From: Emcibacter nanhaiensis
GTDB lineage: Bacteria; Pseudomonadota; Alphaproteobacteria; Sphingomonadales; Emcibacteraceae
Direction of reading: 5' to 3'
Length of the DNA stretch: 64,000 nt
NCBI RefSeq assembly: GCF_006385175.1
Contig: NZ_VFIY01000015.1
Coordinates: forward strand, 64,501 to 128,500
The position numbers and the translations under genes are program-made. A model generated the notes under the pieces. It searched no databases, had not been told where the DNA came from, and saw nothing but the letters and a program-made list of their open reading frames with translations. The stretch's first letter is position 1; every line of letters begins with the position of its first letter. Below, in pieces: positions 1-64,000 of this stretch.

Positions 1-141
1 TCGAAGGCGCAACATTTCGGCGACGTCATGTACCGTTCGAAGATAACGTTCGCCCAGTTCGACATTTGCCTCGCTGACATTCAATTAGTTGCGGGGGCGG
101 GTGAATTGCCCGGGAGCATCAGGGGGAGAAAAGCGACGAGA

Positions 142-1917
142 CTAATTGCTGTCTTGTGCCTCTAGTTTTGCTGCCTGAAATTTTGCCATCGCATTCTCCA
201 CAGATGTTTCATAGTGAACAAGCGGGGGTGTCAGGCCAAAAGAAGCCAGGTCTTTTCTGACACTGGAAGATGTGCCGGAAAAGTATAGTTCGCTTCCCTG
301 GCGCTGAACCTTGTGCGCAAGGCCTTCAAGCGTGCTGGCGGCAGTTGAGTCCAGAAAAGGAACAGCACTGAAGTCAATGATCAGAGCTTTGTTACTGTCT
401 CCAATCCTATCCAGAACAGACCCGATAGAGGCGGCTGCCCCGAAAAAGAAAGCGCCGGAGATGCGATAGATTACGACGGCAGGATCACTGGCGACAGTCC
501 GATTATAGGGTTCTCGTATACCAACCTCATCATCTGCTTTGTCTTCGGCCACAAAGGGGATATGAGTTTCGACGGCTGTTGTTTTTGACATCCTGTAAAT
601 AAACAGAACGGAGCCAAGGGCAAAACCGACAACAATGGCTTCCGTAAGGTCTCTGAATATTGTCAGGGCAAAGGTCGTCATCAATACGGCCGCGTCTCCC
701 CGGGACGCCTTGACAAGAGTGACGAAGGCATGTTTTTCGATCATATTCCAGGCAACGATGGCCAATACACCCGCCAGGCTGGCCAGCGGGATATAACTGG
801 CCAGAGGAGCGGCGACCAGGATAAACAGCAACAGGAACAGGGCATGCATTATGCCGGCCACAGGGCCATGGGCGCCTGCGCGAATATTTGTTGCGGTCCG
901 GGCAATGGTGCCCGTCACGCAGATCCCGCCGAACAGGCCTGAGGCAATGTTGGCGACACCCTGCGCCACAAGCTCACAGTTGGAACGATGTCGCCTTCCG
1001 GTCATGCCGTCGGCGACCACGGCGGAAAGCAGTGATTCAATGGAGCCGAGCAGAGCAAAGGCAAAAGCATTGGGAAGTACGGCCATGAGTTTCTCCTGGC
1101 TGAGCTCCGGCAGGGACGGCATCGGCAGGGTGCTGGGAATGCCGCCAAAACGAGTTCCGATGGTTTCCACCGGCAACTCCAGAAAAGCCGCGAGGGCGGC
1201 ACTTGCCGTGACCGTAATCAGTAAGCCAGGCCAATGGGGACGGAAATGTTTGAGGACTATAATGGTCAGGATTGTGAGTAGGGAAAGACCGAGCGTTATC
1301 GGTTCAGCTGTCGGCAGGTTCTCCCAAAGCACGGGAAGCTTTTCCAGCATTGGTCCCGGTTCCGCCTCAGTCAGTCTCAGTCCCGTAAGCTCTTTGATCT
1401 GACTGACGAAAATAATGACGGCGATGCCTGCGGTGAAACCCACGGTAACCGGATAGGGGATAAACTTTATGAATGTTCCCAGGCGCAGATAGCCGATCGC
1501 CAGCAGAAACAGTCCGGACATGATGGTCGCCAGCAGCAGGCCGTCCATGCCATGGGCCTGGACCGTCGTCGCCACCAGGACAATGAAGGCTCCGGCGGGG
1601 CCGCCGATCTGGAACCGGCTTCCGCCCAGCAGGGACACAAGAAATCCGCCAACGATTGCCGTGTAAAGTCCTTGTGCCGGTGTCGCGCCTGAAGCGATGG
1701 CGATGGCCATGGACAGAGGGATGGCAACGATGGCAACCGTCAGTCCGGCGACGGCGTCGGCGCGTAATCGCCGGAGGTTATATCCCTCTTTGAGGATGGT
1801 GATGATTTTGGGGGTAAACAGCTCGGCAAAGCTTGGGGAGAGGGTGAACTGTCTGCTTGTATCTTTCGTCGTCATGTTCTGCGGCAGCCTTTTGTAAGGC
1901 GGCGGCTTCGTCGGCAT
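142..1917 (-). CDS. SulP family anion (sulfate/bicarbonate) transporter with STAS domain
   Basis: Inner-membrane SulP/SLC26-type permease, likely moving sulfate or bicarbonate. Residues about 45-440 are a multi-helix membrane domain that includes the glycine-rich stretch QIGGPAGAFIVLV near residue 105, typical of SulP carriers. A cytoplasmic STAS domain follows at about 465-580, with DFSAVPFLDSTAASTLE. At 591 residues it has the normal family length. Two starts are possible: ATG at 1917, or a second ATG at 1875 that begins MTTKD; neither has a strong Shine-Dalgarno sequence. The gene stands alone. Substrate cannot be read from sequence; sulfate is tempting because a sulfatase lies at 44.1 kb, but that link is inference. 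Confidence 0.9.
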   Translation of the reverse strand: MPTKPPPYKRLPQNMTTKDTSRQFTLSPSFAELFTPKIITILKEGYNLRRLRADAVAGLTVAIVAIPLSMAIAIASGATPAQGLYTAIVGGFLVSLLGGSRFQIGGPAGAFIVLVATTVQAHGMDGLLLATIMSGLFLLAIGYLRLGTFIKFIPYPVTVGFTAGIAVIIFVSQIKELTGLRLTEAEPGPMLEKLPVLWENLPTAEPITLGLSLLTILTIIVLKHFRPHWPGLLITVTASAALAAFLELPVETIGTRFGGIPSTLPMPSLPELSQEKLMAVLPNAFAFALLGSIESLLSAVVADGMTGRRHRSNCELVAQGVANIASGLFGGICVTGTIARTATNIRAGAHGPVAGIMHALFLLLFILVAAPLASYIPLASLAGVLAIVAWNMIEKHAFVTLVKASRGDAAVLMTTFALTIFRDLTEAIVVGFALGSVLFIYRMSKTTAVETHIPFVAEDKADDEVGIREPYNRTVASDPAVVIYRISGAFFFGAAASIGSVLDRIGDSNKALIIDFSAVPFLDSTAASTLEGLAHKVQRQGSELYFSGTSSSVRKDLASFGLTPPLVHYETSVENAMAKFQAAKLEAQDSN

Positions 1918-2273
1918 CTGTCGGCGGCACCGTCGTGAGTGGAAAATTGTTTATGCGGAGAGATTCCGGGCCAGGCCCGGTCGGTGAGAACCTGTGGTGA
2001 GGTATCCAATCCTGATGATCTCTTGATGCATGTGTTTATGCATATAAAACAAAGAGAGTGATGTTTAAAACAAATTATAGGTAGATGGCTACAAATTTTT
2101 GAAGATGGTTTGTACGTAGGCGTGCAGTGGAGAAGGCTGATGCTTTTCGAGGCACATAACTTATCCTATGCCCCGCAAAAAGTTCTTATGGAATGAGGTC
2201 ATAACACAATCGGGCTACGCTTACTTTTATCTTGCAACGCACCCCTCACTCCACGACCCACACCTTCCAATAA
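1918..2273. other. Intergenic region upstream of the SulP gene
   Basis: AT-richer spacer with no convincing gene. It presumably holds the SulP promoter. An inverted repeat ATGCAT-N6-ATGCAT lies near 2025-2045. From 2274 onward an open frame continues into the RTX gene (see that entry), but no start codon and ribosome site can be found for it. Confidence 0.5.
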
Positions 2274-3614
2274 CTCCAGGAACTTTGCGGCTTACCCACG
2301 CCCCGCACTGATGCCGATCTGGCCAGGGCAGAAGCGTGGTTCCAAATACGATATTATCATCAGAATTTTGGTGACAATGGTCTGCAAGCCCGGCGAACTG
2401 AAGAGTCTGACTTGTTCGGCTTAATCGGTGATTATTCTTCAGCAGAAGATAAATTGGCAGCCCATAAAAAAGCGATCAATTTGCTGTTTAATGGGACAAC
2501 TGCCAATGGCAACCACAATATATATGAAATTATCGAAGCCCGGGATGTGCATTCAGCTTTTCCAGAGTCAATCCAGACAGAAATAGATTACCTTGTTTCC
2601 CAACTCAATATTCCAGCTGAAGACCTGAAAGATATTCATTTTGTGCAAGTGGATGAGGAGGGGCTTTCCTCAACATTGAATGGAGGTACATCAGCAGATC
2701 AGACTGAAGCCACGACAAATAATTTGATTCTTGGTGAAGATGAAAACGATACGATTACTATTTCAGTAGGAGTACTCAACAGTATTGAAGAAGTCGATGG
2801 TGGCCAAGGATACAATAGACTGTCAATTCTTGCTGGTGAAACACTGGATGTGAGCACTGTCAATCTGCTCAACATTGATGAACTGACCGGGTCCTGGTCC
2901 GATGAAATCATCTATGGTGCAGTCGGCGCGGATAATATATTCGGCTACGGTGGATATGATACCCTTTATGGCAATGCTGGTGATGATACATTCACCGGTG
3001 GTGGTCAGAACGATGAACTGCACGGAGGCGCAGACAATGATACGTTCCTCTACACCGATGGAGACGGCACCGACGCCATATATGGAGACGATGGTTACGA
3101 TAAACTGCTAGCTTCCGATCTGGATGATAATATTTACACCAGTGCCCTTGAGAGTATAGAAGAGATCGATGGCGGATTGGGCTACAATGCTCTGTATTTG
3201 GGGTCAAGCACCACTCTGGATTCATCCGCGACACTGCTTCTCAACATTGATGAAATTCATGGCTCCTCCGGTGATGACGTGATTATTACTACGGCTGAGG
3301 ATGAAGTGATCTACAGCGGTACTGGCACGGACACAATTGATGCCGGTGCCGGCAATGATCTGGTCATTGACGATCTTGGGAGCGATAGCCAGGTCACTGT
3401 GGCGGACTGGTTCGCTAGCAACGACAATGGCGACTATCATGTGGAAAATATTCAGACCGCCAACATGATCCTGGACCACACCGAAGTTAATCAGCTAATA
3501 CAGGCAATGGCCGGCATGACCATGCCCACTGGGGGCGAGATCGATCTTCAAGATCCTAACAATGCTTCTCTGGCTTCGGTCATTGCTGCGACTTGGGAAA
3601 GCAGGGCCGGATAA
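2274..3614 (+). pseudogene. RTX-type calcium-binding repeat protein, probably 5'-truncated
   Basis: The frame is open from 2274 to the stop at 3612-3614. The first conventional start is a TTG at 2412, giving 400 residues. Upstream codons 2274-2411 encode a coherent acidic/aromatic segment (ADLARAEAWFQIRYYHQ) resembling the helical tail of lysozyme-like domains in other RTX proteins, but it has no ATG or ribosome site. I therefore read this as the remnant of a longer gene. Downstream are nonapeptide-like Ca-binding repeats (YGNAGDDTFTGGG, HGGADNDTF, YGDDGYDKL) and two copies of a roughly 45-residue unit sharing SIEE(V/I)DGG.GYN and LLNIDE(L/I). RTX proteins are usually secreted by type I systems; no exporter gene is nearby. 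Base composition is more AT-rich than its neighbours, suggesting acquisition. A functional short product from TTG 2412 is not excluded. Confidence 0.6.
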
Positions 3615-3634
3615 AGAACCATAGAGAAATGCAG

Positions 3635-3678
3635 AGGGGCAGGATTGCAATCACAACTTCCGTTTAAATCCTGCCCCT
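3635..3678. repeat. Perfect 12-bp inverted repeat after the RTX gene
   Basis: AGGGGCAGGATT at 3635-3646 is mirrored exactly by AATCCTGCCCCT at 3667-3678, with a 20-base loop. No T-tract follows directly, so it may be an mRNA-stabilising stem or part of a double terminator with the next hairpin. Confidence 0.55.
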
Positions 3679-3691
3679 GTAACCAATTTAA

Positions 3692-3728
3692 AGGGCCGGT
3701 CCCTTATTGGGGCCGACCCTTTTGTTTT
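3692..3728 (+). terminator. Rho-independent terminator
   Basis: Arms AGGGCCGGTCCC (3692-3703) and GGGGCCGACCCT (3709-3720) pair with one mismatch and one G-T wobble, followed by TTTGTTTT. It ends rightward transcription from the RTX gene and abuts the stop codon of the leftward amidohydrolase. Confidence 0.75.
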
Positions 3729-5172
3729 AAAGACTAAGCAGGAACTCCCCCACGCGCCAGAAAGAGCGGACCAGAGAAGTGTCGCGGGCGCCGGCGCGCA
3801 TTGTCTCCAGGCCCGCCTTGTCGAGCCAGTAGCCGCCGATCATGACGGCAGAGGGATTTTCCACGGCGCTGATGTTTGCCAGCGGGTCAGAATCGACCAG
3901 AATCAGGTTGGCGCGCCACCCCGGGGTGATGACTCCTGTTTTCGCGAAGCCGAGGGCCGCTCCGCCGTTGCGGGTGGCGGTGATTAGCGCGTCATAAGGG
4001 GCGATACCGGCTTCGACCAGCAGCTCCAGCTCCCGGGTCAGGGCAGCGCCCGGGATATTGACGAAGATGCCGGCGTCGCTGCCGGTCACCAGGGTGACGC
4101 CCTCTTCCTGCATGATCCGGGTTGCGACGCGGTAGAAAACACCCCGCGGGCCCTCATAGGCGTCGGGATCCACGCTGCTCCAGAAGTCATAGTTTCCCCT
4201 GGACAGAAAACGCAGTGCGGGGTTGACGGTGTCCACCCCGGGCCGGCTGAGGTAAGCGCCTTTGGTTTTTGCCACCCGGACCAGATTGTCATGGGCGATC
4301 AGGGTCGGGGTGACCACATCCCCGGCGGCGGCTATCTTTTGCGCCAGGAGGTGCATTTTTTCTTCATCCGGATCATCGCGCAGGCCGTGCCAGACGACGG
4401 ATTCGGTATGCTCGATGGTCTGGAAGCCGCGACCGAGGCTTTCCTCGAACGCAACAGAGAAAGGCTTGTCATGGGGCATGCCCCGTTCCCGCACCCCTTC
4501 CGGACTGTGGCCGCAATAGCTCATGCCGAGGCGCCGGGCTTCCTCCACGGCCGCCTCATAGGCCTCGCGGGTGAGGTTGGAATAGAATTTCAGGGTCCGG
4601 TAGCCGGCGTCATATTGGTCCTGGACCGCGGCCCTGGCCTCGGCAGCAGTGATGATGATTTTCTGGTTGTCCTGCTGGTTGGGGCCGGGACTATTGAGGA
4701 TCGGGCCGGTGGTGATGAAATCCGGGCCCAGGATTTCCCTCTCGGCAAGGCGTTTGGCCAGTGGCAGATGAAACGGCATGCCGCCCATATTGCGGATACC
4801 GGTCACGCCGTGGGCGAGGTAGCCGGCCAGTTCGGCTTCATCCCAGACATGGACATGGGCGTCAATCAGGCCCGGCATCAGGGTGCGCCCCCGGCCGTCG
4901 ACAAACAGGGCGTCTTCCGGCGCAGTCAGTGACCCTGCAGCGCCCACGGCTTCAATGCGGTCGCCGATCACCAGCACGGCGCGCCCGGCTTCCGCTTGCG
5001 GGGCGCCCGGGACCATGGAGAGGAGCCGCACATTGTCGATCAGTACCGCGCGGGGGGCAGAAGGGTCGGGGTCGAGCACCGACGGCGTGTCATGGATGAG
5101 AAAAGTCAGCCACAGGCCGGTGATGACGAGGAGAAGCCCGAAGGCGATGAGGAGGCGTTTGAACATGGGCAC
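3727..5172 (-). CDS. Amidohydrolase family protein (imidazolonepropionase/prolidase-like), membrane-anchored or exported
   Basis: Metal-dependent hydrolase of the amidohydrolase superfamily, 481 residues. Residues 5-26 form an N-terminal hydrophobic segment, a signal peptide or anchor. The metal-site motif DAHVHV has H106 and H108. Other landmarks are a Lys in TLKFYSN (candidate carboxylated lysine), later His in CGHSPEG and TIEHTES, and the final Asp in VTGSDAG, so the catalytic set looks complete. Relatives cleave cyclic amides or X-Pro/Arg dipeptides; the substrate here is unknown. It is a single leftward gene separated by about 150 bp, with a terminator, from the SDR of the ferulate operon, so it is probably an independent unit. 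Confidence 0.85.
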   Translation of the reverse strand: MPMFKRLLIAFGLLLVITGLWLTFLIHDTPSVLDPDPSAPRAVLIDNVRLLSMVPGAPQAEAGRAVLVIGDRIEAVGAAGSLTAPEDALFVDGRGRTLMPGLIDAHVHVWDEAELAGYLAHGVTGIRNMGGMPFHLPLAKRLAEREILGPDFITTGPILNSPGPNQQDNQKIIITAAEARAAVQDQYDAGYRTLKFYSNLTREAYEAAVEEARRLGMSYCGHSPEGVRERGMPHDKPFSVAFEESLGRGFQTIEHTESVVWHGLRDDPDEEKMHLLAQKIAAAGDVVTPTLIAHDNLVRVAKTKGAYLSRPGVDTVNPALRFLSRGNYDFWSSVDPDAYEGPRGVFYRVATRIMQEEGVTLVTGSDAGIFVNIPGAALTRELELLVEAGIAPYDALITATRNGGAALGFAKTGVITPGWRANLILVDSDPLANISAVENPSAVMIGGYWLDKAGLETMRAGARDTSLVRSFWRVGEFLLSL

Positions 5173-5254
5173 AGATACCGCAGGTTATCATTATTTTGGA
5201 AAATACTAATGACTTGAAAAAAGGTTGGCAAGCAATGGATAGCGGTACCTCTGT

Positions 5255-5287
5255 ATAAAAAGGCCGGGCCCCAACCGGGTCCGGCCT
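5255..5287 (-). terminator. Terminator of the feruloyl-CoA synthetase-to-SDR operon
   Basis: On the minus strand, AGGCCGGACCC and GGGCCCGGCCT (plus coordinates 5277-5287 and 5261-5271) form an 11-bp stem with one wobble, followed by TTTTTATA. It lies directly after the SDR stop codon and marks the end of the leftward five-gene operon. Confidence 0.85.
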
Positions 5288-5323
5288 ACTGCCATGTGTT
5301 TGCCAAAAGAGTCTGCCTGGCAC

Positions 5324-6241
5324 TTACACCGGGGCATCCTTGCTTTTCTGGGTGAAGATATGCCTGCGTTTCTGGCCCCATTCCATCAGCGCCTCGGTGC
5401 GCTTTTTCGCCCCCTCGGGATCGCTTTCCAGGGGCGGGAAAGCCTTGAGGATATTATTGAAATAGGCGGCTACCATCTCCTTCACTTCCGGATAGGGCAG
5501 GATGTAGAGCTGGTTCGCCTCGATGCCCTTGTGGACATTTTCCGCCAGTTCCAGCGGGTCCATGCCATGCTGGTAGATATCCTTGAGCGCCTGTTTGCTC
5601 TCTTCGTTGACCACATAACCGGATTTGCCGAGATGGGCCGGGCGGGTGTCGCTGGACAGCGCAATATTGGTGTTGATGTTGGCCGGGCACAGCACCGAAA
5701 CCCCGATGTCATATTTGGCCAGTGCCTCGCGATAGCTTTCCATCAGGCTGATCACGGCCGACTTGGCCGCACTGTAGAGCGCGGTGCCGTCATGGCCGCC
5801 AAACCCGCCCATGGAAGACGTGGACACAATATAGCCCGGCCGTCCGGCCTTGATCATGCGCGGCACAAAGGTCACCATGCCGTTGATCACACCATTCAGG
5901 TTGACCCCCATCACCCAGTCGAAATCCTCGTAGGTGGAGGCTTCGGTCGGGCCGTGGGCGAAGACGCCGGCGGTATTGAACAGCAATTCCGGCGGGCCGC
6001 CATAGATGTCCTCGACCTGATCGGCGACACGGGCATAGGCCTCGCGGTCCATCAGGTCCATCTGGGCGCCATGGGCTTCGATCCCCTCCGCGCGCAGTTT
6101 TTCCAGCGCTGCCTCGAGGGCGTCACCGCGGATATCAACGATGAAGATCCGGCAGCCGAGGCGGCCGAAATATTGCGCCTGGCCGAACGCTGCACCATGG
6201 GCGCCGCCGGTAATGAAGGCGATTTTGTCCTTATAGTCCAT
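5324..6241 (-). CDS. Short-chain dehydrogenase/reductase (SDR)
   Basis: Classical SDR of 305 residues, NAD(P)-dependent. It has the cofactor motif TGGAHGAAFG at 11-20, a variant of TGxxxGxG, then NTAG near 89-92, Ser142/143, and the catalytic Y156-S-A-A-K160. It is longer than the usual 250 residues because of a helical C-terminal extension. It is the last gene of the leftward operon that begins with the feruloyl-CoA synthetase, 36 bp after the MFS gene, and is followed by a terminator. The context suggests oxidation or reduction of a phenylpropanoid-derived alcohol, aldehyde or ketone; the exact substrate is not visible. Confidence 0.88.
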   Translation of the reverse strand: MDYKDKIAFITGGAHGAAFGQAQYFGRLGCRIFIVDIRGDALEAALEKLRAEGIEAHGAQMDLMDREAYARVADQVEDIYGGPPELLFNTAGVFAHGPTEASTYEDFDWVMGVNLNGVINGMVTFVPRMIKAGRPGYIVSTSSMGGFGGHDGTALYSAAKSAVISLMESYREALAKYDIGVSVLCPANINTNIALSSDTRPAHLGKSGYVVNEESKQALKDIYQHGMDPLELAENVHKGIEANQLYILPYPEVKEMVAAYFNNILKAFPPLESDPEGAKKRTEALMEWGQKRRHIFTQKSKDAPV

Positions 6242-6277
6242 TTCGGTCTCCTGTTTGTCTCTCTCAGGCTGTCAAAA

Positions 6278-7591
6278 TCAGGCCTGCGGCGCCGTAGATT
6301 GTCTGGCGACAACGGGCAGCAGCAGGATCAGGCCGGCGATAATGGCGCCGGAGGCCATAATGATGGAAACTTCCGGGATGCCAAAGCCGGCCGCCAGCAG
6401 GAAGCCGACGATGACGGGACCGATGGTGGACCCGCCGCGCCCGGCGCCGACCACGAAGCCGGTGCCGGTGGCCCGGAGCGTGGTGGGATAGCTTCGCGCC
6501 AGGAGGGCAAACAGACCCACGGTGCTGCCATAGATGCAGAAGCCCAGCAGGAAGCCGACGATTTTTAGCAGCATGAGGTCTGGCGGAACCTGGCCGAATA
6601 TAATCACCAGGACCCCGGCCGACAGCATCAGGGCGATGAGCATCTTGCGCAGGTCCCTGAAGGTGGCGACCCAGCCGAACAGGGCGCCGCCGATTATGCC
6701 GCCGACGCTGACCCAGACCGACACTTGGGTGCCGTTGACCTTGTCAAAGCCGAGATCGGTGACGATGGACGGAACCCAGGTCAGGATATAATAGACGGTC
6801 ATGATGTTGAGCAGGTAGCTGAAGGTCAGGGCCAGGGTCAGGCGCAGCTTGTCCCGGGTAAACAGTTCCATGATGCCGGCCTTGGCGGGCGTCTCGGAAA
6901 TCCTGATTTCTTCTGCTTCGCTGTGGCCCAGGGTGCGCAGGATGGCATTGGCTTCCGGCAGCGCCTCCTGTCCCTTCCGGGTGACCAGAAATTCGATGGA
7001 TTCCGGCATGAAGAAATAGGCGACCGGCAGGATCAGCAAGGCGGCGCAGCCGCCAAAGATGAAGACCGACGGCCAGGCGAAATGACTGAGCAGCACCGCG
7101 GCGGCCGATCCGCCGACAAAGCCGCCGATGGCATAGCCGATGCCCATGACGCAGACGGAAAAGTTCCGGCGTTTTTCATTGGAAAACTCAGAACTGATTG
7201 CATTGATGGTCGGGATCATGCCGCCGATGCCGAGACCGGTGATGAAGCGCCAGAACGCCAAGTGATAGATATCCGATGACAGGGCGGATAAAAACATCCC
7301 GCCGCTCATGATCACGAGGCAAATCAGGGTAATTTTGCGGCGGCCGATCCTGTCGGCCAGCGGCGGCAGGACAAAGGAGCCGAGGGTCATGCTGAGCAGG
7401 CCGGCGGAGAAGACAATGCCCATGACGTCTTTGCCAATGGACCAGTCCTGCATAATTCCCGGCGCCGCGAAGGTAATGGCCAGGATGTCAAAACCGTCGA
7501 GGGCATTGAGGAAAACGCATAGCCCGATGACCAGGATTTGCCGGGCCTTCATGGGTTCCCGGTTGATAATGTCCCGCGGATCGTTGTTCAT
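6278..7591 (-). CDS. MFS transporter, aromatic acid:H+ symporter (AAHS) type
   Basis: Major-facilitator permease of 437 residues with about twelve membrane helices. TM1 carries NALDGFDILAITFAAPGI, the acidic DG.D motif typical of AAHS-type aromatic acid:proton symporters such as PcaK/VanK. The TM2-3 loop has LADRIGRRKITL, matching the MFS signature. ATG 7591 is preceded by GGAGG at good spacing. It lies between the alpha/beta hydrolase and the SDR in the operon headed by feruloyl-CoA synthetase, so uptake of ferulate, coumarate or vanillate is the likely role. Substrate is inference. Confidence 0.88.
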   Translation of the reverse strand: MNNDPRDIINREPMKARQILVIGLCVFLNALDGFDILAITFAAPGIMQDWSIGKDVMGIVFSAGLLSMTLGSFVLPPLADRIGRRKITLICLVIMSGGMFLSALSSDIYHLAFWRFITGLGIGGMIPTINAISSEFSNEKRRNFSVCVMGIGYAIGGFVGGSAAAVLLSHFAWPSVFIFGGCAALLILPVAYFFMPESIEFLVTRKGQEALPEANAILRTLGHSEAEEIRISETPAKAGIMELFTRDKLRLTLALTFSYLLNIMTVYYILTWVPSIVTDLGFDKVNGTQVSVWVSVGGIIGGALFGWVATFRDLRKMLIALMLSAGVLVIIFGQVPPDLMLLKIVGFLLGFCIYGSTVGLFALLARSYPTTLRATGTGFVVGAGRGGSTIGPVIVGFLLAAGFGIPEVSIIMASGAIIAGLILLLPVVARQSTAPQA

Positions 7592-7669
7592 GCCGGGCCT
7601 CCCTTACTGTTGTTTCCCTGATAATTTTATTGATCTGCAAAAGGGCCCGCCTGGCGTCCCGCTTGTCGG

Positions 7670-8374
7670 TTAAGTCGTAATCCACTCTTCCAGCGCTTTG
7701 GTGACCTGCTCGGGGCGTTCGATCGGGGCAAAATGGCCGGCATCCTCGATCACCACCAGTTTGGCATTGTCCAGATAGGTCAGCATTTCCTCATGCTGGC
7801 TGAGCGGACTCCACTGATCCTGGCGTCCCACCGCCAGCAGCACCGGGCATTTGATGTGGGGCAGGGTTATGGTAGCATCCGGGCGGTCCAGCAGCGCCTT
7901 GATCTGGCGTTCGTGCTGCTCGGGATCCGCCCGGAGTACCATGGCCGTCAGGGCCCCCATCAGGTCTTTGTCGGAATGTCTGTCTTCATGCACCATCGGC
8001 GGCAGCCAGCGCGCGGCCAGCGCCTCCATACCTTCGTTATAGGCCAGGTCCACTAGTACTTGTCTCTTGGCTTCCTCCCCTTCCTTGCGGGGATGCACGC
8101 CGGTGTCAATCAGCGCCAGTTTCCTGATCCGGTCCGGGGCGAGCCGCGCCATCTCCACAGCGACGCGGGCGCCCATGGAATGACCGGCCACATAAAGCGG
8201 GCCCGGGTTTTTATCCAGGATCTCCTGCGCCATTTTGGTCATGGAAATGCCGCCGGAAACATCGGCAATGCGCACCGGCACAAGGGAGCCGAGCTTTTCC
8301 GCCGCATGTTCCCAGACAATGTCGTCGGACAGCAGGCCGGGGATCAGGATGAGTGTAGGGGTGTCTGCGTTCAT
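7670..8374 (-). CDS. Alpha/beta hydrolase
   Basis: Single-domain alpha/beta-fold hydrolase of 234 residues. The oxyanion segment is IPGLLSDDIVWE near 11-21, the nucleophile elbow GHSMG has Ser66, and the terminal catalytic His is in DAGHFAPIERPE. The small size and motif order match esterases or C-C hydrolases of catabolic operons. It is third in the leftward operon after the SnoaL-like gene and 78 bp before the MFS gene. A feruloyl-esterase or thioesterase-like role would fit feruloyl-CoA metabolism, but that is inference; there is no signal peptide, so it acts in the cytoplasm. Confidence 0.85.
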   Translation of the reverse strand: MNADTPTLILIPGLLSDDIVWEHAAEKLGSLVPVRIADVSGGISMTKMAQEILDKNPGPLYVAGHSMGARVAVEMARLAPDRIRKLALIDTGVHPRKEGEEAKRQVLVDLAYNEGMEALAARWLPPMVHEDRHSDKDLMGALTAMVLRADPEQHERQIKALLDRPDATITLPHIKCPVLLAVGRQDQWSPLSQHEEMLTYLDNAKLVVIEDAGHFAPIERPEQVTKALEEWITT

Positions 8375-8395
8375 CTTCGATTCCGTATCGCTGGC

Positions 8396-8848
8396 TCAGG
8401 AAGTCTGCGGGTTATATTTGATGTCGATGCTGCCCTGGCGATTATGGATCTGCCAGCCCTCACCGGTTTTTTTCAGCTCGTCGGTAAAACTGCCGACCAA
8501 TAGCGGATTAGCTGTCTCGATGGCGCCGCCGTTGCCGGCATCCCCGGAGATCAGCAGCACCCGGCTGAAGGCCAGGACCTCGGTCGGGCTTTTCACCTCG
8601 AACATGCTGTTGGTCAGCAGGTGACAGGTGGTGCGCGGCGGCCGGGCCTCCAGCGAGGCGAGGATTTCCGCCCGGCCGCGGAACGGATTGTCGGGATCGC
8701 TGGGGCGGGCCAGGGTCGCGTCCTCGGTGTAGCAGTCGGCCAGCTCCTGCCAGCGCCCCTGGTCCAGCAGGTTGGTAATCCGGTTGAGCAGCTGCTGGCA
8801 GTACCACTCAATGGCCCGTTTTTCTTCTCCGGTCATTTCGGTGGTCAT
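8396..8848 (-). CDS. SnoaL-like / NTF2-fold protein
   Basis: 150-residue protein with the pattern of a SnoaL-like NTF2-fold domain: an N-terminal helix, YTEDATLARPSDPDNPFRGRAEI, and a C-terminal sheet ending WQIHNRQGSIDIKYN. Members include small isomerases, hydratases and the beta-subunit-like folds of ring-hydroxylating dioxygenases; no dioxygenase alpha subunit is nearby. Its start overlaps the stop of the feruloyl-CoA synthetase gene (ATGA), indicating translational coupling. The role is unknown; because no enoyl-CoA hydratase/lyase is encoded in the window, a lyase or hydratase task on the CoA thioester is a speculative option. Confidence 0.8.
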   Translation of the reverse strand: MTTEMTGEEKRAIEWYCQQLLNRITNLLDQGRWQELADCYTEDATLARPSDPDNPFRGRAEILASLEARPPRTTCHLLTNSMFEVKSPTEVLAFSRVLLISGDAGNGGAIETANPLLVGSFTDELKKTGEGWQIHNRQGSIDIKYNPQTS

Positions 8849-10716
8849 TTCTTTCCCCCGCTGATTTCAATAAGCCGCGGCGACCCGGCATAGATTTCCT
8901 CCACCAGGTCGGCGCGGTTGGCGAGCACGGCCCGCTGGTTCACGGACCCCTTGTCGGTGACCTCGTTATGAACCGGGGACGGCGGCGTGTCGACCAGCAG
9001 GATGCGTTTCACCAGGGTCGAGGAGCCGGTGTTCTTGGCGGCGAGGCTGTCCAGATGGTCCTGGAAATAGCTCCTGACCGTGGGGTCCTCTACGAGATCA
9101 GCGGGAGAGGCGTCGGCCCTGCCGGCGATCTTCCTGAGCACCTCGAAATTGGGGAACACCAGGGCGCCGAGGAAATCCCGGTCGGCGCCGGTGATGGCCA
9201 GGTCCTTGATGGCTTCTTCAAAATGATCGACGATCTTGTCGCGCAGAATGCCGGTGGTGACCCAGGTGCCGGTATTCAGTTTGAAGTTCTCGGCGGTGCG
9301 GCCGTCAAACATGAAGCCCTTGGAGAAGTCATCCGGGTCCCAGGGTTTCAGGGCGTCGCCGAAACAATAGAAGCCTTCTTCGTCAAAGGCCTTTTTGGTG
9401 GCTTCCGGGTTTTTGTAATAGCCGGGCATAATGTTCGGGCCGCGCACCCGGGCATCCAGCTTGCCTTCCATCGGCACCAGTTTCAGTTCCACACCGTTGC
9501 ACGGCAGGCCCATGTTGCCGGATTCCTCCATGGCCCAGGTGCAGAACAGCGCCGGCGGCGAGGTTTCGGTCGCGCCGAGACCGCTGCCGATCAGGATCCG
9601 CTTGCCGATGGTAGCGACGGCGGTTTCTTCCAGGGTGTTCCAGGTATGCTGGGAAATCTTGGCCCCGGCATACCAGAGCATTTTCAGGTTCTTGTAGAAC
9701 TTCTGGCAGAATTCCGGATGGGTTTTCATATGATCGAGCAGCATCTCGAACCCTTTGGGCAGGTTGAAATACCAGGTCGGGGACACTTCTTCCAGGTTCC
9801 GGATGGTCTTGTGAATGTCCTGCGGGGTCGGACGGCCGTCATCAATATAGAGGGTGCCGCCGTTGAACATGACCATATAGAAGACCTTGTTGCCGCCCGC
9901 TGTATGGTTCCAGGGCGCCCAGTCCAGCACCACAATCGGTTCTTCCTTCATGAACAGGAAGGTTTCCTGGTTCATCATCTGGCCGGCGGACACCATGCCG
10001 TTGGTGTTGATCACCGCCTTGGGGGTGCCGGTGGAGCCGGACGTGAACAGGAACTTGACGATGGTATCCTTGGTCACATTGGCGAAGGCCTCGTCCACGG
10101 CGTCGGTTGGCGGGGTGTTGCAGGCATCCTCGAAATCAACGCCGTCGGCATTCTTGCTGTCCACATGCAGCAGCTTGACATCGGGGGTGGCGATGGCTTC
10201 GATGGCGCCGGCATAGGGGGCCTTCTCGGCGGCAAAAATCATGCCCGGGTTAAGCGGCGGGACAATTTCCTTGAGCCGCTTATATTCGGTCTTGGGATTG
10301 GAATAGGCGGTGGACACCGGGGCATAGGGCACGCCCACATAGGCGGCGGCCAGGCCCAGCAGCGCATGTTCCAGGTCATTGCCGGACAGAATCAGGATCG
10401 GGCGATCAGCCGTCAGGCCCTGGTCGAGGATGAACTGGCCGAGGCTTCTTACCTTTTTCAGTGCCTCCCCATAGGTCAGCTTGCGCCAGTCGCCGCCGCC
10501 CTTGCGGTCGGCAAGGAACAAACGGTCCGGGGTGGTTTCGGCAAAATGGACAAGCGGCTCCATAATCCGCGCCGGGCCTTCCGGCAGGGGTTTTTCCTGC
10601 TTGATATAGATGGTGCCGTCTTCCGCATATCTGACATTGATTTTCGGCTCCCACACGGCAACTTCGCGCACGGGGGCATCTCGCCAGGACTGTTCTTTCT
10701 GTTTACTTTCCGCCAT
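8845..10716 (-). CDS. fcs: Feruloyl-CoA synthetase-type hydroxycinnamate:CoA ligase
   Basis: AMP-forming acyl-CoA synthetase of 623 residues that activates ferulate or related hydroxycinnamates. It carries the P-loop LFTSGSTGTPKAVINT, the GSGLGATETSP motif (A5-like), and the distinctive DGRTAENFKLNTGTWV that in the feruloyl-CoA synthase family replaces the common YRTGD..K core. Length and layout match Fcs, about 620 residues, rather than 4-coumarate ligases of plants. First gene of a leftward operon (fcs, snoaL-like, hydrolase, MFS, SDR). Two VanO-like operators lie upstream at 10799 and 10851, suggesting control by the adjacent VanR-like repressor. The partner Ech/HCHL lyase and vanillin dehydrogenase are not in this window. 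Confidence 0.88.
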   Translation of the reverse strand: MAESKQKEQSWRDAPVREVAVWEPKINVRYAEDGTIYIKQEKPLPEGPARIMEPLVHFAETTPDRLFLADRKGGGDWRKLTYGEALKKVRSLGQFILDQGLTADRPILILSGNDLEHALLGLAAAYVGVPYAPVSTAYSNPKTEYKRLKEIVPPLNPGMIFAAEKAPYAGAIEAIATPDVKLLHVDSKNADGVDFEDACNTPPTDAVDEAFANVTKDTIVKFLFTSGSTGTPKAVINTNGMVSAGQMMNQETFLFMKEEPIVVLDWAPWNHTAGGNKVFYMVMFNGGTLYIDDGRPTPQDIHKTIRNLEEVSPTWYFNLPKGFEMLLDHMKTHPEFCQKFYKNLKMLWYAGAKISQHTWNTLEETAVATIGKRILIGSGLGATETSPPALFCTWAMEESGNMGLPCNGVELKLVPMEGKLDARVRGPNIMPGYYKNPEATKKAFDEEGFYCFGDALKPWDPDDFSKGFMFDGRTAENFKLNTGTWVTTGILRDKIVDHFEEAIKDLAITGADRDFLGALVFPNFEVLRKIAGRADASPADLVEDPTVRSYFQDHLDSLAAKNTGSSTLVKRILLVDTPPSPVHNEVTDKGSVNQRAVLANRADLVEEIYAGSPRLIEISGGKK

Positions 10717-10798
10717 TGAATCTATTCCCGAATTACATGGTCTGTGGAATGATCGCTCATTCCCTCCCTACAGACTCGACACTCTATCCGATCCTTAA

Positions 10799-10810
10799 AA
10801 TGGATACAAT
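10799..10810 (+). promoter_or_regulatory. VanR-type operator 1
   Basis: AATGGATACAAT, one base from the perfect local copy at 10851 and two from the Caulobacter VanR operator ATTGGATCCAAT. It lies 82 bp upstream of the fcs start, in its presumed promoter. Confidence 0.6.
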
Positions 10811-10846
10811 AATAATGTTTTTATCTCGAAAAAGCCTCAATAAGTC

Positions 10847-10866
10847 AATTATTGGATACAATAATT
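10847..10866 (+). promoter_or_regulatory. VanR-type operator 2, extended palindrome
   Basis: AATTATTG-GATA-CAATAATT, 8-bp perfect arms. The core ATTGGATACAAT (10851-10862) differs by one base from the known VanR operator ATTGGATCCAAT. It sits between the repressor stop and fcs. Confidence 0.7.
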
Positions 10867-10871
10867 ATGGT

Positions 10872-11576
10872 TCACTCTTCCAGGCTTTCGGCTGATTTTT
10901 TCGCCGAGGCGTTTTTCCGGTCGGTGGAAAACATGCTCTCGAACTGGATCTTGCTGTGTTCCTTGAACAGGAACTCCACCCGTTCGCCGTCCCGGGCCCG
11001 GATGGCGGAGACAATGGCATGATGATGGCCGTGGGCGCGGAACATCAGCTCATAGGCCCGGTCGAGGCCCACCTGGTCGAACACAATGGCCGACGGGGCA
11101 ATGAACGGCACGTGGTACAGCCGGTCAATGAAGGATTCCAGCATCGGCGACTGGCAGTTTTCCACAATGGTGCGGTGCAGGCGGATGTTCATCTCGCTGT
11201 AGGCATTTTCATCATCATCGGTCACATAGCGTTTTTTGAAAATTTCATCCCCTTCCTGCAGACAGTCCACCAGTTCGTCTATCACTTCCGGGGCGGCGCC
11301 GTTGCGCGCCAGGGTGCGGCCGGCAAGGGCCTCGAGCGTGCCGCGCAATTCGATGGAGCGCAGGGTCTCCTCATCGTCAAATTCCTTGACCGCAAATCCC
11401 CTCTTGCCCACCGGGATCAGGAATCCTTCTGCCGCGAGGGCCGGAATGGCGTTGCGGATCGGGGTTCGGGACATGCCCAGTTGCTCGGCGAGCCCGGCTT
11501 CGGTCAGGCGCTCGCCAGCGGCAAGTTCGCCGGAAAGAATCATCTCCCTTAGAATCTGGATCGGTTTTTTTGACAT
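10872..11576 (-). CDS. vanR: GntR family regulator, FadR/VanR-like (FCD domain)
   Basis: Cytoplasmic repressor of 234 residues. A winged-helix GntR domain occupies residues about 5-70 (LTEAGLAEQLGMSRTPIRNAIPALAAEGFL), followed by an FCD ligand domain at about 80-215 (MNIRLHRTIVENCQSP...HHHAIVSAI), whose His/Asp residues usually bind a metal and an organic acid. The gene lies between the fcs operon and the divergent ligM-ligAB operon. Four sites close to the Caulobacter VanR operator flank it. Function as a vanillate- or ferulate-responsive repressor follows from these sites and from context; the gene symbol is assigned by analogy and the effector is not proven. Confidence 0.8.
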   Translation of the reverse strand: MSKKPIQILREMILSGELAAGERLTEAGLAEQLGMSRTPIRNAIPALAAEGFLIPVGKRGFAVKEFDDEETLRSIELRGTLEALAGRTLARNGAAPEVIDELVDCLQEGDEIFKKRYVTDDDENAYSEMNIRLHRTIVENCQSPMLESFIDRLYHVPFIAPSAIVFDQVGLDRAYELMFRAHGHHHAIVSAIRARDGERVEFLFKEHSKIQFESMFSTDRKNASAKKSAESLEE

Positions 11577-11732
11577 TTTTCCTCGCTTTATTTTTATTTA
11601 CCCTTCTCCGCCTGTTCCCCCGGACCGGATCGTGCGCAGGGCCCGGTGGTTATCGGATGTTCTTAAAATAAACGGACAATAATTATTATTCTACCACTGA
11701 TTCCAACTCTTTTGTAATATGCCAACCTATAA

Positions 11733-11744
11733 AATGTATCCCAT
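11733..11744 (-). promoter_or_regulatory. VanR-type operator 3
   Basis: Minus-strand ATGGGATACATT; matches the local consensus WTKGGATACAWT. Confidence 0.5.
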
Positions 11745-11794
11745 TTGATGAAATAAGTGAAATATTTCTTGATATTTTGCATATATGGACTAAA

Positions 11795-11806
11795 AATGTA
11801 TCCAAT
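11795..11806 (-). promoter_or_regulatory. VanR-type operator 4
   Basis: Minus-strand ATTGGATACATT, one base from operator 2. It lies about 125 bp before the ligM start. Confidence 0.6.
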
Positions 11807-11930
11807 ATATAGTTTTATTTGCTGCCTGATTTCAGGTTGTTCATAGGGAAATCTTCGGTCTGGGCCCCAGGGGAATGGTTGATCTGTTCTGCTTCCGGTC
11901 TCACCCGAGCAATTACAAAGAGAAGGAAAA

Positions 11931-13334
11931 ATGGTGAAAAATCTGGAAGAATATATGAAAGCGTTCCCCAGTTCTGTCGAAATGCTGCGCAATTCACAGG
12001 CTGGCCCCAACGCTTATCCCGGTGTCCCGGCCGAATTTACCAACTGGCGTGATGAACAGTGGGGCTGGCAGCATGCCTGCGTGCTGTTTGACCAGTCCTA
12101 CCATATGGTGGACATGCTTCTGGAAGGTCCCGATGCCCTGGCGCTGCTGACCTACCTCGGCATTAACAGCTTCAAGAATTTCCAGGTCGACCGGGCCAAG
12201 CAGTTTGTACCCTGCAGCTATGACGGTTATGTGATCGGTGATGTGATCCTGTTCTACCTGGCGGAAAACAGCTTCAGCCTGGTGGGCCGCATGCCGACCC
12301 TGAGCTGGATCCAGTTCCATGCGGAAACCGGCGACTGGGACGTCAGCATTCATATCGACCAGCGTACCGCCGCCCGCAAGGACCCATCCCGCCGCGACAA
12401 TTACCGTTTCCAGGTTCAGGGCCCCAACGCCATGAAGCTGATGGAAAAAGTGCTCGGCGAAACCCCGCCGGACCTGAAATTCTTCCATATGTGCACCATG
12501 AATATTGCCGGCAAACAGGTCCGCGCCCTGCGTCACGGCATGGCCGGTCAGCCCGGGTTCGAACTGTTCGGCCCCTGGGACGAGAAAGAACCGGTGCAGA
12601 ACGCCATCATCGAAGCCGGCAAGGAGTTCGGCCTGCGCCGCGTCGGCGGCCGCGCCTATTCTTCCAACACCTTGGAATCCGGCTGGATCCCGTCCCCGCT
12701 TCCGGCTGTCTATTCCGGTGAGAAAATGAAGCCTTACCGCGAATGGCTGACCGAGAACGACTATGAAGCCAAAGCCTCCATCGGCGGCAGCTTCGTGTCC
12801 GACAACATCGAAGATTATTACTTCACTCCCTGGGACCTGGGCTATGGCGGATTCGTCAAGTTCGACCATGACTTCATCGGCCGCGAGGCGCTGGAGAAAA
12901 TGGCCGACAATGATCATCGCCAGAAAGTGACCCTGGAGCTGCACAGCGACGATGTCATGAAGGTGATCGGCTCCCAGCTCGACAGCGGCGAAATGGAACG
13001 CGGTAAATTCTGGGAATTCCCGTCTGCCGTTTACTCCATGCATCCCATGGATAAAGTGATGAATGACAAAGGCGAAACCGTTGGCGTGTCCACCTGGGTG
13101 GGCTACAGCTCCAACGAGCGCAAGATGCTGACCCTGGCGGTGCTCAATCCCGAATATGCCAAGCCCGGCACCCAGCTGACCTTCGTCTGGGGCGAGGAAA
13201 ACGGCGGCACCACCAAGCCGACCGTAGAGCCGCACAAGCAGTTCGAAATCCGCGCCCTGGTGAGCCCGGTGCCTTACGCTGCCGTGGCCCGCGAGCAATA
13301 TGCGGACATCGAAGGCTGGCGCAAGCAAAGCTAA
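11931..13334 (+). CDS. ligM: Vanillate/3-O-methylgallate O-demethylase, tetrahydrofolate-dependent (LigM/DesA-like)
   Basis: 467-residue GcvT-fold aminomethyltransferase-like enzyme of LigM/DesA length (about 470). It transfers the aryl methyl group of vanillate or a related methoxy-acid to tetrahydrofolate, leaving protocatechuate or gallate. Family landmarks include the C-terminal TTKPTVEPHKQFEIRALVSP segment and central GRAYSSNTLESGWIPSPLPA. ATG 11931 follows GAGAAGGAAAA. It is first in a ligM-ligA-ligB operon, so the product meets the ring-cleaving enzyme directly. VanO-like sites lie upstream. Whether vanillate (LigM) or syringate (DesA) is preferred cannot be told from sequence alone. 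The methyl-recycling genes metF/ligH are absent here. Confidence 0.88.
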   Translation: MVKNLEEYMKAFPSSVEMLRNSQAGPNAYPGVPAEFTNWRDEQWGWQHACVLFDQSYHMVDMLLEGPDALALLTYLGINSFKNFQVDRAKQFVPCSYDGYVIGDVILFYLAENSFSLVGRMPTLSWIQFHAETGDWDVSIHIDQRTAARKDPSRRDNYRFQVQGPNAMKLMEKVLGETPPDLKFFHMCTMNIAGKQVRALRHGMAGQPGFELFGPWDEKEPVQNAIIEAGKEFGLRRVGGRAYSSNTLESGWIPSPLPAVYSGEKMKPYREWLTENDYEAKASIGGSFVSDNIEDYYFTPWDLGYGGFVKFDHDFIGREALEKMADNDHRQKVTLELHSDDVMKVIGSQLDSGEMERGKFWEFPSAVYSMHPMDKVMNDKGETVGVSTWVGYSSNERKMLTLAVLNPEYAKPGTQLTFVWGEENGGTTKPTVEPHKQFEIRALVSPVPYAAVAREQYADIEGWRKQS

Positions 13335-13393
13335 CTTGTTTGGAGGCGAGGCATACCCCTGTCTCGCCTCTTTCATTCTAGTGGAGACCTCCC

Positions 13394-14625
<1,232 letters not shown>

Positions 14626-14645
14626 GCTCTGCGACAGAGTGAAAG

Positions 14646-14680
14646 AAAAAAGCCCGGCCTGGAAGCCGGGCTTTTATTTT
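14646..14680. terminator. Bidirectional terminator between ligB and thiolase gene
   Basis: AGCCCGGC (14651-14658) and GCCGGGCT (14665-14672) pair perfectly over a 6-base loop. A-tract on the left and TTTATTTTTT on the right let it serve both converging operons. Confidence 0.9.
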
Positions 14681-14699
14681 TTCGGGATGATCGCTTCAC

Positions 14700-15887
14700 T
14701 CAGAGCCGCTCAAAGATGGCGGCGATGCCCTGGCCGCCGCCGATGCACATGGTGACCAGGCCGTAGCGGCCGCCGATGCGTTTCAGCTCATACAGCGTCT
14801 TGGTGGTCAGGATCGCCCCGGTGGCGCCGACCGGGTGGCCCATCGCCACGGCGCCGCCGTTGGGATTGACCTTGTCGGCCGGCAGGCCCAGTTCCTGGGA
14901 TACGGCCAGAGCCTGGGCGGCAAAGGCCTCGTTGGATTCGATAACGTCGATGTCGTCAAGGCCGAGGCCGGTGCGCTCAAAAACCCTGCGCACCGCGGGG
15001 ATCGGACCTTCGCCCATCAGGCTCGGGTCCACCCCGGCATGGGCGAAACCGACCAGGCGGCCGATCGGGCTGCGGCCTTCCGCTTCGGCCTTGGCCCCAT
15101 CCATCAGCACCACCATGGAGGCGCCGTCATTGATGCCGGAGGAAGAGGCCGCGGTCACGGTGCCGTCTTTTTTGAAGAAGGGTTTGAGGCCGGCCAGACT
15201 TTCGGCGGTGGTGTCGGCGCGCACATGTTCATCGGTGTCGAACAGGGTCACGCCTTTGCGGGATTTCAGTTCCACCGGCACGATCTGCTCCTTGAAGTGG
15301 CCGGCCGCGATGGCGGCGGCGGCGCGGCGGTGGCTCTCCGCGGAAAAGACATCCTGGTCTTCCCGGGAAATACCGTATTTCTCGGCCACATTCTCGGCGG
15401 TGATGCCCATATGGTAGTTATCCCAGGGATCGAGCAGGGTGGTGGTCAGGTCGTCGACGATGGTGCTGTTGCCCATGCGCTGGCCCCAGCGGTTGGAATC
15501 GAGCGAATAGCTGGAGTTGCTCATGCTTTCGGCGCCGCCGGCCAGTGCGGTGTCAATTTCACCGAGCTGGATCTGCTGGGCCGCCTGGACGATGGCCTCA
15601 AGGCCGGAGCCGCACAGCCGGTTGACGGTCACCGCATGGCTTGTCACCGGCAGGCCGGCATTCACGCCAATCACGCGGGACAGGTAAGAATCCTTGGGGC
15701 TGTTGCGGATGACATTGCCGACAATGCTGGACTGGATGGTGGCCGCGTCCACACCGGCGCGCGCGATCGCCTCTTTGGCGGCGATGGTGCCGAGCTGGGC
15801 GCTGTTCAGGCTTTTCAGGCTGCCACCAAAGCTGCCGATGGCGGTGCGGGTGGCGCTCAAGATAACGACGTTATTGATCTCTGACAT
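14700..15887 (-). CDS. Acetyl-CoA C-acyltransferase (thiolase)
   Basis: Thiolase of 395 residues, cytoplasmic, breaking or forming a 3-oxoacyl-CoA bond. The nucleophilic Cys92 is in NRLCGSGLEA, the C-terminal His in NGGAVAMGHPVGATGA and the second Cys in TMCIGGGQG. The start chosen is ATG 15887, preceded by AGGAGAGAG; a longer frame to 15923 lacks such a site. It is convergent with ligAB. Near a feruloyl-CoA synthetase it could finish beta-oxidative side-chain shortening of hydroxycinnamoyl-CoA, but a general acetoacetyl-CoA thiolase role is equally possible. Confidence 0.9.
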   Translation of the reverse strand: MSEINNVVILSATRTAIGSFGGSLKSLNSAQLGTIAAKEAIARAGVDAATIQSSIVGNVIRNSPKDSYLSRVIGVNAGLPVTSHAVTVNRLCGSGLEAIVQAAQQIQLGEIDTALAGGAESMSNSSYSLDSNRWGQRMGNSTIVDDLTTTLLDPWDNYHMGITAENVAEKYGISREDQDVFSAESHRRAAAAIAAGHFKEQIVPVELKSRKGVTLFDTDEHVRADTTAESLAGLKPFFKKDGTVTAASSSGINDGASMVVLMDGAKAEAEGRSPIGRLVGFAHAGVDPSLMGEGPIPAVRRVFERTGLGLDDIDVIESNEAFAAQALAVSQELGLPADKVNPNGGAVAMGHPVGATGAILTTKTLYELKRIGGRYGLVTMCIGGGQGIAAIFERL

Positions 15888-16059
15888 GAATGCTCTCTCC
15901 TGGTTATTTCCGGCGCCTAACATGTTACTGGCCGGTAAACATCATAAAGAACTTCTCCGGCATAAAGTCAACCCCCCCCCTACAGTCAACTGGCAGAAAT
16001 GTGATTTACTGAATTTATCAGATTATGGGATTTACGCCGTACCAGGGGCGGATCATTGT

Positions 16060-16410
16060 TTACTGCTCCGACCACACCGCCAGTTCGTTGCCGTTGGGGT
16101 CCTGAAAATGAAAACGCCGGCCGCCGGGAAACTCGAAGGGCTCCTGCAGGATCTTGCCGCCGGCGTCCAGGACGGCTTGGCGGGTTTGCGCCAGGTCACC
16201 GGAGTAGAGCACCGCCAAAACCCCGGGATCGCAAACTTTGGCGCTGCCGGTACCGTTAAAGCCGCCATCGATTCCCGCGCCCTCGAAACTCAGGTAGTCG
16301 TCGCCCCATTTGGTGAAGGACCAGGCGAAGGCCGTGCTGTAAAAGTCCATGGTGGCGTCCCGGTCGGTCATGGGAAATTCAATATAGTTGATGGTATTGT
16401 GAACAGGCAT
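16060..16410 (-). CDS. VOC family (glyoxalase-like) protein
   Basis: 116-residue single VOC module with the typical beta-alpha-beta-beta-beta pattern: NYIEFPMTDRDATMDFYSTAFAWSF at the N-terminus and GGRRFHFQDPNGNELAVWSEQ at the end, where the Glu is a probable metal ligand. A start at ATG 16410 (MPVHNT) is preferred; the longer frame to 16506 gives an unrelated low-complexity leader. It stands between the thiolase gene and luxR. Function unknown; such small VOC proteins include lyases, isomerases and resistance proteins. Confidence 0.8.
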   Translation of the reverse strand: MPVHNTINYIEFPMTDRDATMDFYSTAFAWSFTKWGDDYLSFEGAGIDGGFNGTGSAKVCDPGVLAVLYSGDLAQTRQAVLDAGGKILQEPFEFPGGRRFHFQDPNGNELAVWSEQ

Positions 16411-16666
16411 GGTGCTGAATGTCTCCACGTAATGTTCTGTTTGGGGCCGCCTATTGTGCCACAGATACAGAAGCAAGTCGCAGAAAAAAGGAAGAGAGTT
16501 GAACAAGGAGCCATCGCTGAACAGCAGACCGAAATGGCATCATACGCCATTTGCCTGACCAATAACGAACAGGGTGTCTTGTCAAGGATTTCAGCTGGAG
16601 GTAGAATATTTCCTGTATAGGTTATAGTTCCCTGTGTAACAGCTTAAGGATAGTGAAAAAGAAGAT

Positions 16667-17386
16667 ATGCAGGATTTCGAAGTCGTTCAGGATTTTGTGT
16701 CTCGATCCTCCAGGGTATCATCGGAGGACGAATTAGTAGAAGCTTTTGACGGGGCGATCCAGAAACTTGGCTTCAATCATTTTTCCTGTATTTCGTTGAT
16801 GGACTATAACAATCCTGTTCCCGGCTCGCTGCTGATTACAAAGATACCGGAAAGCTGGGCGTCGAGGTATCTGGACAAAAAATATCACGAGAATGATGCG
16901 GTTCTTGATGCGGTACAGAACAGGAATATTCCTGTGGTCTGGGAAAATATGAATGTCCGCAACAGGTTCCAGAAGAATATTCTCAATGAAGCCTCGGAAT
17001 GCGGGCTGAAAAACGGGATTTCGGTGCAACTGTTCGTGCCCGGATTCATCCCGACCACTTTCAGCGTCTCCTCCGAGGAAAGTGACTTCGACCGGGACAG
17101 CTATCTTATTCTGCACCTGTTATGCGTATATTTCCATGAAGCCGTTCTGCGGCTGAGAGAGGAATCCGGCAATCCGCTGTTTGAAAAGAAGGACCTGACG
17201 GGGCGGGAAAAAGAATGTCTCTACTGGGTGGCGTCCGGGAAAAGCGATACGGACATCGCCGATATTCTCAATATCAGTAAACACACCGTCCATTTCCATA
17301 TTGAAAACGCCAAACGCAAATTCAATCTTTCCACCAGAATCCAGACGGTGGTGCGCGCCATTCTGAGCTGCTCCATAATCCCATAG
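16667..17386 (+). CDS. LuxR family quorum-sensing transcription regulator
   Basis: 239 residues. The N-terminal autoinducer-binding domain (about 20-160) has the conserved W64 and Y68 (PESWASRYLDKKYHENDAV) and D77, with Ala78 where Pro is usual. The C-terminal LuxR helix-turn-helix is LTGREKECLYWVASGKSDTDIADILNISKHTVHFHI. ATG 16667 follows AAGAAG. A 20-bp lux box and a luxI gene lie immediately downstream, so this is the cognate acyl-homoserine-lactone receptor. It probably activates luxI and the two genes behind it. Confidence 0.92.
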   Translation: MQDFEVVQDFVSRSSRVSSEDELVEAFDGAIQKLGFNHFSCISLMDYNNPVPGSLLITKIPESWASRYLDKKYHENDAVLDAVQNRNIPVVWENMNVRNRFQKNILNEASECGLKNGISVQLFVPGFIPTTFSVSSEESDFDRDSYLILHLLCVYFHEAVLRLREESGNPLFEKKDLTGREKECLYWVASGKSDTDIADILNISKHTVHFHIENAKRKFNLSTRIQTVVRAILSCSIIP

Positions 17387-17456
17387 GTAGTATTGCTGAC
17401 TTTCCACTTAATCCATGGTGGAACAAAATCTCCCCTGTTTTTTAATTCGGGCGAAA

Positions 17457-17476
17457 ACCTGCCTACCTAGGCAGGT
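17457..17476 (+). promoter_or_regulatory. lux box (LuxR binding site)
   Basis: ACCTGCCTACCTAGGCAGGT: 9-bp perfect inverted arms around CC, the same length and outer bases as the classical lux box (ACCTGT...ACAGGT). It lies 72 bp before the luxI ATG, in the right place to overlap a -35 element. Confidence 0.85.
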
Positions 17477-17548
17477 CACATCATTTCGTTTTTTTTCCAG
17501 AATTGCTCCTGCACACAACTAGTCACCACAATACGGCAGGAGGATAAG

Positions 17549-18187
17549 ATGCATGTTGATATGGTAACGCATGAAAACCGCCATCATTTTTCCGATGAAT
17601 TGCGGCTCATGTTCCGGCAGCGTTTTGACGTTTTTGAAGAGCAAATGGGTTGGCAGCTTCCCATGGCGGACTATGAAAACCGGCTCGAAATCGATGAATT
17701 CGACAGTGAAGATACGGTTTATCTTCTCATCAAGGATGACAATAATGAATTGATTGGCAGCTTGCGTCTTCTGCCGTCAACCGGTCCCCATCTGATGTCG
17801 GAACTTTTCTCCCATCTGGTGGAGGGGCCGGTGGCCCGGGCCGACGATACCTGGGAGTGCTCGCGGGTCTATGTCCTTTCCAACAAGGGAAAAGCGTCGG
17901 GGCTCAAGGCTGGTGGCGGGGCAGAACTCAGCGTCGCCATGATGGAAGCCGGACTTATGCTCGGCATCAGCAAAATCAATGTAATCGCCAATATGAATAC
18001 GCTGCCGATGATCCTGAGGTCCGGCTGGGGCACCATGCCGCTCGGCCTGCCGCAGACCGTCGGCAATGAGCAGGTCATCGCCCTCAGCATCATGATCAAT
18101 CCGGTGGGGCTGCAGGTCCTGCGTCAGCGTCGCAATGTGCCGCAGTCCATGCTTCGAATTCTACAGAAAGAAAAGGAGGTAGCGTAA
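17549..18187 (+). CDS. Acyl-homoserine-lactone synthase (LuxI family)
   Basis: 212-residue LuxI-type synthase making an N-acyl-homoserine lactone from SAM and an acyl-ACP or acyl-CoA. All hallmark residues can be placed: R25, F29, W35, D49 and D52 (IDEFD), R73 (SLRLL), F87, E103 and R106 (ECSRVYV). ATG 17549 follows GCAGGAGGAT. It is preceded by a lux box and the LuxR gene, and its stop overlaps by one base the start of a 66-residue gene, which overlaps a dioxygenase gene; the three form one operon. The acyl donor cannot be read from sequence. Confidence 0.94.
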   Translation: MHVDMVTHENRHHFSDELRLMFRQRFDVFEEQMGWQLPMADYENRLEIDEFDSEDTVYLLIKDDNNELIGSLRLLPSTGPHLMSELFSHLVEGPVARADDTWECSRVYVLSNKGKASGLKAGGGAELSVAMMEAGLMLGISKINVIANMNTLPMILRSGWGTMPLGLPQTVGNEQVIALSIMINPVGLQVLRQRRNVPQSMLRILQKEKEVA

Positions 18188-18387
18188 TGTCTACAAGTGA
18201 ACAAAAACCGTTGGGTGAACTCTTTGCACGTCTTGGATACGCGCTTCTTGAACTGTCGCCGGAGGACCGGAATATCCTGGTAGAGCATTGTGTTCAACTG
18301 GCGGGAGATATGAACAGCCAGCGTGCCCAGCTGGCCCTGAAGTATCCTGCGCTGATGGGGGGGACAAAAGATGTTTCAGACGACTAA
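18187..18387 (+). CDS. Small conserved-looking hypothetical protein in the luxI operon
   Basis: 66 residues, soluble, mostly helical by composition (GELFARLGYALLELSPEDRNILVEHC), acidic tail GTKDVSDD; no recognised domain. It starts on the last base of the luxI stop codon (TAATG) and its end overlaps the dioxygenase start by 17 bp, so it is translationally coupled to both. That tight packing is the evidence that it is a real gene. It could be a small partner or regulator of the synthase or dioxygenase; function unknown. Confidence 0.75.
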   Translation: MSTSEQKPLGELFARLGYALLELSPEDRNILVEHCVQLAGDMNSQRAQLALKYPALMGGTKDVSDD

Positions 18388-19267
18388 CGCCCTGTTGCAG
18401 GACGACGGGACGGTGTGCCCGGTCGCGGAATATACTGCCCGCCTGCGTAACGACGGTTTCCTCATCATTGAAGACCTTGTACCCGAACTGATGATCGAAC
18501 AGATCAATGAGGAACTCCGGCCCGCGTTCCGGCAGACTCCCAACAGTGAAGGCCTGTTCTGGGGATTTCAGACCAAAAGGATGGGGCGGCTTTTCACCAA
18601 GGCGCCGACCTCTCAGGGACTGGCGACCCATCCGGTGATCCTCGCGATTATGGAGGATATTCTGGGGCCCAACTGCGAAAAGTTTCAGATTAACCTGACC
18701 CAGGCCATTCGCATCGAACCGGGGGAAGAGGAGCAGGTCCTGCACCGGGATGACGAGATGTTTCCCTGGTCCCATCCGGGTAGTGAATTCATGATCAATG
18801 CCATGTGGGCGCTGGATGAATTCACAGCGGAAAACGGCGGTACGGTGGTGTGGCCGCGCAGTCACCTGAAACCGGTGCAGCGGGAGGTGCCGGCCGAGGA
18901 ACTGGTGCGGGCCGAGATGAAGCCGGGGTCTGTCCTGATCTGGCTGGGGTCAACCCAGCACGGTGGCGGCGCGAACCGGTCCCGCAAGCCGCGCAGCGGC
19001 CTCACCATCAGTTACAGTCTCGGCTGGCTGCGGCAGGCAGAAAACCAGTATCTTGCCTATCCGCCCGAAGTGGCGCGGCAGTTCCCGGAAAAACTGCAGG
19101 AACTGATCGGCTACAAGGTGCACCGCCCGAACCTGGGCTGGTATGAGGGACAGGAGCCGGACGTATTGTTCGACGGTCGCCCGGAAGCCCTTCCGGCCCT
19201 TGACCTGGTGCCCAGGGACATCGAATTGATCATTCAGGAATTTCTGGCGGGCAAGCAGGTCGCCTGA
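18371..19267 (+). CDS. Phytanoyl-CoA dioxygenase (PhyH) family Fe(II)/2-oxoglutarate oxygenase
   Basis: 298-residue non-heme iron dioxygenase. The metal triad is H125-x-D127 (VLHRDDEMF) and H197 (GSTQHGGGANRS), with R208 (KPRSGLTISYSL) placed to bind 2-oxoglutarate; the core matches the PhyH family, which hydroxylates acyl-CoAs and many small molecules. It overlaps the 66-residue gene and sits third in the lux-box-driven operon, so it should be induced with the autoinducer synthase. That placement suggests either a quorum-controlled metabolite or hydroxylation of the signal or its acyl precursor. No terminator is evident after it. Confidence 0.88.
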   Translation: MFQTTNALLQDDGTVCPVAEYTARLRNDGFLIIEDLVPELMIEQINEELRPAFRQTPNSEGLFWGFQTKRMGRLFTKAPTSQGLATHPVILAIMEDILGPNCEKFQINLTQAIRIEPGEEEQVLHRDDEMFPWSHPGSEFMINAMWALDEFTAENGGTVVWPRSHLKPVQREVPAEELVRAEMKPGSVLIWLGSTQHGGGANRSRKPRSGLTISYSLGWLRQAENQYLAYPPEVARQFPEKLQELIGYKVHRPNLGWYEGQEPDVLFDGRPEALPALDLVPRDIELIIQEFLAGKQVA

Positions 19268-19312
19268 CCCGGCAGAGACAGCTTTGGGGGAACCTTTGGG
19301 GGAATGAGGGAG

Positions 19313-19900
19313 CTATTCCCTGCGCGGATCGCTATGATCCATGTGCAGGCGGGTGGCTCCCTCATTGTCTATGGTGATGATGAAAATCCGGTCATAGTGT
19401 TGTTCGTCCAATGGGGGAAGCGCCTGACCGGAAAGTAAACCGGCAAGGAGGGGGGTCGTATTGCTGTGTCCGACCACGAGGATGGCGCCGTCCAGTTGCC
19501 GGAGTTCCCTGGCCAGGGCCGCCAGGTCGCCGGGATCATAAGTCCGGACCTTGAGTCCCGTAACCCTGGCCACAGGCCCGGCGGTCTCCAAAGTGCGCCT
19601 GAAATCAGTTGAATAGAGGGTGGACAGGTTTTTATCGGCAAAATATCCGGCATACCATTCCGCCCGCTGCCGGCCGCGGGGTGATAGCGGCGGGTTGTTT
19701 GAACCATCCGATATTTTTTCTGCATGACGGACCAGATATATGGTCTGCTCCGAGGCCGCGACGGGTCGGAAAGGCAGCGTGAACGCCAGGCAGGCCAGCA
19801 ATGAAAACAGATATCTTGTGATGCGTTGGCCCCCCAGTCTGGTAGTTTTCTGCCCCCGCCTGATGGCGGCGCGGAACGGGTTGTAGCACAAATTATTCAA
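19313..19900 (-). CDS. Histidine phosphatase family protein (SixA/phosphoglycerate-mutase-like), probably exported
   Basis: 195 residues. A basic leader and hydrophobic stretch YLFSLLACLAFTLPFRPVAAS suggest a signal peptide. The mature part starts with TIYLVRHAEK, holding the phospho-accepting His, and the second catalytic His is in ILVVGHSNTTPLLAGLL. The compact size resembles SixA-like phosphatases. The start is uncertain; a shorter form beginning closer to the signal peptide is possible. Isolated leftward gene, convergent with the quorum operon. Substrate unknown. Confidence 0.82.
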   Translation of the reverse strand: MNNLCYNPFRAAIRRGQKTTRLGGQRITRYLFSLLACLAFTLPFRPVAASEQTIYLVRHAEKISDGSNNPPLSPRGRQRAEWYAGYFADKNLSTLYSTDFRRTLETAGPVARVTGLKVRTYDPGDLAALARELRQLDGAILVVGHSNTTPLLAGLLSGQALPPLDEQHYDRIFIITIDNEGATRLHMDHSDPRRE

Positions 19901-20429
19901 CTATATTATTGTGTGTAAAACAAAAATGCTATAATTTCAGCTTTAATATTGAACGTTCAGGGCGTGCCAGCGGAAGCCGTTCAGGCTTGACCGGCTGGTT
20001 TCATCGGTAACATATACAAATTATTTCACGAAAAATAAAAATACTGTAACAGAAGTGTTGGCGGATCTTCGACGGCAAATTTCTTTTCCGGAGGTGTGTG
20101 GCTGATGGATTTTGCCGGACCAGTTGAATTAATAGTTTCTAATGTGGCTTATAACCCTGAATGTAATGGTTTCGCCCGAATCCATTAACCATTTTTAAAC
20201 GTTTTCCCTATTATTTGAGCATTGTACTAAATTTAGTATCGAAGTTTAGGTTAAGTATTATTTTCATATGCAAAATGATACATTTAAAATAATTTTATTT
20301 TAAAAGTTGTATCATTAGTGTATGGTTCCGTCGTTCTCCGAATAACTGCTCCGTTCTAAAAACAGGAGCGAGAGTAAAAAAACGGGAACTTTCGTGAGGT
20401 TGGAAACGCAAACACATAGGGAGAAAGAC
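19901..20429. promoter_or_regulatory. Long AT-rich promoter region of the first TonB receptor
   Basis: 529 bp without a credible gene. It holds a perfect 14-bp palindrome TACTAAATTTAGTA at 20225-20238 and an inverted pair, AATGATACA at 20274-20282 and TGTATCATT at 20308-20316, enclosing a very A/T-rich stretch. These are candidate operators for the receptor gene. Confidence 0.5.
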
Positions 20430-22673
20430 ATGTATAAGCGTTTACTACAGACTACAGCTCTTACAGCACTAGCTTTCGGCGCCACCGTGACGACACCGTC
20501 ATTTGCCGAAGAAGAAATGATGATGCTGGAAGAAATTACCGTGACCGCACAGCGTCGGTCCGAAAACCTGCAGGCGGTGCCTGTGGCGGTTACCGCCCTC
20601 AGCGCCAGCGCCATTGAAAAAGCCGACATCCATACACAGGATGACATTGCCACCCGTATTCCCAGCATGACCTTCTCGCCGTTCGCGCCGGGTCAGTCTG
20701 TGGTCAGCCTGCGTGGTATTTCTTCCAACGATGACGGCGCCGGTACGGAAAACTCCGTAGCCGTGTTCATGGATGACGTCTATCTGGGCCGTATTTCCAA
20801 CATGGCCTTCGAACTGTTCGATGTAGAGCGTATCGAGGTTCTGCGTGGTCCGCAGGGCACCCTTTATGGTAAGAACGCCATCGGCGGCGCCATTAACGTG
20901 GTGTCCACCAAGCCGGGCCAGGATTTCCAGGCCAAGGTAAAAGCCACGGTTGGTAACTATGACCGTCAGGACTTCCAGGGCGTTGTCTCCGGTCCGTTGA
21001 GCGACAGCCTGGCTGCCAAAGTGTCCTTCTCCTCCCGTCAGCGTGACGGCTGGGTGGAAAATATTTACACTGGCAACAAACTGAAAGATGAAAACGTACA
21101 ATCTGTACGCGGTCAGTTGCTGTGGACCGGCGAGAATACCGAAGTGACCCTGAGTGCCGACACCATGGAAATGGATCAGTCTGATATGGCCCGCATCCCG
21201 ACCCGCAGCTCTGCTGTTCCGGGTATTGCAGAAGCCCATCAGGCACTGGGAGGAGATTACAAGCACTCCACTAACCCGCAGGACGGTTACGCCCGCAAGG
21301 GCGCCAATGGCGTCAGCCTGAAGGTGGAACATGACTTCGGCGATGCCGGTACCCTGACTTCTGTCTCAGCCTACCGCGACAGTGCCAATGACTGGGAAAT
21401 GGACTCCACAGGTTCACCCATTATGAATATTGTTGACGAGATTCATGATTATACCAAACAGTATTCTCAGGAGTTCCGTTTTGCCGGTCCCATCAACGAC
21501 AGTGCCGACTTCGTGGCCGGTCTGTTCTACATGAATGAAAATACCGACCGCCAGGAAATTTTCCGCCTGGTGCGGAATGAAGACGACCGTCTGCCGAACC
21601 TGAGTGCTGACGATACTGTAGACCTTGTCGGCTCTTATCGCCAAGACAATACTACTGACAGTTTTGCAGCGTTCGCCCACGTGAACTACAACGTTACGGA
21701 GAAACTGAAACTGGGTGTCGGTGTTCGTTACACCTACGAAGAGAAGAACATCGAGAACTGGACTTCAACGTATGGCGTTTTCCCTGGCTTCATTATCTCT
21801 ACCGATTTTGGTACTGATATTGACAACAAGATTGGTGGAATTGCAGCAAGCGAATCCTGGTCTGACTTCTCTCCGAAAGTGACCCTGGACTATCAGGTTA
21901 ACGACGATGTCCTGCTTTACGCCACTGTGTCCAAAGGCTTTAAGTCCGGCGGCTTCGGTGCGGCGCCGGAGAGCGTGGCCGCGACCCAGATTCCGCTGCA
22001 GCCGGAAATTGCCTGGAACTATGAAATCGGTTCCAAGTCCGACCTGTTTGACGGCACATTGCGTCTGAACCTGGCGGCCTACTATACCGACTATTCAGAT
22101 CTGCAGTATCAGCGTTTTGGTACCCTGCTTGATGGTCAGATTACGCCGTTTGGGGTGTTCCGTACCCGTAACGCCGCGTCGGCTGAAATCTATGGTGTAG
22201 AAGCTGAATTTACCTGGGTGCCGGTGGAAAACCTGTATATTTCAGGTAACTATTCCTACATGCACACCGAAGCCGAGTTCAACTTTGATGCTTATTACAC
22301 AACACCGCCGGCAACACCGGACATTCAGACCAAGCCTCTGACCCGTGCGCCCGAGCACCGCTTCTACATTGCGGCTGATTACAGCCACGATGTATCCTGG
22401 GGCGGTCAGATGTCCTACCACATTGACTACCGTTATACCGGTGACCAGCGTGGTGACGTGGTGTCCGATGCCACCATGCAGCCGGCTTGGGGCGTGTCTG
22501 ACGCCCACGTTGACTGGACCAGCGAAGATGAACAGTGGGAAATCTCCTTCTGGGGTAAAAACATCTTCGATGAGAAGTATATCTCTCACATCTATATTGT
22601 GGGTCCGGGTGACGTTGCCGTGTACGGTGATCCCGCCATGTACGGCGCCTCCGTTACCTGGCGCTTCAACTAA
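20430..22673 (+). CDS. TonB-dependent outer-membrane receptor
   Basis: 747 residues from ATG 20430 (MYKRLLQ), which follows AGGGAGAAAG; an upstream GTG at 20394 would only add an unlikely leader. Signal peptide LTALAFGATVTTPSFAEE, TonB-box-like EEITVTAQRR, plug domain ending LFDVERIEVLRGPQGTLYGKNAIGGAINVV, then a long beta-barrel closing ...YGASVTWRFN with terminal aromatic-x-Asn. It belongs to the large sphingomonad-type receptor group that imports diverse organic substrates, not only siderophores. Amidase and racemase genes follow after a terminator. Substrate not readable. Confidence 0.93.
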   Translation: MYKRLLQTTALTALAFGATVTTPSFAEEEMMMLEEITVTAQRRSENLQAVPVAVTALSASAIEKADIHTQDDIATRIPSMTFSPFAPGQSVVSLRGISSNDDGAGTENSVAVFMDDVYLGRISNMAFELFDVERIEVLRGPQGTLYGKNAIGGAINVVSTKPGQDFQAKVKATVGNYDRQDFQGVVSGPLSDSLAAKVSFSSRQRDGWVENIYTGNKLKDENVQSVRGQLLWTGENTEVTLSADTMEMDQSDMARIPTRSSAVPGIAEAHQALGGDYKHSTNPQDGYARKGANGVSLKVEHDFGDAGTLTSVSAYRDSANDWEMDSTGSPIMNIVDEIHDYTKQYSQEFRFAGPINDSADFVAGLFYMNENTDRQEIFRLVRNEDDRLPNLSADDTVDLVGSYRQDNTTDSFAAFAHVNYNVTEKLKLGVGVRYTYEEKNIENWTSTYGVFPGFIISTDFGTDIDNKIGGIAASESWSDFSPKVTLDYQVNDDVLLYATVSKGFKSGGFGAAPESVAATQIPLQPEIAWNYEIGSKSDLFDGTLRLNLAAYYTDYSDLQYQRFGTLLDGQITPFGVFRTRNAASAEIYGVEAEFTWVPVENLYISGNYSYMHTEAEFNFDAYYTTPPATPDIQTKPLTRAPEHRFYIAADYSHDVSWGGQMSYHIDYRYTGDQRGDVVSDATMQPAWGVSDAHVDWTSEDEQWEISFWGKNIFDEKYISHIYIVGPGDVAVYGDPAMYGASVTWRFN

Positions 22674-22690
22674 GCCAGTTTACATGATAC

Positions 22691-22721
22691 AGTCGGGCAC
22701 TTCGGTGCCCGACTTTTTTTT
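22691..22721 (+). terminator. Rho-independent terminator after the TonB receptor
   Basis: AGTCGGGCAC-TTCG-GTGCCCGACT with a UUCG tetraloop, followed by seven T. A textbook terminator; genes downstream need readthrough or their own promoter. Confidence 0.95.
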
Positions 22722-22762
22722 GTCCAAAATCCTGGAGTGTTCATAAACAGGGAGGAACGCTT

Positions 22763-24160
22763 ATGACAATTTCCGATCTAACGGCAACGGAAGCACTGCG
22801 CCGGATCAGGGGCGGCGAACTCAGCATCGAAGATTATGCCCGCCAGGTTATTGCCCGCGCCGAAAAGCTGGCGAAACTGAATGTATTTATCACTTTTGAT
22901 CCTGAACAATTCCTGGAGGATGCCCGCCGGGCGGACAAGGCCGGCGGGAACAGGGCGCTGTGCGGCCTGCCGATCGCCCTCAAGGACAACATCGATACCA
23001 AGGGTTATCCCACCAGCGGTGGCACGGCGGCGCTCAAGGGGCACCGGCCGGCGGCCAACGCGCCGGCGGTACAGAAACTGCTCGACCAGGGCGCCATTAT
23101 TGCCGGCAAGCTCAACCTGCATGAACTGGCCATGGGCATTACCTCCAACAACGGCGTGTTCGGGGCAGTACACAATCCCTATAACCCGGATATGATCCCC
23201 GGCGGCAGCAGTGGCGGCAGCGCCGCGGCGGTGGCGGCCGGCATTGTGCCGGTGGCGCTGGGTACCGATACCGGCGGCTCTGCCCGCATTCCCGGCGCGC
23301 TCTGCGGCGTGGTCGGCTTCCGCCCGACCATGGACCGCTACGGCAACCAGGGGGCGGTGCCCATTTCCCACACCCGCGATACCATCGGCACCTTTGCCCA
23401 TACGGTCGAGGATGTCATGCTGGTGGATGAAGCGATTACCGCAGAAAAATCCCTGGATGCTCTGCCGGACCTCCACGGCGTGCGCCTTGGCGTGCCGCGG
23501 GGCTATTTCTATGAAAACCTGGAGCCGGATGTGGCAACCGCCGCCGAGAAAACCCTCGACCTGCTCCGGGCCAAGGGCGCGGTGCTGGTGGAAGCGGATA
23601 TCCCCGATGTGGGACCGCTGGACGAGGCAGTCAGTTTCCCGGTGGTGCTGTATGAATTCCTGCCCGACCTGGAAAAATACCTGTGCAAGCAGGGCTGTGA
23701 AATCACCGTCGAGGAACTGGTGGCCGAGATCGGCTCCCCCGATGTCAAGGGTCTGAGCCTGTCCCTGCTGGGCGAGGGCGCCATGCCGGAAGAGGCTTAC
23801 CGCGCCGCGATCGAGGTCCATCGCCCGGCCCTGCAGAAGGCTTATGCCGACTATTTCAAGGCGCACGATGTGGCGGCGGTGATCTTCCCGACCACACCGC
23901 TCACCGCCCGGCCCATCGGCCAGGACGAAACGGTGGAGCTGAACGGCGAACAGGTGCCGACCTTCGGTACCTTTATCCGCAACACCGATCCGGGCAGCAA
24001 CGCCGGCCTGCCGGGCATCAGCCTGCCGGTCGGCCTGTCGTCCGCGGGCCTGCCCATCGGCATGGAACTGGACGGGCCGGACGGCAGCGACCGGAAGCTT
24101 CTGCAGTTGGCGGCGGCGATCCAGGATGTGCTGGAGCCGATGCCGGCCCCTAAACTTTAG
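22763..24160 (+). CDS. Amidase (amidase signature family)
   Basis: 465-residue amidase-signature hydrolase cleaving a C-N amide bond. The Ser-cisSer-Lys triad is present: K74 ([10 protein letters not shown]), S149 (GGSSGGSA) and S173 ([11 protein letters not shown]). ATG 22763 follows GGGAGGAACG. No signal peptide, so cytoplasmic. It lies between a TonB receptor and a methylacyl-CoA racemase-like gene 14 bp downstream, which suggests breakdown of an imported amide whose acid is then handled as a CoA thioester. GatA is a relative, but no gatB/gatC are nearby and context argues for a catabolic enzyme. Confidence 0.9.
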
Positions 24161-24174
24161 GAAACCAGAGCGAT

Positions 24175-25272
24175 ATGGGGCCGCTGTCGGGAATAAGGAT
24201 CATCGAATTCGAGGCCATCGGCCCGGCCCCCTACTGCGGCATGCTGCTTTCCGACCTTGGCGCGGATGTCATCCTTGTCGAGCAGGCGGCTGTCAGTCTG
24301 CAGGGTGATCCCGAAAAGGATTTCACCCGGCGCGGCAAACGCTCCATTATGCTCGACCTCAAATACCCCGCCGACCTTGAAACCGCCCGCAAGTTGTGCC
24401 GCGGGGCCGACGCATTGATCGAGGGCCGGCGCCCCGGCGCCATGGAACGGCTCGGGCTCGGACCTGATGAGCTGATGGCGGACAATCCCGGACTGGTTTA
24501 CGGGCGCATTACCGGCTGGGGCCAGGACGGTCCGCTCAGCACGGCCGCTGGTCATGACATCAACTATGTTGCCCTGTCCGGCCTGCTCGGCGCCATGGGC
24601 GAAAAGGACCGGCCGCCACTGCCACCGCTCAATGTGGTGGGCGATTATGGCGGCGGCGCTTTGTTCCTGGTGGTGGGGATCCTGTCCGCCCTTATTGCGC
24701 GCCATAATACAGGTAAGGGCCAGGTCATTGACGCGGCGATTACCGACGGCACCGCCTCCCTGTCGACCCTGTTCTATGGCCTGCTGGCCCAGGGCCGGTG
24801 GAATCTGGACCGGGGCAGCAACCTGCTGGACGGCAGCGCGCCCTATTATCGCTGCTATGAAACCAAAGACGGCAAATATGTTTCCATTGGCGCCATTGAG
24901 CCGCGCTTTTACAGCCTGCTGCTGGACAAGCTCGGGCTCGATCCCGGGGAGTTCGAACCGCAGAACGACCCGTCAAGATGGCCGGACTATACTGCCCGGT
25001 TTGCGGCAATATTCAAAAGCCGGACCCGGGAAGAATGGTGCGAGCTGCTGGAAGGGACCGACGCCTGTTTTGCGCCGGTGCTTGATTTTGCGGAGGCGGC
25101 CCGACACCCCCACAACCTGGCGCGCAAGGCTCATGTCGAGGGGGACGGACTGACCATGCCCGCCGCTTCACCCCGCTTCAGTGCAACACCTGCAGCTGAC
25201 AACCGGGACACGCCGGCAAAGGACCAGCATCGCGCTGAAATTCTGGCCGAGATCAAGTCAGGCGCGGGCTAG
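24175..25272 (+). CDS. CaiB/BaiF family CoA-transferase, alpha-methylacyl-CoA racemase-like
   Basis: 365 residues, family III CoA-transferase fold. The stretch AGHDINYVALSG with His127 and NVVGDYGGGALFLVVGIL with Asp157 match the two catalytic bases of alpha-methylacyl-CoA racemase (H126/D156 in the mycobacterial enzyme), so racemisation of a 2-methylacyl-CoA is more likely than CoA transfer. It follows the amidase by 14 bp, in one operon. Its stop codon overlaps the stop of the convergent regulator. A racemase implies branched-chain, sterol-side-chain-like or profen-like 2-methyl acids as intermediates; this is inference. Confidence 0.85.
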   Translation: MGPLSGIRIIEFEAIGPAPYCGMLLSDLGADVILVEQAAVSLQGDPEKDFTRRGKRSIMLDLKYPADLETARKLCRGADALIEGRRPGAMERLGLGPDELMADNPGLVYGRITGWGQDGPLSTAAGHDINYVALSGLLGAMGEKDRPPLPPLNVVGDYGGGALFLVVGILSALIARHNTGKGQVIDAAITDGTASLSTLFYGLLAQGRWNLDRGSNLLDGSAPYYRCYETKDGKYVSIGAIEPRFYSLLLDKLGLDPGEFEPQNDPSRWPDYTARFAAIFKSRTREEWCELLEGTDACFAPVLDFAEAARHPHNLARKAHVEGDGLTMPAASPRFSATPAADNRDTPAKDQHRAEILAEIKSGAG

Positions 25273-26309
25273 GTGCCCAGCTGGCGGATGGTCTGGAATT
25301 TCTGCCGGTATTTGGACGGCGAGATGCCGGCCAGGCGCCGGAACAGCCGGCGGAAGAAGGCGGAATCCTCATAGCCCACGCTCAGGGCAATATCCTCAAC
25401 CGTATCGCCGGTGGTCTCCAGCATTTGTTTCGCTTCTTCGATGCGCAGGGTCTGGACATATTCCACCGGCCGGTAGCCGGTGGCCTTTTTGAACCGGCGC
25501 TTGAAGGTCCGCTCGTTCAGTTTCGACCGGCTCGCCATGCGCGAGACCGGATTTTCATCCGCATAATGATCGGCAATCCATTGCTGGCATTCACCGATGA
25601 CCGCGTCCTCGTGATCGCGTGGCGGAATCATCGGCGTAAACGGCAGCTGACCGTCGCCGCGGTCGCTGAGGAGGTAGAGTTTGCAAATTCGGGCCGCCTC
25701 TTCATAGCCGAAATAGCGTTTGATCAGATACAGCACAAGTTCCTCCCAGGATGCCGAGCCGCCGGAGGTGACCAGTCTGTGCTCTTCGTCGGCCGGCAGC
25801 AGGATTCTGTCTGCCAATACCGTGACTTCCGGGAACCGACTGCTGATAACCTTTGCCGTCGACCAGTGCGACGTACAGGGTTTTCCATTAAGGAGCCCGG
25901 TGGCGGCCAGCAGCACGGAGCCGGTGCAAACCGTGGTGATGACTGTGCCCTTGTCATTCATTTTAAGCAGCCAGTCAGCGGCGGTGGCCCACTCCGGTCC
26001 CGGCTCAAAACCGGGTTCCATGACGATGTCGGGAATGATGATGAGATCATAGTCGTCATTTTCGTTTAAGAAGCGGTCCGGTTGCACCCGAACACTGCCA
26101 AAACACCGAAGGTTTTGGCTTTCAGGGGAGACAATGCTGACAGTAAACCGGCCTACATCGGTTTGCTGCCCCGTGACCAGTGTCCACATGTCACCAACAG
26201 AAACCAGAACATCATGCAGGCAATAGAGCACTGAAGCGCTGGTGTTGGGAATGGCCAGCAAAGCGACTGTAACCGTGTCCGTCACACTATGTTCTTTTGA
26301 GGCATTCAT
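25269..26309 (-). CDS. GlxA-type transcription regulator (DJ-1/PfpI plus AraC HTH)
   Basis: 346 residues. The N-terminal DJ-1/PfpI-like domain (about 10-200) has TVCTGSVLLAATGLLNGKPCTSHW, the nucleophile-elbow position. The C-terminal AraC/XylS tandem helix-turn-helix (about 235-335) contains VSRMASRSKLNERTFKRRFKKATGYRPVEYV and IALSVGYEDSAFFRRLFRRLAGISPSKYR. Such proteins usually activate amine, amide or amino-acid catabolism. Convergent with the amidase-racemase operon and overlapping its stop codon, it is a plausible regulator of that operon. Confidence 0.9.
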   Translation of the reverse strand: MNASKEHSVTDTVTVALLAIPNTSASVLYCLHDVLVSVGDMWTLVTGQQTDVGRFTVSIVSPESQNLRCFGSVRVQPDRFLNENDDYDLIIIPDIVMEPGFEPGPEWATAADWLLKMNDKGTVITTVCTGSVLLAATGLLNGKPCTSHWSTAKVISSRFPEVTVLADRILLPADEEHRLVTSGGSASWEELVLYLIKRYFGYEEAARICKLYLLSDRGDGQLPFTPMIPPRDHEDAVIGECQQWIADHYADENPVSRMASRSKLNERTFKRRFKKATGYRPVEYVQTLRIEEAKQMLETTGDTVEDIALSVGYEDSAFFRRLFRRLAGISPSKYRQKFQTIRQLGT

Positions 26310-26412
26310 GTCACTTTCAGCCTGTAGTTGTCATAAACCGCACTTACCATACTTCGGCGACTGATGCAAAGTGCCCCGCAACTGAAACAGATGATTCTTA
26401 CGGGGACATGAA

Positions 26413-27501
26413 ATGAATGAGATGACGGCACTCAAGCCTGAACTTGATGAAGCGCGAATGGAAGAATTCGCCGGTCGTGTGTGTGAAATCCTGAATGACG
26501 GCGCCATCGGCTATATGATTTTTGTCGGCCATCGCCTGCGCCTGTTCGACGTGATGTCGGACCTGGGTGGCGGCGGCACCAGCGCCGCCATTGCGGTGCA
26601 GGCCGGCCTGTCCGAGCGCTATGTGCTGGAATGGGCCAGGGCCCTGACCGTGGGCGGCATCCTGGACTATGATCCGCTGTCGGAAATCTTCTCCCTGCCG
26701 CCGGAACGCGCGGCCATGCTGTGTCGCGGCGGCGCCGGCGAAAACCTGGCGGTTTTTTCCCAGCATGTGCCCATGATGGCCGCCATGTCGGACACCATGC
26801 TTGAGGTCTTCCGGACCGGGGACGGCATTCCCTACGGACAATATCCCTGTTTCCACGAAGTGATGGCGGAAGACAGTGCCATGTCCGTGGTCTCGGCGCT
26901 GTTTGATACCATCCTGCCCATGACCGGGGATACACAGCATCGGCTGGAGCAGGGAATTGATGTGATGGATGCGGGCTGCGGCCGGGGGTTAGCCCTGATG
27001 GCCATGGCCGAGCGCTATCCCGACAGCCGCTTCCGGGGCTATGACCTGTGTGAGGAGGCGGTGGAATTTGCCAGTGCAGAAGCAGATCGCCGCGGCTTGA
27101 TAAATATTTTCTTTGCGGTGAAGGATCTGACCCATCTCGATCTTGAGGGGGAGTTTGACCTGATCACGTCCTTTGATGCGGTCCATGACCAGAAGGATCC
27201 GGCCGACTATCTCAAGCGGATTTTCCGGGCGCTGCGTCCCGGCGGCACCTATCTGATGCAGGATATCGGCGGCTCGGCCAAGGTCGAGAACAACCATGAT
27301 TTTCCCATGGCGGCTTTTCTCTATACCATTTCCTGTACCCATTGCACGCCGGTGTCCCGCGCTCAGGGCGGTGAGGGCCTTGGCACCATGTGGGGCTGGG
27401 AAACGGCAATGGATATGCTGAGCGATGCCGGTTTCGGCGACATTGAAAAAAGACTCTTCGACCATGACCCGATGAATGTCTGGTTTGTTGTGCGCAGGTA
27501 A
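26413..27501 (+). CDS. Class I SAM-dependent methyltransferase with N-terminal winged-helix domain
   Basis: 362 residues. Residues about 25-110 form a winged-helix-like dimerisation domain (GYMIFVGHRLRLFDVMSDLGG, LSERYVLEWARALTVGGIL), and the C-terminal Rossmann domain has the SAM motif VMDAGCGRGLALMAMAERYPDSRFRGYD. The arrangement resembles Rv2258c-like and plant-type O-methyltransferases. ATG 26413 lies after GGGGAC. Single gene, divergent from the GlxA-type regulator. The substrate is unknown; nearby P450 and phenolic genes suggest a small aromatic or secondary metabolite. Confidence 0.85.
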   Translation: MNEMTALKPELDEARMEEFAGRVCEILNDGAIGYMIFVGHRLRLFDVMSDLGGGGTSAAIAVQAGLSERYVLEWARALTVGGILDYDPLSEIFSLPPERAAMLCRGGAGENLAVFSQHVPMMAAMSDTMLEVFRTGDGIPYGQYPCFHEVMAEDSAMSVVSALFDTILPMTGDTQHRLEQGIDVMDAGCGRGLALMAMAERYPDSRFRGYDLCEEAVEFASAEADRRGLINIFFAVKDLTHLDLEGEFDLITSFDAVHDQKDPADYLKRIFRALRPGGTYLMQDIGGSAKVENNHDFPMAAFLYTISCTHCTPVSRAQGGEGLGTMWGWETAMDMLSDAGFGDIEKRLFDHDPMNVWFVVRR

Positions 27502-27635
27502 AAGACTGACAGTCAGTCAGGCAGAGGGAAACAAATATTAATTCTGAAATCGATCTGAACGATTGCCGGACAAGCTATTTTGGTGCAGGAGAGGAGAGCC
27601 TTCTCCTGCCCTTCGCGTGTTAAGCATGAAGACCA

Positions 27636-27655
27636 TAAGTTGACATATAAACATG
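27636..27655 (+). promoter_or_regulatory. Operator copy 1 before the P450-marR operon, with promoter
   Basis: TAAGTTGACATATAAACATG, a near copy of the palindrome 38 bp downstream. It covers a good -35 hexamer TTGACA (27640-27645); TATCCT at 27664-27669 is a possible -10 at 18-bp spacing. Confidence 0.55.
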
Positions 27656-27673
27656 AAATCGCTTATCCTGCAC

Positions 27674-27693
27674 TATGTTGATATATAAACATA
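27674..27693 (+). promoter_or_regulatory. Operator copy 2 before the P450-marR operon
   Basis: TATGTTGATATATAAACATA, a 20-bp palindrome with 18 of 20 symmetric positions, ending 11 bp before the P450 start. Probably the MarR binding site over the transcription start. Confidence 0.6.
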
Positions 27694-27704
27694 TAGGGTG
27701 AGCC

Positions 27705-28955
27705 ATGGGAAATCATGCCGCGAAAGTTACGGCCTGTCCGCTGTCGGCCTTGTCGGATACCTTTCATCTGTCAAATGACCAACTGGAAGCCACGTTCCGC
27801 CGGGCGCGGGCGGAAAGCCCGGTCTTCTATATGGAGGATATTGGTTTCTGGGCGGTGACAAAATATCAAGACATCAAAACGGTGCTTGGCGACAAGGATC
27901 GTTTTTCGTCAGAGATCACCCTGGAGCCGCTGGCGCCGGTGGCACCGGAAGTCGGGCAGCTGTTCCGGGAGCGGGGGTTTTCGCCGCGGCCGACCCTGTC
28001 CAATAACGAGCGCGACGACCATGCCCGGATCCGCAATAATGCGCTCCAGGCCTTCTCCCCGGCACGCATGAAAAAGCTGGAACCCTATATCCGCCAACTG
28101 GTCAACGAGGCGATAGACTCTTTCGAACAGGATAAAAAGGCCGATCTGGTGCGGCAGATGGTTTACGAGCTGCCGGCGCTGGTGCTGTTCCGGCTGCTGG
28201 GTATTCCCGACAGCGATGTGCAGAAAATCAAAATGTGGGCCGACAGTCGCCTGATCCTGTCCTTCGGCCGGCCGTCGGTGGCGGACCAGCTGGTCGCGGC
28301 CGGCCACATGGCGGACTATTGGGATTACTGTCTGGCCCATGTGCAGAAAAGGATCAAGCAGCCCGGGGACGATCTGCCCAGCGACATGCTGGCGACAAGG
28401 GGAGGAGATGACAGCATCCTGACCATCGAGGACATTAACAATGTGGTGTTCGGTCTGCTGCTGGCCGGGCATGAAACCACCACCAATATGTCGGCCAATG
28501 CTGTGTTGAGCCTGCTGGAACAGCGGAAAAGCTGGGAAGCGCTGGTCGCCGACCCGGCGCTGATCAGGAATGCGGTGGAGGAATGCCTGCGCTTCCGTCC
28601 GTCGGTGGTGGCCTGGCGGCGCCTGACCAAAGTACCGGTGGAACTGTCCGGTGTCAGTATCCCGGCCGGCGAACGCCTGCTGTGCTATTTGCCGTCCGGC
28701 AACCGGGACGAGGATATTTTTGACAACGGCGAGACCCTTGATATCAGCCGCAGCGATGCCCGGGCCCATGTCTCCTTCGGCTACGGGCGGCATTTTTGTC
28801 TCGGGGCGGCGCTGGCGCGGTTCGAACTCAAGGTGATCCTGGAGGAACTGACCCGCCGCCTGCCGGGCCTGCGCCTCAGCGACGGCCAGTCTTTCGAGGC
28901 GGTGGAAGCCGTTCAGTTTCGCGGACCAAAAGAGTTGTGGGTGGAGTGGGAATGA
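27705..28955 (+). CDS. Cytochrome P450
   Basis: 416-residue soluble bacterial P450. The I-helix oxygen motif is LLLAGHETTTN (G255-T259), the ExxR pair is E293/R296 in EECLRFRPSVVAWRR, and the haem loop F358-GYGRHFCLG carries ligand Cys365. No ferredoxin or ferredoxin reductase gene lies in the window, so electrons must come from elsewhere. The gene overlaps the MarR gene by 4 bp (ATGA), and two tandem palindromes precede it, pointing to autoregulated, substrate-induced expression. Family P450s of this type hydroxylate terpenoids, fatty acids or aromatic ethers; the substrate is not assigned. Confidence 0.93.
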   Translation: MGNHAAKVTACPLSALSDTFHLSNDQLEATFRRARAESPVFYMEDIGFWAVTKYQDIKTVLGDKDRFSSEITLEPLAPVAPEVGQLFRERGFSPRPTLSNNERDDHARIRNNALQAFSPARMKKLEPYIRQLVNEAIDSFEQDKKADLVRQMVYELPALVLFRLLGIPDSDVQKIKMWADSRLILSFGRPSVADQLVAAGHMADYWDYCLAHVQKRIKQPGDDLPSDMLATRGGDDSILTIEDINNVVFGLLLAGHETTTNMSANAVLSLLEQRKSWEALVADPALIRNAVEECLRFRPSVVAWRRLTKVPVELSGVSIPAGERLLCYLPSGNRDEDIFDNGETLDISRSDARAHVSFGYGRHFCLGAALARFELKVILEELTRRLPGLRLSDGQSFEAVEAVQFRGPKELWVEWE

Positions 28956-29467
28956 TGAATTACATGGAAACGAATGACGATATTACACCAGTTAAACTGA
29001 TCGACGGTCGCAAGGTGCTGGGGCTGGACAATTACTGTGTTTACCAGTTTGTCGCCATCGCCAACCGGTTGTCCAGCAGCGCCTCGGCCCGGTATCGGGA
29101 AGAGTTCGGTGTTGGCATCGTGGAATGGCGTTGCATGGTGATGCTGGCCTTGGAGGACGGGGTCAGTGCAGCCCGGATCTGTCAGGTTGGCGGCATTAAC
29201 AAGGCTTTGGTCAGCCGGTCGCTGGCCCGGCTCGAGGAGCTGGGCTATGTAGAGGACCATGAAGAGACCAAACGAAAACCCCGTTACCTGAAGTTTACCG
29301 CCAGCGGCCGCAAACTCTATGACCGGATGCTGAAGCAGGCCCTGCGGCGGGAAGAAACGCTGCGGGAAGGCTTGTCGGATTCCGAAATCAGGGAGCTCCT
29401 GAGACTGCTGCATAAGATTAGCGGGAATGTAAACAAGTTGGCGGGGGAGGGCGGGCCAAAAGAATAA
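28952..29467 (+). CDS. MarR family transcription regulator
   Basis: 171 residues from ATG 28952, which overlaps the P450 stop (ATGA); the open frame extends further upstream only as an overlap with P450 coding sequence. Winged-helix MarR domain: VEWRCMVMLALEDGVSAARICQVGGINKALVSRSLARLEELGYVEDHEETKRKPRYLKFT spans about 55-115, with dimer helices on either side. Such repressors are released by phenolic or lipophilic ligands. Coupling to the P450 suggests it controls that gene through the tandem palindromes at 27636 and 27674. Confidence 0.9.
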   Translation: MMNYMETNDDITPVKLIDGRKVLGLDNYCVYQFVAIANRLSSSASARYREEFGVGIVEWRCMVMLALEDGVSAARICQVGGINKALVSRSLARLEELGYVEDHEETKRKPRYLKFTASGRKLYDRMLKQALRREETLREGLSDSEIRELLRLLHKISGNVNKLAGEGGPKE

Positions 29468-29525
29468 TGTTTGCAGTACAAATAGTTCCTATGGATATTT
29501 ACACATGGTATTTTTTGTCGACTCG

Positions 29526-29531
29526 TATAAT
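29526..29531 (+). promoter_or_regulatory. Probable -10 element of the LacI-type gene
   Basis: TATAAT, an exact consensus hexamer 50 bp before the LacI ATG; the -35 at about 17 bp upstream (ACATGG region) is weak. Confidence 0.4.
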
Positions 29532-29580
29532 GTGAAAGCGTAAACCACGTACATAATAAGAAAATAATTGAAGTAAAATC

Positions 29581-30609
29581 ATGGCCAGCAAAAGGGTAAC
29601 AATAAAAGATTTGGCAAAAGCGGTGGGGGTGAATCCTTCGACAGTTTCAAGGGCTCTCAATCCCGCGACCAAACATTTGATTACCGAAGAAGTTATCGAA
29701 AAAATTTCCAAAGCCGCCGACGAAATGGGATATTTTCCCAACCGCATGGCGGCCGCCCTCGTTCACAATAAATCCCATACCATCGGCCTGATCATTTCCA
29801 CCATCACCAACCCGGTTTTTCCGCCCATGGTCTGCGGCCTGGAAGCGGCGCTGTATAAGGCCGGCTATACCCTGGTCACCATGAGCAGCGACAATATCGA
29901 GGATTATGAACGGACCGCCTACCGGCGCCTCAGGGAGCGGGCCATTGACGGCTGCATCCTGGCCTCGGCCACCCGCGAGGATCCGGTGGTCGATGAATTC
30001 CTCAAGCACGGCTTCCCCCTGGTCCTGGTCAACCGCATGACCGACCGCCAGGATGTGAATGCGGTGATCAACAATGACGAGGCGGGCATGCAGCTTGCGG
30101 TCGACCATCTGACCAGCCTCGGCCATACCAAAATCGGCCATATCTCGGGCCCGCTGGCGGTGTCCACCTGTTATACCCGGCTGCAGGGCTTCAAGGCCGG
30201 CATGCGGGCGAAGGGACTCGACCCGGATCATGTGGTCGAGGCGAAGGAGTTTTCCGCCAAAGAAGGCTACCGGGCCATGAAGAAGCTGCTGGCCGGCAAT
30301 GCGGGCCTGACGGCTGTGGCGGCGGGGAGTGATATTCTGGCCCTTGGCTGCCTGGACGCCATTCGCGAAGCCGGCCTCAGCTGTCCGGAAGATATTTCCC
30401 TGACCGGCTTTAATGACATTCCGATGATGGACCGCATTTCACCGGCCCTGACCACCGTCACGGTGCCGCAATATGAGATCGGGCAGAAGGCGGCGGAGAT
30501 TCTGCTGGCCATGCTGGAGGGCAGCCAGCCGGTGGATGGGGAGGCGGGCCAGGTGATCAAGGTTCTGCCAAAGCTGACGCTGCGCGAATCTACCCGCCGT
30601 CTCGCCTGA
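29581..30609 (+). CDS. LacI family transcription regulator
   Basis: 342 residues. The N-terminal LacI helix-turn-helix with hinge is VTIKDLAKAVGVNPSTVSRALNPATKHLITEEVIEKI (about 4-50), followed by a periplasmic-binding-protein-like domain beginning HTIGLIISTITNPVFPPMVCGLE. The C-terminal region SLTGFNDIPMMDRISPALTTVTVP is typical. It is convergent with the CrtI-like oxidoreductase gene, 36 bp away, and is a candidate regulator of that gene and the TonB receptor, though an AraC regulator nearby is an alternative. Confidence 0.93.
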   Translation: MASKRVTIKDLAKAVGVNPSTVSRALNPATKHLITEEVIEKISKAADEMGYFPNRMAAALVHNKSHTIGLIISTITNPVFPPMVCGLEAALYKAGYTLVTMSSDNIEDYERTAYRRLRERAIDGCILASATREDPVVDEFLKHGFPLVLVNRMTDRQDVNAVINNDEAGMQLAVDHLTSLGHTKIGHISGPLAVSTCYTRLQGFKAGMRAKGLDPDHVVEAKEFSAKEGYRAMKKLLAGNAGLTAVAAGSDILALGCLDAIREAGLSCPEDISLTGFNDIPMMDRISPALTTVTVPQYEIGQKAAEILLAMLEGSQPVDGEAGQVIKVLPKLTLRESTRRLA

Positions 30610-30645
30610 CGCCCTTCCCGGCGCCGGGTCAATGACACTGGTTTC

Positions 30646-32217
30646 CTAGAAATTCTGTGCCACCAGATATCCCGAGGTGCCGGCCAGGCCCGGCCCGGGA
30701 TGGGTCGAGGCGCCAATATGATATAGGTCCTTCACCGGGGTCTCGTGGTTTTTGGTGGATTTCAGCGGCCGCCACAGCATGAATTGCTCGATGCCGCAGG
30801 CGCCGGAATAGGGATCGCCGTTGACCAGGTTGATATTCTGGGTCGCGAGGTCGCGGGGCGAGAGGATATGGCGGGCGAGGATCATGTCCCTGAGGCCGGG
30901 AATATGGGCGGACAGGCGGTCGATAATCCGGTCGGCATAGGCGTCTTTTGTCGCCTCGTCCCACAGGCCGTCGGCCGGGATGGGGATCTCGCCGGCCGCA
31001 TCCCCCTTGATAAGAAAGGGCAGTTCCTGCAGCTGCAGCCACAGGATCGCCTTGCCCTCCGGGGCGCGGCTGGGGTCAAGCGCCGTCGGCTGGGCCACGA
31101 CCACGGTGGAGCAGTCGGGCAGCAGGCCGCGCCGGGCCTGGTTGACGGAGCGGGAGACGCTGTCCACGCCGGAGGAAAGATGTACCATGGCCACGTCATT
31201 GAGGGCCGGGTCGGTCCATTCCGGCATTTTATCAAGGGCGAGATGAATCTGCATGTCGCCGTTGCCGTAGCGATAATTGGCCGCTTCGCTGCGGGTCACT
31301 TCCGGCACATACTCCCCGTCCAGCAAATATCCATAGAGCTGGGTCGGGGTCACATTGCAGATCACGGCTTTGCCGGCCCGGTAGCTGGTGCCGTCGGCGC
31401 AGTTCACACCGCTGGCCCGGCCGTTCTCGACGATGATCCGTTTCACATCCTGTCCGGTCAGCAGACGGCCGCCGTTACTTTCGATGATCGCACTCAATGC
31501 CTTGACCAGATTGTCGCTGCCGCCTTTGACAATGGGCATGCCGGCCACTTCCAGGGTGAAACTGATCAATTTGCCCATCAGGCCGGACAGCGGGCTGTCC
31601 GGATCAAGCCCGGTGTGCAGGATCCAGGGCGCGAAACAGGCCTTGATTTCATCGGACGTGAAGTCGGCTTCGAGCCAGTTGCGGCAGGTATTGAGCGACA
31701 GGCCGAAAAAGGACGACATACCGTGCAGGCCCCGGTTCCAGGCGGCCTTGGCGAGCAGCTTGAGGGTGGAGAATTTCCACAGTTCCGCGCCGAGCAGGCC
31801 GAAAATCAGGTCGGTATTCTGTTCAATATCCCCCATGGACCTGGTATAGGCTGTGCCCTGGCCTTCACCCAGCGCCTCCATGGCGGCCACATTTTTTCCC
31901 CGGTCCATCTGCAGGATGAAGTTGCGGCCGTCGGGCAGGATCGCGGCGGTCGGCTTGTCAGTATTGACATAGTCGAGGCCGTTGGCGTGTAGTTCCTCCG
32001 CCAGTTCGCCGTAAGCCGGGGAGGTGACAAATAATGGATGGAAACCGGAAAAAACGTCATGGCGGAAGCCGGGCAGGGTCACTTCCGCAGTGCGGATGCA
32101 GCCGCCGATCCAGTCATTGCGCTCCAGCACCGTGACCTTGTGGCCCTTGCGCGAAAGCAGGGCGGCGGCGACCAGTGAATTGATCCCGCTGCCGACGATA
32201 ATGAAATCCTGATCCAT
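30646..32217 (-). CDS. FAD-dependent oxidoreductase, CrtI/PYROXD2-like
   Basis: 523 residues from ATG 32217 (MDQDFIIVG), which has GGGAGAA eight bases upstream; a longer start at 32256 is less likely. N-terminal FAD-binding GSGINSLVAAALLSRKGHKVTVLERND, and a C-terminal motif HIGASTHPGPGLAGTSGYLVAQN, as in phytoene desaturase-like enzymes. No carotenoid genes are nearby. Related proteins of this group (COG1233) lie in catabolic clusters of sphingomonads. It is divergent from a TonB receptor; a 17-bp inverted repeat lies between them. A paralogue lies at 49785. The reaction is unknown, probably desaturation or alcohol oxidation of a hydrophobic substrate. Confidence 0.85.
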   Translation of the reverse strand: MDQDFIIVGSGINSLVAAALLSRKGHKVTVLERNDWIGGCIRTAEVTLPGFRHDVFSGFHPLFVTSPAYGELAEELHANGLDYVNTDKPTAAILPDGRNFILQMDRGKNVAAMEALGEGQGTAYTRSMGDIEQNTDLIFGLLGAELWKFSTLKLLAKAAWNRGLHGMSSFFGLSLNTCRNWLEADFTSDEIKACFAPWILHTGLDPDSPLSGLMGKLISFTLEVAGMPIVKGGSDNLVKALSAIIESNGGRLLTGQDVKRIIVENGRASGVNCADGTSYRAGKAVICNVTPTQLYGYLLDGEYVPEVTRSEAANYRYGNGDMQIHLALDKMPEWTDPALNDVAMVHLSSGVDSVSRSVNQARRGLLPDCSTVVVAQPTALDPSRAPEGKAILWLQLQELPFLIKGDAAGEIPIPADGLWDEATKDAYADRIIDRLSAHIPGLRDMILARHILSPRDLATQNINLVNGDPYSGACGIEQFMLWRPLKSTKNHETPVKDLYHIGASTHPGPGLAGTSGYLVAQNF

Positions 32218-32280
32218 GACGAGTTCTCCCGCTGCCGTGATGTTGTTTGGTGACATTATTATGGGCGGGAAATTGGTCGA

Positions 32281-32416
32281 CTATTCACATAGTGCAGGGG
32301 CTGGGTCGTGAGCGCAAAAAAGGGAAGAAACCGCTCCCGCAATGACCGAAATCAATGCGCAAAGGCCGAATGGTGATTCCTGCAGTTTCTAAATAGTGCC
32401 TGCACTATGTGAATAG
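32281..32416. promoter_or_regulatory. Divergent control region with 17-bp inverted repeat
   Basis: CTATTCACATAGTGCAG at 32281-32297 recurs exactly inverted as CTGCACTATGTGAATAG at 32400-32416, 102 bp apart. The right copy overlaps a local palindrome ATAGTGC-CT-GCACTAT (32393-32408). They lie near the promoters of the CrtI-like gene (left) and the TonB receptor (right) and look like binding sites of one regulator serving both, possibly through a loop. Confidence 0.75.
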
Positions 32417-32492
32417 CGGGCACATATTAAAAGCACAAATAATGTTCCCAGAATAAGAAATAGGCAGAAAAAGAAATAAAACGGAGCGTTCC

Positions 32493-34877
32493 ATGCATAC
32501 ACCATCTATGAAAACAAGAAAAATCGCCCTGGCCCTGTCCTGCAGCCTGCTGGCTTTCGGCGATCTGGCGACGGCTCAGGAAGCCGCCTCCTCAAATGAC
32601 ACCGCCTGGCTGCTGGAGGAAATCACCGTGACGGCCCGGAAAAGGGAGGAAGGGCTGCAGAGCGCGCCTATCGCCATTTCCGCCTTTACCGGCGACAGCC
32701 TCGAGTACCGCGGCGTGACGGACGTGGGCGAAATCGCCCAGTTCACCCCCAACCTCAGCTTCCAGAACAATCCCAGCTTCGGCGGTGCCAGCAACTCCGC
32801 CGCCATCTACATCCGTGGCGTCGGCCAGAAGGAATTCCTGCCGACGGTTGATCCGGGCGTGGGCCTGTATGTGGACGGCGTCTATATCGCCCGTTCCGTC
32901 GGCGGCATCCTCGACCTGATCGATGTGGAACGGGTCGAGGTGCTGAAAGGCCCGCAGGGCACCCTGTTCGGCCGCAACACCATCGGCGGCGCCATCAGCA
33001 TCACCACCAAAAAGCCGCATGACGAATTTGAAGGCAAGCTGTCCGCCACCTACGGCACAGATGACCGGATCGACCTGAAGGGTTCGCTCAATGTGCCGCT
33101 TAGCGATAATTTCTTCAGCAGCTATTCCGTCGCCTACCTGAGCCAGGATGGCTATGTGATGCGCGACGACGGCATTGACCTGGGCGATGACGATACCCTG
33201 TCCGGCCGCGCGTCCTTCCTGCTGGAAGCCAGCGACGACCTGGAAATCAGCTTCTCCATCGAGGGCAGCCGCGACCGGGAAAACGGTCCGGCCCTGACCC
33301 TGATCGGCATCAATTATGAGGGCCCGAACCCGCTGAGCCTGGCGCCGCCACCCCCGATGGCGACCCTGCATAACATCCTCGCCAACCTGGCGGCCGGCGG
33401 ACCGATGGCTCCCTGCGCCTATCCGGGATCCACCCTGAACCTGGCGGTCGACGGCTGTTATGACGACCGCTATGTCTATGATGGGGAAGAGCGCAGCTCC
33501 GGCACGGCCCCGGCCTATTCCGACACCGATTTCTGGGCGGCCAACCTGAATATCGACTGGGCGCTCAGTGACGATGTGACCCTGAAATCCATCACTGCCT
33601 ATCGTGATCTGGATGCGGAATTTTCCCGTGACGGCGACCATTCACCGTTCCGTATTTCCCAGTTCCAGGATTTCCTGACCCAGGAACAGTTTACCCAGGA
33701 ATTCCAGCTGCTCGGCACCGCCTTTGAAGACCGGCTGAACTGGATTGTCGGCCTCTATTACTTCAAGGAAAGCGGCGACAATCGCAACGAACTGGACTTT
33801 ACCGTGTCCCGGTTCCGTTCCGGCGGCGCCTATGACAACCAGAGCCTGGCCGCTTTTGCCCAGGGTACCTATGATATTACCGATCGGATTCACCTGACTG
33901 CGGGAATTCGTTATACTGACGAAACCAAAAAGTTCACCCCGGACCAGATTGTCCATGAAAACTATTTCGCCGATCTGGTGGGTACCGGACTGGCCGATGT
34001 CGAGGCGCCGTTCCTGGCCGCCGGGACACGGGTCCTGCCATATCTGGAAAAAGAGCTCAGCTATGACGAGGTCGACCCCTATCTGAACCTGTCCTGGGAT
34101 GCCACCGACGACCTGATGGTTTATGCGTCCTACTCAGAGGGCTTCAAATCCGGAGGCTTCTCCCAGCGGGTGTTCCCGCCGGTGGTGCCGCCCTTTACCG
34201 CCCCGGCCGGTACGCCCGATATCGACCTGATCCCAACCTTCGATCCGGAATTCGTCAAGGTCTATGAAGTGGGCTTCAAATACAGCGGGCTTGACGGCCG
34301 TATGCGCCTCAATGGTGCCGCCTTCTGGACCGACTATACCGATATGCAGGTCCAGGTGTTCACCAGCGTGGCGCCGATCACCAAGAACGCCGGCGCCGCC
34401 ACCATCAAGGGGGTCGAGCTTGAACTGCAGATGACTCCGGCCGACGGCTGGTTCGTGGAAGCCGGGCTCGGTTACCTGGATGCGGGCTATGACGAAATAG
34501 ATTTCACCGAAACACTGGTGGATGCAAATAATCGTCTGGAGCGGGTGTCCGACTGGTCGCTGAGCGCGGCGGTCTCCAAGGAAATTGATCTTGGCGACAG
34601 CGGCTCCCTCACTCCCCGGGTGGATTGGTCCTACCGGTCGGAGTTTGACAATGACGCTTTCAATACACCGCAGATCCATCAGGGCGGCTATCACCTGCTC
34701 AACGCCAACATCACCTGGCGCAATGCGGAGGAGACATATGCCCTCGTCGTTGGTGTGAAGAATATCACTGACGAAAAATATCTGCATACCGGCATTCTCG
34801 GCGATGCGTTCCAGTCCTATGAAGGCCTCTATGACCGGGGCCGGGAATGGTACGTCACCGGGCGCGTCAACTTCTGA
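32493..34877 (+). CDS. TonB-dependent outer-membrane receptor
   Basis: 794 residues. ATG 32493 follows CGGAG; a second ATG at 32508 is possible. Signal peptide IALALSCSLLAFGDLATAQE, TonB-box-like LLEEITVTARKREE, plug with LIDVERVEVLKGPQGTLFGRNTIGGAISITT, and a barrel ending REWYVTGRVNF. It is followed 24 bp later by a CMD-family gene, in one operon, and is divergent from a CrtI-like oxidoreductase. It probably imports the substrate of that enzyme set. Confidence 0.93.
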   Translation: MHTPSMKTRKIALALSCSLLAFGDLATAQEAASSNDTAWLLEEITVTARKREEGLQSAPIAISAFTGDSLEYRGVTDVGEIAQFTPNLSFQNNPSFGGASNSAAIYIRGVGQKEFLPTVDPGVGLYVDGVYIARSVGGILDLIDVERVEVLKGPQGTLFGRNTIGGAISITTKKPHDEFEGKLSATYGTDDRIDLKGSLNVPLSDNFFSSYSVAYLSQDGYVMRDDGIDLGDDDTLSGRASFLLEASDDLEISFSIEGSRDRENGPALTLIGINYEGPNPLSLAPPPPMATLHNILANLAAGGPMAPCAYPGSTLNLAVDGCYDDRYVYDGEERSSGTAPAYSDTDFWAANLNIDWALSDDVTLKSITAYRDLDAEFSRDGDHSPFRISQFQDFLTQEQFTQEFQLLGTAFEDRLNWIVGLYYFKESGDNRNELDFTVSRFRSGGAYDNQSLAAFAQGTYDITDRIHLTAGIRYTDETKKFTPDQIVHENYFADLVGTGLADVEAPFLAAGTRVLPYLEKELSYDEVDPYLNLSWDATDDLMVYASYSEGFKSGGFSQRVFPPVVPPFTAPAGTPDIDLIPTFDPEFVKVYEVGFKYSGLDGRMRLNGAAFWTDYTDMQVQVFTSVAPITKNAGAATIKGVELELQMTPADGWFVEAGLGYLDAGYDEIDFTETLVDANNRLERVSDWSLSAAVSKEIDLGDSGSLTPRVDWSYRSEFDNDAFNTPQIHQGGYHLLNANITWRNAEETYALVVGVKNITDEKYLHTGILGDAFQSYEGLYDRGREWYVTGRVNF

Positions 34878-34901
34878 TCTTGGGGGGAAAGGAAGACGGC
34901 A

Positions 34902-35522
34902 ATGGCACGTGTTGACCTGATAGATCCCAGAGGCAGTGACGATCCGGAAATCCAGGGGATTTGCGACTGGGTCACGGAAATGGAGGGCGAGGTGCCCAAC
35001 CATTTCCTGATCGAGATGAATTTCCCGGAATTTTTCAAGGCCAAGCTCGGCGCCACTAAAGTATTGTGGCAGATGGGCGAACTGTCCCTGGAGGAAATCC
35101 AGCACGTGGGTATTGCCGTCTCCAAAGCCAACAGCTGTTCCTATTGCACGGCGGCCTTCTGCACCATCATGAACTACGGCATGGAGACCGACGAGGACTA
35201 TACCAAAAGTTTCCTGGCAAACGGGGTTGAGGTGATCCTTGACGATCGCCTCAAGACCATCGTCAGCTTCGCCCTCCGGGTGAACAAGGAAATGCATGAC
35301 ATCACCGACGCGGAAATCGACGGGCTGCGCCAGGTCGGCCTGACCGACAAGGGGATTGTGCAGCTGGTGAACCTGGTCAGTGATTTCGCCTCCTACAACC
35401 GGCTCAATCTGGCGCTCAGGACCGATTATGACTATCGCGATATGTGGCGCCAGGTCGGCTTCGACTGGACCCTGAAGGAAGGGGAGCAGGAGGGCGATAA
35501 TACGCGGGGGGTCCGAAAATAG
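34902..35522 (+). CDS. Carboxymuconolactone decarboxylase (CMD)/AhpD-like protein
   Basis: 206 residues with the AhpD/CMD helical core: LSLEEIQHVGIAVSKANSCSYCTAAFCTIM carries the CxxC pair (CSYC) followed by C and the usual His replaced by Phe-Cys. The CxxC suggests AhpD-type thiol chemistry rather than true carboxymuconolactone decarboxylation. It follows the TonB receptor by 24 bp with a strong purine-rich ribosome site. Role: perhaps peroxide defence or a lyase step in the module; unassigned. Confidence 0.8.
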   Translation: MARVDLIDPRGSDDPEIQGICDWVTEMEGEVPNHFLIEMNFPEFFKAKLGATKVLWQMGELSLEEIQHVGIAVSKANSCSYCTAAFCTIMNYGMETDEDYTKSFLANGVEVILDDRLKTIVSFALRVNKEMHDITDAEIDGLRQVGLTDKGIVQLVNLVSDFASYNRLNLALRTDYDYRDMWRQVGFDWTLKEGEQEGDNTRGVRK

Positions 35523-35618
35523 CCTGTGGATTTGACGTAATATTTGCTTGAAACCTAAAAGAGTCGCGGAATGAGGGAAAATCGGCTATATTAGTTTAAG
35601 GCTTAAGGGATGGATCAC

Positions 35619-36587
35619 ATGAAAAAGCCGCTTGAGAAATTCTGTCTGTTCAATTCCCGTGAGGCTGACGAGGCGCGCGAGATTGTCAGCCGCGTCTATT
35701 GTGATCACAAACTGCTGCCGGAAAAAGCCGGCGATATTGACGCCTGCCACAATCGGGCGCAACTGTCCCGGGTGTCCCTCAACTACATGGAATATGGCGC
35801 CGATGTGGAGGTGGAGCCAGGCTATCTCAAGGATTTCTTCCTGTTCCAGCTGCCGCTGGAAGGGGCGGCGACCATCTGCACCAACAAGGATGAATTCATC
35901 ACCTCCGGCGGCATCGCCTCGGCCATAAATCCGTCGGAATATACGCGGATGCGCTGGAACCGGGAATGCAAGAAGCTGATGGTCCAGGTCAAGCGCGAGG
36001 CCATGGAGGAACGCCTGTCGCGGCTGCTGATGCATCCTATCGACCGGCCGATCCTGTTCCACCACGAAGTGAGGAACGCGGACAATCCCCATGCCGGCAG
36101 CTGGTGGCGCCAGGTCTGGAGCCTGGTGCAGGAGCTGGACAATGACATGGATCCCTGGCGGTCCCATTTTCTGCTGGAAGACCTGGAACGAAACCTGCTG
36201 ACCAGTTTGCTGTTTTCCTTTAATCACAATTATATTGACCAGCTCAGGGCCCAGGAATCCACCGCGGCGCCAAAGCATGTCAAACAGGTCGAGGACTATA
36301 TCCTGGCCAACCTGAAGGAAAATATTTCCATCGACGATCTGGTGGACGTCTCCGGCGTCAGTTCCCGCTCCATCTATAACGGCTTCAAGAGTTTCCGCGG
36401 CACCACGCCGATGAAATTTATCCTGCAGACCCGGCTGGAAAAGGTGCGCGAGGAACTGCTCAATCCGCTGCAGAGTAAAAGCGTCACCCAGATCGCCACC
36501 AAATGGGGCTTTACCCAGCTTGGCCGCTTTGCCGCCGCCTATAAAAAGGTCTATGGCGAATCCCCGTCCGATACCCTGCGCAAATAG
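35619..36587 (+). CDS. AraC family transcription regulator
   Basis: 322 residues from ATG 35619, which has AAGGGA at correct spacing; ATG 35610 is an alternative but has no room for a ribosome site. The N-terminal half resembles the AraC-binding-like domain of NahR/XylS-type activators (EVEPGYLKDFFLFQLPLEGAATI), and the C-terminal AraC helix-turn-helix pair is ENISIDDLVDVSGVSSRSIYNGFKSFRGTTPMKFI and VTQIATKWGFTQLGRFAAAYKKVYGESPS. It sits between the receptor operon and the SDR-StyA-StyB operon, both of which carry ATTCAC-type sites upstream, so it is the best candidate for their activator. Confidence 0.9.
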   Translation: MKKPLEKFCLFNSREADEAREIVSRVYCDHKLLPEKAGDIDACHNRAQLSRVSLNYMEYGADVEVEPGYLKDFFLFQLPLEGAATICTNKDEFITSGGIASAINPSEYTRMRWNRECKKLMVQVKREAMEERLSRLLMHPIDRPILFHHEVRNADNPHAGSWWRQVWSLVQELDNDMDPWRSHFLLEDLERNLLTSLLFSFNHNYIDQLRAQESTAAPKHVKQVEDYILANLKENISIDDLVDVSGVSSRSIYNGFKSFRGTTPMKFILQTRLEKVREELLNPLQSKSVTQIATKWGFTQLGRFAAAYKKVYGESPSDTLRK

Positions 36588-36615
36588 TCACTTTCTGCAC
36601 ATTCCCCGCTGATAG

Positions 36616-36629
36616 ATTCACTAATCGCA
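36616..36629 (+). promoter_or_regulatory. Candidate AraC operator before the SDR-StyA-StyB operon
   Basis: ATTCACTAATCGCA, 10 of 14 identical to the core ATTCACATAGTGCA found twice at 32.3-32.4 kb. A weaker inverted relative (minus-strand CTATTCGCACACCG) follows at about 36640-36653. Located 80-95 bp before the SDR start. Confidence 0.45.
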
Positions 36630-36710
36630 TAACTGTTTCGGTGTGCGAATAGCCCCGTCCCGCCAATCTGCCTAGTCTTTCCCTGTACAACTCAAAAAAG
36701 GGATTCTGAA

Positions 36711-37496
36711 ATGAAGGGACTAGCTGACAAAGTCGCAATCATTACCGGCGGCGCCACCATGATCGGCGCAGCGGTGGCCAAGGCCTTTGTGGAGGCCGGC
36801 GCCAAGGCGGTCATGGCGGATATCAATGAAGAAGGCGGCCGGGCCGCCGCACAGGATATCGGGGCAGGGTCTTTATTCCTGAAAACAGATGTAACCTCCG
36901 ACGAAGATCTGAAGGCCTGTGTGGATTTTGCGGTCGAAAAATTCGGCCGGCTCGATTTTATCGTCAATGCGGCGGCGACCTATGAAGATGAAGGCATGAG
37001 CAGCACGAGGGAACAGTTCCTCAACGCCCTCAATGTCAATGTGGCCGGCGGCTTCATGCTGGTGCAGTTCGCCCGCGAGCATCTGAAAAAGAACAAGGGC
37101 GCCGTGGTCAACTTCGGTTCCATCAGCGCCAAGGTGGCCCAGCCGGGCCGTTGTCTCTATCCCATGAGCAAGGGCGCCATTCACCAGCTGACCCGCAACG
37201 AGGCCCTGCTTCTGTCCGAGGACGGCATTCGCGTCAATACGGTTTCCCCGGGCTGGACCTGGTCTTCGATTATCTCCGGCATCGTCGGCGGGGATCGGGC
37301 CCTGGTGGACAAGGCGGCGGCGCCGTTTCATATGCCGGGCCGCATCGGCAATCCGGAAGAGGTGGCCGACGCGGTCCTGTTCCTCTGTTCCGACCAGGCC
37401 AGTTTTATCACCGGCGCCGACCTGCCGGTGGACGGCGGTTATACCGCCCTTGGTCCGGAACAGCAGACCGACGCCCTGGCGGCGCTCGCAAACTGA
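36711..37496 (+). CDS. Short-chain dehydrogenase/reductase
   Basis: 261-residue classical SDR. Cofactor motif ITGGATMIGAAVA, NAAA at 86-89, and catalytic Y150-P-M-S-K154 with Ser138. ATG 36711 follows AAGGGA. It leads an operon with a StyA-like monooxygenase 38 bp downstream and a StyB-like reductase, so it probably oxidises or reduces the product or substrate of that monooxygenase, such as an alcohol or aldehyde. The substrate is not visible. Confidence 0.88.
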   Translation: MKGLADKVAIITGGATMIGAAVAKAFVEAGAKAVMADINEEGGRAAAQDIGAGSLFLKTDVTSDEDLKACVDFAVEKFGRLDFIVNAAATYEDEGMSSTREQFLNALNVNVAGGFMLVQFAREHLKKNKGAVVNFGSISAKVAQPGRCLYPMSKGAIHQLTRNEALLLSEDGIRVNTVSPGWTWSSIISGIVGGDRALVDKAAAPFHMPGRIGNPEEVADAVLFLCSDQASFITGADLPVDGGYTALGPEQQTDALAALAN

Positions 37497-37534
37497 ACCG
37501 GCAAATTGAGTTTCAAGATATAGGTGAGTAGATT

Positions 37535-38767
37535 ATGAGAAAAATTACCATCATTGGCGCCGGCCAGTCCGGCCTTCTCCTGGGGATCGGCCTGAAGAAA
37601 AAAGGCTATGACGTCACTATCGTCACCAACCGGACCGGGGATGAAGTGCGCAAGGGCAAGGTTCTGTCCAGCCAAGCCATGTTTAATATGTCGCTGGATA
37701 TTGAGCGAGAACTGGGCCTCAATTTCTGGGAAAATACCTGTCCGCATATCGACGGTATCAGCGTTTCCGTGGCCGGCCCTGACGGCAACAAAGCCATCGA
37801 CTGGGCGGCGCGGCTCGAGACCGGCTATGCCAATTCCGTCGACCAGCGGGTCAAGATGCCGGCCTGGATGGACGAGTTCGAAAAGATCGGCGGCAAGCTG
37901 ATCATCGAGGATGTGAGCCTCGAGGGCCTGGAAGATTATGCGGCAGCCGCGGATCTGGTGCTGGTAGCGTCCGGCAAGGGCGACATCGGCAGGATGTTCG
38001 AGCGGGATGCGGAAAAAAGCACCTTCGATAAACCCATGCGCGCGCTGGGCCTGACCTATGTGAAGAATATGGTGCCGCGCGACGAGTTCAGCGCCGTTTG
38101 TTTCAATATTATTCCCGGCGTCGGGGAATATTTCGTCTTCCCGGCTCTGACCACTTCCGGCCCCTGCGAGATTATGGTGTTCGAGGGCATCCCCGGCGGC
38201 GAAATGGACTGCTGGCGGGACGTCGAGAGCCCGGAACAGCATCTGGAAGTGAGCAAGGGCATTCTGGACAAATTCCTGCCCTGGGAAGCCGAGCGGTGCG
38301 GCGCTATCGAACTGACCGATGACAACGGCATCCTGGCGGGTCGCTTCCCGCCGACCATCCGCAAACCGGTCGGCAGGCTGCCGTCCGGGGCGATCGTGAT
38401 GGGGATGGCCGATGCCGTGTGCCTCAATGATCCGATCACCGGCCAGGGCTCCAACAACGCCACCAAATGTGCCAAGGTCATCTTCGACGCCATTCTCGCC
38501 CAGGAGGACCGCGCCTTTGACGCCGCCTGGATGAACGATACCTTCAACACCTTCTGGGATTACGCCGAATATGTGGTCAACTGGACCAACGCCATGCTGC
38601 TGCCGCCGCCGGAACATGTCCTGAACCTGTTCGGCGCCGCCCAGGTCAGTCCGGAACTGGCGACCAAGATTGTCGACGGGTTCAATGATCCGCGCGATTT
38701 TTATCCCTGGTTTATGGAAGAGGCCGCCGCCAACGATTATCTGGCGAGCCTGAAGAAAACTGCCTGA
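37535..38767 (+). CDS. StyA-like FAD-dependent monooxygenase (two-component, group E type)
   Basis: 410 residues, the length of styrene monooxygenase StyA (about 415), with the FAD fold at the start (ITIIGAGQSGLLLGIGLKKKG) and the StyA-family active-site segment LNDPITGQGSNNATKCA near residue 305, matching DPVLGQGAN in StyA. Electrons come from a separate flavin reductase, encoded next door. Such enzymes epoxidise styrene- or indole-type alkenes or oxidise sulfides. No styrene-oxide isomerase or phenylacetaldehyde dehydrogenase is adjacent, so the natural substrate is probably something else delivered by this module. Confidence 0.87.
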   Translation: MRKITIIGAGQSGLLLGIGLKKKGYDVTIVTNRTGDEVRKGKVLSSQAMFNMSLDIERELGLNFWENTCPHIDGISVSVAGPDGNKAIDWAARLETGYANSVDQRVKMPAWMDEFEKIGGKLIIEDVSLEGLEDYAAAADLVLVASGKGDIGRMFERDAEKSTFDKPMRALGLTYVKNMVPRDEFSAVCFNIIPGVGEYFVFPALTTSGPCEIMVFEGIPGGEMDCWRDVESPEQHLEVSKGILDKFLPWEAERCGAIELTDDNGILAGRFPPTIRKPVGRLPSGAIVMGMADAVCLNDPITGQGSNNATKCAKVIFDAILAQEDRAFDAAWMNDTFNTFWDYAEYVVNWTNAMLLPPPEHVLNLFGAAQVSPELATKIVDGFNDPRDFYPWFMEEAAANDYLASLKKTA

Positions 38768-38792
38768 GGGCTGGAAAATGCAGGAGGGTTCC

Positions 38793-39275
38793 ATGACAGA
38801 ACTGCAGAGAGGGGATGCTTTCCGCCAGGCCATGCGACGCATGGCGGCCAGTGTTTCCATTGTCACGGCGGCCAACGGCGAGGAGATGGCGGGCGCCACC
38901 GTCAGTTCCGTGGTCTCGGTCAGTTTCGACCCCCTGTCCCTGCTGGTCTGCATTCACAAGGGTTCCCGCTTCTATGACATGATCGTGGACCGGGACCGCT
39001 TTTGTATCAACCTGCTCGATCGCAGCCAGGAGGATATCTCGGATAAATTCAGCCGCCCGGCGTCAGAGGAAAATCTGTTTGGCAACGGCAGCTGGCGCGA
39101 TCGTGAAGGAATGCCCTGGCTTGAAGGGGCGCAGGCCAATTTTTTCCTCGACAAGCGGCAGACCTGCCACTTTGGCACCCATGCCATCATCATCGGTGAG
39201 GTGCGGGATATTTTCTATGCTGAGGATGTCTCGCCGCTCATCTACCTGAACGGCGCCTATACCGGCGCCGCATAA
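38793..39275 (+). CDS. Flavin reductase, StyB/HpaC-like
   Basis: 160 residues from ATG 38793, preceded by AGGAGG; an ATG at 38778 would place that ribosome site inside the gene. Flavin-reductase fold: FRQAMRRMAASVSIVTAANGEEMAGATVSSVVSVSFDPLSLLVCI, then FCINLLDRSQEDISDKFS, ending LIYLNGAYTGAA. It supplies reduced FAD to the adjacent StyA-like oxygenase. Last gene of its operon, followed by a terminator. Confidence 0.92.
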   Translation: MTELQRGDAFRQAMRRMAASVSIVTAANGEEMAGATVSSVVSVSFDPLSLLVCIHKGSRFYDMIVDRDRFCINLLDRSQEDISDKFSRPASEENLFGNGSWRDREGMPWLEGAQANFFLDKRQTCHFGTHAIIIGEVRDIFYAEDVSPLIYLNGAYTGAA

Positions 39276-39303
39276 ACCTTCCTTTTTTCACTGTACCTGG
39301 CTC

Positions 39304-39334
39304 GGGGGTCTGTTTCGGCAGACTCCCTTTTTTT
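39304..39334 (+). terminator. Terminator after the StyA/StyB-like operon
   Basis: GGGGGTCTG-TTTCGG-CAGACTCCC (one wobble) followed by seven T. Confidence 0.88.
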
Positions 39335-39360
39335 CGTTTTTGGAAAATAGATGCACCTGC

Positions 39361-39377
39361 TGGATAGCTGATATCCA
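39361..39377 (+). promoter_or_regulatory. Candidate operator TGGATAG-type palindrome, copy 1
   Basis: TGGATAGCTGATATCCA, core of a longer perfect inverted repeat GCTGGATA-N5-TATCCAGC (39359-39379), 132 bp before the MFS start. 15 of 17 bases recur upstream of the FAH hydrolase gene at 59124. Confidence 0.6.
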
Positions 39378-39510
39378 GCAAAAGAGATTGATTCCCGGCC
39401 CTCCAGCTCGCAAGGTGGAAACTACCTGCCCGGACGCTTCCCGGGCGGCAACAATATGGTATGCTGTCGGCAATGGGAGTAGTCGGGGCGTATAGGGAGA
39501 ATTTTTGCAC

Positions 39511-40728
39511 ATGAATGCATCAGTTGACCAACGACAGCCGGGTATGGCCACGGGCCTGTCTTTGCTTGTTCCGATTACACTTTCCACCATGGCCATCGTG
39601 CTGTTGGCGCCGATTCTGCCGCAATTGCAGGCGGAATTCAAAGACGTTCCCAATGCCGACTATCTGGTGCCGGTGATTTTGACTCTGCCGGCGCTGTGTG
39701 TGGCAATATTTTCGCCCATAGCCGGCATTTTCGGTGACTATTTCGGCCGTCGGCGGCTGTTGCTCTGGTCGCTTGCCTTATACGGTGTTGTGGGACCGCT
39801 CCCGATCTTCCTTAACGATATCAAGCTGATCCTGATGTCTCGTGTTGTCGTGGGGATCACGGAAGCGCTGATCATGACCCTGACCACCACCCTGATCGCC
39901 GACTATTACCGTGGCGAGGTGCGCAACAAATGGCTGGCGGCGCAGACGGCAACCGCATCACTGTCGGCGCTGCTGTTTTTCAATATCGGCGGCCTGCTCG
40001 GCACTTTCGGCTGGCGCATGCCCTTCTGGGTCTATACGTCCTCCTTCGTCATGCTGATCGCGGTGCTGATCTTTACCTGGGAGCCGGAACAAAGGACTGA
40101 GGAAGGTGGCAAGGAGCACGCAGCTCACAGCATGAGCTGGGCTTCTTTCCCCTGGCTGAAAATGGGTGGGATCATCATGGTGACCATCTTCGCCTCGGTG
40201 CTCTTTTATACGGTGCAGATCCAGGCCGCCCCGGGACTGGTGGCGCACGGCCTGAGCGACAGTGCAAGAATCGGCTTTCTCACCTCCGTGGCCAGTTTGG
40301 GCGTGCCCTTCGGCACATTCGTCTACAGCCGCATTAACAAGTTGCCGGTGGGGGGATTGCTGTTCATGGAATTTTTCATTCTCGGTGTCGGCTTTTTCAT
40401 GATGTCCCGGGCGGAGAACTCCACCTGGTTCCTGGTCGGCTGCGGCCTGAACCAGATCGGCGCCGGTATGATCCTGCCGACCCTGCTGGTCTGGGCGGTG
40501 AGCCAGCTGGCTTTTGAGGTGCGGGCCCGCGGCGCAGGTATCTGGCAGTCGGCTTTCGCGCTGGGCCAGTTCCTGAGCCCTATCGTGGTGACATTCATTT
40601 CGCTCAGGGTTGGCGGATTGCTGCCCTCTTTTCAATATCTTGGGGTTGGCGGTCTGGTCGCGGCGGTGTGTGCCATGGTCATGTTGATCAATAGCAAGCG
40701 GCAGGCCACTGCAAAGGAAATAGCATGA
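39511..40728 (+). CDS. MFS transporter
   Basis: About 405 residues, twelve predicted membrane helices; TM2-3 loop FGDYFGRRRLLLWS. The start could be ATG 39511 or TTG 39505; AGGGAGA lies just upstream and would suit either. The last four bases overlap the following SDR gene (ATGA). It heads a rightward run of SDR, TonB receptor and sulfatase, so it likely takes a periplasmic catabolite into the cytoplasm or exports one. Substrate class unassigned. Confidence 0.88.
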   Translation: MNASVDQRQPGMATGLSLLVPITLSTMAIVLLAPILPQLQAEFKDVPNADYLVPVILTLPALCVAIFSPIAGIFGDYFGRRRLLLWSLALYGVVGPLPIFLNDIKLILMSRVVVGITEALIMTLTTTLIADYYRGEVRNKWLAAQTATASLSALLFFNIGGLLGTFGWRMPFWVYTSSFVMLIAVLIFTWEPEQRTEEGGKEHAAHSMSWASFPWLKMGGIIMVTIFASVLFYTVQIQAAPGLVAHGLSDSARIGFLTSVASLGVPFGTFVYSRINKLPVGGLLFMEFFILGVGFFMMSRAENSTWFLVGCGLNQIGAGMILPTLLVWAVSQLAFEVRARGAGIWQSAFALGQFLSPIVVTFISLRVGGLLPSFQYLGVGGLVAAVCAMVMLINSKRQATAKEIA

Positions 40729-41504
40729 CAGAACACACTCAGGACAAGCCCCGGCTTTACGGAAAAGTGGCGGTGGTCACCGGGATCGGCGCCGGAATCG
40801 GCAAGGGCTGTGCGTTGATGTTCGCCCGCCACGGTGCGACGGTGATCGGTTGCGATATCGACGCGGCAGCGGCCCAGGCGACAGCGGCGGAAGCGCAGGA
40901 AAACGGCTCGTCCATCGAGGTGGTGGCGCCCTGCGACCTGACCCGGGAAAAGGATGTTTACGCCCTGATGGACGGGGTCGGGGAACGGCACGGGGCGATT
41001 CATATCCTGCTCAATGCGGCGGCCATGGCGGTGTTCAAGCCGATCGAGGAAATGACCCTGGACGACTGGCAATTCACCCTCAGGGGCGAACTGGACCTGG
41101 TGTTTCTGGCCTGTAAGGCGGCCTGGCCTCATATGAAAAAGGAAGGTGCCTCCATCATCAATCTGGCGTCCGCAAACGCCTATCTGACGCTGGAAGGATC
41201 GCCCGCCCTGGCGCACTGTGCCGGCAAGGGCGGCGTTCTGGCCATGACCCGGCAACTTGCCGCCGAAGGGGCGCCGCACGGCATTCGCGCCAACTCGATC
41301 TCACCGGGCATGATTGTTACGGCCGCCACCAGTCCGGTGCTGGATCAACCGGGTTTTATCGACAATGTGTTGGCGCACAACATGGTCAAGCGCTTGGGAC
41401 AACCGGAGGACATCGGCTGGGCCGCCACGTTCCTGGCGTCTGATGAGTCTACATTTGTCACGGCGGCGGACCTTTCCGTGGACGGCGGGGCGACGGCTCT
41501 ATAG
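40725..41504 (+). CDS. SDR family protein with His in place of the catalytic Tyr
   Basis: 259 residues with an SDR cofactor site (VVTGIGAGIGKGCALMFARHG) and NAAA motif. In the active-site helix the usual Y-x-x-x-K is H164-C-A-G-K168 (SPALAHCAGKGGVLAMTRQLA); the rest, including RANSISPG, is conserved. It overlaps the MFS gene by ATGA. The substitution suggests altered chemistry (for example lyase or isomerase-like, or a different proton donor) or a subfamily with its own mechanism; it is not random decay because the surroundings are intact. Confidence 0.85.
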   Translation: MTEHTQDKPRLYGKVAVVTGIGAGIGKGCALMFARHGATVIGCDIDAAAAQATAAEAQENGSSIEVVAPCDLTREKDVYALMDGVGERHGAIHILLNAAAMAVFKPIEEMTLDDWQFTLRGELDLVFLACKAAWPHMKKEGASIINLASANAYLTLEGSPALAHCAGKGGVLAMTRQLAAEGAPHGIRANSISPGMIVTAATSPVLDQPGFIDNVLAHNMVKRLGQPEDIGWAATFLASDESTFVTAADLSVDGGATAL

Positions 41505-41594
41505 GGCCGAGAGGCTTTCTTCGATCCTGTGAATAGGACGAATCCACACAATCCGTATGACCTGTGGGGGCCGGCTTGCTACCTTACTTGCGGG

Positions 41595-41636
41595 AGAGGC
41601 CTGCCGGTTCAACCCCAGGGAAACCAGCCGGCAGGC
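41595..41636 (+). other. Hairpin in the leader of the third TonB receptor
   Basis: GCCTGCCGG (41599-41607) pairs with CCGGCAGGC (41628-41636), extendable by AGA/TCT outside. The A/T-rich AACGTTTTAAAAATTTT follows. It may terminate the MFS-SDR transcript or act as an attenuator or stabiliser of the receptor message. Confidence 0.5.
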
Positions 41637-41678
41637 TCTGAACGTTTTAAAAATTTTAAAGTCATTGGGAGGACTTTT

Positions 41679-44120
41679 ATGAAAAAAACACTCAAGTTAA
41701 TGGCTCTGACCGGTGTGTCGATGGCGGTGCTGACCCAGGCCGGCTATGCCGAGGAACAGGCAGAGGGCGAAAATACATTTGCTATTGAGGAGATCGTGAT
41801 TACCGCCCAGCGCAAGGCGGAAAGCCTGCAAGAGGCGTCCATCTCCGTGGATGCGGTGAATGGCGCGAAGCTTCTGAAGAAAGGGATCGCCAACGCCAAG
41901 GATCTGAACAAATCCGTGCCGGCTCTGACGATTGCTGACGGTGGCGGGGCAACCTCTGCCATCTTTATTCGCGGTGTTGGCAACCGGACCACGTCCAGCT
42001 ATATTGATCCGGCCGTTGCCGTCAGTTACGACGGCGTTTATATGGGGCGCGCTTCCGCAGCGGCAGGGTCCGTTTTTTTTGATCTGGAACGTGTCGAGGT
42101 TCTGAAAGGTCCGCAGGGGACGCTTTACGGACGAAATGCGACCGGCGGCGCCATCAATATTCTGCCGGTCAAACCTAGCCTGGATGAAATGAACGGCTTC
42201 CTGACCGCGGGCTACGGAAACTATGATGCTTTCCAGATGCAGGGTGCGATCAACGCCCCGCTCAGCGATACCGTGGCGCTCCGTGTGGCTGGTAACTATT
42301 CCAAGCGCGACGGGTTTAACAAGGATGGCACTTCGGATGAGGATACCCATGGGTTCCGCGCCCAGCTGCTGTTCCAGCCCAATGACAACCTGAGTGTCCG
42401 CATTGGCGCGGACTATACCAAAATCGGCGGTGTCGGCCCGGGGTCCACGTATGAGGGCAACTATTCCTCCGATGGGGAGGGCGGCTACACGCTGGTGCCG
42501 TCAGGCCTGGATATTGACGAGGGTATGAATACCGAGGCGGGCAATGCCTATCGCAATACTTTGCTTGGCGCGCCGGCTTTTGACTTTTTCAACGATATTC
42601 AGGACGACTGGTATCAGGACAATAAATATTATGGCGTAAATGCGGAAATCAATTACACCATCGACGGGGGGACCTTTACCATTATCCCCGCATGGCGCCG
42701 GGTGGACCAGGACAGCAAGTGGGGGCTTCCTTCCTTTAACAGCGGCTGGATTCAGGAGCGTGACGAACAGTATAGCGTCGAGGCCCGCTTCACCAGCGAC
42801 AGTGAAGGCCCGCTGAACTATATTGTCGGCGGTTACTTTTTCAATGAAGAAGTGGAAGGCAATAATACCTTTAACCAGGAATTTGTGCTGCCGTTGCAGG
42901 AATATCTGCAGGAAACCACGGCATGGGCGGCTTTCGGTCAGTTGACCTATGACGTTACCGATACTTTCCGGGTGATCGGCGGTATTCGCTATACCGACGA
43001 CAAGAAAGACTTTGACGGCCTGATCGAAAACTTCATTACCTTCTGCGGCGGTCTGCCGCCGAGCAATGTTGTGCCGCCGGCCTCTTTCGCCACCTGCGCC
43101 GGCAATATGCCGCATTATCCGACCCTGGATAATCCGCAGCAGGCTTTCGACTGGCTGCATGCCAACGGCTGGGTTGATCCGGCGATTACCTATACGCCGG
43201 GGTCTGTCCAAGTGCTTCCGTTGCTGAACGGGGCGGGGACGATCCTGAAAACCTATGAACCGGTGAACGATACCTACAACAATACCAAGGTGACCTGGCG
43301 CGCGGCCATGGAATGGGATGTGTCCGATGATTCCATGCTTTATGCGAGCTTTGAAACCGGGTACCGTTCCGGCGGTTTCCAGCTGGCGGAGGGCATTCCA
43401 ACCTATGAGCCTGAATATATCGACGCCTGGACCATCGGGTCCAAGAACCGGTTTCTTGACGGGCGCCTGCAGCTCAATGCGGAACTTTTCTGGTGGGACT
43501 ACAAGGATCAGCAGATCACCTATTTCACCATTTCCAACAGCGCTCTGGTCAGTCTGACCGACAACGTGGGGCAGGCCACCAGCAAAGGGGCTGACATCGA
43601 CCTGATCTGGGCGGCGACAGAAAACACAATCATCAACGCCAAGGTCCAGTACCTTGATGCCACCTATGATGATCTTCATTTCTTCACCGCATCGCCCCGC
43701 GACAATATCAATTGTCCCTACACCTATACCGGCGAAATCGCGGATGGGGCAGAGATCAAGGACTTTGACTGTTCCGGCAACCAGGCGATCTATTCTCCGA
43801 AATGGTCCATCAACCTGGGCATCGAGCAGACATTCCCGATCGGTGACTATAACCTGATTGCATCGGTCGACACGCGCTGGCGGGATGATCAGTGGGGCGG
43901 GTTCGAACAGATTGAGCATGAGTTCATCGAGGCCCATTTCGTGACGAGTGCCGACCTGACTTTTGAACCGGTTGACGGAAAATGGTCCGTGACGGCCTAT
44001 ATCCACAACATCGAGGACACGCGCCATCGCGCCACAACCCAGGCGGCGCCGACCGGCCAGGCTGTGACCGTCTTCGGCGCGCCGATGACCTATGGAGTAC
44101 GCCTGAGCGCCAACTTCTGA
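41679..44120 (+). CDS. TonB-dependent outer-membrane receptor
   Basis: 813 residues from ATG 41679 (MKKTLKL), preceded by GGGAGGAC; a frame reaching back to 41529 is not coding. Signal peptide LMALTGVSMAVLTQAGYAEE, TonB-box-like IEEIVITAQRKAES, plug with FFDLERVEVLKGPQGTLYGRNATGGAINIL, barrel ending MTYGVRLSANF. The sulfatase gene follows after 21 bp, so uptake of a sulfated or sulfate-ester-linked compound is suggested. Confidence 0.94.
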   Translation: MKKTLKLMALTGVSMAVLTQAGYAEEQAEGENTFAIEEIVITAQRKAESLQEASISVDAVNGAKLLKKGIANAKDLNKSVPALTIADGGGATSAIFIRGVGNRTTSSYIDPAVAVSYDGVYMGRASAAAGSVFFDLERVEVLKGPQGTLYGRNATGGAINILPVKPSLDEMNGFLTAGYGNYDAFQMQGAINAPLSDTVALRVAGNYSKRDGFNKDGTSDEDTHGFRAQLLFQPNDNLSVRIGADYTKIGGVGPGSTYEGNYSSDGEGGYTLVPSGLDIDEGMNTEAGNAYRNTLLGAPAFDFFNDIQDDWYQDNKYYGVNAEINYTIDGGTFTIIPAWRRVDQDSKWGLPSFNSGWIQERDEQYSVEARFTSDSEGPLNYIVGGYFFNEEVEGNNTFNQEFVLPLQEYLQETTAWAAFGQLTYDVTDTFRVIGGIRYTDDKKDFDGLIENFITFCGGLPPSNVVPPASFATCAGNMPHYPTLDNPQQAFDWLHANGWVDPAITYTPGSVQVLPLLNGAGTILKTYEPVNDTYNNTKVTWRAAMEWDVSDDSMLYASFETGYRSGGFQLAEGIPTYEPEYIDAWTIGSKNRFLDGRLQLNAELFWWDYKDQQITYFTISNSALVSLTDNVGQATSKGADIDLIWAATENTIINAKVQYLDATYDDLHFFTASPRDNINCPYTYTGEIADGAEIKDFDCSGNQAIYSPKWSINLGIEQTFPIGDYNLIASVDTRWRDDQWGGFEQIEHEFIEAHFVTSADLTFEPVDGKWSVTAYIHNIEDTRHRATTQAAPTGQAVTVFGAPMTYGVRLSANF

Positions 44121-44141
44121 TCTGATTTGGGGAGGACACCG

Positions 44142-45533
44142 ATGGCTGTCAAAGCGACAAGGCGAGAATTTATTGCCGCTGCCGCAGCCGCCGGTGTCCT
44201 TTCCTCTACCTCCTTCGCCAAATCCGGCAAAGCCGACGCACCACCCAACATTATTTTCATCATGGCGGATGATATCGGCTATGCCGATGTCGGCGTATAC
44301 GGCCAGCGCCATATCGGCACCCCCAATATTGACAAACTGGCCCGCGACGGCCTGATGCTAACGCAGGGATATGCCAATTCCAGCATCTGTTCACCGACCC
44401 GGACCGCACTGGCCACCGGCTGCTACCAGCAGCGCTTTGTCATTGGCCTGGAGGAACCGGTGGGCCGCGATGCGCCTGAGGATATCGGCCTGCCGCTGGA
44501 GCAGCCGACCATTGCCTCGGTGCTGAAAAAACAGGGCTATCATACGGCGCTGGTGGGGAAGTGGCATCTTGGCGACACCCCGTGGCATGGCCCTCTGCAG
44601 CATGGTTATGATCATTTCTTCGGCATCCAGAAGGGGGCCGCGGACTATTTCCGCCACCGGGTCGAATTCGACAGGGACGCGCCGGGCGATGGTCTTTACC
44701 TGGACAATGAGCCGGTTGAACGGCAGGGCTATCTGACGAAACTTTTTGCCGACGAGACCATCGATATCATTCGCAAGTCCGGCGGCAAAACTCCTTTTTT
44801 CATCAGCCTTCATTTCAACGCGCCGCACTGGCCGTGGGAAGGACCCCATGACGAGGAAGTGTCCGGCAAGCTCAAATCCATTTTTCATATGGACGGCGGC
44901 ACGCTGGAAACCTATGCGGAAATGGTCCGCAGCATGGATTCAAACATCGGCCGGGTGCTTGCCACACTGGACGAACTGAATATTGCCGACAATACCATCG
45001 TCATTTTTACCAGCGATAACGGCGGCGAGCGTTTTTCCGATACCTGGCCCTTTGTCGGGGTCAAGGGCGAACTGCTGGAAGGCGGCATCCGGGTGCCGTT
45101 GACCATACGCTGGCCGGCGCGGATCAAGCCGGGTTCATTGTCGGACCAAGTGATGACATCGATGGATTTTGCCCCGACCCTGCTCAAGGCGGCCGGCGGC
45201 ACCCCGGCGAACTATAGTTTTGACGGTATGGATCTGTTGCCGGTGTTGCTGGGCGAGGAAAAACCTCGGGAACGGACCCTCTTTTGGCGTTTCAAGGCCA
45301 ACGAGCAGGCCGCCGTGCGCCAGGGCGAGTGGAAATATCTCAAGATGGCGGACCAGGAGCATCTGTTCAATGTGGTCCGCGATCCCCGCGAACGGGCCGA
45401 GCTGAAGCACAGGCATCCGGAAAAATTCGCCGAACTCAAGGCCCTGCATGCCAAATGGAACAAGGGCATGCTGCCCTATCCGGACAGTAGTTTTTCTGAA
45501 GACGTGCATCGGTCCTACTCAGACCGCTATTAG
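44142..45533 (+). CDS. Sulfatase (arylsulfatase type), Tat-exported
   Basis: 463 residues from ATG 44142 after GGGGAGGACA. A twin-arginine leader (ATRREFIAAAAAAGVL) predicts export of a folded enzyme. The formylglycine motif is C83-S-P-T-R87, which needs a Cys-type maturase not seen here. Metal-binding Asp43/Asp44 (IFIMADDIGYADVGVYG) and later FTSDNGGE complete the site. Homologues hydrolyse aryl or carbohydrate sulfate esters. Paired with the TonB receptor 21 bp upstream; convergent with the LacI gene. The released sulfate could be one reason for a SulP transporter in the region, but that link is weak. Confidence 0.93.
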   Translation: MAVKATRREFIAAAAAAGVLSSTSFAKSGKADAPPNIIFIMADDIGYADVGVYGQRHIGTPNIDKLARDGLMLTQGYANSSICSPTRTALATGCYQQRFVIGLEEPVGRDAPEDIGLPLEQPTIASVLKKQGYHTALVGKWHLGDTPWHGPLQHGYDHFFGIQKGAADYFRHRVEFDRDAPGDGLYLDNEPVERQGYLTKLFADETIDIIRKSGGKTPFFISLHFNAPHWPWEGPHDEEVSGKLKSIFHMDGGTLETYAEMVRSMDSNIGRVLATLDELNIADNTIVIFTSDNGGERFSDTWPFVGVKGELLEGGIRVPLTIRWPARIKPGSLSDQVMTSMDFAPTLLKAAGGTPANYSFDGMDLLPVLLGEEKPRERTLFWRFKANEQAAVRQGEWKYLKMADQEHLFNVVRDPRERAELKHRHPEKFAELKALHAKWNKGMLPYPDSSFSEDVHRSYSDRY

Positions 45534-45544
45534 CTTTTTGACAC

Positions 45545-46555
45545 TTATTTTGGATTTCTGGCGCTTTTGCGGATAATCAACTCACCCGGAATGCGCCGGT
45601 GGACCGGCTCTGCTTTTTCCTCCAGGTCGATCAGTTCCATGGCGGCTTCGGCCATTTCGTTAACCGGCTGGGAATAGGTGGTAAGATCGAAACTGGGCCA
45701 GGCGGCCATATCCACATCATCGAAGCCGACAATGGAAATCTCCCGCCCCACATCAAGGCCGAATTCATAGCGCGCCACTTCCAGGGCGCCGATGGCCATG
45801 TGATCGTTGGCGCAGAAAATGGCGTCCGGCCGGTCCGGGCTAGCCAGCAGTTCGCGAGTGGCCTGCCGGGCGCCTTCCAGCTGATAGTTGCCACAGGCGC
45901 GGAGTGGCGCCGTACCACCGGCGGCGGAAAGACCGGCGCGGAAACCCTCTTCCCGCTCCCGGTTGGTGGAACTGTTTTCCGCGCCGGCGAGGAAGGCCGG
46001 TCGCTGGTGACCACCAGCCATCAGGAATTCGGCGATTTTCCGGGCGCCGACAAAATTGTCTCCGGTCACGCTGGAGGTGCTGCCGTCTTCTGTCCGGCGG
46101 TTGATCAGCACAACCGGAATCCCGGCGTCCTTGCAATCGGCCGCCAGGTGGGAGGACAGGGTAGAGGACATCAGGATCAGGGCGTCTACCTGATAGCGCA
46201 GGATTTCCTCCAGTTCCGGATCGGAATCCCGTTGCGGGTCGCCGTTAAACAACAGGAAGCGGCGCCCCTGCCGGGACAGCCGTTTCATCAATTCCTCCAT
46301 CAAGGCCGGGTAGAAAGGATTATCCGCATAGCCCAGGGCGACGCCGGTAATCCCGGACTTGCGGGTGATCAGGGACTTGGCGATGAAGTTGGGCCGGTAA
46401 CCCAGTGCCTTGGCCGACGCCAGAACCTTTGCCTTGGTCTTGGCCGATATGCTGGCCCCGGGCGTAAAGGTGCGCGACACGGCCGATTGGGAAACGCCGG
46501 CGTGATCTGCCACATCATAGGCGGTTATGGCTTTCTTGGGACGTGTTCCGGCCAC
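45545..46555 (-). CDS. LacI family transcription regulator
   Basis: About 336 residues if started at GTG 46555, which has GGAG upstream; a longer frame to 46627 would overlap the ABM gene and gives an unlikely leader. LacI helix-turn-helix AITAYDVADHAGVSQSAVSRTFTPGASISAKTKAKVLASAKALGYRPN, then a sugar-binding-like core (GVALGYADNPFYPALMEELMKRL). Located downstream of the ABM gene in the same direction; a perfect LacI-style palindrome TTGCATTCGAATGCAA lies just upstream of that pair, suggesting autoregulation. Confidence 0.9.
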   Translation of the reverse strand: MAGTRPKKAITAYDVADHAGVSQSAVSRTFTPGASISAKTKAKVLASAKALGYRPNFIAKSLITRKSGITGVALGYADNPFYPALMEELMKRLSRQGRRFLLFNGDPQRDSDPELEEILRYQVDALILMSSTLSSHLAADCKDAGIPVVLINRRTEDGSTSSVTGDNFVGARKIAEFLMAGGHQRPAFLAGAENSSTNREREEGFRAGLSAAGGTAPLRACGNYQLEGARQATRELLASPDRPDAIFCANDHMAIGALEVARYEFGLDVGREISIVGFDDVDMAAWPSFDLTTYSQPVNEMAEAAMELIDLEEKAEPVHRRIPGELIIRKSARNPK

Positions 46556-46574
46556 TTGTTGCTTTGCTCCAATC

Positions 46575-46874
46575 CTAGAAATAATTTTCCACCAGCACAC
46601 TATGCACCACAACGGGCGGGTCAACAAAAAAAGGCCCGGCGTTCGCCCGCCAGGTCCGGAAACCGTCCGAGTCCCGGAAATGCACCATATGGTCCTCGAC
46701 CGTCTCCCAGGTCACCAGCAGGCGGTAACAGGCAGGATCCTCGATCACCTTCTCCAGCTTCATGCCGCGGCATCCCTTGGCGGCCTTGAAAACCGGCGCT
46801 GAATTTGCCACCGCGGCCTCGAAATCCGCCGCTCTGGCCGGGTCGATTTTGATCTGTGCAATTTCCTGAATCAT
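46575..46874 (-). CDS. Antibiotic biosynthesis monooxygenase (ABM) domain protein
   Basis: 99 residues from ATG 46874 (MIQEIAQIKI), with GGGAGG seven bases upstream; the longer frame is a shadow of the divergent gene. Ferredoxin-like ABM fold: KAAKGCRGMKLEKVIEDPACYRLLVTWETVEDHMVHFRDSDGFRTWRANAGPFF. Members oxidise quinol-type phenolics without cofactor or act as small binding proteins. It is divergent from the epimerase gene across a 16-bp palindrome and is followed by the LacI gene. Confidence 0.85.
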   Translation of the reverse strand: MIQEIAQIKIDPARAADFEAAVANSAPVFKAAKGCRGMKLEKVIEDPACYRLLVTWETVEDHMVHFRDSDGFRTWRANAGPFFVDPPVVVHSVLVENYF

Positions 46875-46889
46875 ATTTTGCCTCCCGTA

Positions 46890-46905
46890 TTGCATTCGAA
46901 TGCAA
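46890..46905. promoter_or_regulatory. LacI-type operator palindrome
   Basis: TTGCATTCGAATGCAA, a perfect 16-bp palindrome with central CG, the pattern of LacI-family operators. It lies between the divergent ABM and epimerase genes, 15 bp from the ABM start. Confidence 0.75.
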
Positions 46906-46941
46906 AATGGAGTATAAGTCGCTTCGGAGGTTAAATCAAGC

Positions 46942-47877
46942 ATGACAATAATCGTTACGGGAGCCGGGGGATTTGTGGGGCGACAGGTGGTCGCCAGATT
47001 GCTCGAATCAGGTCGCAAAGTGGTCGCCATGGACAGCAACCTGTCCGCTTTTGAAGAGCAGGACGGTCTGGTGCTGGTCGCCGGTGACCTGTGCGACCCG
47101 CACACTCTGGATAAAGCATTTGATCGGGATATAGAGGGCCTTGTTCATCTGGCCTCGGTCCCGGGCGGGGCGGCGGAACAGGATCCGGGCCTGTCCCGAC
47201 GGGTCAATATTGATGCCTCACTGGATCTGCTGGACAAAGCGAAGGCCGGCGGCGGCAAGCCGCGGGTGGTTTTTGCCAGCACCATTGCCGTCTACGGCGC
47301 CCCCTTGCCAGCGCAGGGTGTGGATGATTCGACGCCGTTGTTGCCAAAGCTGGTTTACGGCGCGCACAAGGCGATGATTGAAACCGCGGTGGGCACCATG
47401 TCCCGGCGCGGCGAGGTCGAAGGCATGAGTTTGCGCCTGCCGGGCATTGTCGCCCGGCCCAAGGGGCCGTCGGGGCTCAAATCCGCCTTCATGAGCAATC
47501 TGTTCCACGCTTTCCTGGCGGGCGAGGATTTCATCTGCCCGGTCTCTGCGCAGGCGACCATGTGGATGATGTCGGTGAGCCAGTGCGCGCAGAATATTGT
47601 GCATGGACTGGAGGTCGATCCGGGGCTGCTGCCGGCGTCGCGGGCCATGACCCTGCCGGCGCTCAATATCACAATGGAAGAACTTGTGGAGTCGGTGGCG
47701 CGGGCAACTGCGCAGAGTACATCACTGGTCAGTTATAAGCCGGACGGGGCGCTTGAAGCAGCCTTCGGCACCCATCCGCCGCTGACAACGGCAGCGGCAG
47801 ACCGGGGCGGTTTTTGTCATGACAAGGAAGTTGATGCGATGGTGGAAAGAGCCATTGGGGTTATCAAGGCGAGCTGA
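46942..47877 (+). CDS. NAD-dependent epimerase/dehydratase family protein, D-erythronate-dehydrogenase-like
   Basis: 311-residue extended SDR. GAGGFVG cofactor motif, catalytic Y-G-A-H-K (KLVYGAHKAMIE), MSLRLPGIVARP, as in DenD-type oxidoreductases. ATG 46942 follows CGGAGG. It is divergent from the ABM-LacI pair across the palindromic operator, so LacI control is likely. Substrate may be a sugar acid or an analogous polyhydroxy compound; unclear in this aromatic setting. Confidence 0.85.
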   Translation: MTIIVTGAGGFVGRQVVARLLESGRKVVAMDSNLSAFEEQDGLVLVAGDLCDPHTLDKAFDRDIEGLVHLASVPGGAAEQDPGLSRRVNIDASLDLLDKAKAGGGKPRVVFASTIAVYGAPLPAQGVDDSTPLLPKLVYGAHKAMIETAVGTMSRRGEVEGMSLRLPGIVARPKGPSGLKSAFMSNLFHAFLAGEDFICPVSAQATMWMMSVSQCAQNIVHGLEVDPGLLPASRAMTLPALNITMEELVESVARATAQSTSLVSYKPDGALEAAFGTHPPLTTAAADRGGFCHDKEVDAMVERAIGVIKAS

Positions 47878-47919
47878 CCGTAACAGCGGTAGCTGGTGTT
47901 TTAATCTGGGAGAAATCAA

Positions 47920-48918
47920 ATGCGTTTTCAAAGACTGGATCTGAATTTGCTGGTGGCGCTGGATGCCTTGCTGGCGGAAAAAAGTGTTTCGCAGGCGGCG
48001 GACAGGATTTGTCTGAGCCAGTCCGCGACCAGCAGTGCATTGGGGCGGCTCAGGGAATATTTTGAAGATGACCTGCTGGTGCTTAAAGGGCGCCAGATGG
48101 TGCTGACCCCCCGGGGCGAAGAGCTGATCGAACCGGTCAGGGCCGTGCTGGAGAAAATCCGCACAACCATCGCCATTGCGCCGCCGTTTGATCCCGCGAC
48201 CTCCGACCGGTCCATTGCCATCGCCGCCTCCGACTATGCCACTGAGGTATTGCTTTCGGCAGCAGTGCAGAAGCTGTCTGAGGAAGCGCCGCACATGCAG
48301 TTTGAAATCCTGCCTCTGACTGACAATCTGACCGAAAAGCTGGAGCGGGGCCAGATGGATTTGCTGATCACTATCGACAGCGCTATTTCCTCGGAGCACC
48401 CCAGTGAATTTTTGTTTGAAGATGATTATGTGGTTGTCGGTTGGGATGATAACCCGGCGCTTAAGCAACCGCTGACCAGGGAGATGTTCTTCGACATGGA
48501 ACATGTGGTGGTGCGGTTCGGAAAGTCGCGTGCCCCTTCCCATGTGGAACATTACCTCAATGACCAGTCGCTGATCCGCAAGGAACAGATCGCAGCGCCG
48601 TCCTTTATTTCCGTGGCCGGGTTTGTCATCGGCTCGAACCGCATCGCCACCATGCATCGGCGCCTGGCGCGCAGGCTGGCCCGGGTGCTGCCGCTGAAAG
48701 TGATGCCAGTACCGATTGAAATCCCGTCGGTCAGGCTTTCTGTGCAGTGGAGCAGCGCCAGCTGCAATGATCCCGCGATCGAATGGATGGTGGACCATCT
48801 GCGGGATATCGCAAAGGAAAAGGCGCCGTCCGGCGTGGTGCATGACGGCATCGACTGGGGCGGGGATCGTAAACAGAGGGGAGCGGGCGGCGGGGTTCGT
48901 CCGGGAGTATTCGGCTAG
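47920..48918 (+). CDS. LysR family transcription regulator (NodD/LinR-like)
   Basis: 332 residues. N-terminal winged helix LDLNLLVALDALLAEKSVSQAADRICLSQSATSSALGRLREYF, the NodD/LinR/PnbR subgroup pattern, and an effector-binding domain from about residue 95. ATG 47920 follows GGGAGAAATC. Lies upstream in the same direction as the SDR-CrtI-VOC-FMO operon, which it probably activates in response to a phenolic effector. Confidence 0.9.
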   Translation: MRFQRLDLNLLVALDALLAEKSVSQAADRICLSQSATSSALGRLREYFEDDLLVLKGRQMVLTPRGEELIEPVRAVLEKIRTTIAIAPPFDPATSDRSIAIAASDYATEVLLSAAVQKLSEEAPHMQFEILPLTDNLTEKLERGQMDLLITIDSAISSEHPSEFLFEDDYVVVGWDDNPALKQPLTREMFFDMEHVVVRFGKSRAPSHVEHYLNDQSLIRKEQIAAPSFISVAGFVIGSNRIATMHRRLARRLARVLPLKVMPVPIEIPSVRLSVQWSSASCNDPAIEWMVDHLRDIAKEKAPSGVVHDGIDWGGDRKQRGAGGGVRPGVFG

Positions 48919-48959
48919 CCTCAACAGTCTCTATAGATAATCTGAACAAGGAGTAGATC

Positions 48960-49763
48960 ATGGAAAATCGTGGCCTGCTGGCCGGCAAGGTGGCCATAAT
49001 CACCGGCGCCGCCGGCGGAATTGGCGCGGCGACTGCGGAACTGATGCTGGCGCGCGGCGCGTCGGTGGTGTTGGCCGACATTGCTTTTGACCGGGCGCAG
49101 CAATTGGCCGGTCGGCTTGGCGAAAACTGCTGGCCGGTGGAGCTTGACCTGGCGTCTGAAGAGTCGATCAAAGCCATGGTGGAGAAAGCCGTCAGCCATT
49201 TCGGCCGGCTCGATATCCTGCATAATAATGCGGCGGCGCTCGGGCCGGACATCGCTGAAGCCGACGGGGATGTGGAGCATATGCAGACCCGCATCTGGGA
49301 CATGGCCTTCACCGTCAATTGCCGCGGCAGCATGATTGCCACCCGGGAGGCCCTGCCGCATCTGGTGCAGAGCAAGGGCTGTGTGATCAATACGGTGTCC
49401 AACCTGGCCCTGCAGGGACATGTGATCCAGGCGGCCTATAGTGCCTCCAAGGCGGCGATCATCCAGATGACCCGCTCGGTGGCGGCATCCCATGGCCGCA
49501 AGGGTGTGCGCGCCAATGCGGTGGCGCCGGGCATGACCATGACCCCGGCCCTCAAGGAGGCCTTCCCCCCGCATATCCGCAAGCTGGTGGAGGATGAAAC
49601 CCTGCGCGACCAACTGGGCGAACCGGAAGATATCGCCGAAGTGGCGGCGTTCCTCGCCTCTGACGCGGCGCGCAATATTACCGGACAAGTGATCGTCGCT
49701 GACGGCGGTCTCGCCAGTCATGTGCCGGGCATTGCCGGTTTCATGGCGCTTGGCGACAATTAG
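48960..49763 (+). CDS. Short-chain dehydrogenase/reductase
   Basis: 267-residue classical SDR: ITGAAGGIGAATAELMLARGA, HNNAAAL, and catalytic Y160-S-A-S-K164. ATG 48960 follows AAGGAGTAGATC. First enzyme of the rightward cluster ending at 54699; the CrtI-like gene starts 21 bp later. Likely alcohol or ketone interconversion in that pathway. Confidence 0.9.
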   Translation: MENRGLLAGKVAIITGAAGGIGAATAELMLARGASVVLADIAFDRAQQLAGRLGENCWPVELDLASEESIKAMVEKAVSHFGRLDILHNNAAALGPDIAEADGDVEHMQTRIWDMAFTVNCRGSMIATREALPHLVQSKGCVINTVSNLALQGHVIQAAYSASKAAIIQMTRSVAASHGRKGVRANAVAPGMTMTPALKEAFPPHIRKLVEDETLRDQLGEPEDIAEVAAFLASDAARNITGQVIVADGGLASHVPGIAGFMALGDN

Positions 49764-49784
49764 AGAATTTACGGGAGTGAGAGA

Positions 49785-51374
49785 ATGAGTGACTATGATA
49801 TCGTCGCCCTCGGCGGCGGCCACAATGGCCTGACCGCGGCGGCCTATATGGCCAAGGCCGGAAAAAAGGTTCTGGTACTGGAGCGCAAGCCCCATGCCGG
49901 CGGCGGGGTATCGACCCGGGAACTGACCCTGCCGGGCTACCATCATGACGAACACAGCAACGTGCATATCATGATCCAGGGCAATCCCATGCTGCGGGAG
50001 GATGAACTGGGCCTGCTGAGCAAATTCGGCCTGGAATATAACTATCCCGAGCTGCCCCATGCCACCATTTTCGACGACGGCCGGGTGATCCTGTCCTACA
50101 AGGACCTGGACAAGACCTGCGAAGGCATTGCCAAATTTTCCGAGAAGGATGCGGAAGCTTACCGCAAATTCGTGCATATGAGCCAGCAGGTGCTGCCCAT
50201 GTTCATGGCCGGCCTGTATGCGCCGCCGTTTCCGATGGGCGCCTTTGTCGCCATGATGGACCAGAGCGATGAAGGCCGCTTCCTACTCGACATCATGTCG
50301 CGCAGCGCCCTTGATGTGGCCGACATGTATTTTGAAAGCGACCTGCTGAAAATTCATATTGTGCGGCTGGTCACGGAAAACCTGCAGATGCCCGATGAGC
50401 TGGGCACCGGCATGGGCGCTTTCCTGATGCCGGGCATTATCCATACCTACGGCGTGTCGCAACCGGTCGGCGGCAGCGGCAAGCTGACCGAGGCGCTGAT
50501 CCGCTGTATCGAACATTACGGCGGCGAGGTCCGTTGCAATGCCGAGGTCGGCAAGGTGCTGACCTCTTCCGGCAAGGCCGCCGGGGTCGAGCTGGTGGAC
50601 GGCGAAACCTTTATGGCGAAAGACGGTGTCATTGGCGCCATTCATCCCCATGTGCTGCGCAAGTTCGTCGACGGGGTGCCGGAACCGGTGCTGAAGCGGG
50701 CGGAAAATGTCACACCTTCCACCTTCTCCATCTGCCTCACCCATATGGCGCTCAAGGAACGGGCCAGGCTCTATGCGCCCGAGGCAGAGGGTGCGGTGAT
50801 GACAGAACTGATGTCCACCGACAGCATGCACGAGATGCTGCTGGATTATGACAAGCTGCGCCGCGGTTATATCCCGGACCGCCGCCTGATCGCCGGCGGC
50901 GACAATACGGTCAATGACCCGACCAGGGCCCCGGCCGGCGCCGGGGTCTTTTACGGCGTGACCTTCGCCCCCTATGAGCTTTATGACGGCGGCCACGCGC
51001 GTTGGGACGAGGTCAAGGAAGAGGTGGCAGACGGCAGCCTCGCCTATTATCGCAAGTTCTACAGCAACCTCACTGACGACAATATCCTGGCCCGGCTGGT
51101 GCGCTCGCCGCTGGATCACGAACGCGACAGCCCGGCGAGCTTCCTCAAGGGCGACGTGCATGGCTGCGCCCCCTTCATGTATCAGTCGGTCGGTCACCGC
51201 CCGACCCCGGACCTGGGTCACTTCACCGTGCCCGGGGTGGAGGGCCTCTATCTGGTCGGCCCCTTCATGCATCCCGGCGGCGGGGTATTCGGCGCCGGTC
51301 GCGCCACGGCGATCCAGATGATGGACGACATGGATATTGATTATGACAAGGTTCTGGGCGGAGACGTGCAATGA
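49785..51374 (+). CDS. FAD-dependent oxidoreductase, CrtI/PYROXD2-like
   Basis: 529 residues, paralogue of the enzyme at 30646. N-terminal FAD motif GGGHNGLTAAAYMAKAGKKVLVLERKPHAGGG and C-terminal VEGLYLVGPFMHPGGGVFGAGRATAIQMM. No carotenoid biosynthesis genes are near. Coupled by an ATGA overlap to a 79-residue membrane-like protein and flanked by an SDR and an extradiol-type enzyme, so a desaturation or oxidation step on a cyclic substrate before ring cleavage is a reasonable guess. Confidence 0.86.
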   Translation: MSDYDIVALGGGHNGLTAAAYMAKAGKKVLVLERKPHAGGGVSTRELTLPGYHHDEHSNVHIMIQGNPMLREDELGLLSKFGLEYNYPELPHATIFDDGRVILSYKDLDKTCEGIAKFSEKDAEAYRKFVHMSQQVLPMFMAGLYAPPFPMGAFVAMMDQSDEGRFLLDIMSRSALDVADMYFESDLLKIHIVRLVTENLQMPDELGTGMGAFLMPGIIHTYGVSQPVGGSGKLTEALIRCIEHYGGEVRCNAEVGKVLTSSGKAAGVELVDGETFMAKDGVIGAIHPHVLRKFVDGVPEPVLKRAENVTPSTFSICLTHMALKERARLYAPEAEGAVMTELMSTDSMHEMLLDYDKLRRGYIPDRRLIAGGDNTVNDPTRAPAGAGVFYGVTFAPYELYDGGHARWDEVKEEVADGSLAYYRKFYSNLTDDNILARLVRSPLDHERDSPASFLKGDVHGCAPFMYQSVGHRPTPDLGHFTVPGVEGLYLVGPFMHPGGGVFGAGRATAIQMMDDMDIDYDKVLGGDVQ

Positions 51375-51610
51375 GTAATAAAAAGAATGTGATGAAGATC
51401 TATGACGGCCAGAACAAGGAACTGATGACGGTCCGCAAGCTGGAGCAGGATGGCAACGACCTGGTGATCACCGGCAAGATCTTCGGCGCCATGCCCATGA
51501 AGGCCCGCATCAGCCCGGACCAGGCAAGGGCGGCGCTGAAAATGCTGTCTTTCCAGCTTGTGATCTTCCTGCTGACCTTCCTGTTCCGACCGGGCAAGAA
51601 GGAGGACTGA
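51371..51610 (+). CDS. Small protein with C-terminal hydrophobic segment, coupled to the CrtI-like enzyme
   Basis: 79 residues. The first 55 look like a small beta-rich domain (MKIYDGQNKELMTVRKLEQDGNDLVITGKIFGAMPMKARI), followed by a hydrophobic stretch FQLVIFLLTFLF and a basic tail. It overlaps the preceding gene's stop codon by ATGA, evidence for genuine coupled translation. No known family recognised. It may anchor or assist the flavoenzyme at the membrane. Confidence 0.75.
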   Translation: MSNKKNVMKIYDGQNKELMTVRKLEQDGNDLVITGKIFGAMPMKARISPDQARAALKMLSFQLVIFLLTFLFRPGKKED

Positions 51611-51707
51611 GGTGGTTCCGTCCCGTCGATAGCTGGCCTCGATAAAAACGACTTCTATCCCTTCCGTTCGCGGGTCATACTTTGGACAAAGACAAAGGAA
51701 TGATTTG

Positions 51708-52763
51708 ATGAGCATATTAGGTGTAGAAAGCGTTATCTTCGGCGTGGACGACCTCGAAACCTGCACCAGGTTCTGGGAGGACTTCGGTCTTGTGCCAGTC
51801 TCCCGCGATGAGACGGAAAGCATTTTTGAAGTGGCCAGCGGATCGCGGGTGATCGTGCGCCGGAATGGCGACGCGCGCCTGCCGCAGCCGTTCGAGGGCA
51901 ATGGCGTCAAGGAAACCATCTGGGGCGTTGACAGCGAAGAAAACCTGGAAAAACTGGTCGCGGGTCTGGCCGAGGACCTGGAAGTGACCCGGGATGCGGA
52001 CGGCACCGCCCATTGCGTCTGTCCCGACGGGCAACCGATCGGGCTTAGGGTCTGGAACAAACGCGATGTGCTTTCCCAGCCCGATGCGGTCAATGCGCCG
52101 GGCTGCATCCAGCGGCTCAACCAGCATCGTAAATGGCGCCACAAGGCAATCCCCAAGACCATCAACCATGTGGTGTTTTTCTCGGACGACTATGTGTCGT
52201 CCTATGAATTTTACCGGGACAAGCTGGGCTTCCGCTATACGGATCATTCCAAGGGCGTAGGCATTTTCGCCCGGGCTGACGGCACCTATGAACATCACAG
52301 CATTTTCTGGGTCAACACGGACCTGCCTGTCGCGCCGGATCATTTCGGTTTCATGCATATCGCTTTCGGTCTCGAGGATATCGATGAAGTAATGCTGGGC
52401 GCCAACATCATGGACAAGAAGGGCTGGAAGAACACTTCCATGAACAGTTCCGGCGGTATTTCCCGGCACCGTATTTCCTCTGCCATTTATTATTACATCG
52501 ATAATCCCTGTGGCGGCGAGGCGGAATATCATGCCGACACCGACTATCTGGATGACAACTGGGTGCCCCGGGCCTGGGACTTCAAGTTCGGGTCGCTCTT
52601 ATGGTCCCACAATGCGCCGCCGATTTTCCGCGGTGACGACATCCCCTGGGACATGACGTTTGACGCAGACGAAAGTTCGTTCGAGCCCTACCGCAAGGCC
52701 AACAAAAAGGATCTGGACAAGGATCTGGCCGGTCTGACGGACGACGACGAACACGCAATTTAA
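51708..52763 (+). CDS. Two-module VOC protein, extradiol ring-cleavage dioxygenase-like
   Basis: 351 residues from ATG 51708. Two VOC modules, as in type I extradiol dioxygenases: the first from residue about 3 (GVESVIFGVDDLETCTRFW) and the second from about 145 (KTINHVVFFSDDYVSSYEFYRDKLGFRY). Candidate metal ligands are His in KTINHVVF, His in FGFMHIAFG and Glu in GGEAEYHADTDY. The C-terminal DDNWVPRAWDF continues as in 2,3-dihydroxybiphenyl dioxygenase relatives. Followed by an FAD monooxygenase that could produce the diol it cleaves. Confidence 0.83.
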   Translation: MSILGVESVIFGVDDLETCTRFWEDFGLVPVSRDETESIFEVASGSRVIVRRNGDARLPQPFEGNGVKETIWGVDSEENLEKLVAGLAEDLEVTRDADGTAHCVCPDGQPIGLRVWNKRDVLSQPDAVNAPGCIQRLNQHRKWRHKAIPKTINHVVFFSDDYVSSYEFYRDKLGFRYTDHSKGVGIFARADGTYEHHSIFWVNTDLPVAPDHFGFMHIAFGLEDIDEVMLGANIMDKKGWKNTSMNSSGGISRHRISSAIYYYIDNPCGGEAEYHADTDYLDDNWVPRAWDFKFGSLLWSHNAPPIFRGDDIPWDMTFDADESSFEPYRKANKKDLDKDLAGLTDDDEHAI

Positions 52764-52788
52764 CAGTATAATTTAAAGGGAGGCCCTT

Positions 52789-53913
52789 ATGGCAATCCGC
52801 AAGGTTCTTATCATTGGCGGCGGGATTGGCGGGCTGTGCGCCGCCATCGGTTTCCGCCGCAAGGGGATCGAGGTTGATCTGGTGGAGATCAGTGAAACAT
52901 CCAAAGTTTATCATGTCGGCATTATTGTGCAGGCCAATGTGGTCCGCGCCCTGAAGGAGCTCGGCGTTGCTGACGAGGCGGTGGCCGTCGGCTTCCCCTA
53001 CAGCGGCTTCGAAATGCAGGATCCCGAAGGCAATACCATCGTCCGCGAGTATGGCCCGAAACTGGCCGGCGAGGACTATCCCACCGACCTGGGTATGGCC
53101 CGTCCGGCCCTGCATGACGTGCTGATCAAGGCCACCCGCGAGACTGGGGCCAACATGCACTTTGGCGTGACCTTTGAAAAGCTCGATGATCAGGGCGATC
53201 ATGTTCATGTCACCTTTACTGACGGCAGCGAGGGCGATTATGATATGGTGATCGGGGCCGACGGCGCCTATTCCAGTGTGCGCAAGTTCCTGTTCCCGGA
53301 CCTGCCGGCGCCGAAATTTACCGGCCAGGGGGTGTGGCGCTACAACCTGCCTCGGCCCAAGGACGTGACCCATTCGGTGATGATGGACGGCATTCCCGGC
53401 GGCAAGGCGGGCTACGTGCCGCTGACCGAAGATACGATTTATATTCTCTATGTCGGCGCCGAGCCGGGCAACCCGTTCTTCCCAACAGAAACGCTGGCCG
53501 ATGAATTCAAAAAACGGCTTGAGCCCTACGGCGGCCGCATTCCGGAACTGGCGAAACAGATTACCGATCCGGAGCTGGTGGTCTACCGGCCGCTGGAGGT
53601 CTGTTTTGTGCCCGATCCCTGGTACCGCGGCCGCATTGTCCTGATGGGGGACGCTGCCCATGCCGGTACGCCGCATCTTGGCCAAGGGGCGGCCCAGGCC
53701 ATCGAGGATGCGGTGGTGCTGGCCGAGCTGGCGGCGACGGAACAGGAAATGGAACCCATGCTGCGCCATTATATGGATCGCCGGCTGGAACGGACCCGCT
53801 TCATCTGGGAAAGCTCGATCCAGATCGGCGAATGGGAGCAGCATCCGACACCGGACGCCAATGCGGCGGCCTTGATGAAGAAGATGCTGGAAGTGGTCTC
53901 GGCACCGATCTAG
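52789..53913 (+). CDS. FAD-dependent aromatic-type monooxygenase
   Basis: 374 residues, class A flavoprotein hydroxylase: dinucleotide-binding GGGIGGLCAAIGFRRKG at 10-26, DG-motif MVIGADGAYSSVRKFLFPD, and second FAD motif GRIVLMGDAAHAGTPHLGQGAAQAIEDAVVLAE. ATG 52789 follows AGGGAGGCC. Immediately downstream of the extradiol-type enzyme and upstream of an SDR; ring hydroxylation of a phenol is the likely job. Exact substrate not visible. Confidence 0.9.
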   Translation: MAIRKVLIIGGGIGGLCAAIGFRRKGIEVDLVEISETSKVYHVGIIVQANVVRALKELGVADEAVAVGFPYSGFEMQDPEGNTIVREYGPKLAGEDYPTDLGMARPALHDVLIKATRETGANMHFGVTFEKLDDQGDHVHVTFTDGSEGDYDMVIGADGAYSSVRKFLFPDLPAPKFTGQGVWRYNLPRPKDVTHSVMMDGIPGGKAGYVPLTEDTIYILYVGAEPGNPFFPTETLADEFKKRLEPYGGRIPELAKQITDPELVVYRPLEVCFVPDPWYRGRIVLMGDAAHAGTPHLGQGAAQAIEDAVVLAELAATEQEMEPMLRHYMDRRLERTRFIWESSIQIGEWEQHPTPDANAAALMKKMLEVVSAPI

Positions 53914-53934
53914 GCCGAACCAAAAGAGAGGCAG

Positions 53935-54699
53935 ATGAAGGATTTCACCGGAAAAACGGCCTTGGTCACGGGAAGCACAACCGGCATCGGCCTGGCTATG
54001 GCGGAAGCCCTGGCGGCCGAGGGCGCTCATGTGCTGATCAACAGCGAGGATGCAGCCCTGTGTGACGAAGTGGCGGGCCGTCTCAATGCTGACGGTCATA
54101 GGGCGACGTCATTGCTGTTTGACTTGTCCGATAGCCGTGGACTGCCCGATTTTGCAAAAAAGGCACTGGCGGTGGACGGCAAAATCGACTGCCTGTTCTG
54201 CAACGCCGGGATCACCGGCTCCAAACGACGCGGTGAGGAGGGCTATGAGGACGAGGTGGAAAAAGTCTTCGCCATCAACCTGCATCATAGCCGGATCCTC
54301 TGCGATCATATCGTCCCCCACATGGCGGAAAATGGCGGCGGCAGCGTGGTGCTAACCTCCAGCCTGTCCGGCCTCAGGGGCAACAAGTCGATCGGAGTTT
54401 ACAGCCTGACCAAGGCCGCCGTCGCCCAATTGGCCCGGGATCTGGCTGTGGGCTTCGGTCCGGACAATGTCCGGGTCAACAGCATTTCCCCCGGCCTGAT
54501 CGCCACCGGCTGGGAAAAGAATATCCTGTCAAACCCGGAAGCGGCCGAACGGCGCATGCGGATGACGCCGCTCCGGCGTGTGGGGCAACCGCAGGAGATC
54601 GCCAACGCCGCCCTGTTCCTGGCTTCCGACAAGGCCAGCTTCATCACCGGCCACAATCTTGTCGTCGACGGCGGCACCGTGATTACAGACGGAAATTAG
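53935..54699 (+). CDS. Short-chain dehydrogenase/reductase
   Basis: 254-residue classical SDR: VTGSTTGIGLAMAEALAAEGA, FCNAG, and catalytic Y156-S-L-T-K160 with Ser142/143. ATG 53935 follows AAGAGAGG. Last gene of the rightward cluster and convergent with the O-methyltransferase operon 10 bp away; no clear terminator separates the two. Confidence 0.9.
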   Translation: MKDFTGKTALVTGSTTGIGLAMAEALAAEGAHVLINSEDAALCDEVAGRLNADGHRATSLLFDLSDSRGLPDFAKKALAVDGKIDCLFCNAGITGSKRRGEEGYEDEVEKVFAINLHHSRILCDHIVPHMAENGGGSVVLTSSLSGLRGNKSIGVYSLTKAAVAQLARDLAVGFGPDNVRVNSISPGLIATGWEKNILSNPEAAERRMRMTPLRRVGQPQEIANAALFLASDKASFITGHNLVVDGGTVITDGN

Positions 54700-54708
54700 G
54701 GATCAATA

Positions 54709-55332
54709 TTAAAGGCGTGTGCTGACCAGGATGCCGCTGCCGATCGGCAGAAGAACCGAATTCAACCCTTCTTTTGACTCTACAGCGTGACGATATTGCT
54801 GCGCATCGCGTCGGTGCGCTTCCGGATAGAGGATATTGTCCGCGACAATGATGCCTTCGGCGCTCAGTTTGGGATAAAACAGCTCCAGAGAGGGGACATA
54901 AAGTTCCTTCCAGATATCGAGCAGCACGAAATCAAAGGGTCCCTTGAGCCCTGCAATCAGGTCGAGCGCGTCCCCGGTGAGCCATTCCACATAGTCATCC
55001 AGTTCCGCCTTCTGCAGCATTTCCCGGGCGTAATTCTGCTTTTCCTCGGACAGTTCCAGGGTGGTGACCCTGCCGCCGGTGGCTTTGGCCGCGCTGGCCA
55101 GGAACAGGGTGGAATAGCCATAGCTGGTGCCGATTTCGAGGATGTTCTTCGAACCGCAACCAATGGCGAGATCCTGTAGGAACCGCCCTGTTTCCTCACC
55201 TACGGCCAGCAGCAAACTGTCCCGTTCCGGCGCATTCCTGGAGCCGGGCGGAAAGGCGGCCATCAGTTCTTCTTCGATTTCCAGGCGGGCGTTATATTCC
55301 GCCAGAACCGATTTCACTGCTTCACTGGCCAT
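54709..55332 (-). CDS. O-methyltransferase, catechol/caffeoyl-CoA type
   Basis: 207 residues from ATG 55332 (MASEAVKSV), with GAGGA upstream; a TTG at 55356 would overlap the previous gene. SAM site EIGTSYGYSTLFLASAAKATGGRVTTLE, metal-site Asp in DFVLLDIWK and DNILYP, as in the Mg-dependent OMT_3 family. It would methylate a catechol hydroxyl or act in the reverse context as detoxifier. Last gene of a five-gene leftward operon. Confidence 0.88.
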   Translation of the reverse strand: MASEAVKSVLAEYNARLEIEEELMAAFPPGSRNAPERDSLLLAVGEETGRFLQDLAIGCGSKNILEIGTSYGYSTLFLASAAKATGGRVTTLELSEEKQNYAREMLQKAELDDYVEWLTGDALDLIAGLKGPFDFVLLDIWKELYVPSLELFYPKLSAEGIIVADNILYPEAHRRDAQQYRHAVESKEGLNSVLLPIGSGILVSTRL

Positions 55333-55336
55333 GGTC

Positions 55337-55744
55337 TCAATCCTCAACAAATTCAATCAGGTTGCCGGCGCAGTCGCGCAGGAAGCAGCCCTTGCCGAAG
55401 TCTTCGCGCACCACAAAGGCCACGTCCGCCCCTTTGGCTTCGACGATAGCGAGGAACTCGTCCATGTCGTCAACCTTAAAGGCCACATGCTTGTTGCCGT
55501 GGGTTTTCAGGTCGCTGGGCGGATGGCGCCGGTCCTCGGGCAGGGGGTTGGCGCCTTCGACCTCGAACAGTTCAAAGCGCAGCGGGCCGCGCTTGATCAT
55601 GGCCGCCCTGGCGTTGGCGGCTTCGATGTCAAATTTTCGCTCGAGCTCGAAGCCCAGCACACGGCCGTACCAGTCGATGGCCGCGTCCAGGTCGGGCACA
55701 CTGACCCCGCCGTGGTGGAAGGTGAAGTCGGGGGTTTTGGTCAT
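55337..55744 (-). CDS. VOC family protein
   Basis: 135 residues from ATG 55744 (MTKTPDFTFHHGG), which overlaps the hydrolase stop by ATGA. Single VOC module: HHGGVSVPDLDAAIDWYGRVLGFELERKF at the start, HVAFKVDDMDEFLAIVEAKGADVAF and DCAGNLIEFVED at the end, with His and Glu positions for one metal. Could be a lyase or isomerase on a ring-cleavage product. Ends 5 bp before the O-methyltransferase start. Confidence 0.85.
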   Translation of the reverse strand: MTKTPDFTFHHGGVSVPDLDAAIDWYGRVLGFELERKFDIEAANARAAMIKRGPLRFELFEVEGANPLPEDRRHPPSDLKTHGNKHVAFKVDDMDEFLAIVEAKGADVAFVVREDFGKGCFLRDCAGNLIEFVED

Positions 55745-56895
55745 CAATCCAGTTCCGCGAAGGTTTCGGCGCACCAGTCGGCGATATAGTCGCGCATCAC
55801 CGTGCCGTTGTCGGCGCCGCAATGCTCGATCTCGAAGTCCTGTTCGGTAAAAATGCGCAGGTGCCGCTTGGCGCTGTTGACCGCCTCGTCATAGCAGCGA
55901 TGGGCGTCTGACACCGGGATCTGCCGGTCACCGGCGCCATGGGTGACCAGGAACGGCATTTTCATTTTCTCGATCTCGCCGTCCAGCGTTACATTGGGCA
56001 TATAGGCCATGAACTCCTCGAGGCTGTCCTTGCCCCAGACCCACATTACATGGTCCCAGTAATGGGGCACCGGATTTTCGCCTTCCCGCTCCAGACGACG
56101 ACGCTGCAGGTCGCCCCACAGGTGGTTGGCGCCCATCACCGCGCACAGGGCGAAGCGGGGCTCGTTGGCGGCGGCGCGCGGCGCATAATAGCCGCCGAGC
56201 GACAGGCCGAACATACCGATCTTTTTCTCATCCACATCGGGACGGCTGGCGAGATAGTCAAAGGCCGGGGTGGCCCAGGCTTCGCTGTCATGGCGGGCAG
56301 GAAGGCCGCGTTTCCTGAGCGCTTCGCCGGTACCGGGCTGGTCGACGAACAGGGTATTAATGCCGCGTTCCAGGTTGGAGGCGCCGTGGCCGGCCATATT
56401 GACCTGCTCTTTCATGCTGTCCAGGCCGTTGCAGGACACCAGCGCCGGACGCTTGATGCCGCTGCCGTCGTGGACAAAAATGGCCGGGAAGGAACTGTCC
56501 TCGTAAGGGATTTCCACAAAGTCGATATGCAGGCCGCGCAGGGCCACATGCTTGCGGTACAGCTCAAGGCCTTTGTCATAAGCTTCCCAGCGCGGGGCAT
56601 AGTCCCGGGACTGCATGCGCTCGGCAGAGAGATAATAACCGGAGGCCCGGCCGTATTTGGTGCCGGCGGACAACAGGTAGCCGGCTTTCTCGTCTTCCTC
56701 GGCATTTTTGGTCAGCTGGTCGGCGACCGCGATCCAGCTGTCAAACAGCAGGGCGGTGCCGGCATCTTCGCCGTTGGCCGCCGCTTCCTTGATCGGGCGG
56801 CAGGCGAGGTCAATCTCGCCGTGATTGCCGCCGCACACCAGCGCCAGGTTTACCTGCAGGTTCCAGACATAGTTTCCGGGAAATGGTTCAAACAT
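55744..56895 (-). CDS. Alpha/beta hydrolase with N-terminal helical domain, C-C hydrolase-like (2,6-dihydroxypseudooxynicotine hydrolase type)
   Basis: 383 residues: an N-terminal helical cap (about 1-125) then an alpha/beta-hydrolase core with nucleophile Ser232 in GMFGLSLGGYYAPR, acid in THGAGDRQIPVSD and His in FEIEHCGADNG. The layout resembles FrsA-like esterases and the 2,6-dihydroxypseudooxynicotine hydrolase that cuts a C-C bond in nicotine breakdown. ATG 56895 follows AAGGAAC. In this cluster, C-C cleavage of a hydroxylated aryl ketone side chain is a plausible role. Confidence 0.85.
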   Translation of the reverse strand: MFEPFPGNYVWNLQVNLALVCGGNHGEIDLACRPIKEAAANGEDAGTALLFDSWIAVADQLTKNAEEDEKAGYLLSAGTKYGRASGYYLSAERMQSRDYAPRWEAYDKGLELYRKHVALRGLHIDFVEIPYEDSSFPAIFVHDGSGIKRPALVSCNGLDSMKEQVNMAGHGASNLERGINTLFVDQPGTGEALRKRGLPARHDSEAWATPAFDYLASRPDVDEKKIGMFGLSLGGYYAPRAAANEPRFALCAVMGANHLWGDLQRRRLEREGENPVPHYWDHVMWVWGKDSLEEFMAYMPNVTLDGEIEKMKMPFLVTHGAGDRQIPVSDAHRCYDEAVNSAKRHLRIFTEQDFEIEHCGADNGTVMRDYIADWCAETFAELD

Positions 56896-56911
56896 ACTTG
56901 TTCCTTCTTGT

Positions 56912-57679
56912 TTAGTCTGCGGTCCAGCCGCCGTCCACCACCAGGCTGCTGCCGGTCATCAGGGCCGACGCCTCTGACGCCAGGAACACAACCGCGCCCA
57001 TCAGGTCTTCCACCTGGCCGATGCGGCCGAGCTTGATCTTTTCCAGCACGCTGGCCTTGAAGGCGGCGTCTTCGAAAAAGGGTTTGGTGAGCGGGGTTTC
57101 AATGAATGTCGGGGCGATGGTGTTGGACCGGATATTGTATTTCGCGAGATCAAGCGCGAATGATTTGTTCATGCCCTCGAGCGCCCATTTGGAGGCGCAA
57201 TAGAGCGAACGGTTCGGCCCGCCCACATGACCCATCTGCGAGCCCATATGGATCAGCGACCCTGAAATCTGTTCATCGATCATGCGCCGGACCGCCCCCT
57301 GGGCGACAAAGAAGGCGCTTTTGACATTAAGGTCGAGGACCGCGTCATAATCCTCTTCGCTGACCTCTGTCATCGGCTTGGGCCGGTTGGTGCCCACATT
57401 GTTGACCAGGATATGAAAGGCGGGACGGTGGTCAAAAAACCATTTTACCGCGTCCAGGTCGGAAACATCGAGCACAGCGGCTTCGGCCGCATTGCCGGCC
57501 TCGCAGATGGCTGCCGCGGCGTCCCCGGTTTCCGCTGCGGAGCGGGCCACCAAAGTGACAGCGGCTCCGGCGTCAGCCAGCGCCACCGCTGCGGCAAATC
57601 CGATTCCCTTGCTGGCGCCGGTGACCAGCGCCCGTTTGCCGTCCAGGCGAAAGCCCGGATTTTTGGGCAAATCCGCCAT
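56912..57679 (-). CDS. Short-chain dehydrogenase/reductase
   Basis: 255 residues from ATG 57679 ([10 protein letters not shown]), overlapping the HisD-like stop by ATGA. SDR motifs: ALVTGASKGIGFAAAVALADAG, NNVG, catalytic Y160-C-A-S-K164, and APTFIETPLTKPF. Second gene of the leftward operon. Likely to oxidise an alcohol or reduce a ketone produced by the HisD-like enzyme or before the hydrolase. Confidence 0.9.
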   Translation of the reverse strand: MADLPKNPGFRLDGKRALVTGASKGIGFAAAVALADAGAAVTLVARSAAETGDAAAAICEAGNAAEAAVLDVSDLDAVKWFFDHRPAFHILVNNVGTNRPKPMTEVSEEDYDAVLDLNVKSAFFVAQGAVRRMIDEQISGSLIHMGSQMGHVGGPNRSLYCASKWALEGMNKSFALDLAKYNIRSNTIAPTFIETPLTKPFFEDAAFKASVLEKIKLGRIGQVEDLMGAVVFLASEASALMTGSSLVVDGGWTAD

Positions 57680-58992
57680 CAGCTTGCTTCTGCCTTTCCG
57701 GCATAGGGTACATTGCGGCCACCATAGCGGCGCACGCGGATGTTGGCCTGCTCGCCATGACCGGCAAAGCCTTCCAGGGCGCAGAGCCGGGAGCAATATT
57801 CCCCGACCATGGCCGAGGCCTCGTCCGTGACCACCTTCTGGTAGGTGCAGGTCTTGATGAATTTGCCGACCCACAGGCCGCCGGTGTAGCGGGCCGCTTT
57901 TTTGGTGGGCAGGGTATGGTTGGTGCCGATCACCTTGTCGCCGTAGCTCACATTGGTGCGCGGGCCCAGGAACAGGGCGCCATAGTTGGTCATGTTATTG
58001 AGGAAATAATCGGGGTCTCTGGTCATCACCTGTACATGCTCCGAAGCAATCTCGTCCGCAATTTGTACCATTTCCTCATCAGAGTCGGCAACGATGACTT
58101 CCCCGAACGTCTCCCAGGCCTGGCGGGCGATGGCTGCGGTCGGCAGCACTTCGAGCAGGCGGTCGATCTCTTTCATGGTCTCGCGCGCCAGCGCTTCAGA
58201 CGTGGTCAGCAGCACACCCGGGCTGTCCGGACCATGCTCCACCTGGCCGAGGAGGTCGGTGGCGCACAGTTCGCCGTCGACGCTGTCGTCGGCAATCACC
58301 AGGGTTTCGGTGGGGCCGGCAAACAGGTCGATGCCGACCCGTCCGAACAACTGCCGCTTGGCTTCGGCGACAAAGGCGTTGCCCGGACCGACCAGCATAT
58401 CCACCGGATCGATGGTCTGGGTGCCGAGCGCCATGGCGCCTACCGCCTGGATGCCACCGAGGGCATAGATTTCATCGGCGCCGGCCAAGGCCTGGGCGGC
58501 GACAATGGCCGGGGCCGGTTTGCCCTGGAACGGCGGGGCGCAGGTGACAATGCGCGGCACGCCGGCCACCTTGGCGGTCAGCACGGACATATGGGCCGAG
58601 GCGAGCAGCGGGTATTTGCCGCCCGGCACGTAACAGCCGGCGGCATTGACCGGAATATTCTTGTGGCCGAGGATCACGCCGGGCAGGGTTTCCACCTCCA
58701 CATCCTTCAGTGCCTCTTTCTGGATCTGGGCGAAGTTGCGTACCTGGGTCTGGGCGAATTCGATGTCCTTCAGGTCCTGTTCGGAAAGGGTATCGATGCA
58801 GTCCTGGATTTCCTGCTTGGTCAGCAGGTAGCTGTCCCGGTCCCAGTAATCGAATTTGACGGACAGTTCGCGGACGGCTTCGTCACCGCGCTTTTCAATA
58901 TCGGCAAGGGTACTCTCGACAACGTCCCGCACCTTGCGGTCGGTTTCGGCCCGAACTTCTACCGTTGCACCCCGTTTAAGCCATTGTGCCAT
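57679..58992 (-). CDS. Histidinol-dehydrogenase-family alcohol dehydrogenase (catabolic HisD homologue)
   Basis: 437 residues, HisD length and motifs: [37 protein letters not shown], Zn-site-like [14 protein letters not shown], catalytic-type ASEHVQVM and [28 protein letters not shown] 58992 follows AAGGAGC. No other histidine biosynthesis genes are near, and it heads an operon of catabolic enzymes, so I read it as a Zn/NAD alcohol-to-acid dehydrogenase for another substrate, as known for HpsN. True histidinol dehydrogenase cannot be ruled out without a genome-wide check. Confidence 0.88.
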
Positions 58993-59123
58993 GCTGGCTG
59001 CTCCTTCTGTTACTGGTAAAGCGGCAGCACACGCGATTCCTGGCGGTGGCCCTGCCGTTCCAAAATTGATAAGATCATGGCTCCAAACTACGGCCAGCCA
59101 CCAGGGAGATCAAATTCAAAACA

Positions 59124-59140
59124 TGGATAGGTGAAATCCA
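59124..59140 (+). promoter_or_regulatory. Candidate operator TGGATAG-type palindrome, copy 2
   Basis: TGGATAGGTGAAATCCA, inside ATGGAT-N7-ATCCAT (59123-59141), in the divergent promoter between the HisD-like operon and the FAH gene. It matches 15 of 17 bases of the site at 39361. Confidence 0.6.
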
Positions 59141-59219
59141 TCTGATGCTTTTGACTAGCGGGGGTATAATGGTCCTAAATAGGCTGTCAAATTTATGCAT
59201 AAATACAAGGGAATGAGTA

Positions 59220-60194
59220 ATGAAACTGGCAACATTGGCTGACGGCGGCCGGGACGGCACATTGGTTGTGGTCTCCCGCGGCGGCACTACCTTTGCACCG
59301 GCCAAAGGCATTGCAGCAACGCTGCAGGACGCGATTGAAAACTGGGCAGAGGCTGAAGGCCGGCTCCAGGAACTTTCCGCCCGGGTGGAACAGGGCTCGG
59401 CAGACGGCCAGGAGGTGCTGGATGTCAAGCGCCTTGCCGCCCCCCTGCCGCGGGCCTGGCAGTGGCTCGATGGCTCTGCCTATCCCAGCCATGGTGAACT
59501 GATGGACCAGGTGATCGGGGTTGAGGTGGATTCCGGCGGCCATCCGCTGATGTACCAGGGTGTGTCCAACACCTTCTACGGACCGCGGGAGGAGGTGCCC
59601 TTCCTCCGGGAAAGCGACGGCATCGATTTCGAGGGCGAGTTCGGCATGATTGTCGACGAAGTGCCGGCGGGGAGGTCCCCGGAAGACTGCATGGGGCATA
59701 TCAAATTACTGGTGCAGATTAACGACTGGTCGTTGCGGGCGCTTGCGGGGCGGGAAATGAAAACCGGCTTCGGCTGGATCCAGGCCAAGCCGCCGTGTGG
59801 TATGGCACCCTTCGCCATTACGCCTGATGAGCTGAGCGACTATTGGAAAAACGGCCGCATCACCCTGGACCTGGCGGTGGACTGGAACGATAAGCGGTTC
59901 GGCAAGGCCAACGGCGATGCCATGGACTTCGGTTTCCATGAACTGGTCGCCCATGCCGCCTACAGCCGCACCCTCTGTGCCGGTACGGTGATCGGTTCCG
60001 GTACCGTGTCCAATGCCAACTTCCGGGAAGTGGGCTCCTCCTGCATTGCCGAGCGCCGTGGCATCGAAATCGTCGATGAGGGCGAGCCCAGGACCGATTT
60101 CATGAAATTCGGCGATACTGTGCGCATGGCGGCTGTGACCAAAGATGATGACGCGCCCTTCGGCGTCCTGGAGCAGAAGGTGATCAAGGCATGA
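59220..60194 (+). CDS. Fumarylacetoacetate hydrolase family protein
   Basis: 324 residues. FAH-type C-terminal fold with metal-binding acidic residues in IDFEGEFGMIVDEVPAG and LLVQINDWSLRALAGREMKTGFGWIQAKPP, ending SGTVSNANFREVGSSCIAERRGIEIVDEGEPRTDFMKFGD. Family members hydrolyse C-C bonds of acylpyruvates such as fumarylpyruvate, or decarboxylate 2-oxo acids. It precedes and overlaps (ATGA) a cupin gene and is divergent from the HisD-like operon. Fits as the last ring-cleavage hydrolysis of the cluster. Confidence 0.92.
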   Translation: MKLATLADGGRDGTLVVVSRGGTTFAPAKGIAATLQDAIENWAEAEGRLQELSARVEQGSADGQEVLDVKRLAAPLPRAWQWLDGSAYPSHGELMDQVIGVEVDSGGHPLMYQGVSNTFYGPREEVPFLRESDGIDFEGEFGMIVDEVPAGRSPEDCMGHIKLLVQINDWSLRALAGREMKTGFGWIQAKPPCGMAPFAITPDELSDYWKNGRITLDLAVDWNDKRFGKANGDAMDFGFHELVAHAAYSRTLCAGTVIGSGTVSNANFREVGSSCIAERRGIEIVDEGEPRTDFMKFGDTVRMAAVTKDDDAPFGVLEQKVIKA

Positions 60195-60688
60195 CAAAGG
60201 AAACCAAAGGATCCGTGCGCCGGGTCGTCACCGGTCATAATGCAGACGGCAAGGCCATCTTTCGTGGTGACGATAATTTCGACCCTATTGTGGTGCCCAG
60301 CGGCGACGCCGCCATGGCTCTGATCTGGACCACGGCGACGGTGCCGGCCGACAATAATGACGAGACCGACGGCCGCGAACGCGAGGCGGGCACGACGCTG
60401 ACCGGCGGCTCGGTCATTCGCACCGTGGATATGTTCCCGGGTGAGGAATCGCCCATGCACCGGACCAATTCCGTGGACTATGGCATTGTCCTGTCCGGCG
60501 AGGTGGAGCTGGAACTGGACAGCGGCGAAGTCAAACGCCTCGGCCCCGGCGATATCATTGTCCAGCGCGGCACCATGCATCTGTGGCGTAACCCCAGCCA
60601 GACGGAAACCTGCCGCATCGCTTTTATCCTGATTGAGGCCTCAGCGGCCAAAGTGGGTGGTGAGGAACTGCCCGAGGTTCACCCCTGA
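60191..60688 (+). CDS. Cupin domain protein
   Basis: 165 residues, one cupin fold: metal-site motif 1 is PGEESPMHRTNSVDYGIVLSGEVELELD and motif 2 is LGPGDIIVQRGTMHLWRNPS. Only one clear His in the first motif, so metal binding may be incomplete. Starts within the FAH stop (ATGA), thus translationally coupled. It may be a small dioxygenase-like, isomerase or sensor protein in the pathway; too short for a gentisate dioxygenase. Confidence 0.85.
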   Translation: MTKETKGSVRRVVTGHNADGKAIFRGDDNFDPIVVPSGDAAMALIWTTATVPADNNDETDGREREAGTTLTGGSVIRTVDMFPGEESPMHRTNSVDYGIVLSGEVELELDSGEVKRLGPGDIIVQRGTMHLWRNPSQTETCRIAFILIEASAAKVGGEELPEVHP

Positions 60689-60695
60689 CGTCCGG

Positions 60696-61613
60696 TCAGG
60701 CGCGCCGGGTGAAGGCCTGGCGGAAGTCTGACGGTTTCTGCCCGGTATTTTCCCGGAAGAATTTGGAGAAATGGGCGGGGTCGGCAAACCCCAGGTCATA
60801 GCCGATTTCGGCGATACTGAGAGAGGTATAGATCAACAGTCTTTTGGCTTCGAGCAGGCCACGTTCTGTGGTCAGCTCCGACGCCGGCACCTCTAACAAC
60901 TGCCGGCAGATTCGGCTCAGGTGGGTGGCGGTGATACCCAGTTCGTCCGCATAGCGGCTGACCGGCCAGCGCTGGCGAAAATTTTCCTCGATCAAGGTCT
61001 GGAACCTGCGCAGCAGCAGCTGTTTCTGGCTGGCGGCGTCCCGCTTTTGCTCTGCGCTGTCAGGATTGAGCCGGAAAATTTCCGCCACCAGCAGGGTAAC
61101 GAGGCTGCGCAGCACCAGCCGCCGGGCCGGGGTGCTGGCGGCATGCTCGCCGGCAATGGTTTTGAAAATACTGGCAAAACTGTTTGCCGTTTCCCGGTTT
61201 GGCAGCTGGATCAGCCGGGTTTCCGCCAGATAGTCGGGCAGACGGGGTTCTTCCTCCAGGATCCGGTCTACATAGGGCGTGGGAATGGTCAGCACCCAGC
61301 CTTCGGTATCAGGCAAAAATTCAAAACCATGCACCGCCATGGGCGGCATCACGATCAGGGTGCCGTCCAGCAGGGGATGTTGCATTTCTTCCATGACGGC
61401 GCGTCCCCCGCCTTTTTCAATCAAAAACAACTGGTGCAGATTATGATGCCGGTGGGGACGGAACTTCCAGCCATAACTGAGACTGCGGGCCCGGATCGAC
61501 TCTATATGCAGATAGTCCGGGAACAGGTCCTGCCTCTGTTCCCCGTAGAGGACAAAATTGGGGATCGTCTCCATCTCGGTCTCGCTGTTGCTGATCATGT
61601 TCGATATATACAA
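60696..61613 (-). CDS. AraC family regulator, PobR-like
   Basis: 305 residues (start ATG 61613; ATG 61598 is also possible). N-terminal cupin-like AraC ligand domain (WKFRPHRHHNLHQLFLIEKGGGRAVME), C-terminal HTH pair RYADELGITATHLSRICRQLLEVPASELTTERGLLEAKRLLIYTSLSIAEIGYDLGFADPAHFSKFFRENTGQKPSDFR. It is divergent from pobA, so it is the likely 4-hydroxybenzoate-responsive activator, as in other PobR/PobA pairs. Confidence 0.9.
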   Translation of the reverse strand: MYISNMISNSETEMETIPNFVLYGEQRQDLFPDYLHIESIRARSLSYGWKFRPHRHHNLHQLFLIEKGGGRAVMEEMQHPLLDGTLIVMPPMAVHGFEFLPDTEGWVLTIPTPYVDRILEEEPRLPDYLAETRLIQLPNRETANSFASIFKTIAGEHAASTPARRLVLRSLVTLLVAEIFRLNPDSAEQKRDAASQKQLLLRRFQTLIEENFRQRWPVSRYADELGITATHLSRICRQLLEVPASELTTERGLLEAKRLLIYTSLSIAEIGYDLGFADPAHFSKFFRENTGQKPSDFRQAFTRRA

Positions 61614-61620
61614 TTTTTAG

Positions 61621-62913
<1,293 letters not shown>

Positions 62914-62923
62914 GTAGGGCCTA

Positions 62924-62962
62924 TGAGTAAGGCTTACTCCCTTAAGCCAGCCTCCCTTAAGT
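62924..62962. repeat. Short direct and inverted repeats after pobA
   Basis: GAGTAAG-G-CTTACTC forms a small stem at 62924-62938; TATGAGTAAG occurs twice from about 62907, and CTCCCTTAAG twice (about 62937-62962). Looks like local duplication between the two genes. Confidence 0.5.
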
Positions 62963-64000
62963 AGACTGCGGTTCCCGGGACCCTCCCCCCGGGGGCCGCG
63001 TTTCTTTTTGCGGTTCTTCCAGGGCCAGGCGGCGGATGATGTCCACCAGTTTTTGCTGGGCAAAGGTGGGATGCCAGTCCTCGCGGGTAAACAGCATGAT
63101 CGGACGCTCGGTTTCCTCCCGGTTGGCCAGGTGCCGCGACAACAGAAGCCCGGTCTGCAACTCGTACCTTGCCTGGGCATCGGACAGCAGCATCAGCCGG
63201 TCATCATCCATCAGCATCACCCGGGAGGCACTCAAGCTGTTGCATTCCACAATGTCGTCGGGCGGATTGAGGCCCTCCTCCTCGAACATGGCGTCGAAAT
63301 GCTGGCGGAGCGGGGAATCAATGCGCGGGGCGACCCAGGGATATTTCCTCAGCTGGTCGACGGTCAGGTCCGGGACCTGGGCCAGGGGGTGTTCCGGGCG
63401 CATCAGTAGCGACAGCGGGTCGTCGAACAGGTGAGTCTGGACCACGCCCTGTGCGGTCAGATCCCGGCGGGCGGCCCCGATCAGGAAATCGATAGCACCG
63501 CGTTTCAGGTCATGCAGCAGGGTTTCGAACGGTCCCTCCACAATGGAGACCCGATAGCCCCGGTTCTCCCGGCAAAACAGGCTGATGGCTTGGGGGGCAA
63601 GATGGCTGCGGGCCAGCGGCATGGCACCGACGGTGATATTTCCGGTGCCGGTGCCCTGCAGGGTGGCAATTTCCGAGCGGGCCTGGTCCAGTTCCGAGAA
63701 GGCAAGTTGTACCTTCCCGGCAAAGCGGGCGGCGATCTTGGTCGGGCGCACCCCGAAGCTGGTCTGTTCAAAAAATGTCTGGCCAACCACACGTTCCAGG
63801 TCCCGGGCCGCCCGGTGGATGGTGGGCACGGCAATGCCGGTGGCGCGGGCGCCGGCGGAGAAGCTGCTGTATTCGGTAATGGCGATCAGCGCCTGAAGCT
63901 GGGAGGAGGTTATGGTGCGCTCTACCCGGACCCGCTCCTTGCGGTCAAGCCCCGGCAGTTCACTGATCGCTTCGGACAGTAGTTCGAAGACTCGTCGCAC
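62957..64000 (-). CDS. LysR family transcription regulator, partial at window edge
   Basis: At least 347 residues; the frame is open to the last base of the window (GTG at 63998-64000 is only a possible start), so the 5' end may lie outside. LysR helix-turn-helix SSQLQALIAITEYSSFSAGARATGIAVPTIHRAARDLERVVGQTFFEQTS is unusually far in, at residue about 32-80, as in GbpR-type members. The effector domain follows (GNITVGAMPLARSHLAPQAISLFCRENRGYRVSIVEG). The C-terminal tail PQKETRPPGGGSREPQST is encoded across the pobA terminator hairpin, so a shorter original end is possible. Likely regulates aromatic catabolism; target unknown. Confidence 0.85.
   Translation of the reverse strand: MRRVFELLSEAISELPGLDRKERVRVERTITSSQLQALIAITEYSSFSAGARATGIAVPTIHRAARDLERVVGQTFFEQTSFGVRPTKIAARFAGKVQLAFSELDQARSEIATLQGTGTGNITVGAMPLARSHLAPQAISLFCRENRGYRVSIVEGPFETLLHDLKRGAIDFLIGAARRDLTAQGVVQTHLFDDPLSLLMRPEHPLAQVPDLTVDQLRKYPWVAPRIDSPLRQHFDAMFEEEGLNPPDDIVECNSLSASRVMLMDDDRLMLLSDAQARYELQTGLLLSRHLANREETERPIMLFTREDWHPTFAQQKLVDIIRRLALEEPQKETRPPGGGSREPQST
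62968..63009 (+). terminator. Terminator after pobA, inside the 3' end of the convergent LysR gene
   Basis: GCGGTTCCCGGG (62968-62979) and CCCGGGGGCCGC (62988-62999) pair with two G-T wobbles, followed by TTTCTTTTT. It lies within the last codons of the leftward LysR gene. Confidence 0.7.

Follow-up and report, generated by a model that had tools for sequence, protein, structure and literature searches.

A quorum-sensing operon of Emcibacter nanhaiensis with an oxygenase of a luxI-linked PhyH clade and a 66-residue putative regulator

The operon described here encodes, behind a LuxI-type acyl-homoserine-lactone (AHL) synthase, a 66-residue protein and an Fe(II)/2-oxoglutarate oxygenase of the PhyH family. 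We tentatively propose, at somewhat less than an even chance, that the operon amplifies itself through quorum sensing and has two outputs, namely an oxygenase that would act on a small molecule tied to LuxI and a regulator that would bind PraR in the manner of CinS. The pairing of luxI with phyH is not new, having been in print for sphingomonads and metagenomic clones from 2010 to 2016, a fact that was missed in an earlier, sequence-only reading of this DNA. What is new here is the luxI-linked PhyH clade and its affinity to natural-product oxygenases, the conservation of the gene trio, and the spread of the 66-residue protein together with its ties to PraR.

The features of the operon, within the window (the whole 64-kb stretch of DNA that was analyzed), are as follows.

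16667-17386, + strand: luxR-type regulator, 239 aa (Pfam Autoind_bind E 4.4e-21, GerE E 6.6e-17)
17457-17476, no strand assigned: lux box, a 20-bp palindrome, ACCTGCCTACCTAGGCAGGT (shuffle and genome scan)
17538-17543, + strand: Shine-Dalgarno sequence AGGAGG of luxI (read from the sequence)
17549-18187, + strand: luxI-type acyl-homoserine-lactone synthase, 212 aa (Pfam Autoind_synth, PF00765, E 2.3e-23)
18173-18179, + strand: Shine-Dalgarno sequence AAGGAGG of the 66-codon gene, within luxI (read from the sequence)
18187-18387, + strand: helical protein of 66 aa, uncatalogued family (luxI-linked homologues in Emcibacteraceae; two-helix prediction)
18371-19267, + strand: PhyH-family Fe(II)/2-oxoglutarate oxygenase, 298 aa, luxI-linked clade (Pfam PhyH E 3.4e-33, tree, structure)

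The anatomy of the operon is certain. The genes luxR, luxI, the 66-codon gene and phyH follow one another in this order on the + strand, with luxR upstream of the lux box, and LuxI scored 83.1 bits against its Pfam model, for which the cut-off is 24. The overlaps described in the sequence-only reading were confirmed: luxI and the 66-codon gene share 1 bp (TAATG, 18185-18189), and the 66-codon gene and phyH share 17 bp (18371-18387). Both Shine-Dalgarno sequences are of the consensus type. The co-expression of the oxygenase and the small protein with the synthase, as postulated in that reading, is supported by this packing. An Rfam scan of 16000-20500 at gathering thresholds gave no match.

The 20-bp lux box reported to precede luxI is also present, with 9 of its 10 position pairs palindromic. 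When up to 3 mismatches were allowed, it had no match in 100 dinucleotide shuffles of the 64-kb window and was unique across the 3.96-Mb genome; since this site is the sole one, lux boxes gave no view of the wider quorum-sensing regulon at this threshold. Of 145 luxI genes, 30 had an equally large palindrome (8 or more of 9 pairs) at a similar distance on their 5′ side, as compared with 4 expected from base shuffles, in a set that counts the window's own lux box twice.

Elsewhere in the window, the + strand of 11931-14622 carries a gene for a GCV_T-domain protein followed by those for the two subunits, LigA and LigB, of a dioxygenase that opens aromatic rings. Two large ORFs (20394-22673 and 32493-34877) resemble, by eye, TonB-dependent receptors, and several ORFs around them resemble, again by eye, short-chain dehydrogenases, which gives this part a catabolic look.

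The relationship between the oxygenase and LuxI was examined in named genomes, one per species, with luxI-linked PhyHs as the query, a choice that favors linked homologues. Among the best 80 loci, which were kept, luxI lay directly upstream of phyH on the same strand in most. A maximum-likelihood tree was built from 128 PhyHs. On it, luxI linkage required 6 label changes, as compared with 38.5 in shuffles, and a single clade (support 96/94) held 83 rows, of which 78 had phyH directly behind luxI; three luxI-linked rows fell outside it. The PhyH of the window belongs to a starred sub-branch of this clade, together with those of two other genomes of the family (G093 and G069). In the unlinked rows of the clade, phyH comes after luxI, a small ORF and then a P450 gene (L112), luxI is divergent (L098), luxI and a small ORF lie farther upstream (L109), phyH adjoins an IS element and, as judged by eye, an apparent luxI remnant (L092), or the contig ends (L154). 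Pairwise-identity matrices of the 83 operons correlated with an r of 0.905 for PhyH and LuxI, 0.851 for PhyH and LuxR and 0.868 for LuxI and LuxR; by this measure PhyH appears to track LuxI as closely as LuxR does, a correlation that may also arise if the operon is inherited as a unit. The partnership of oxygenase and LuxI that the earlier reading had implied is, by linkage and correlation alike, a stable one. Because the genes 3′ of phyH differ from locus to locus, leaving LuxI and LuxR as the sole partners kept across loci, we regard these two as the constant partner of the oxygenase. That the clade is dedicated to LuxI is well supported.

The survey yielded further observations on the mobility and variety of such loci. 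Pairs of luxI and phyH also occur on conjugative plasmids from Sphingobium, Novosphingobium and Variovorax (L089, L090 and L091), with transfer genes adjoining in L089 and L090. A second type of luxI-linked small ORF is followed by a cytochrome P450 gene in L029, L226 and L112 (the P450 identity having been Pfam-tested for L112 only), so that an oxygenase recurs behind luxI; a PraR-like gene lies near this pair in L029 and L226, and phyH lies behind the P450 gene in L112.

The iron triad H125-x-D127...H197, the intactness of which had been recognized from the letters, is accompanied by R208, the 2-oxoglutarate-binding arginine, and these residues are invariant in all 85 luxI-linked PhyHs (85/85). 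Human phytanoyl-CoA hydroxylase PHYH (2A1X) has the same type of iron site and belongs to the same Pfam family, and the sequence-only reading had started from the premise that PhyH enzymes hydroxylate acyl-CoAs. This premise found no support. When a profile of 32 homologues was compared with solved structures, the best matches were AndA (5.8e-34), SptF (2.6e-31), AsqJ (2.6e-23) and FtmOx1 (~1e-21), with 120.6 bits for the natural-product oxygenases versus 28.9 bits (E 5.4e-6) for human PHYH. The ranking was similar in a single-sequence phmmer search (AndA, E 4e-25), in which human PHYH was not among the matches listed. The predicted structure of PhyH (pLDDT 87) aligned with those of its relatives at Z 28-30 (SptF 30.2, AndA 29.8, FtmOx1 29.1); the absence of human PHYH from the 50 structural matches listed carries no weight by itself. 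AndA, SptF, TlxJ, FtmOx1, AsqJ and EasH, which match best by both sequence and structure at 20-29% identity, come from fungal biosynthetic clusters and have bulky substrates. The usual substrates of AndA, SptF, FtmOx1 and AsqJ are free small molecules, and several of the matched structure entries contain such ligands. By its profile and its predicted fold, then, the PhyH of the window groups with natural-product-tailoring oxygenases and not near the acyl-CoA-hydroxylating human enzyme. Because its closest solved relatives tailor free natural products and the match to human PHYH is far weaker, the rationale for an acyl-CoA substrate is weakened, and use of acyl-CoA is not to be assumed. A free small molecule such as a lactone is the likelier substrate, and since LuxI and LuxR alone persist across loci, an AHL is the first candidate.

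One alternative hypothesis is that the oxygenase is unrelated to the signal, serving another metabolite under quorum control and residing in the operon only so that it is switched together with luxI. PhyH relatives do occur away from luxI (47 of the 128 tree rows), and three further PhyH genes are present elsewhere in this genome. LuxI alone, moreover, gives ordinary AHLs: according to the cited passages of PMC5012321, NovI homologues of phyH-bearing Novosphingobium, placed alone in Agrobacterium, produced unsubstituted and hydroxy C8-C12 AHLs, and the AHLs seen in the Novosphingobium wild type were largely accounted for. These results also weigh against the AHL as the substrate of PhyH, and they leave the hydroxylated signal suggested in the sequence-only reading hypothetical. 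The assay described in those passages, however, was confined to 20 AHL signals for which it relied on standards, and an unexpected product would be invisible to it. For Croceicoccus, E. coli carrying luxI is described in the cited part of PMC7432010 as giving extracts that resembled wild-type extracts, an unknown AHL included, a result that is relevant only if the strain carries phyH. Against a role in another metabolite, however, members of the linked clade keep their place at luxI in many families while the other neighbors change, and there is no biosynthetic partner common to all loci. We consider this explanation somewhat unlikely.

The 66-residue protein was called unknown in the sequence-only reading, and this was borne out by the searches: there was no Pfam match at or near the curated threshold and no significant match in NCBIfam or PHROGs, and a search of solved structures with the family gave chance-level matches only. 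When plasmids were searched by tblastn with this protein and with another small ORF linked to luxI, nothing useful emerged. The 66-codon gene is a real one, because seven sequences share the core LxxRxGYALxxLxxxxRxxLV at the protein level. The protein is predicted, with modest confidence (pLDDT 70.6), to form a hairpin of two helices (residues 8-22 and 25-52). The earlier reading had staked its proposal on conservation of the trio in relatives; in a survey of 32 Emcibacteraceae genomes with 16 luxI loci, the order luxI-66-codon gene-phyH was found in six genomes (G000, which is the window's own, G069, G093, G057, G032 and G048). Within the family, the luxI-phyH locus of G027 lacks the small gene, and the gene lies behind luxI without phyH in three loci (G015, G093 and G027). 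The luxI-linked members in Emcibacteraceae numbered nine, and the small protein of a further record of this family (L104) is the same as that of G057. Distant homologues occur without luxI, one directly 3′ of a PAS-like ORF (L182) and the other 0.2 kb behind a praR-type gene (L195).

This distribution bears on the possibility that the small protein assists LuxI or PhyH, as an accessory subunit or chaperone, and is not a regulator. Its translational coupling to both neighbors would fit such a role, as would its occurrence in 6 of the 7 luxI-phyH loci of the family. It is, however, unlikely to be a PhyH subunit, because the family is also found behind luxI without phyH and outside luxI loci altogether, after the PAS-like ORF and near the praR-type gene; furthermore, in most of the sphingomonad pairs luxI and phyH overlap or lie almost end to end, leaving no room for a 66-codon gene. 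We, therefore, judge the subunit or chaperone hypothesis improbable. The presence of the gene after luxI in the three loci that have no phyH is better explained by a regulator, an explanation that had been overlooked in the sequence-only reading.

Small luxI-linked regulators have been described in other bacteria. CinS of Rhizobium leguminosarum is a small protein that is cotranscribed with a luxI homologue and binds PraR as an anti-repressor (PMC4149787, in the passages cited), and MmaP of Methylobacterium fujisawaense, a protein of 59 residues whose gene lies directly 3′ of luxI and is cotranscribed with it, also binds PraR (PMC10790750, in the passages cited). A PraR orthologue is present in the window's genome (G000:C10:35359-35739), where the ORF on its 5′ side resembles, on reading, an apolipoprotein N-acyltransferase. 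G032 has a cluster that opens with a PraR paralogue and continues with luxR, luxI, a homologue of the 66-codon gene and phyH. By plain tally, PraR-like genes also occur in the luxI or phyH loci L029, L226, L163, L111, L245, L255 and L257. A 64-aa ORF behind luxI in L252 matched a profile of the PraR C-terminus (E 9e-4, among 93 ORFs), and the 66-residue family itself resembled the PraR C-terminus weakly (hhalign E 0.03, a value equalled in 4-5 of 200 column shuffles). These ties amount to a lead: it is plausible that the 66-residue protein, probably a regulator of the CinS/MmaP kind, works like CinS, by an analogy in which CinS and MmaP were compared by description and not by sequence. Mimicry of PraR by the 66-residue protein is possible.

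Under the two-output proposal, LuxI would, as its sequence indicates, make an AHL, and LuxR together with the AHL would occupy the lux box, so that luxI, the 66-codon gene and phyH are transcribed more strongly, as the anatomy and the LuxR/LuxI paradigm suggest. Translation of the three genes would be coupled through their overlaps. The substrate oxidized by PhyH would be a free small molecule linked to LuxI, the AHL being the most probable one, and the product a modified signal; the two-helix protein, acting by analogy with CinS and MmaP, would bind a PraR-type regulator so that PraR-controlled genes follow cell density. We infer the AHL substrate and the antagonism of PraR separately, and would give each about an even chance or lower. 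In a more specific and unlikely version, one transcript would encode the signal maker, a modifier that produces an oxygenase-modified homoserine lactone, and a mimic of the PraR C-terminal helices that pulls PraR off its targets. We know of no report of oxygenase-modified homoserine lactones as a signal class. If this version is true, then a single transcript holds a signal maker, a signal modifier and a repressor antagonist.

Alternatively, the oxygenase might inactivate or trim the AHL, which would amount to negative feedback rather than tailoring to the true signal. The linkage to luxI is consistent with such a role, an enzyme induced along with the synthase would be apt for shutting the signal off again, and a P450 gene occupies a comparable slot in L029, L226 and L112 (by Pfam for L112 only). 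The tests that were run, however, give no pointer to inactivation over activation, and we think this scenario quite improbable.

Lasso-peptide genes are frequent neighbors of luxI-phyH. A lasso-type asparagine synthetase cyclase gene was found on the same strand in 27 of the 53 linked-clade loci with enough downstream sequence, and 23 of the 53 carry a GntR gene, which overlaps phyH in many lasso loci; lasso-type precursors and a B protein (PF13471) are present in these loci, and an S9 peptidase in several. The clusters lie 0.5-3.5 kb 3′ of phyH in L095 (annotated as a lasso cluster), L106, L113, L122, L123, L127, L131, L149, L174 and others. A second luxR-luxI pair in the window's genome (L061, G000:C14:82000-88000) has neither phyH nor the small gene; behind it come GntR-like ORFs and the gene for a B protein of lasso type. 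Despite these associations, modification of a lasso peptide is a weak and very unlikely explanation for PhyH, given that 26 of the 53 loci lack an adjacent cyclase gene, 4 of the 7 family genomes with luxI-phyH (draft genomes) have no PF13471 match, and the lasso cluster of this genome adjoins the luxI that lacks phyH. The control of lasso clusters by quorum sensing merits attention in its own right.

The literature has noted phyH beside luxI since 2010 and has asked for its reaction. The clones of Hao et al. (2010), as related in the Gan papers, were the source of the idea that phyH is quorum-regulated (PMC3704786). Gan (2013) found phyH adjoining 4 of 5 novI genes, and likewise in a fosmid metagenomic clone and in further sphingomonads (PMC3704786); the pairing was extended in Gan (2015, PMC4288048) and Gan (2016, PMC5012321), where the reaction of PhyH is stated as unknown. 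We found no description of the intervening 66-codon gene in the literature on luxI-phyH pairs. The question of the reaction can now be narrowed to a specialized LuxI partner that appears akin to oxygenases of free natural products, with AHLs as the first candidates, and the 66-residue protein suggests a set of regulators, linked to luxI and absent from the catalogues, with PraR as a concrete candidate partner.

Compared with known systems, the operon combines elements of two kinds. As in cinI-cinS, a small-protein gene accompanies luxI and a PraR orthologue is encoded in the genome (PMC4149787, in the passages cited); as in mmaI-mmaP, the small gene is directly behind luxI, encoding 66 residues with a 1-bp overlap in the window and 59 residues in Methylobacterium (PMC10790750, in the passages cited). 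Unlike the window, neither system has an oxygenase gene mentioned in the cited passages of these two papers. With novR-novI-phyH of Sphingomonadaceae and the Hao clones, in contrast, the window shares the order and orientation of luxR, luxI and phyH, and the phyH genes belong to the same clade; it differs from them in that a 66-codon gene is added between luxI and phyH, overlapping both, and in that its PhyH sits on a deep branch of the clade.
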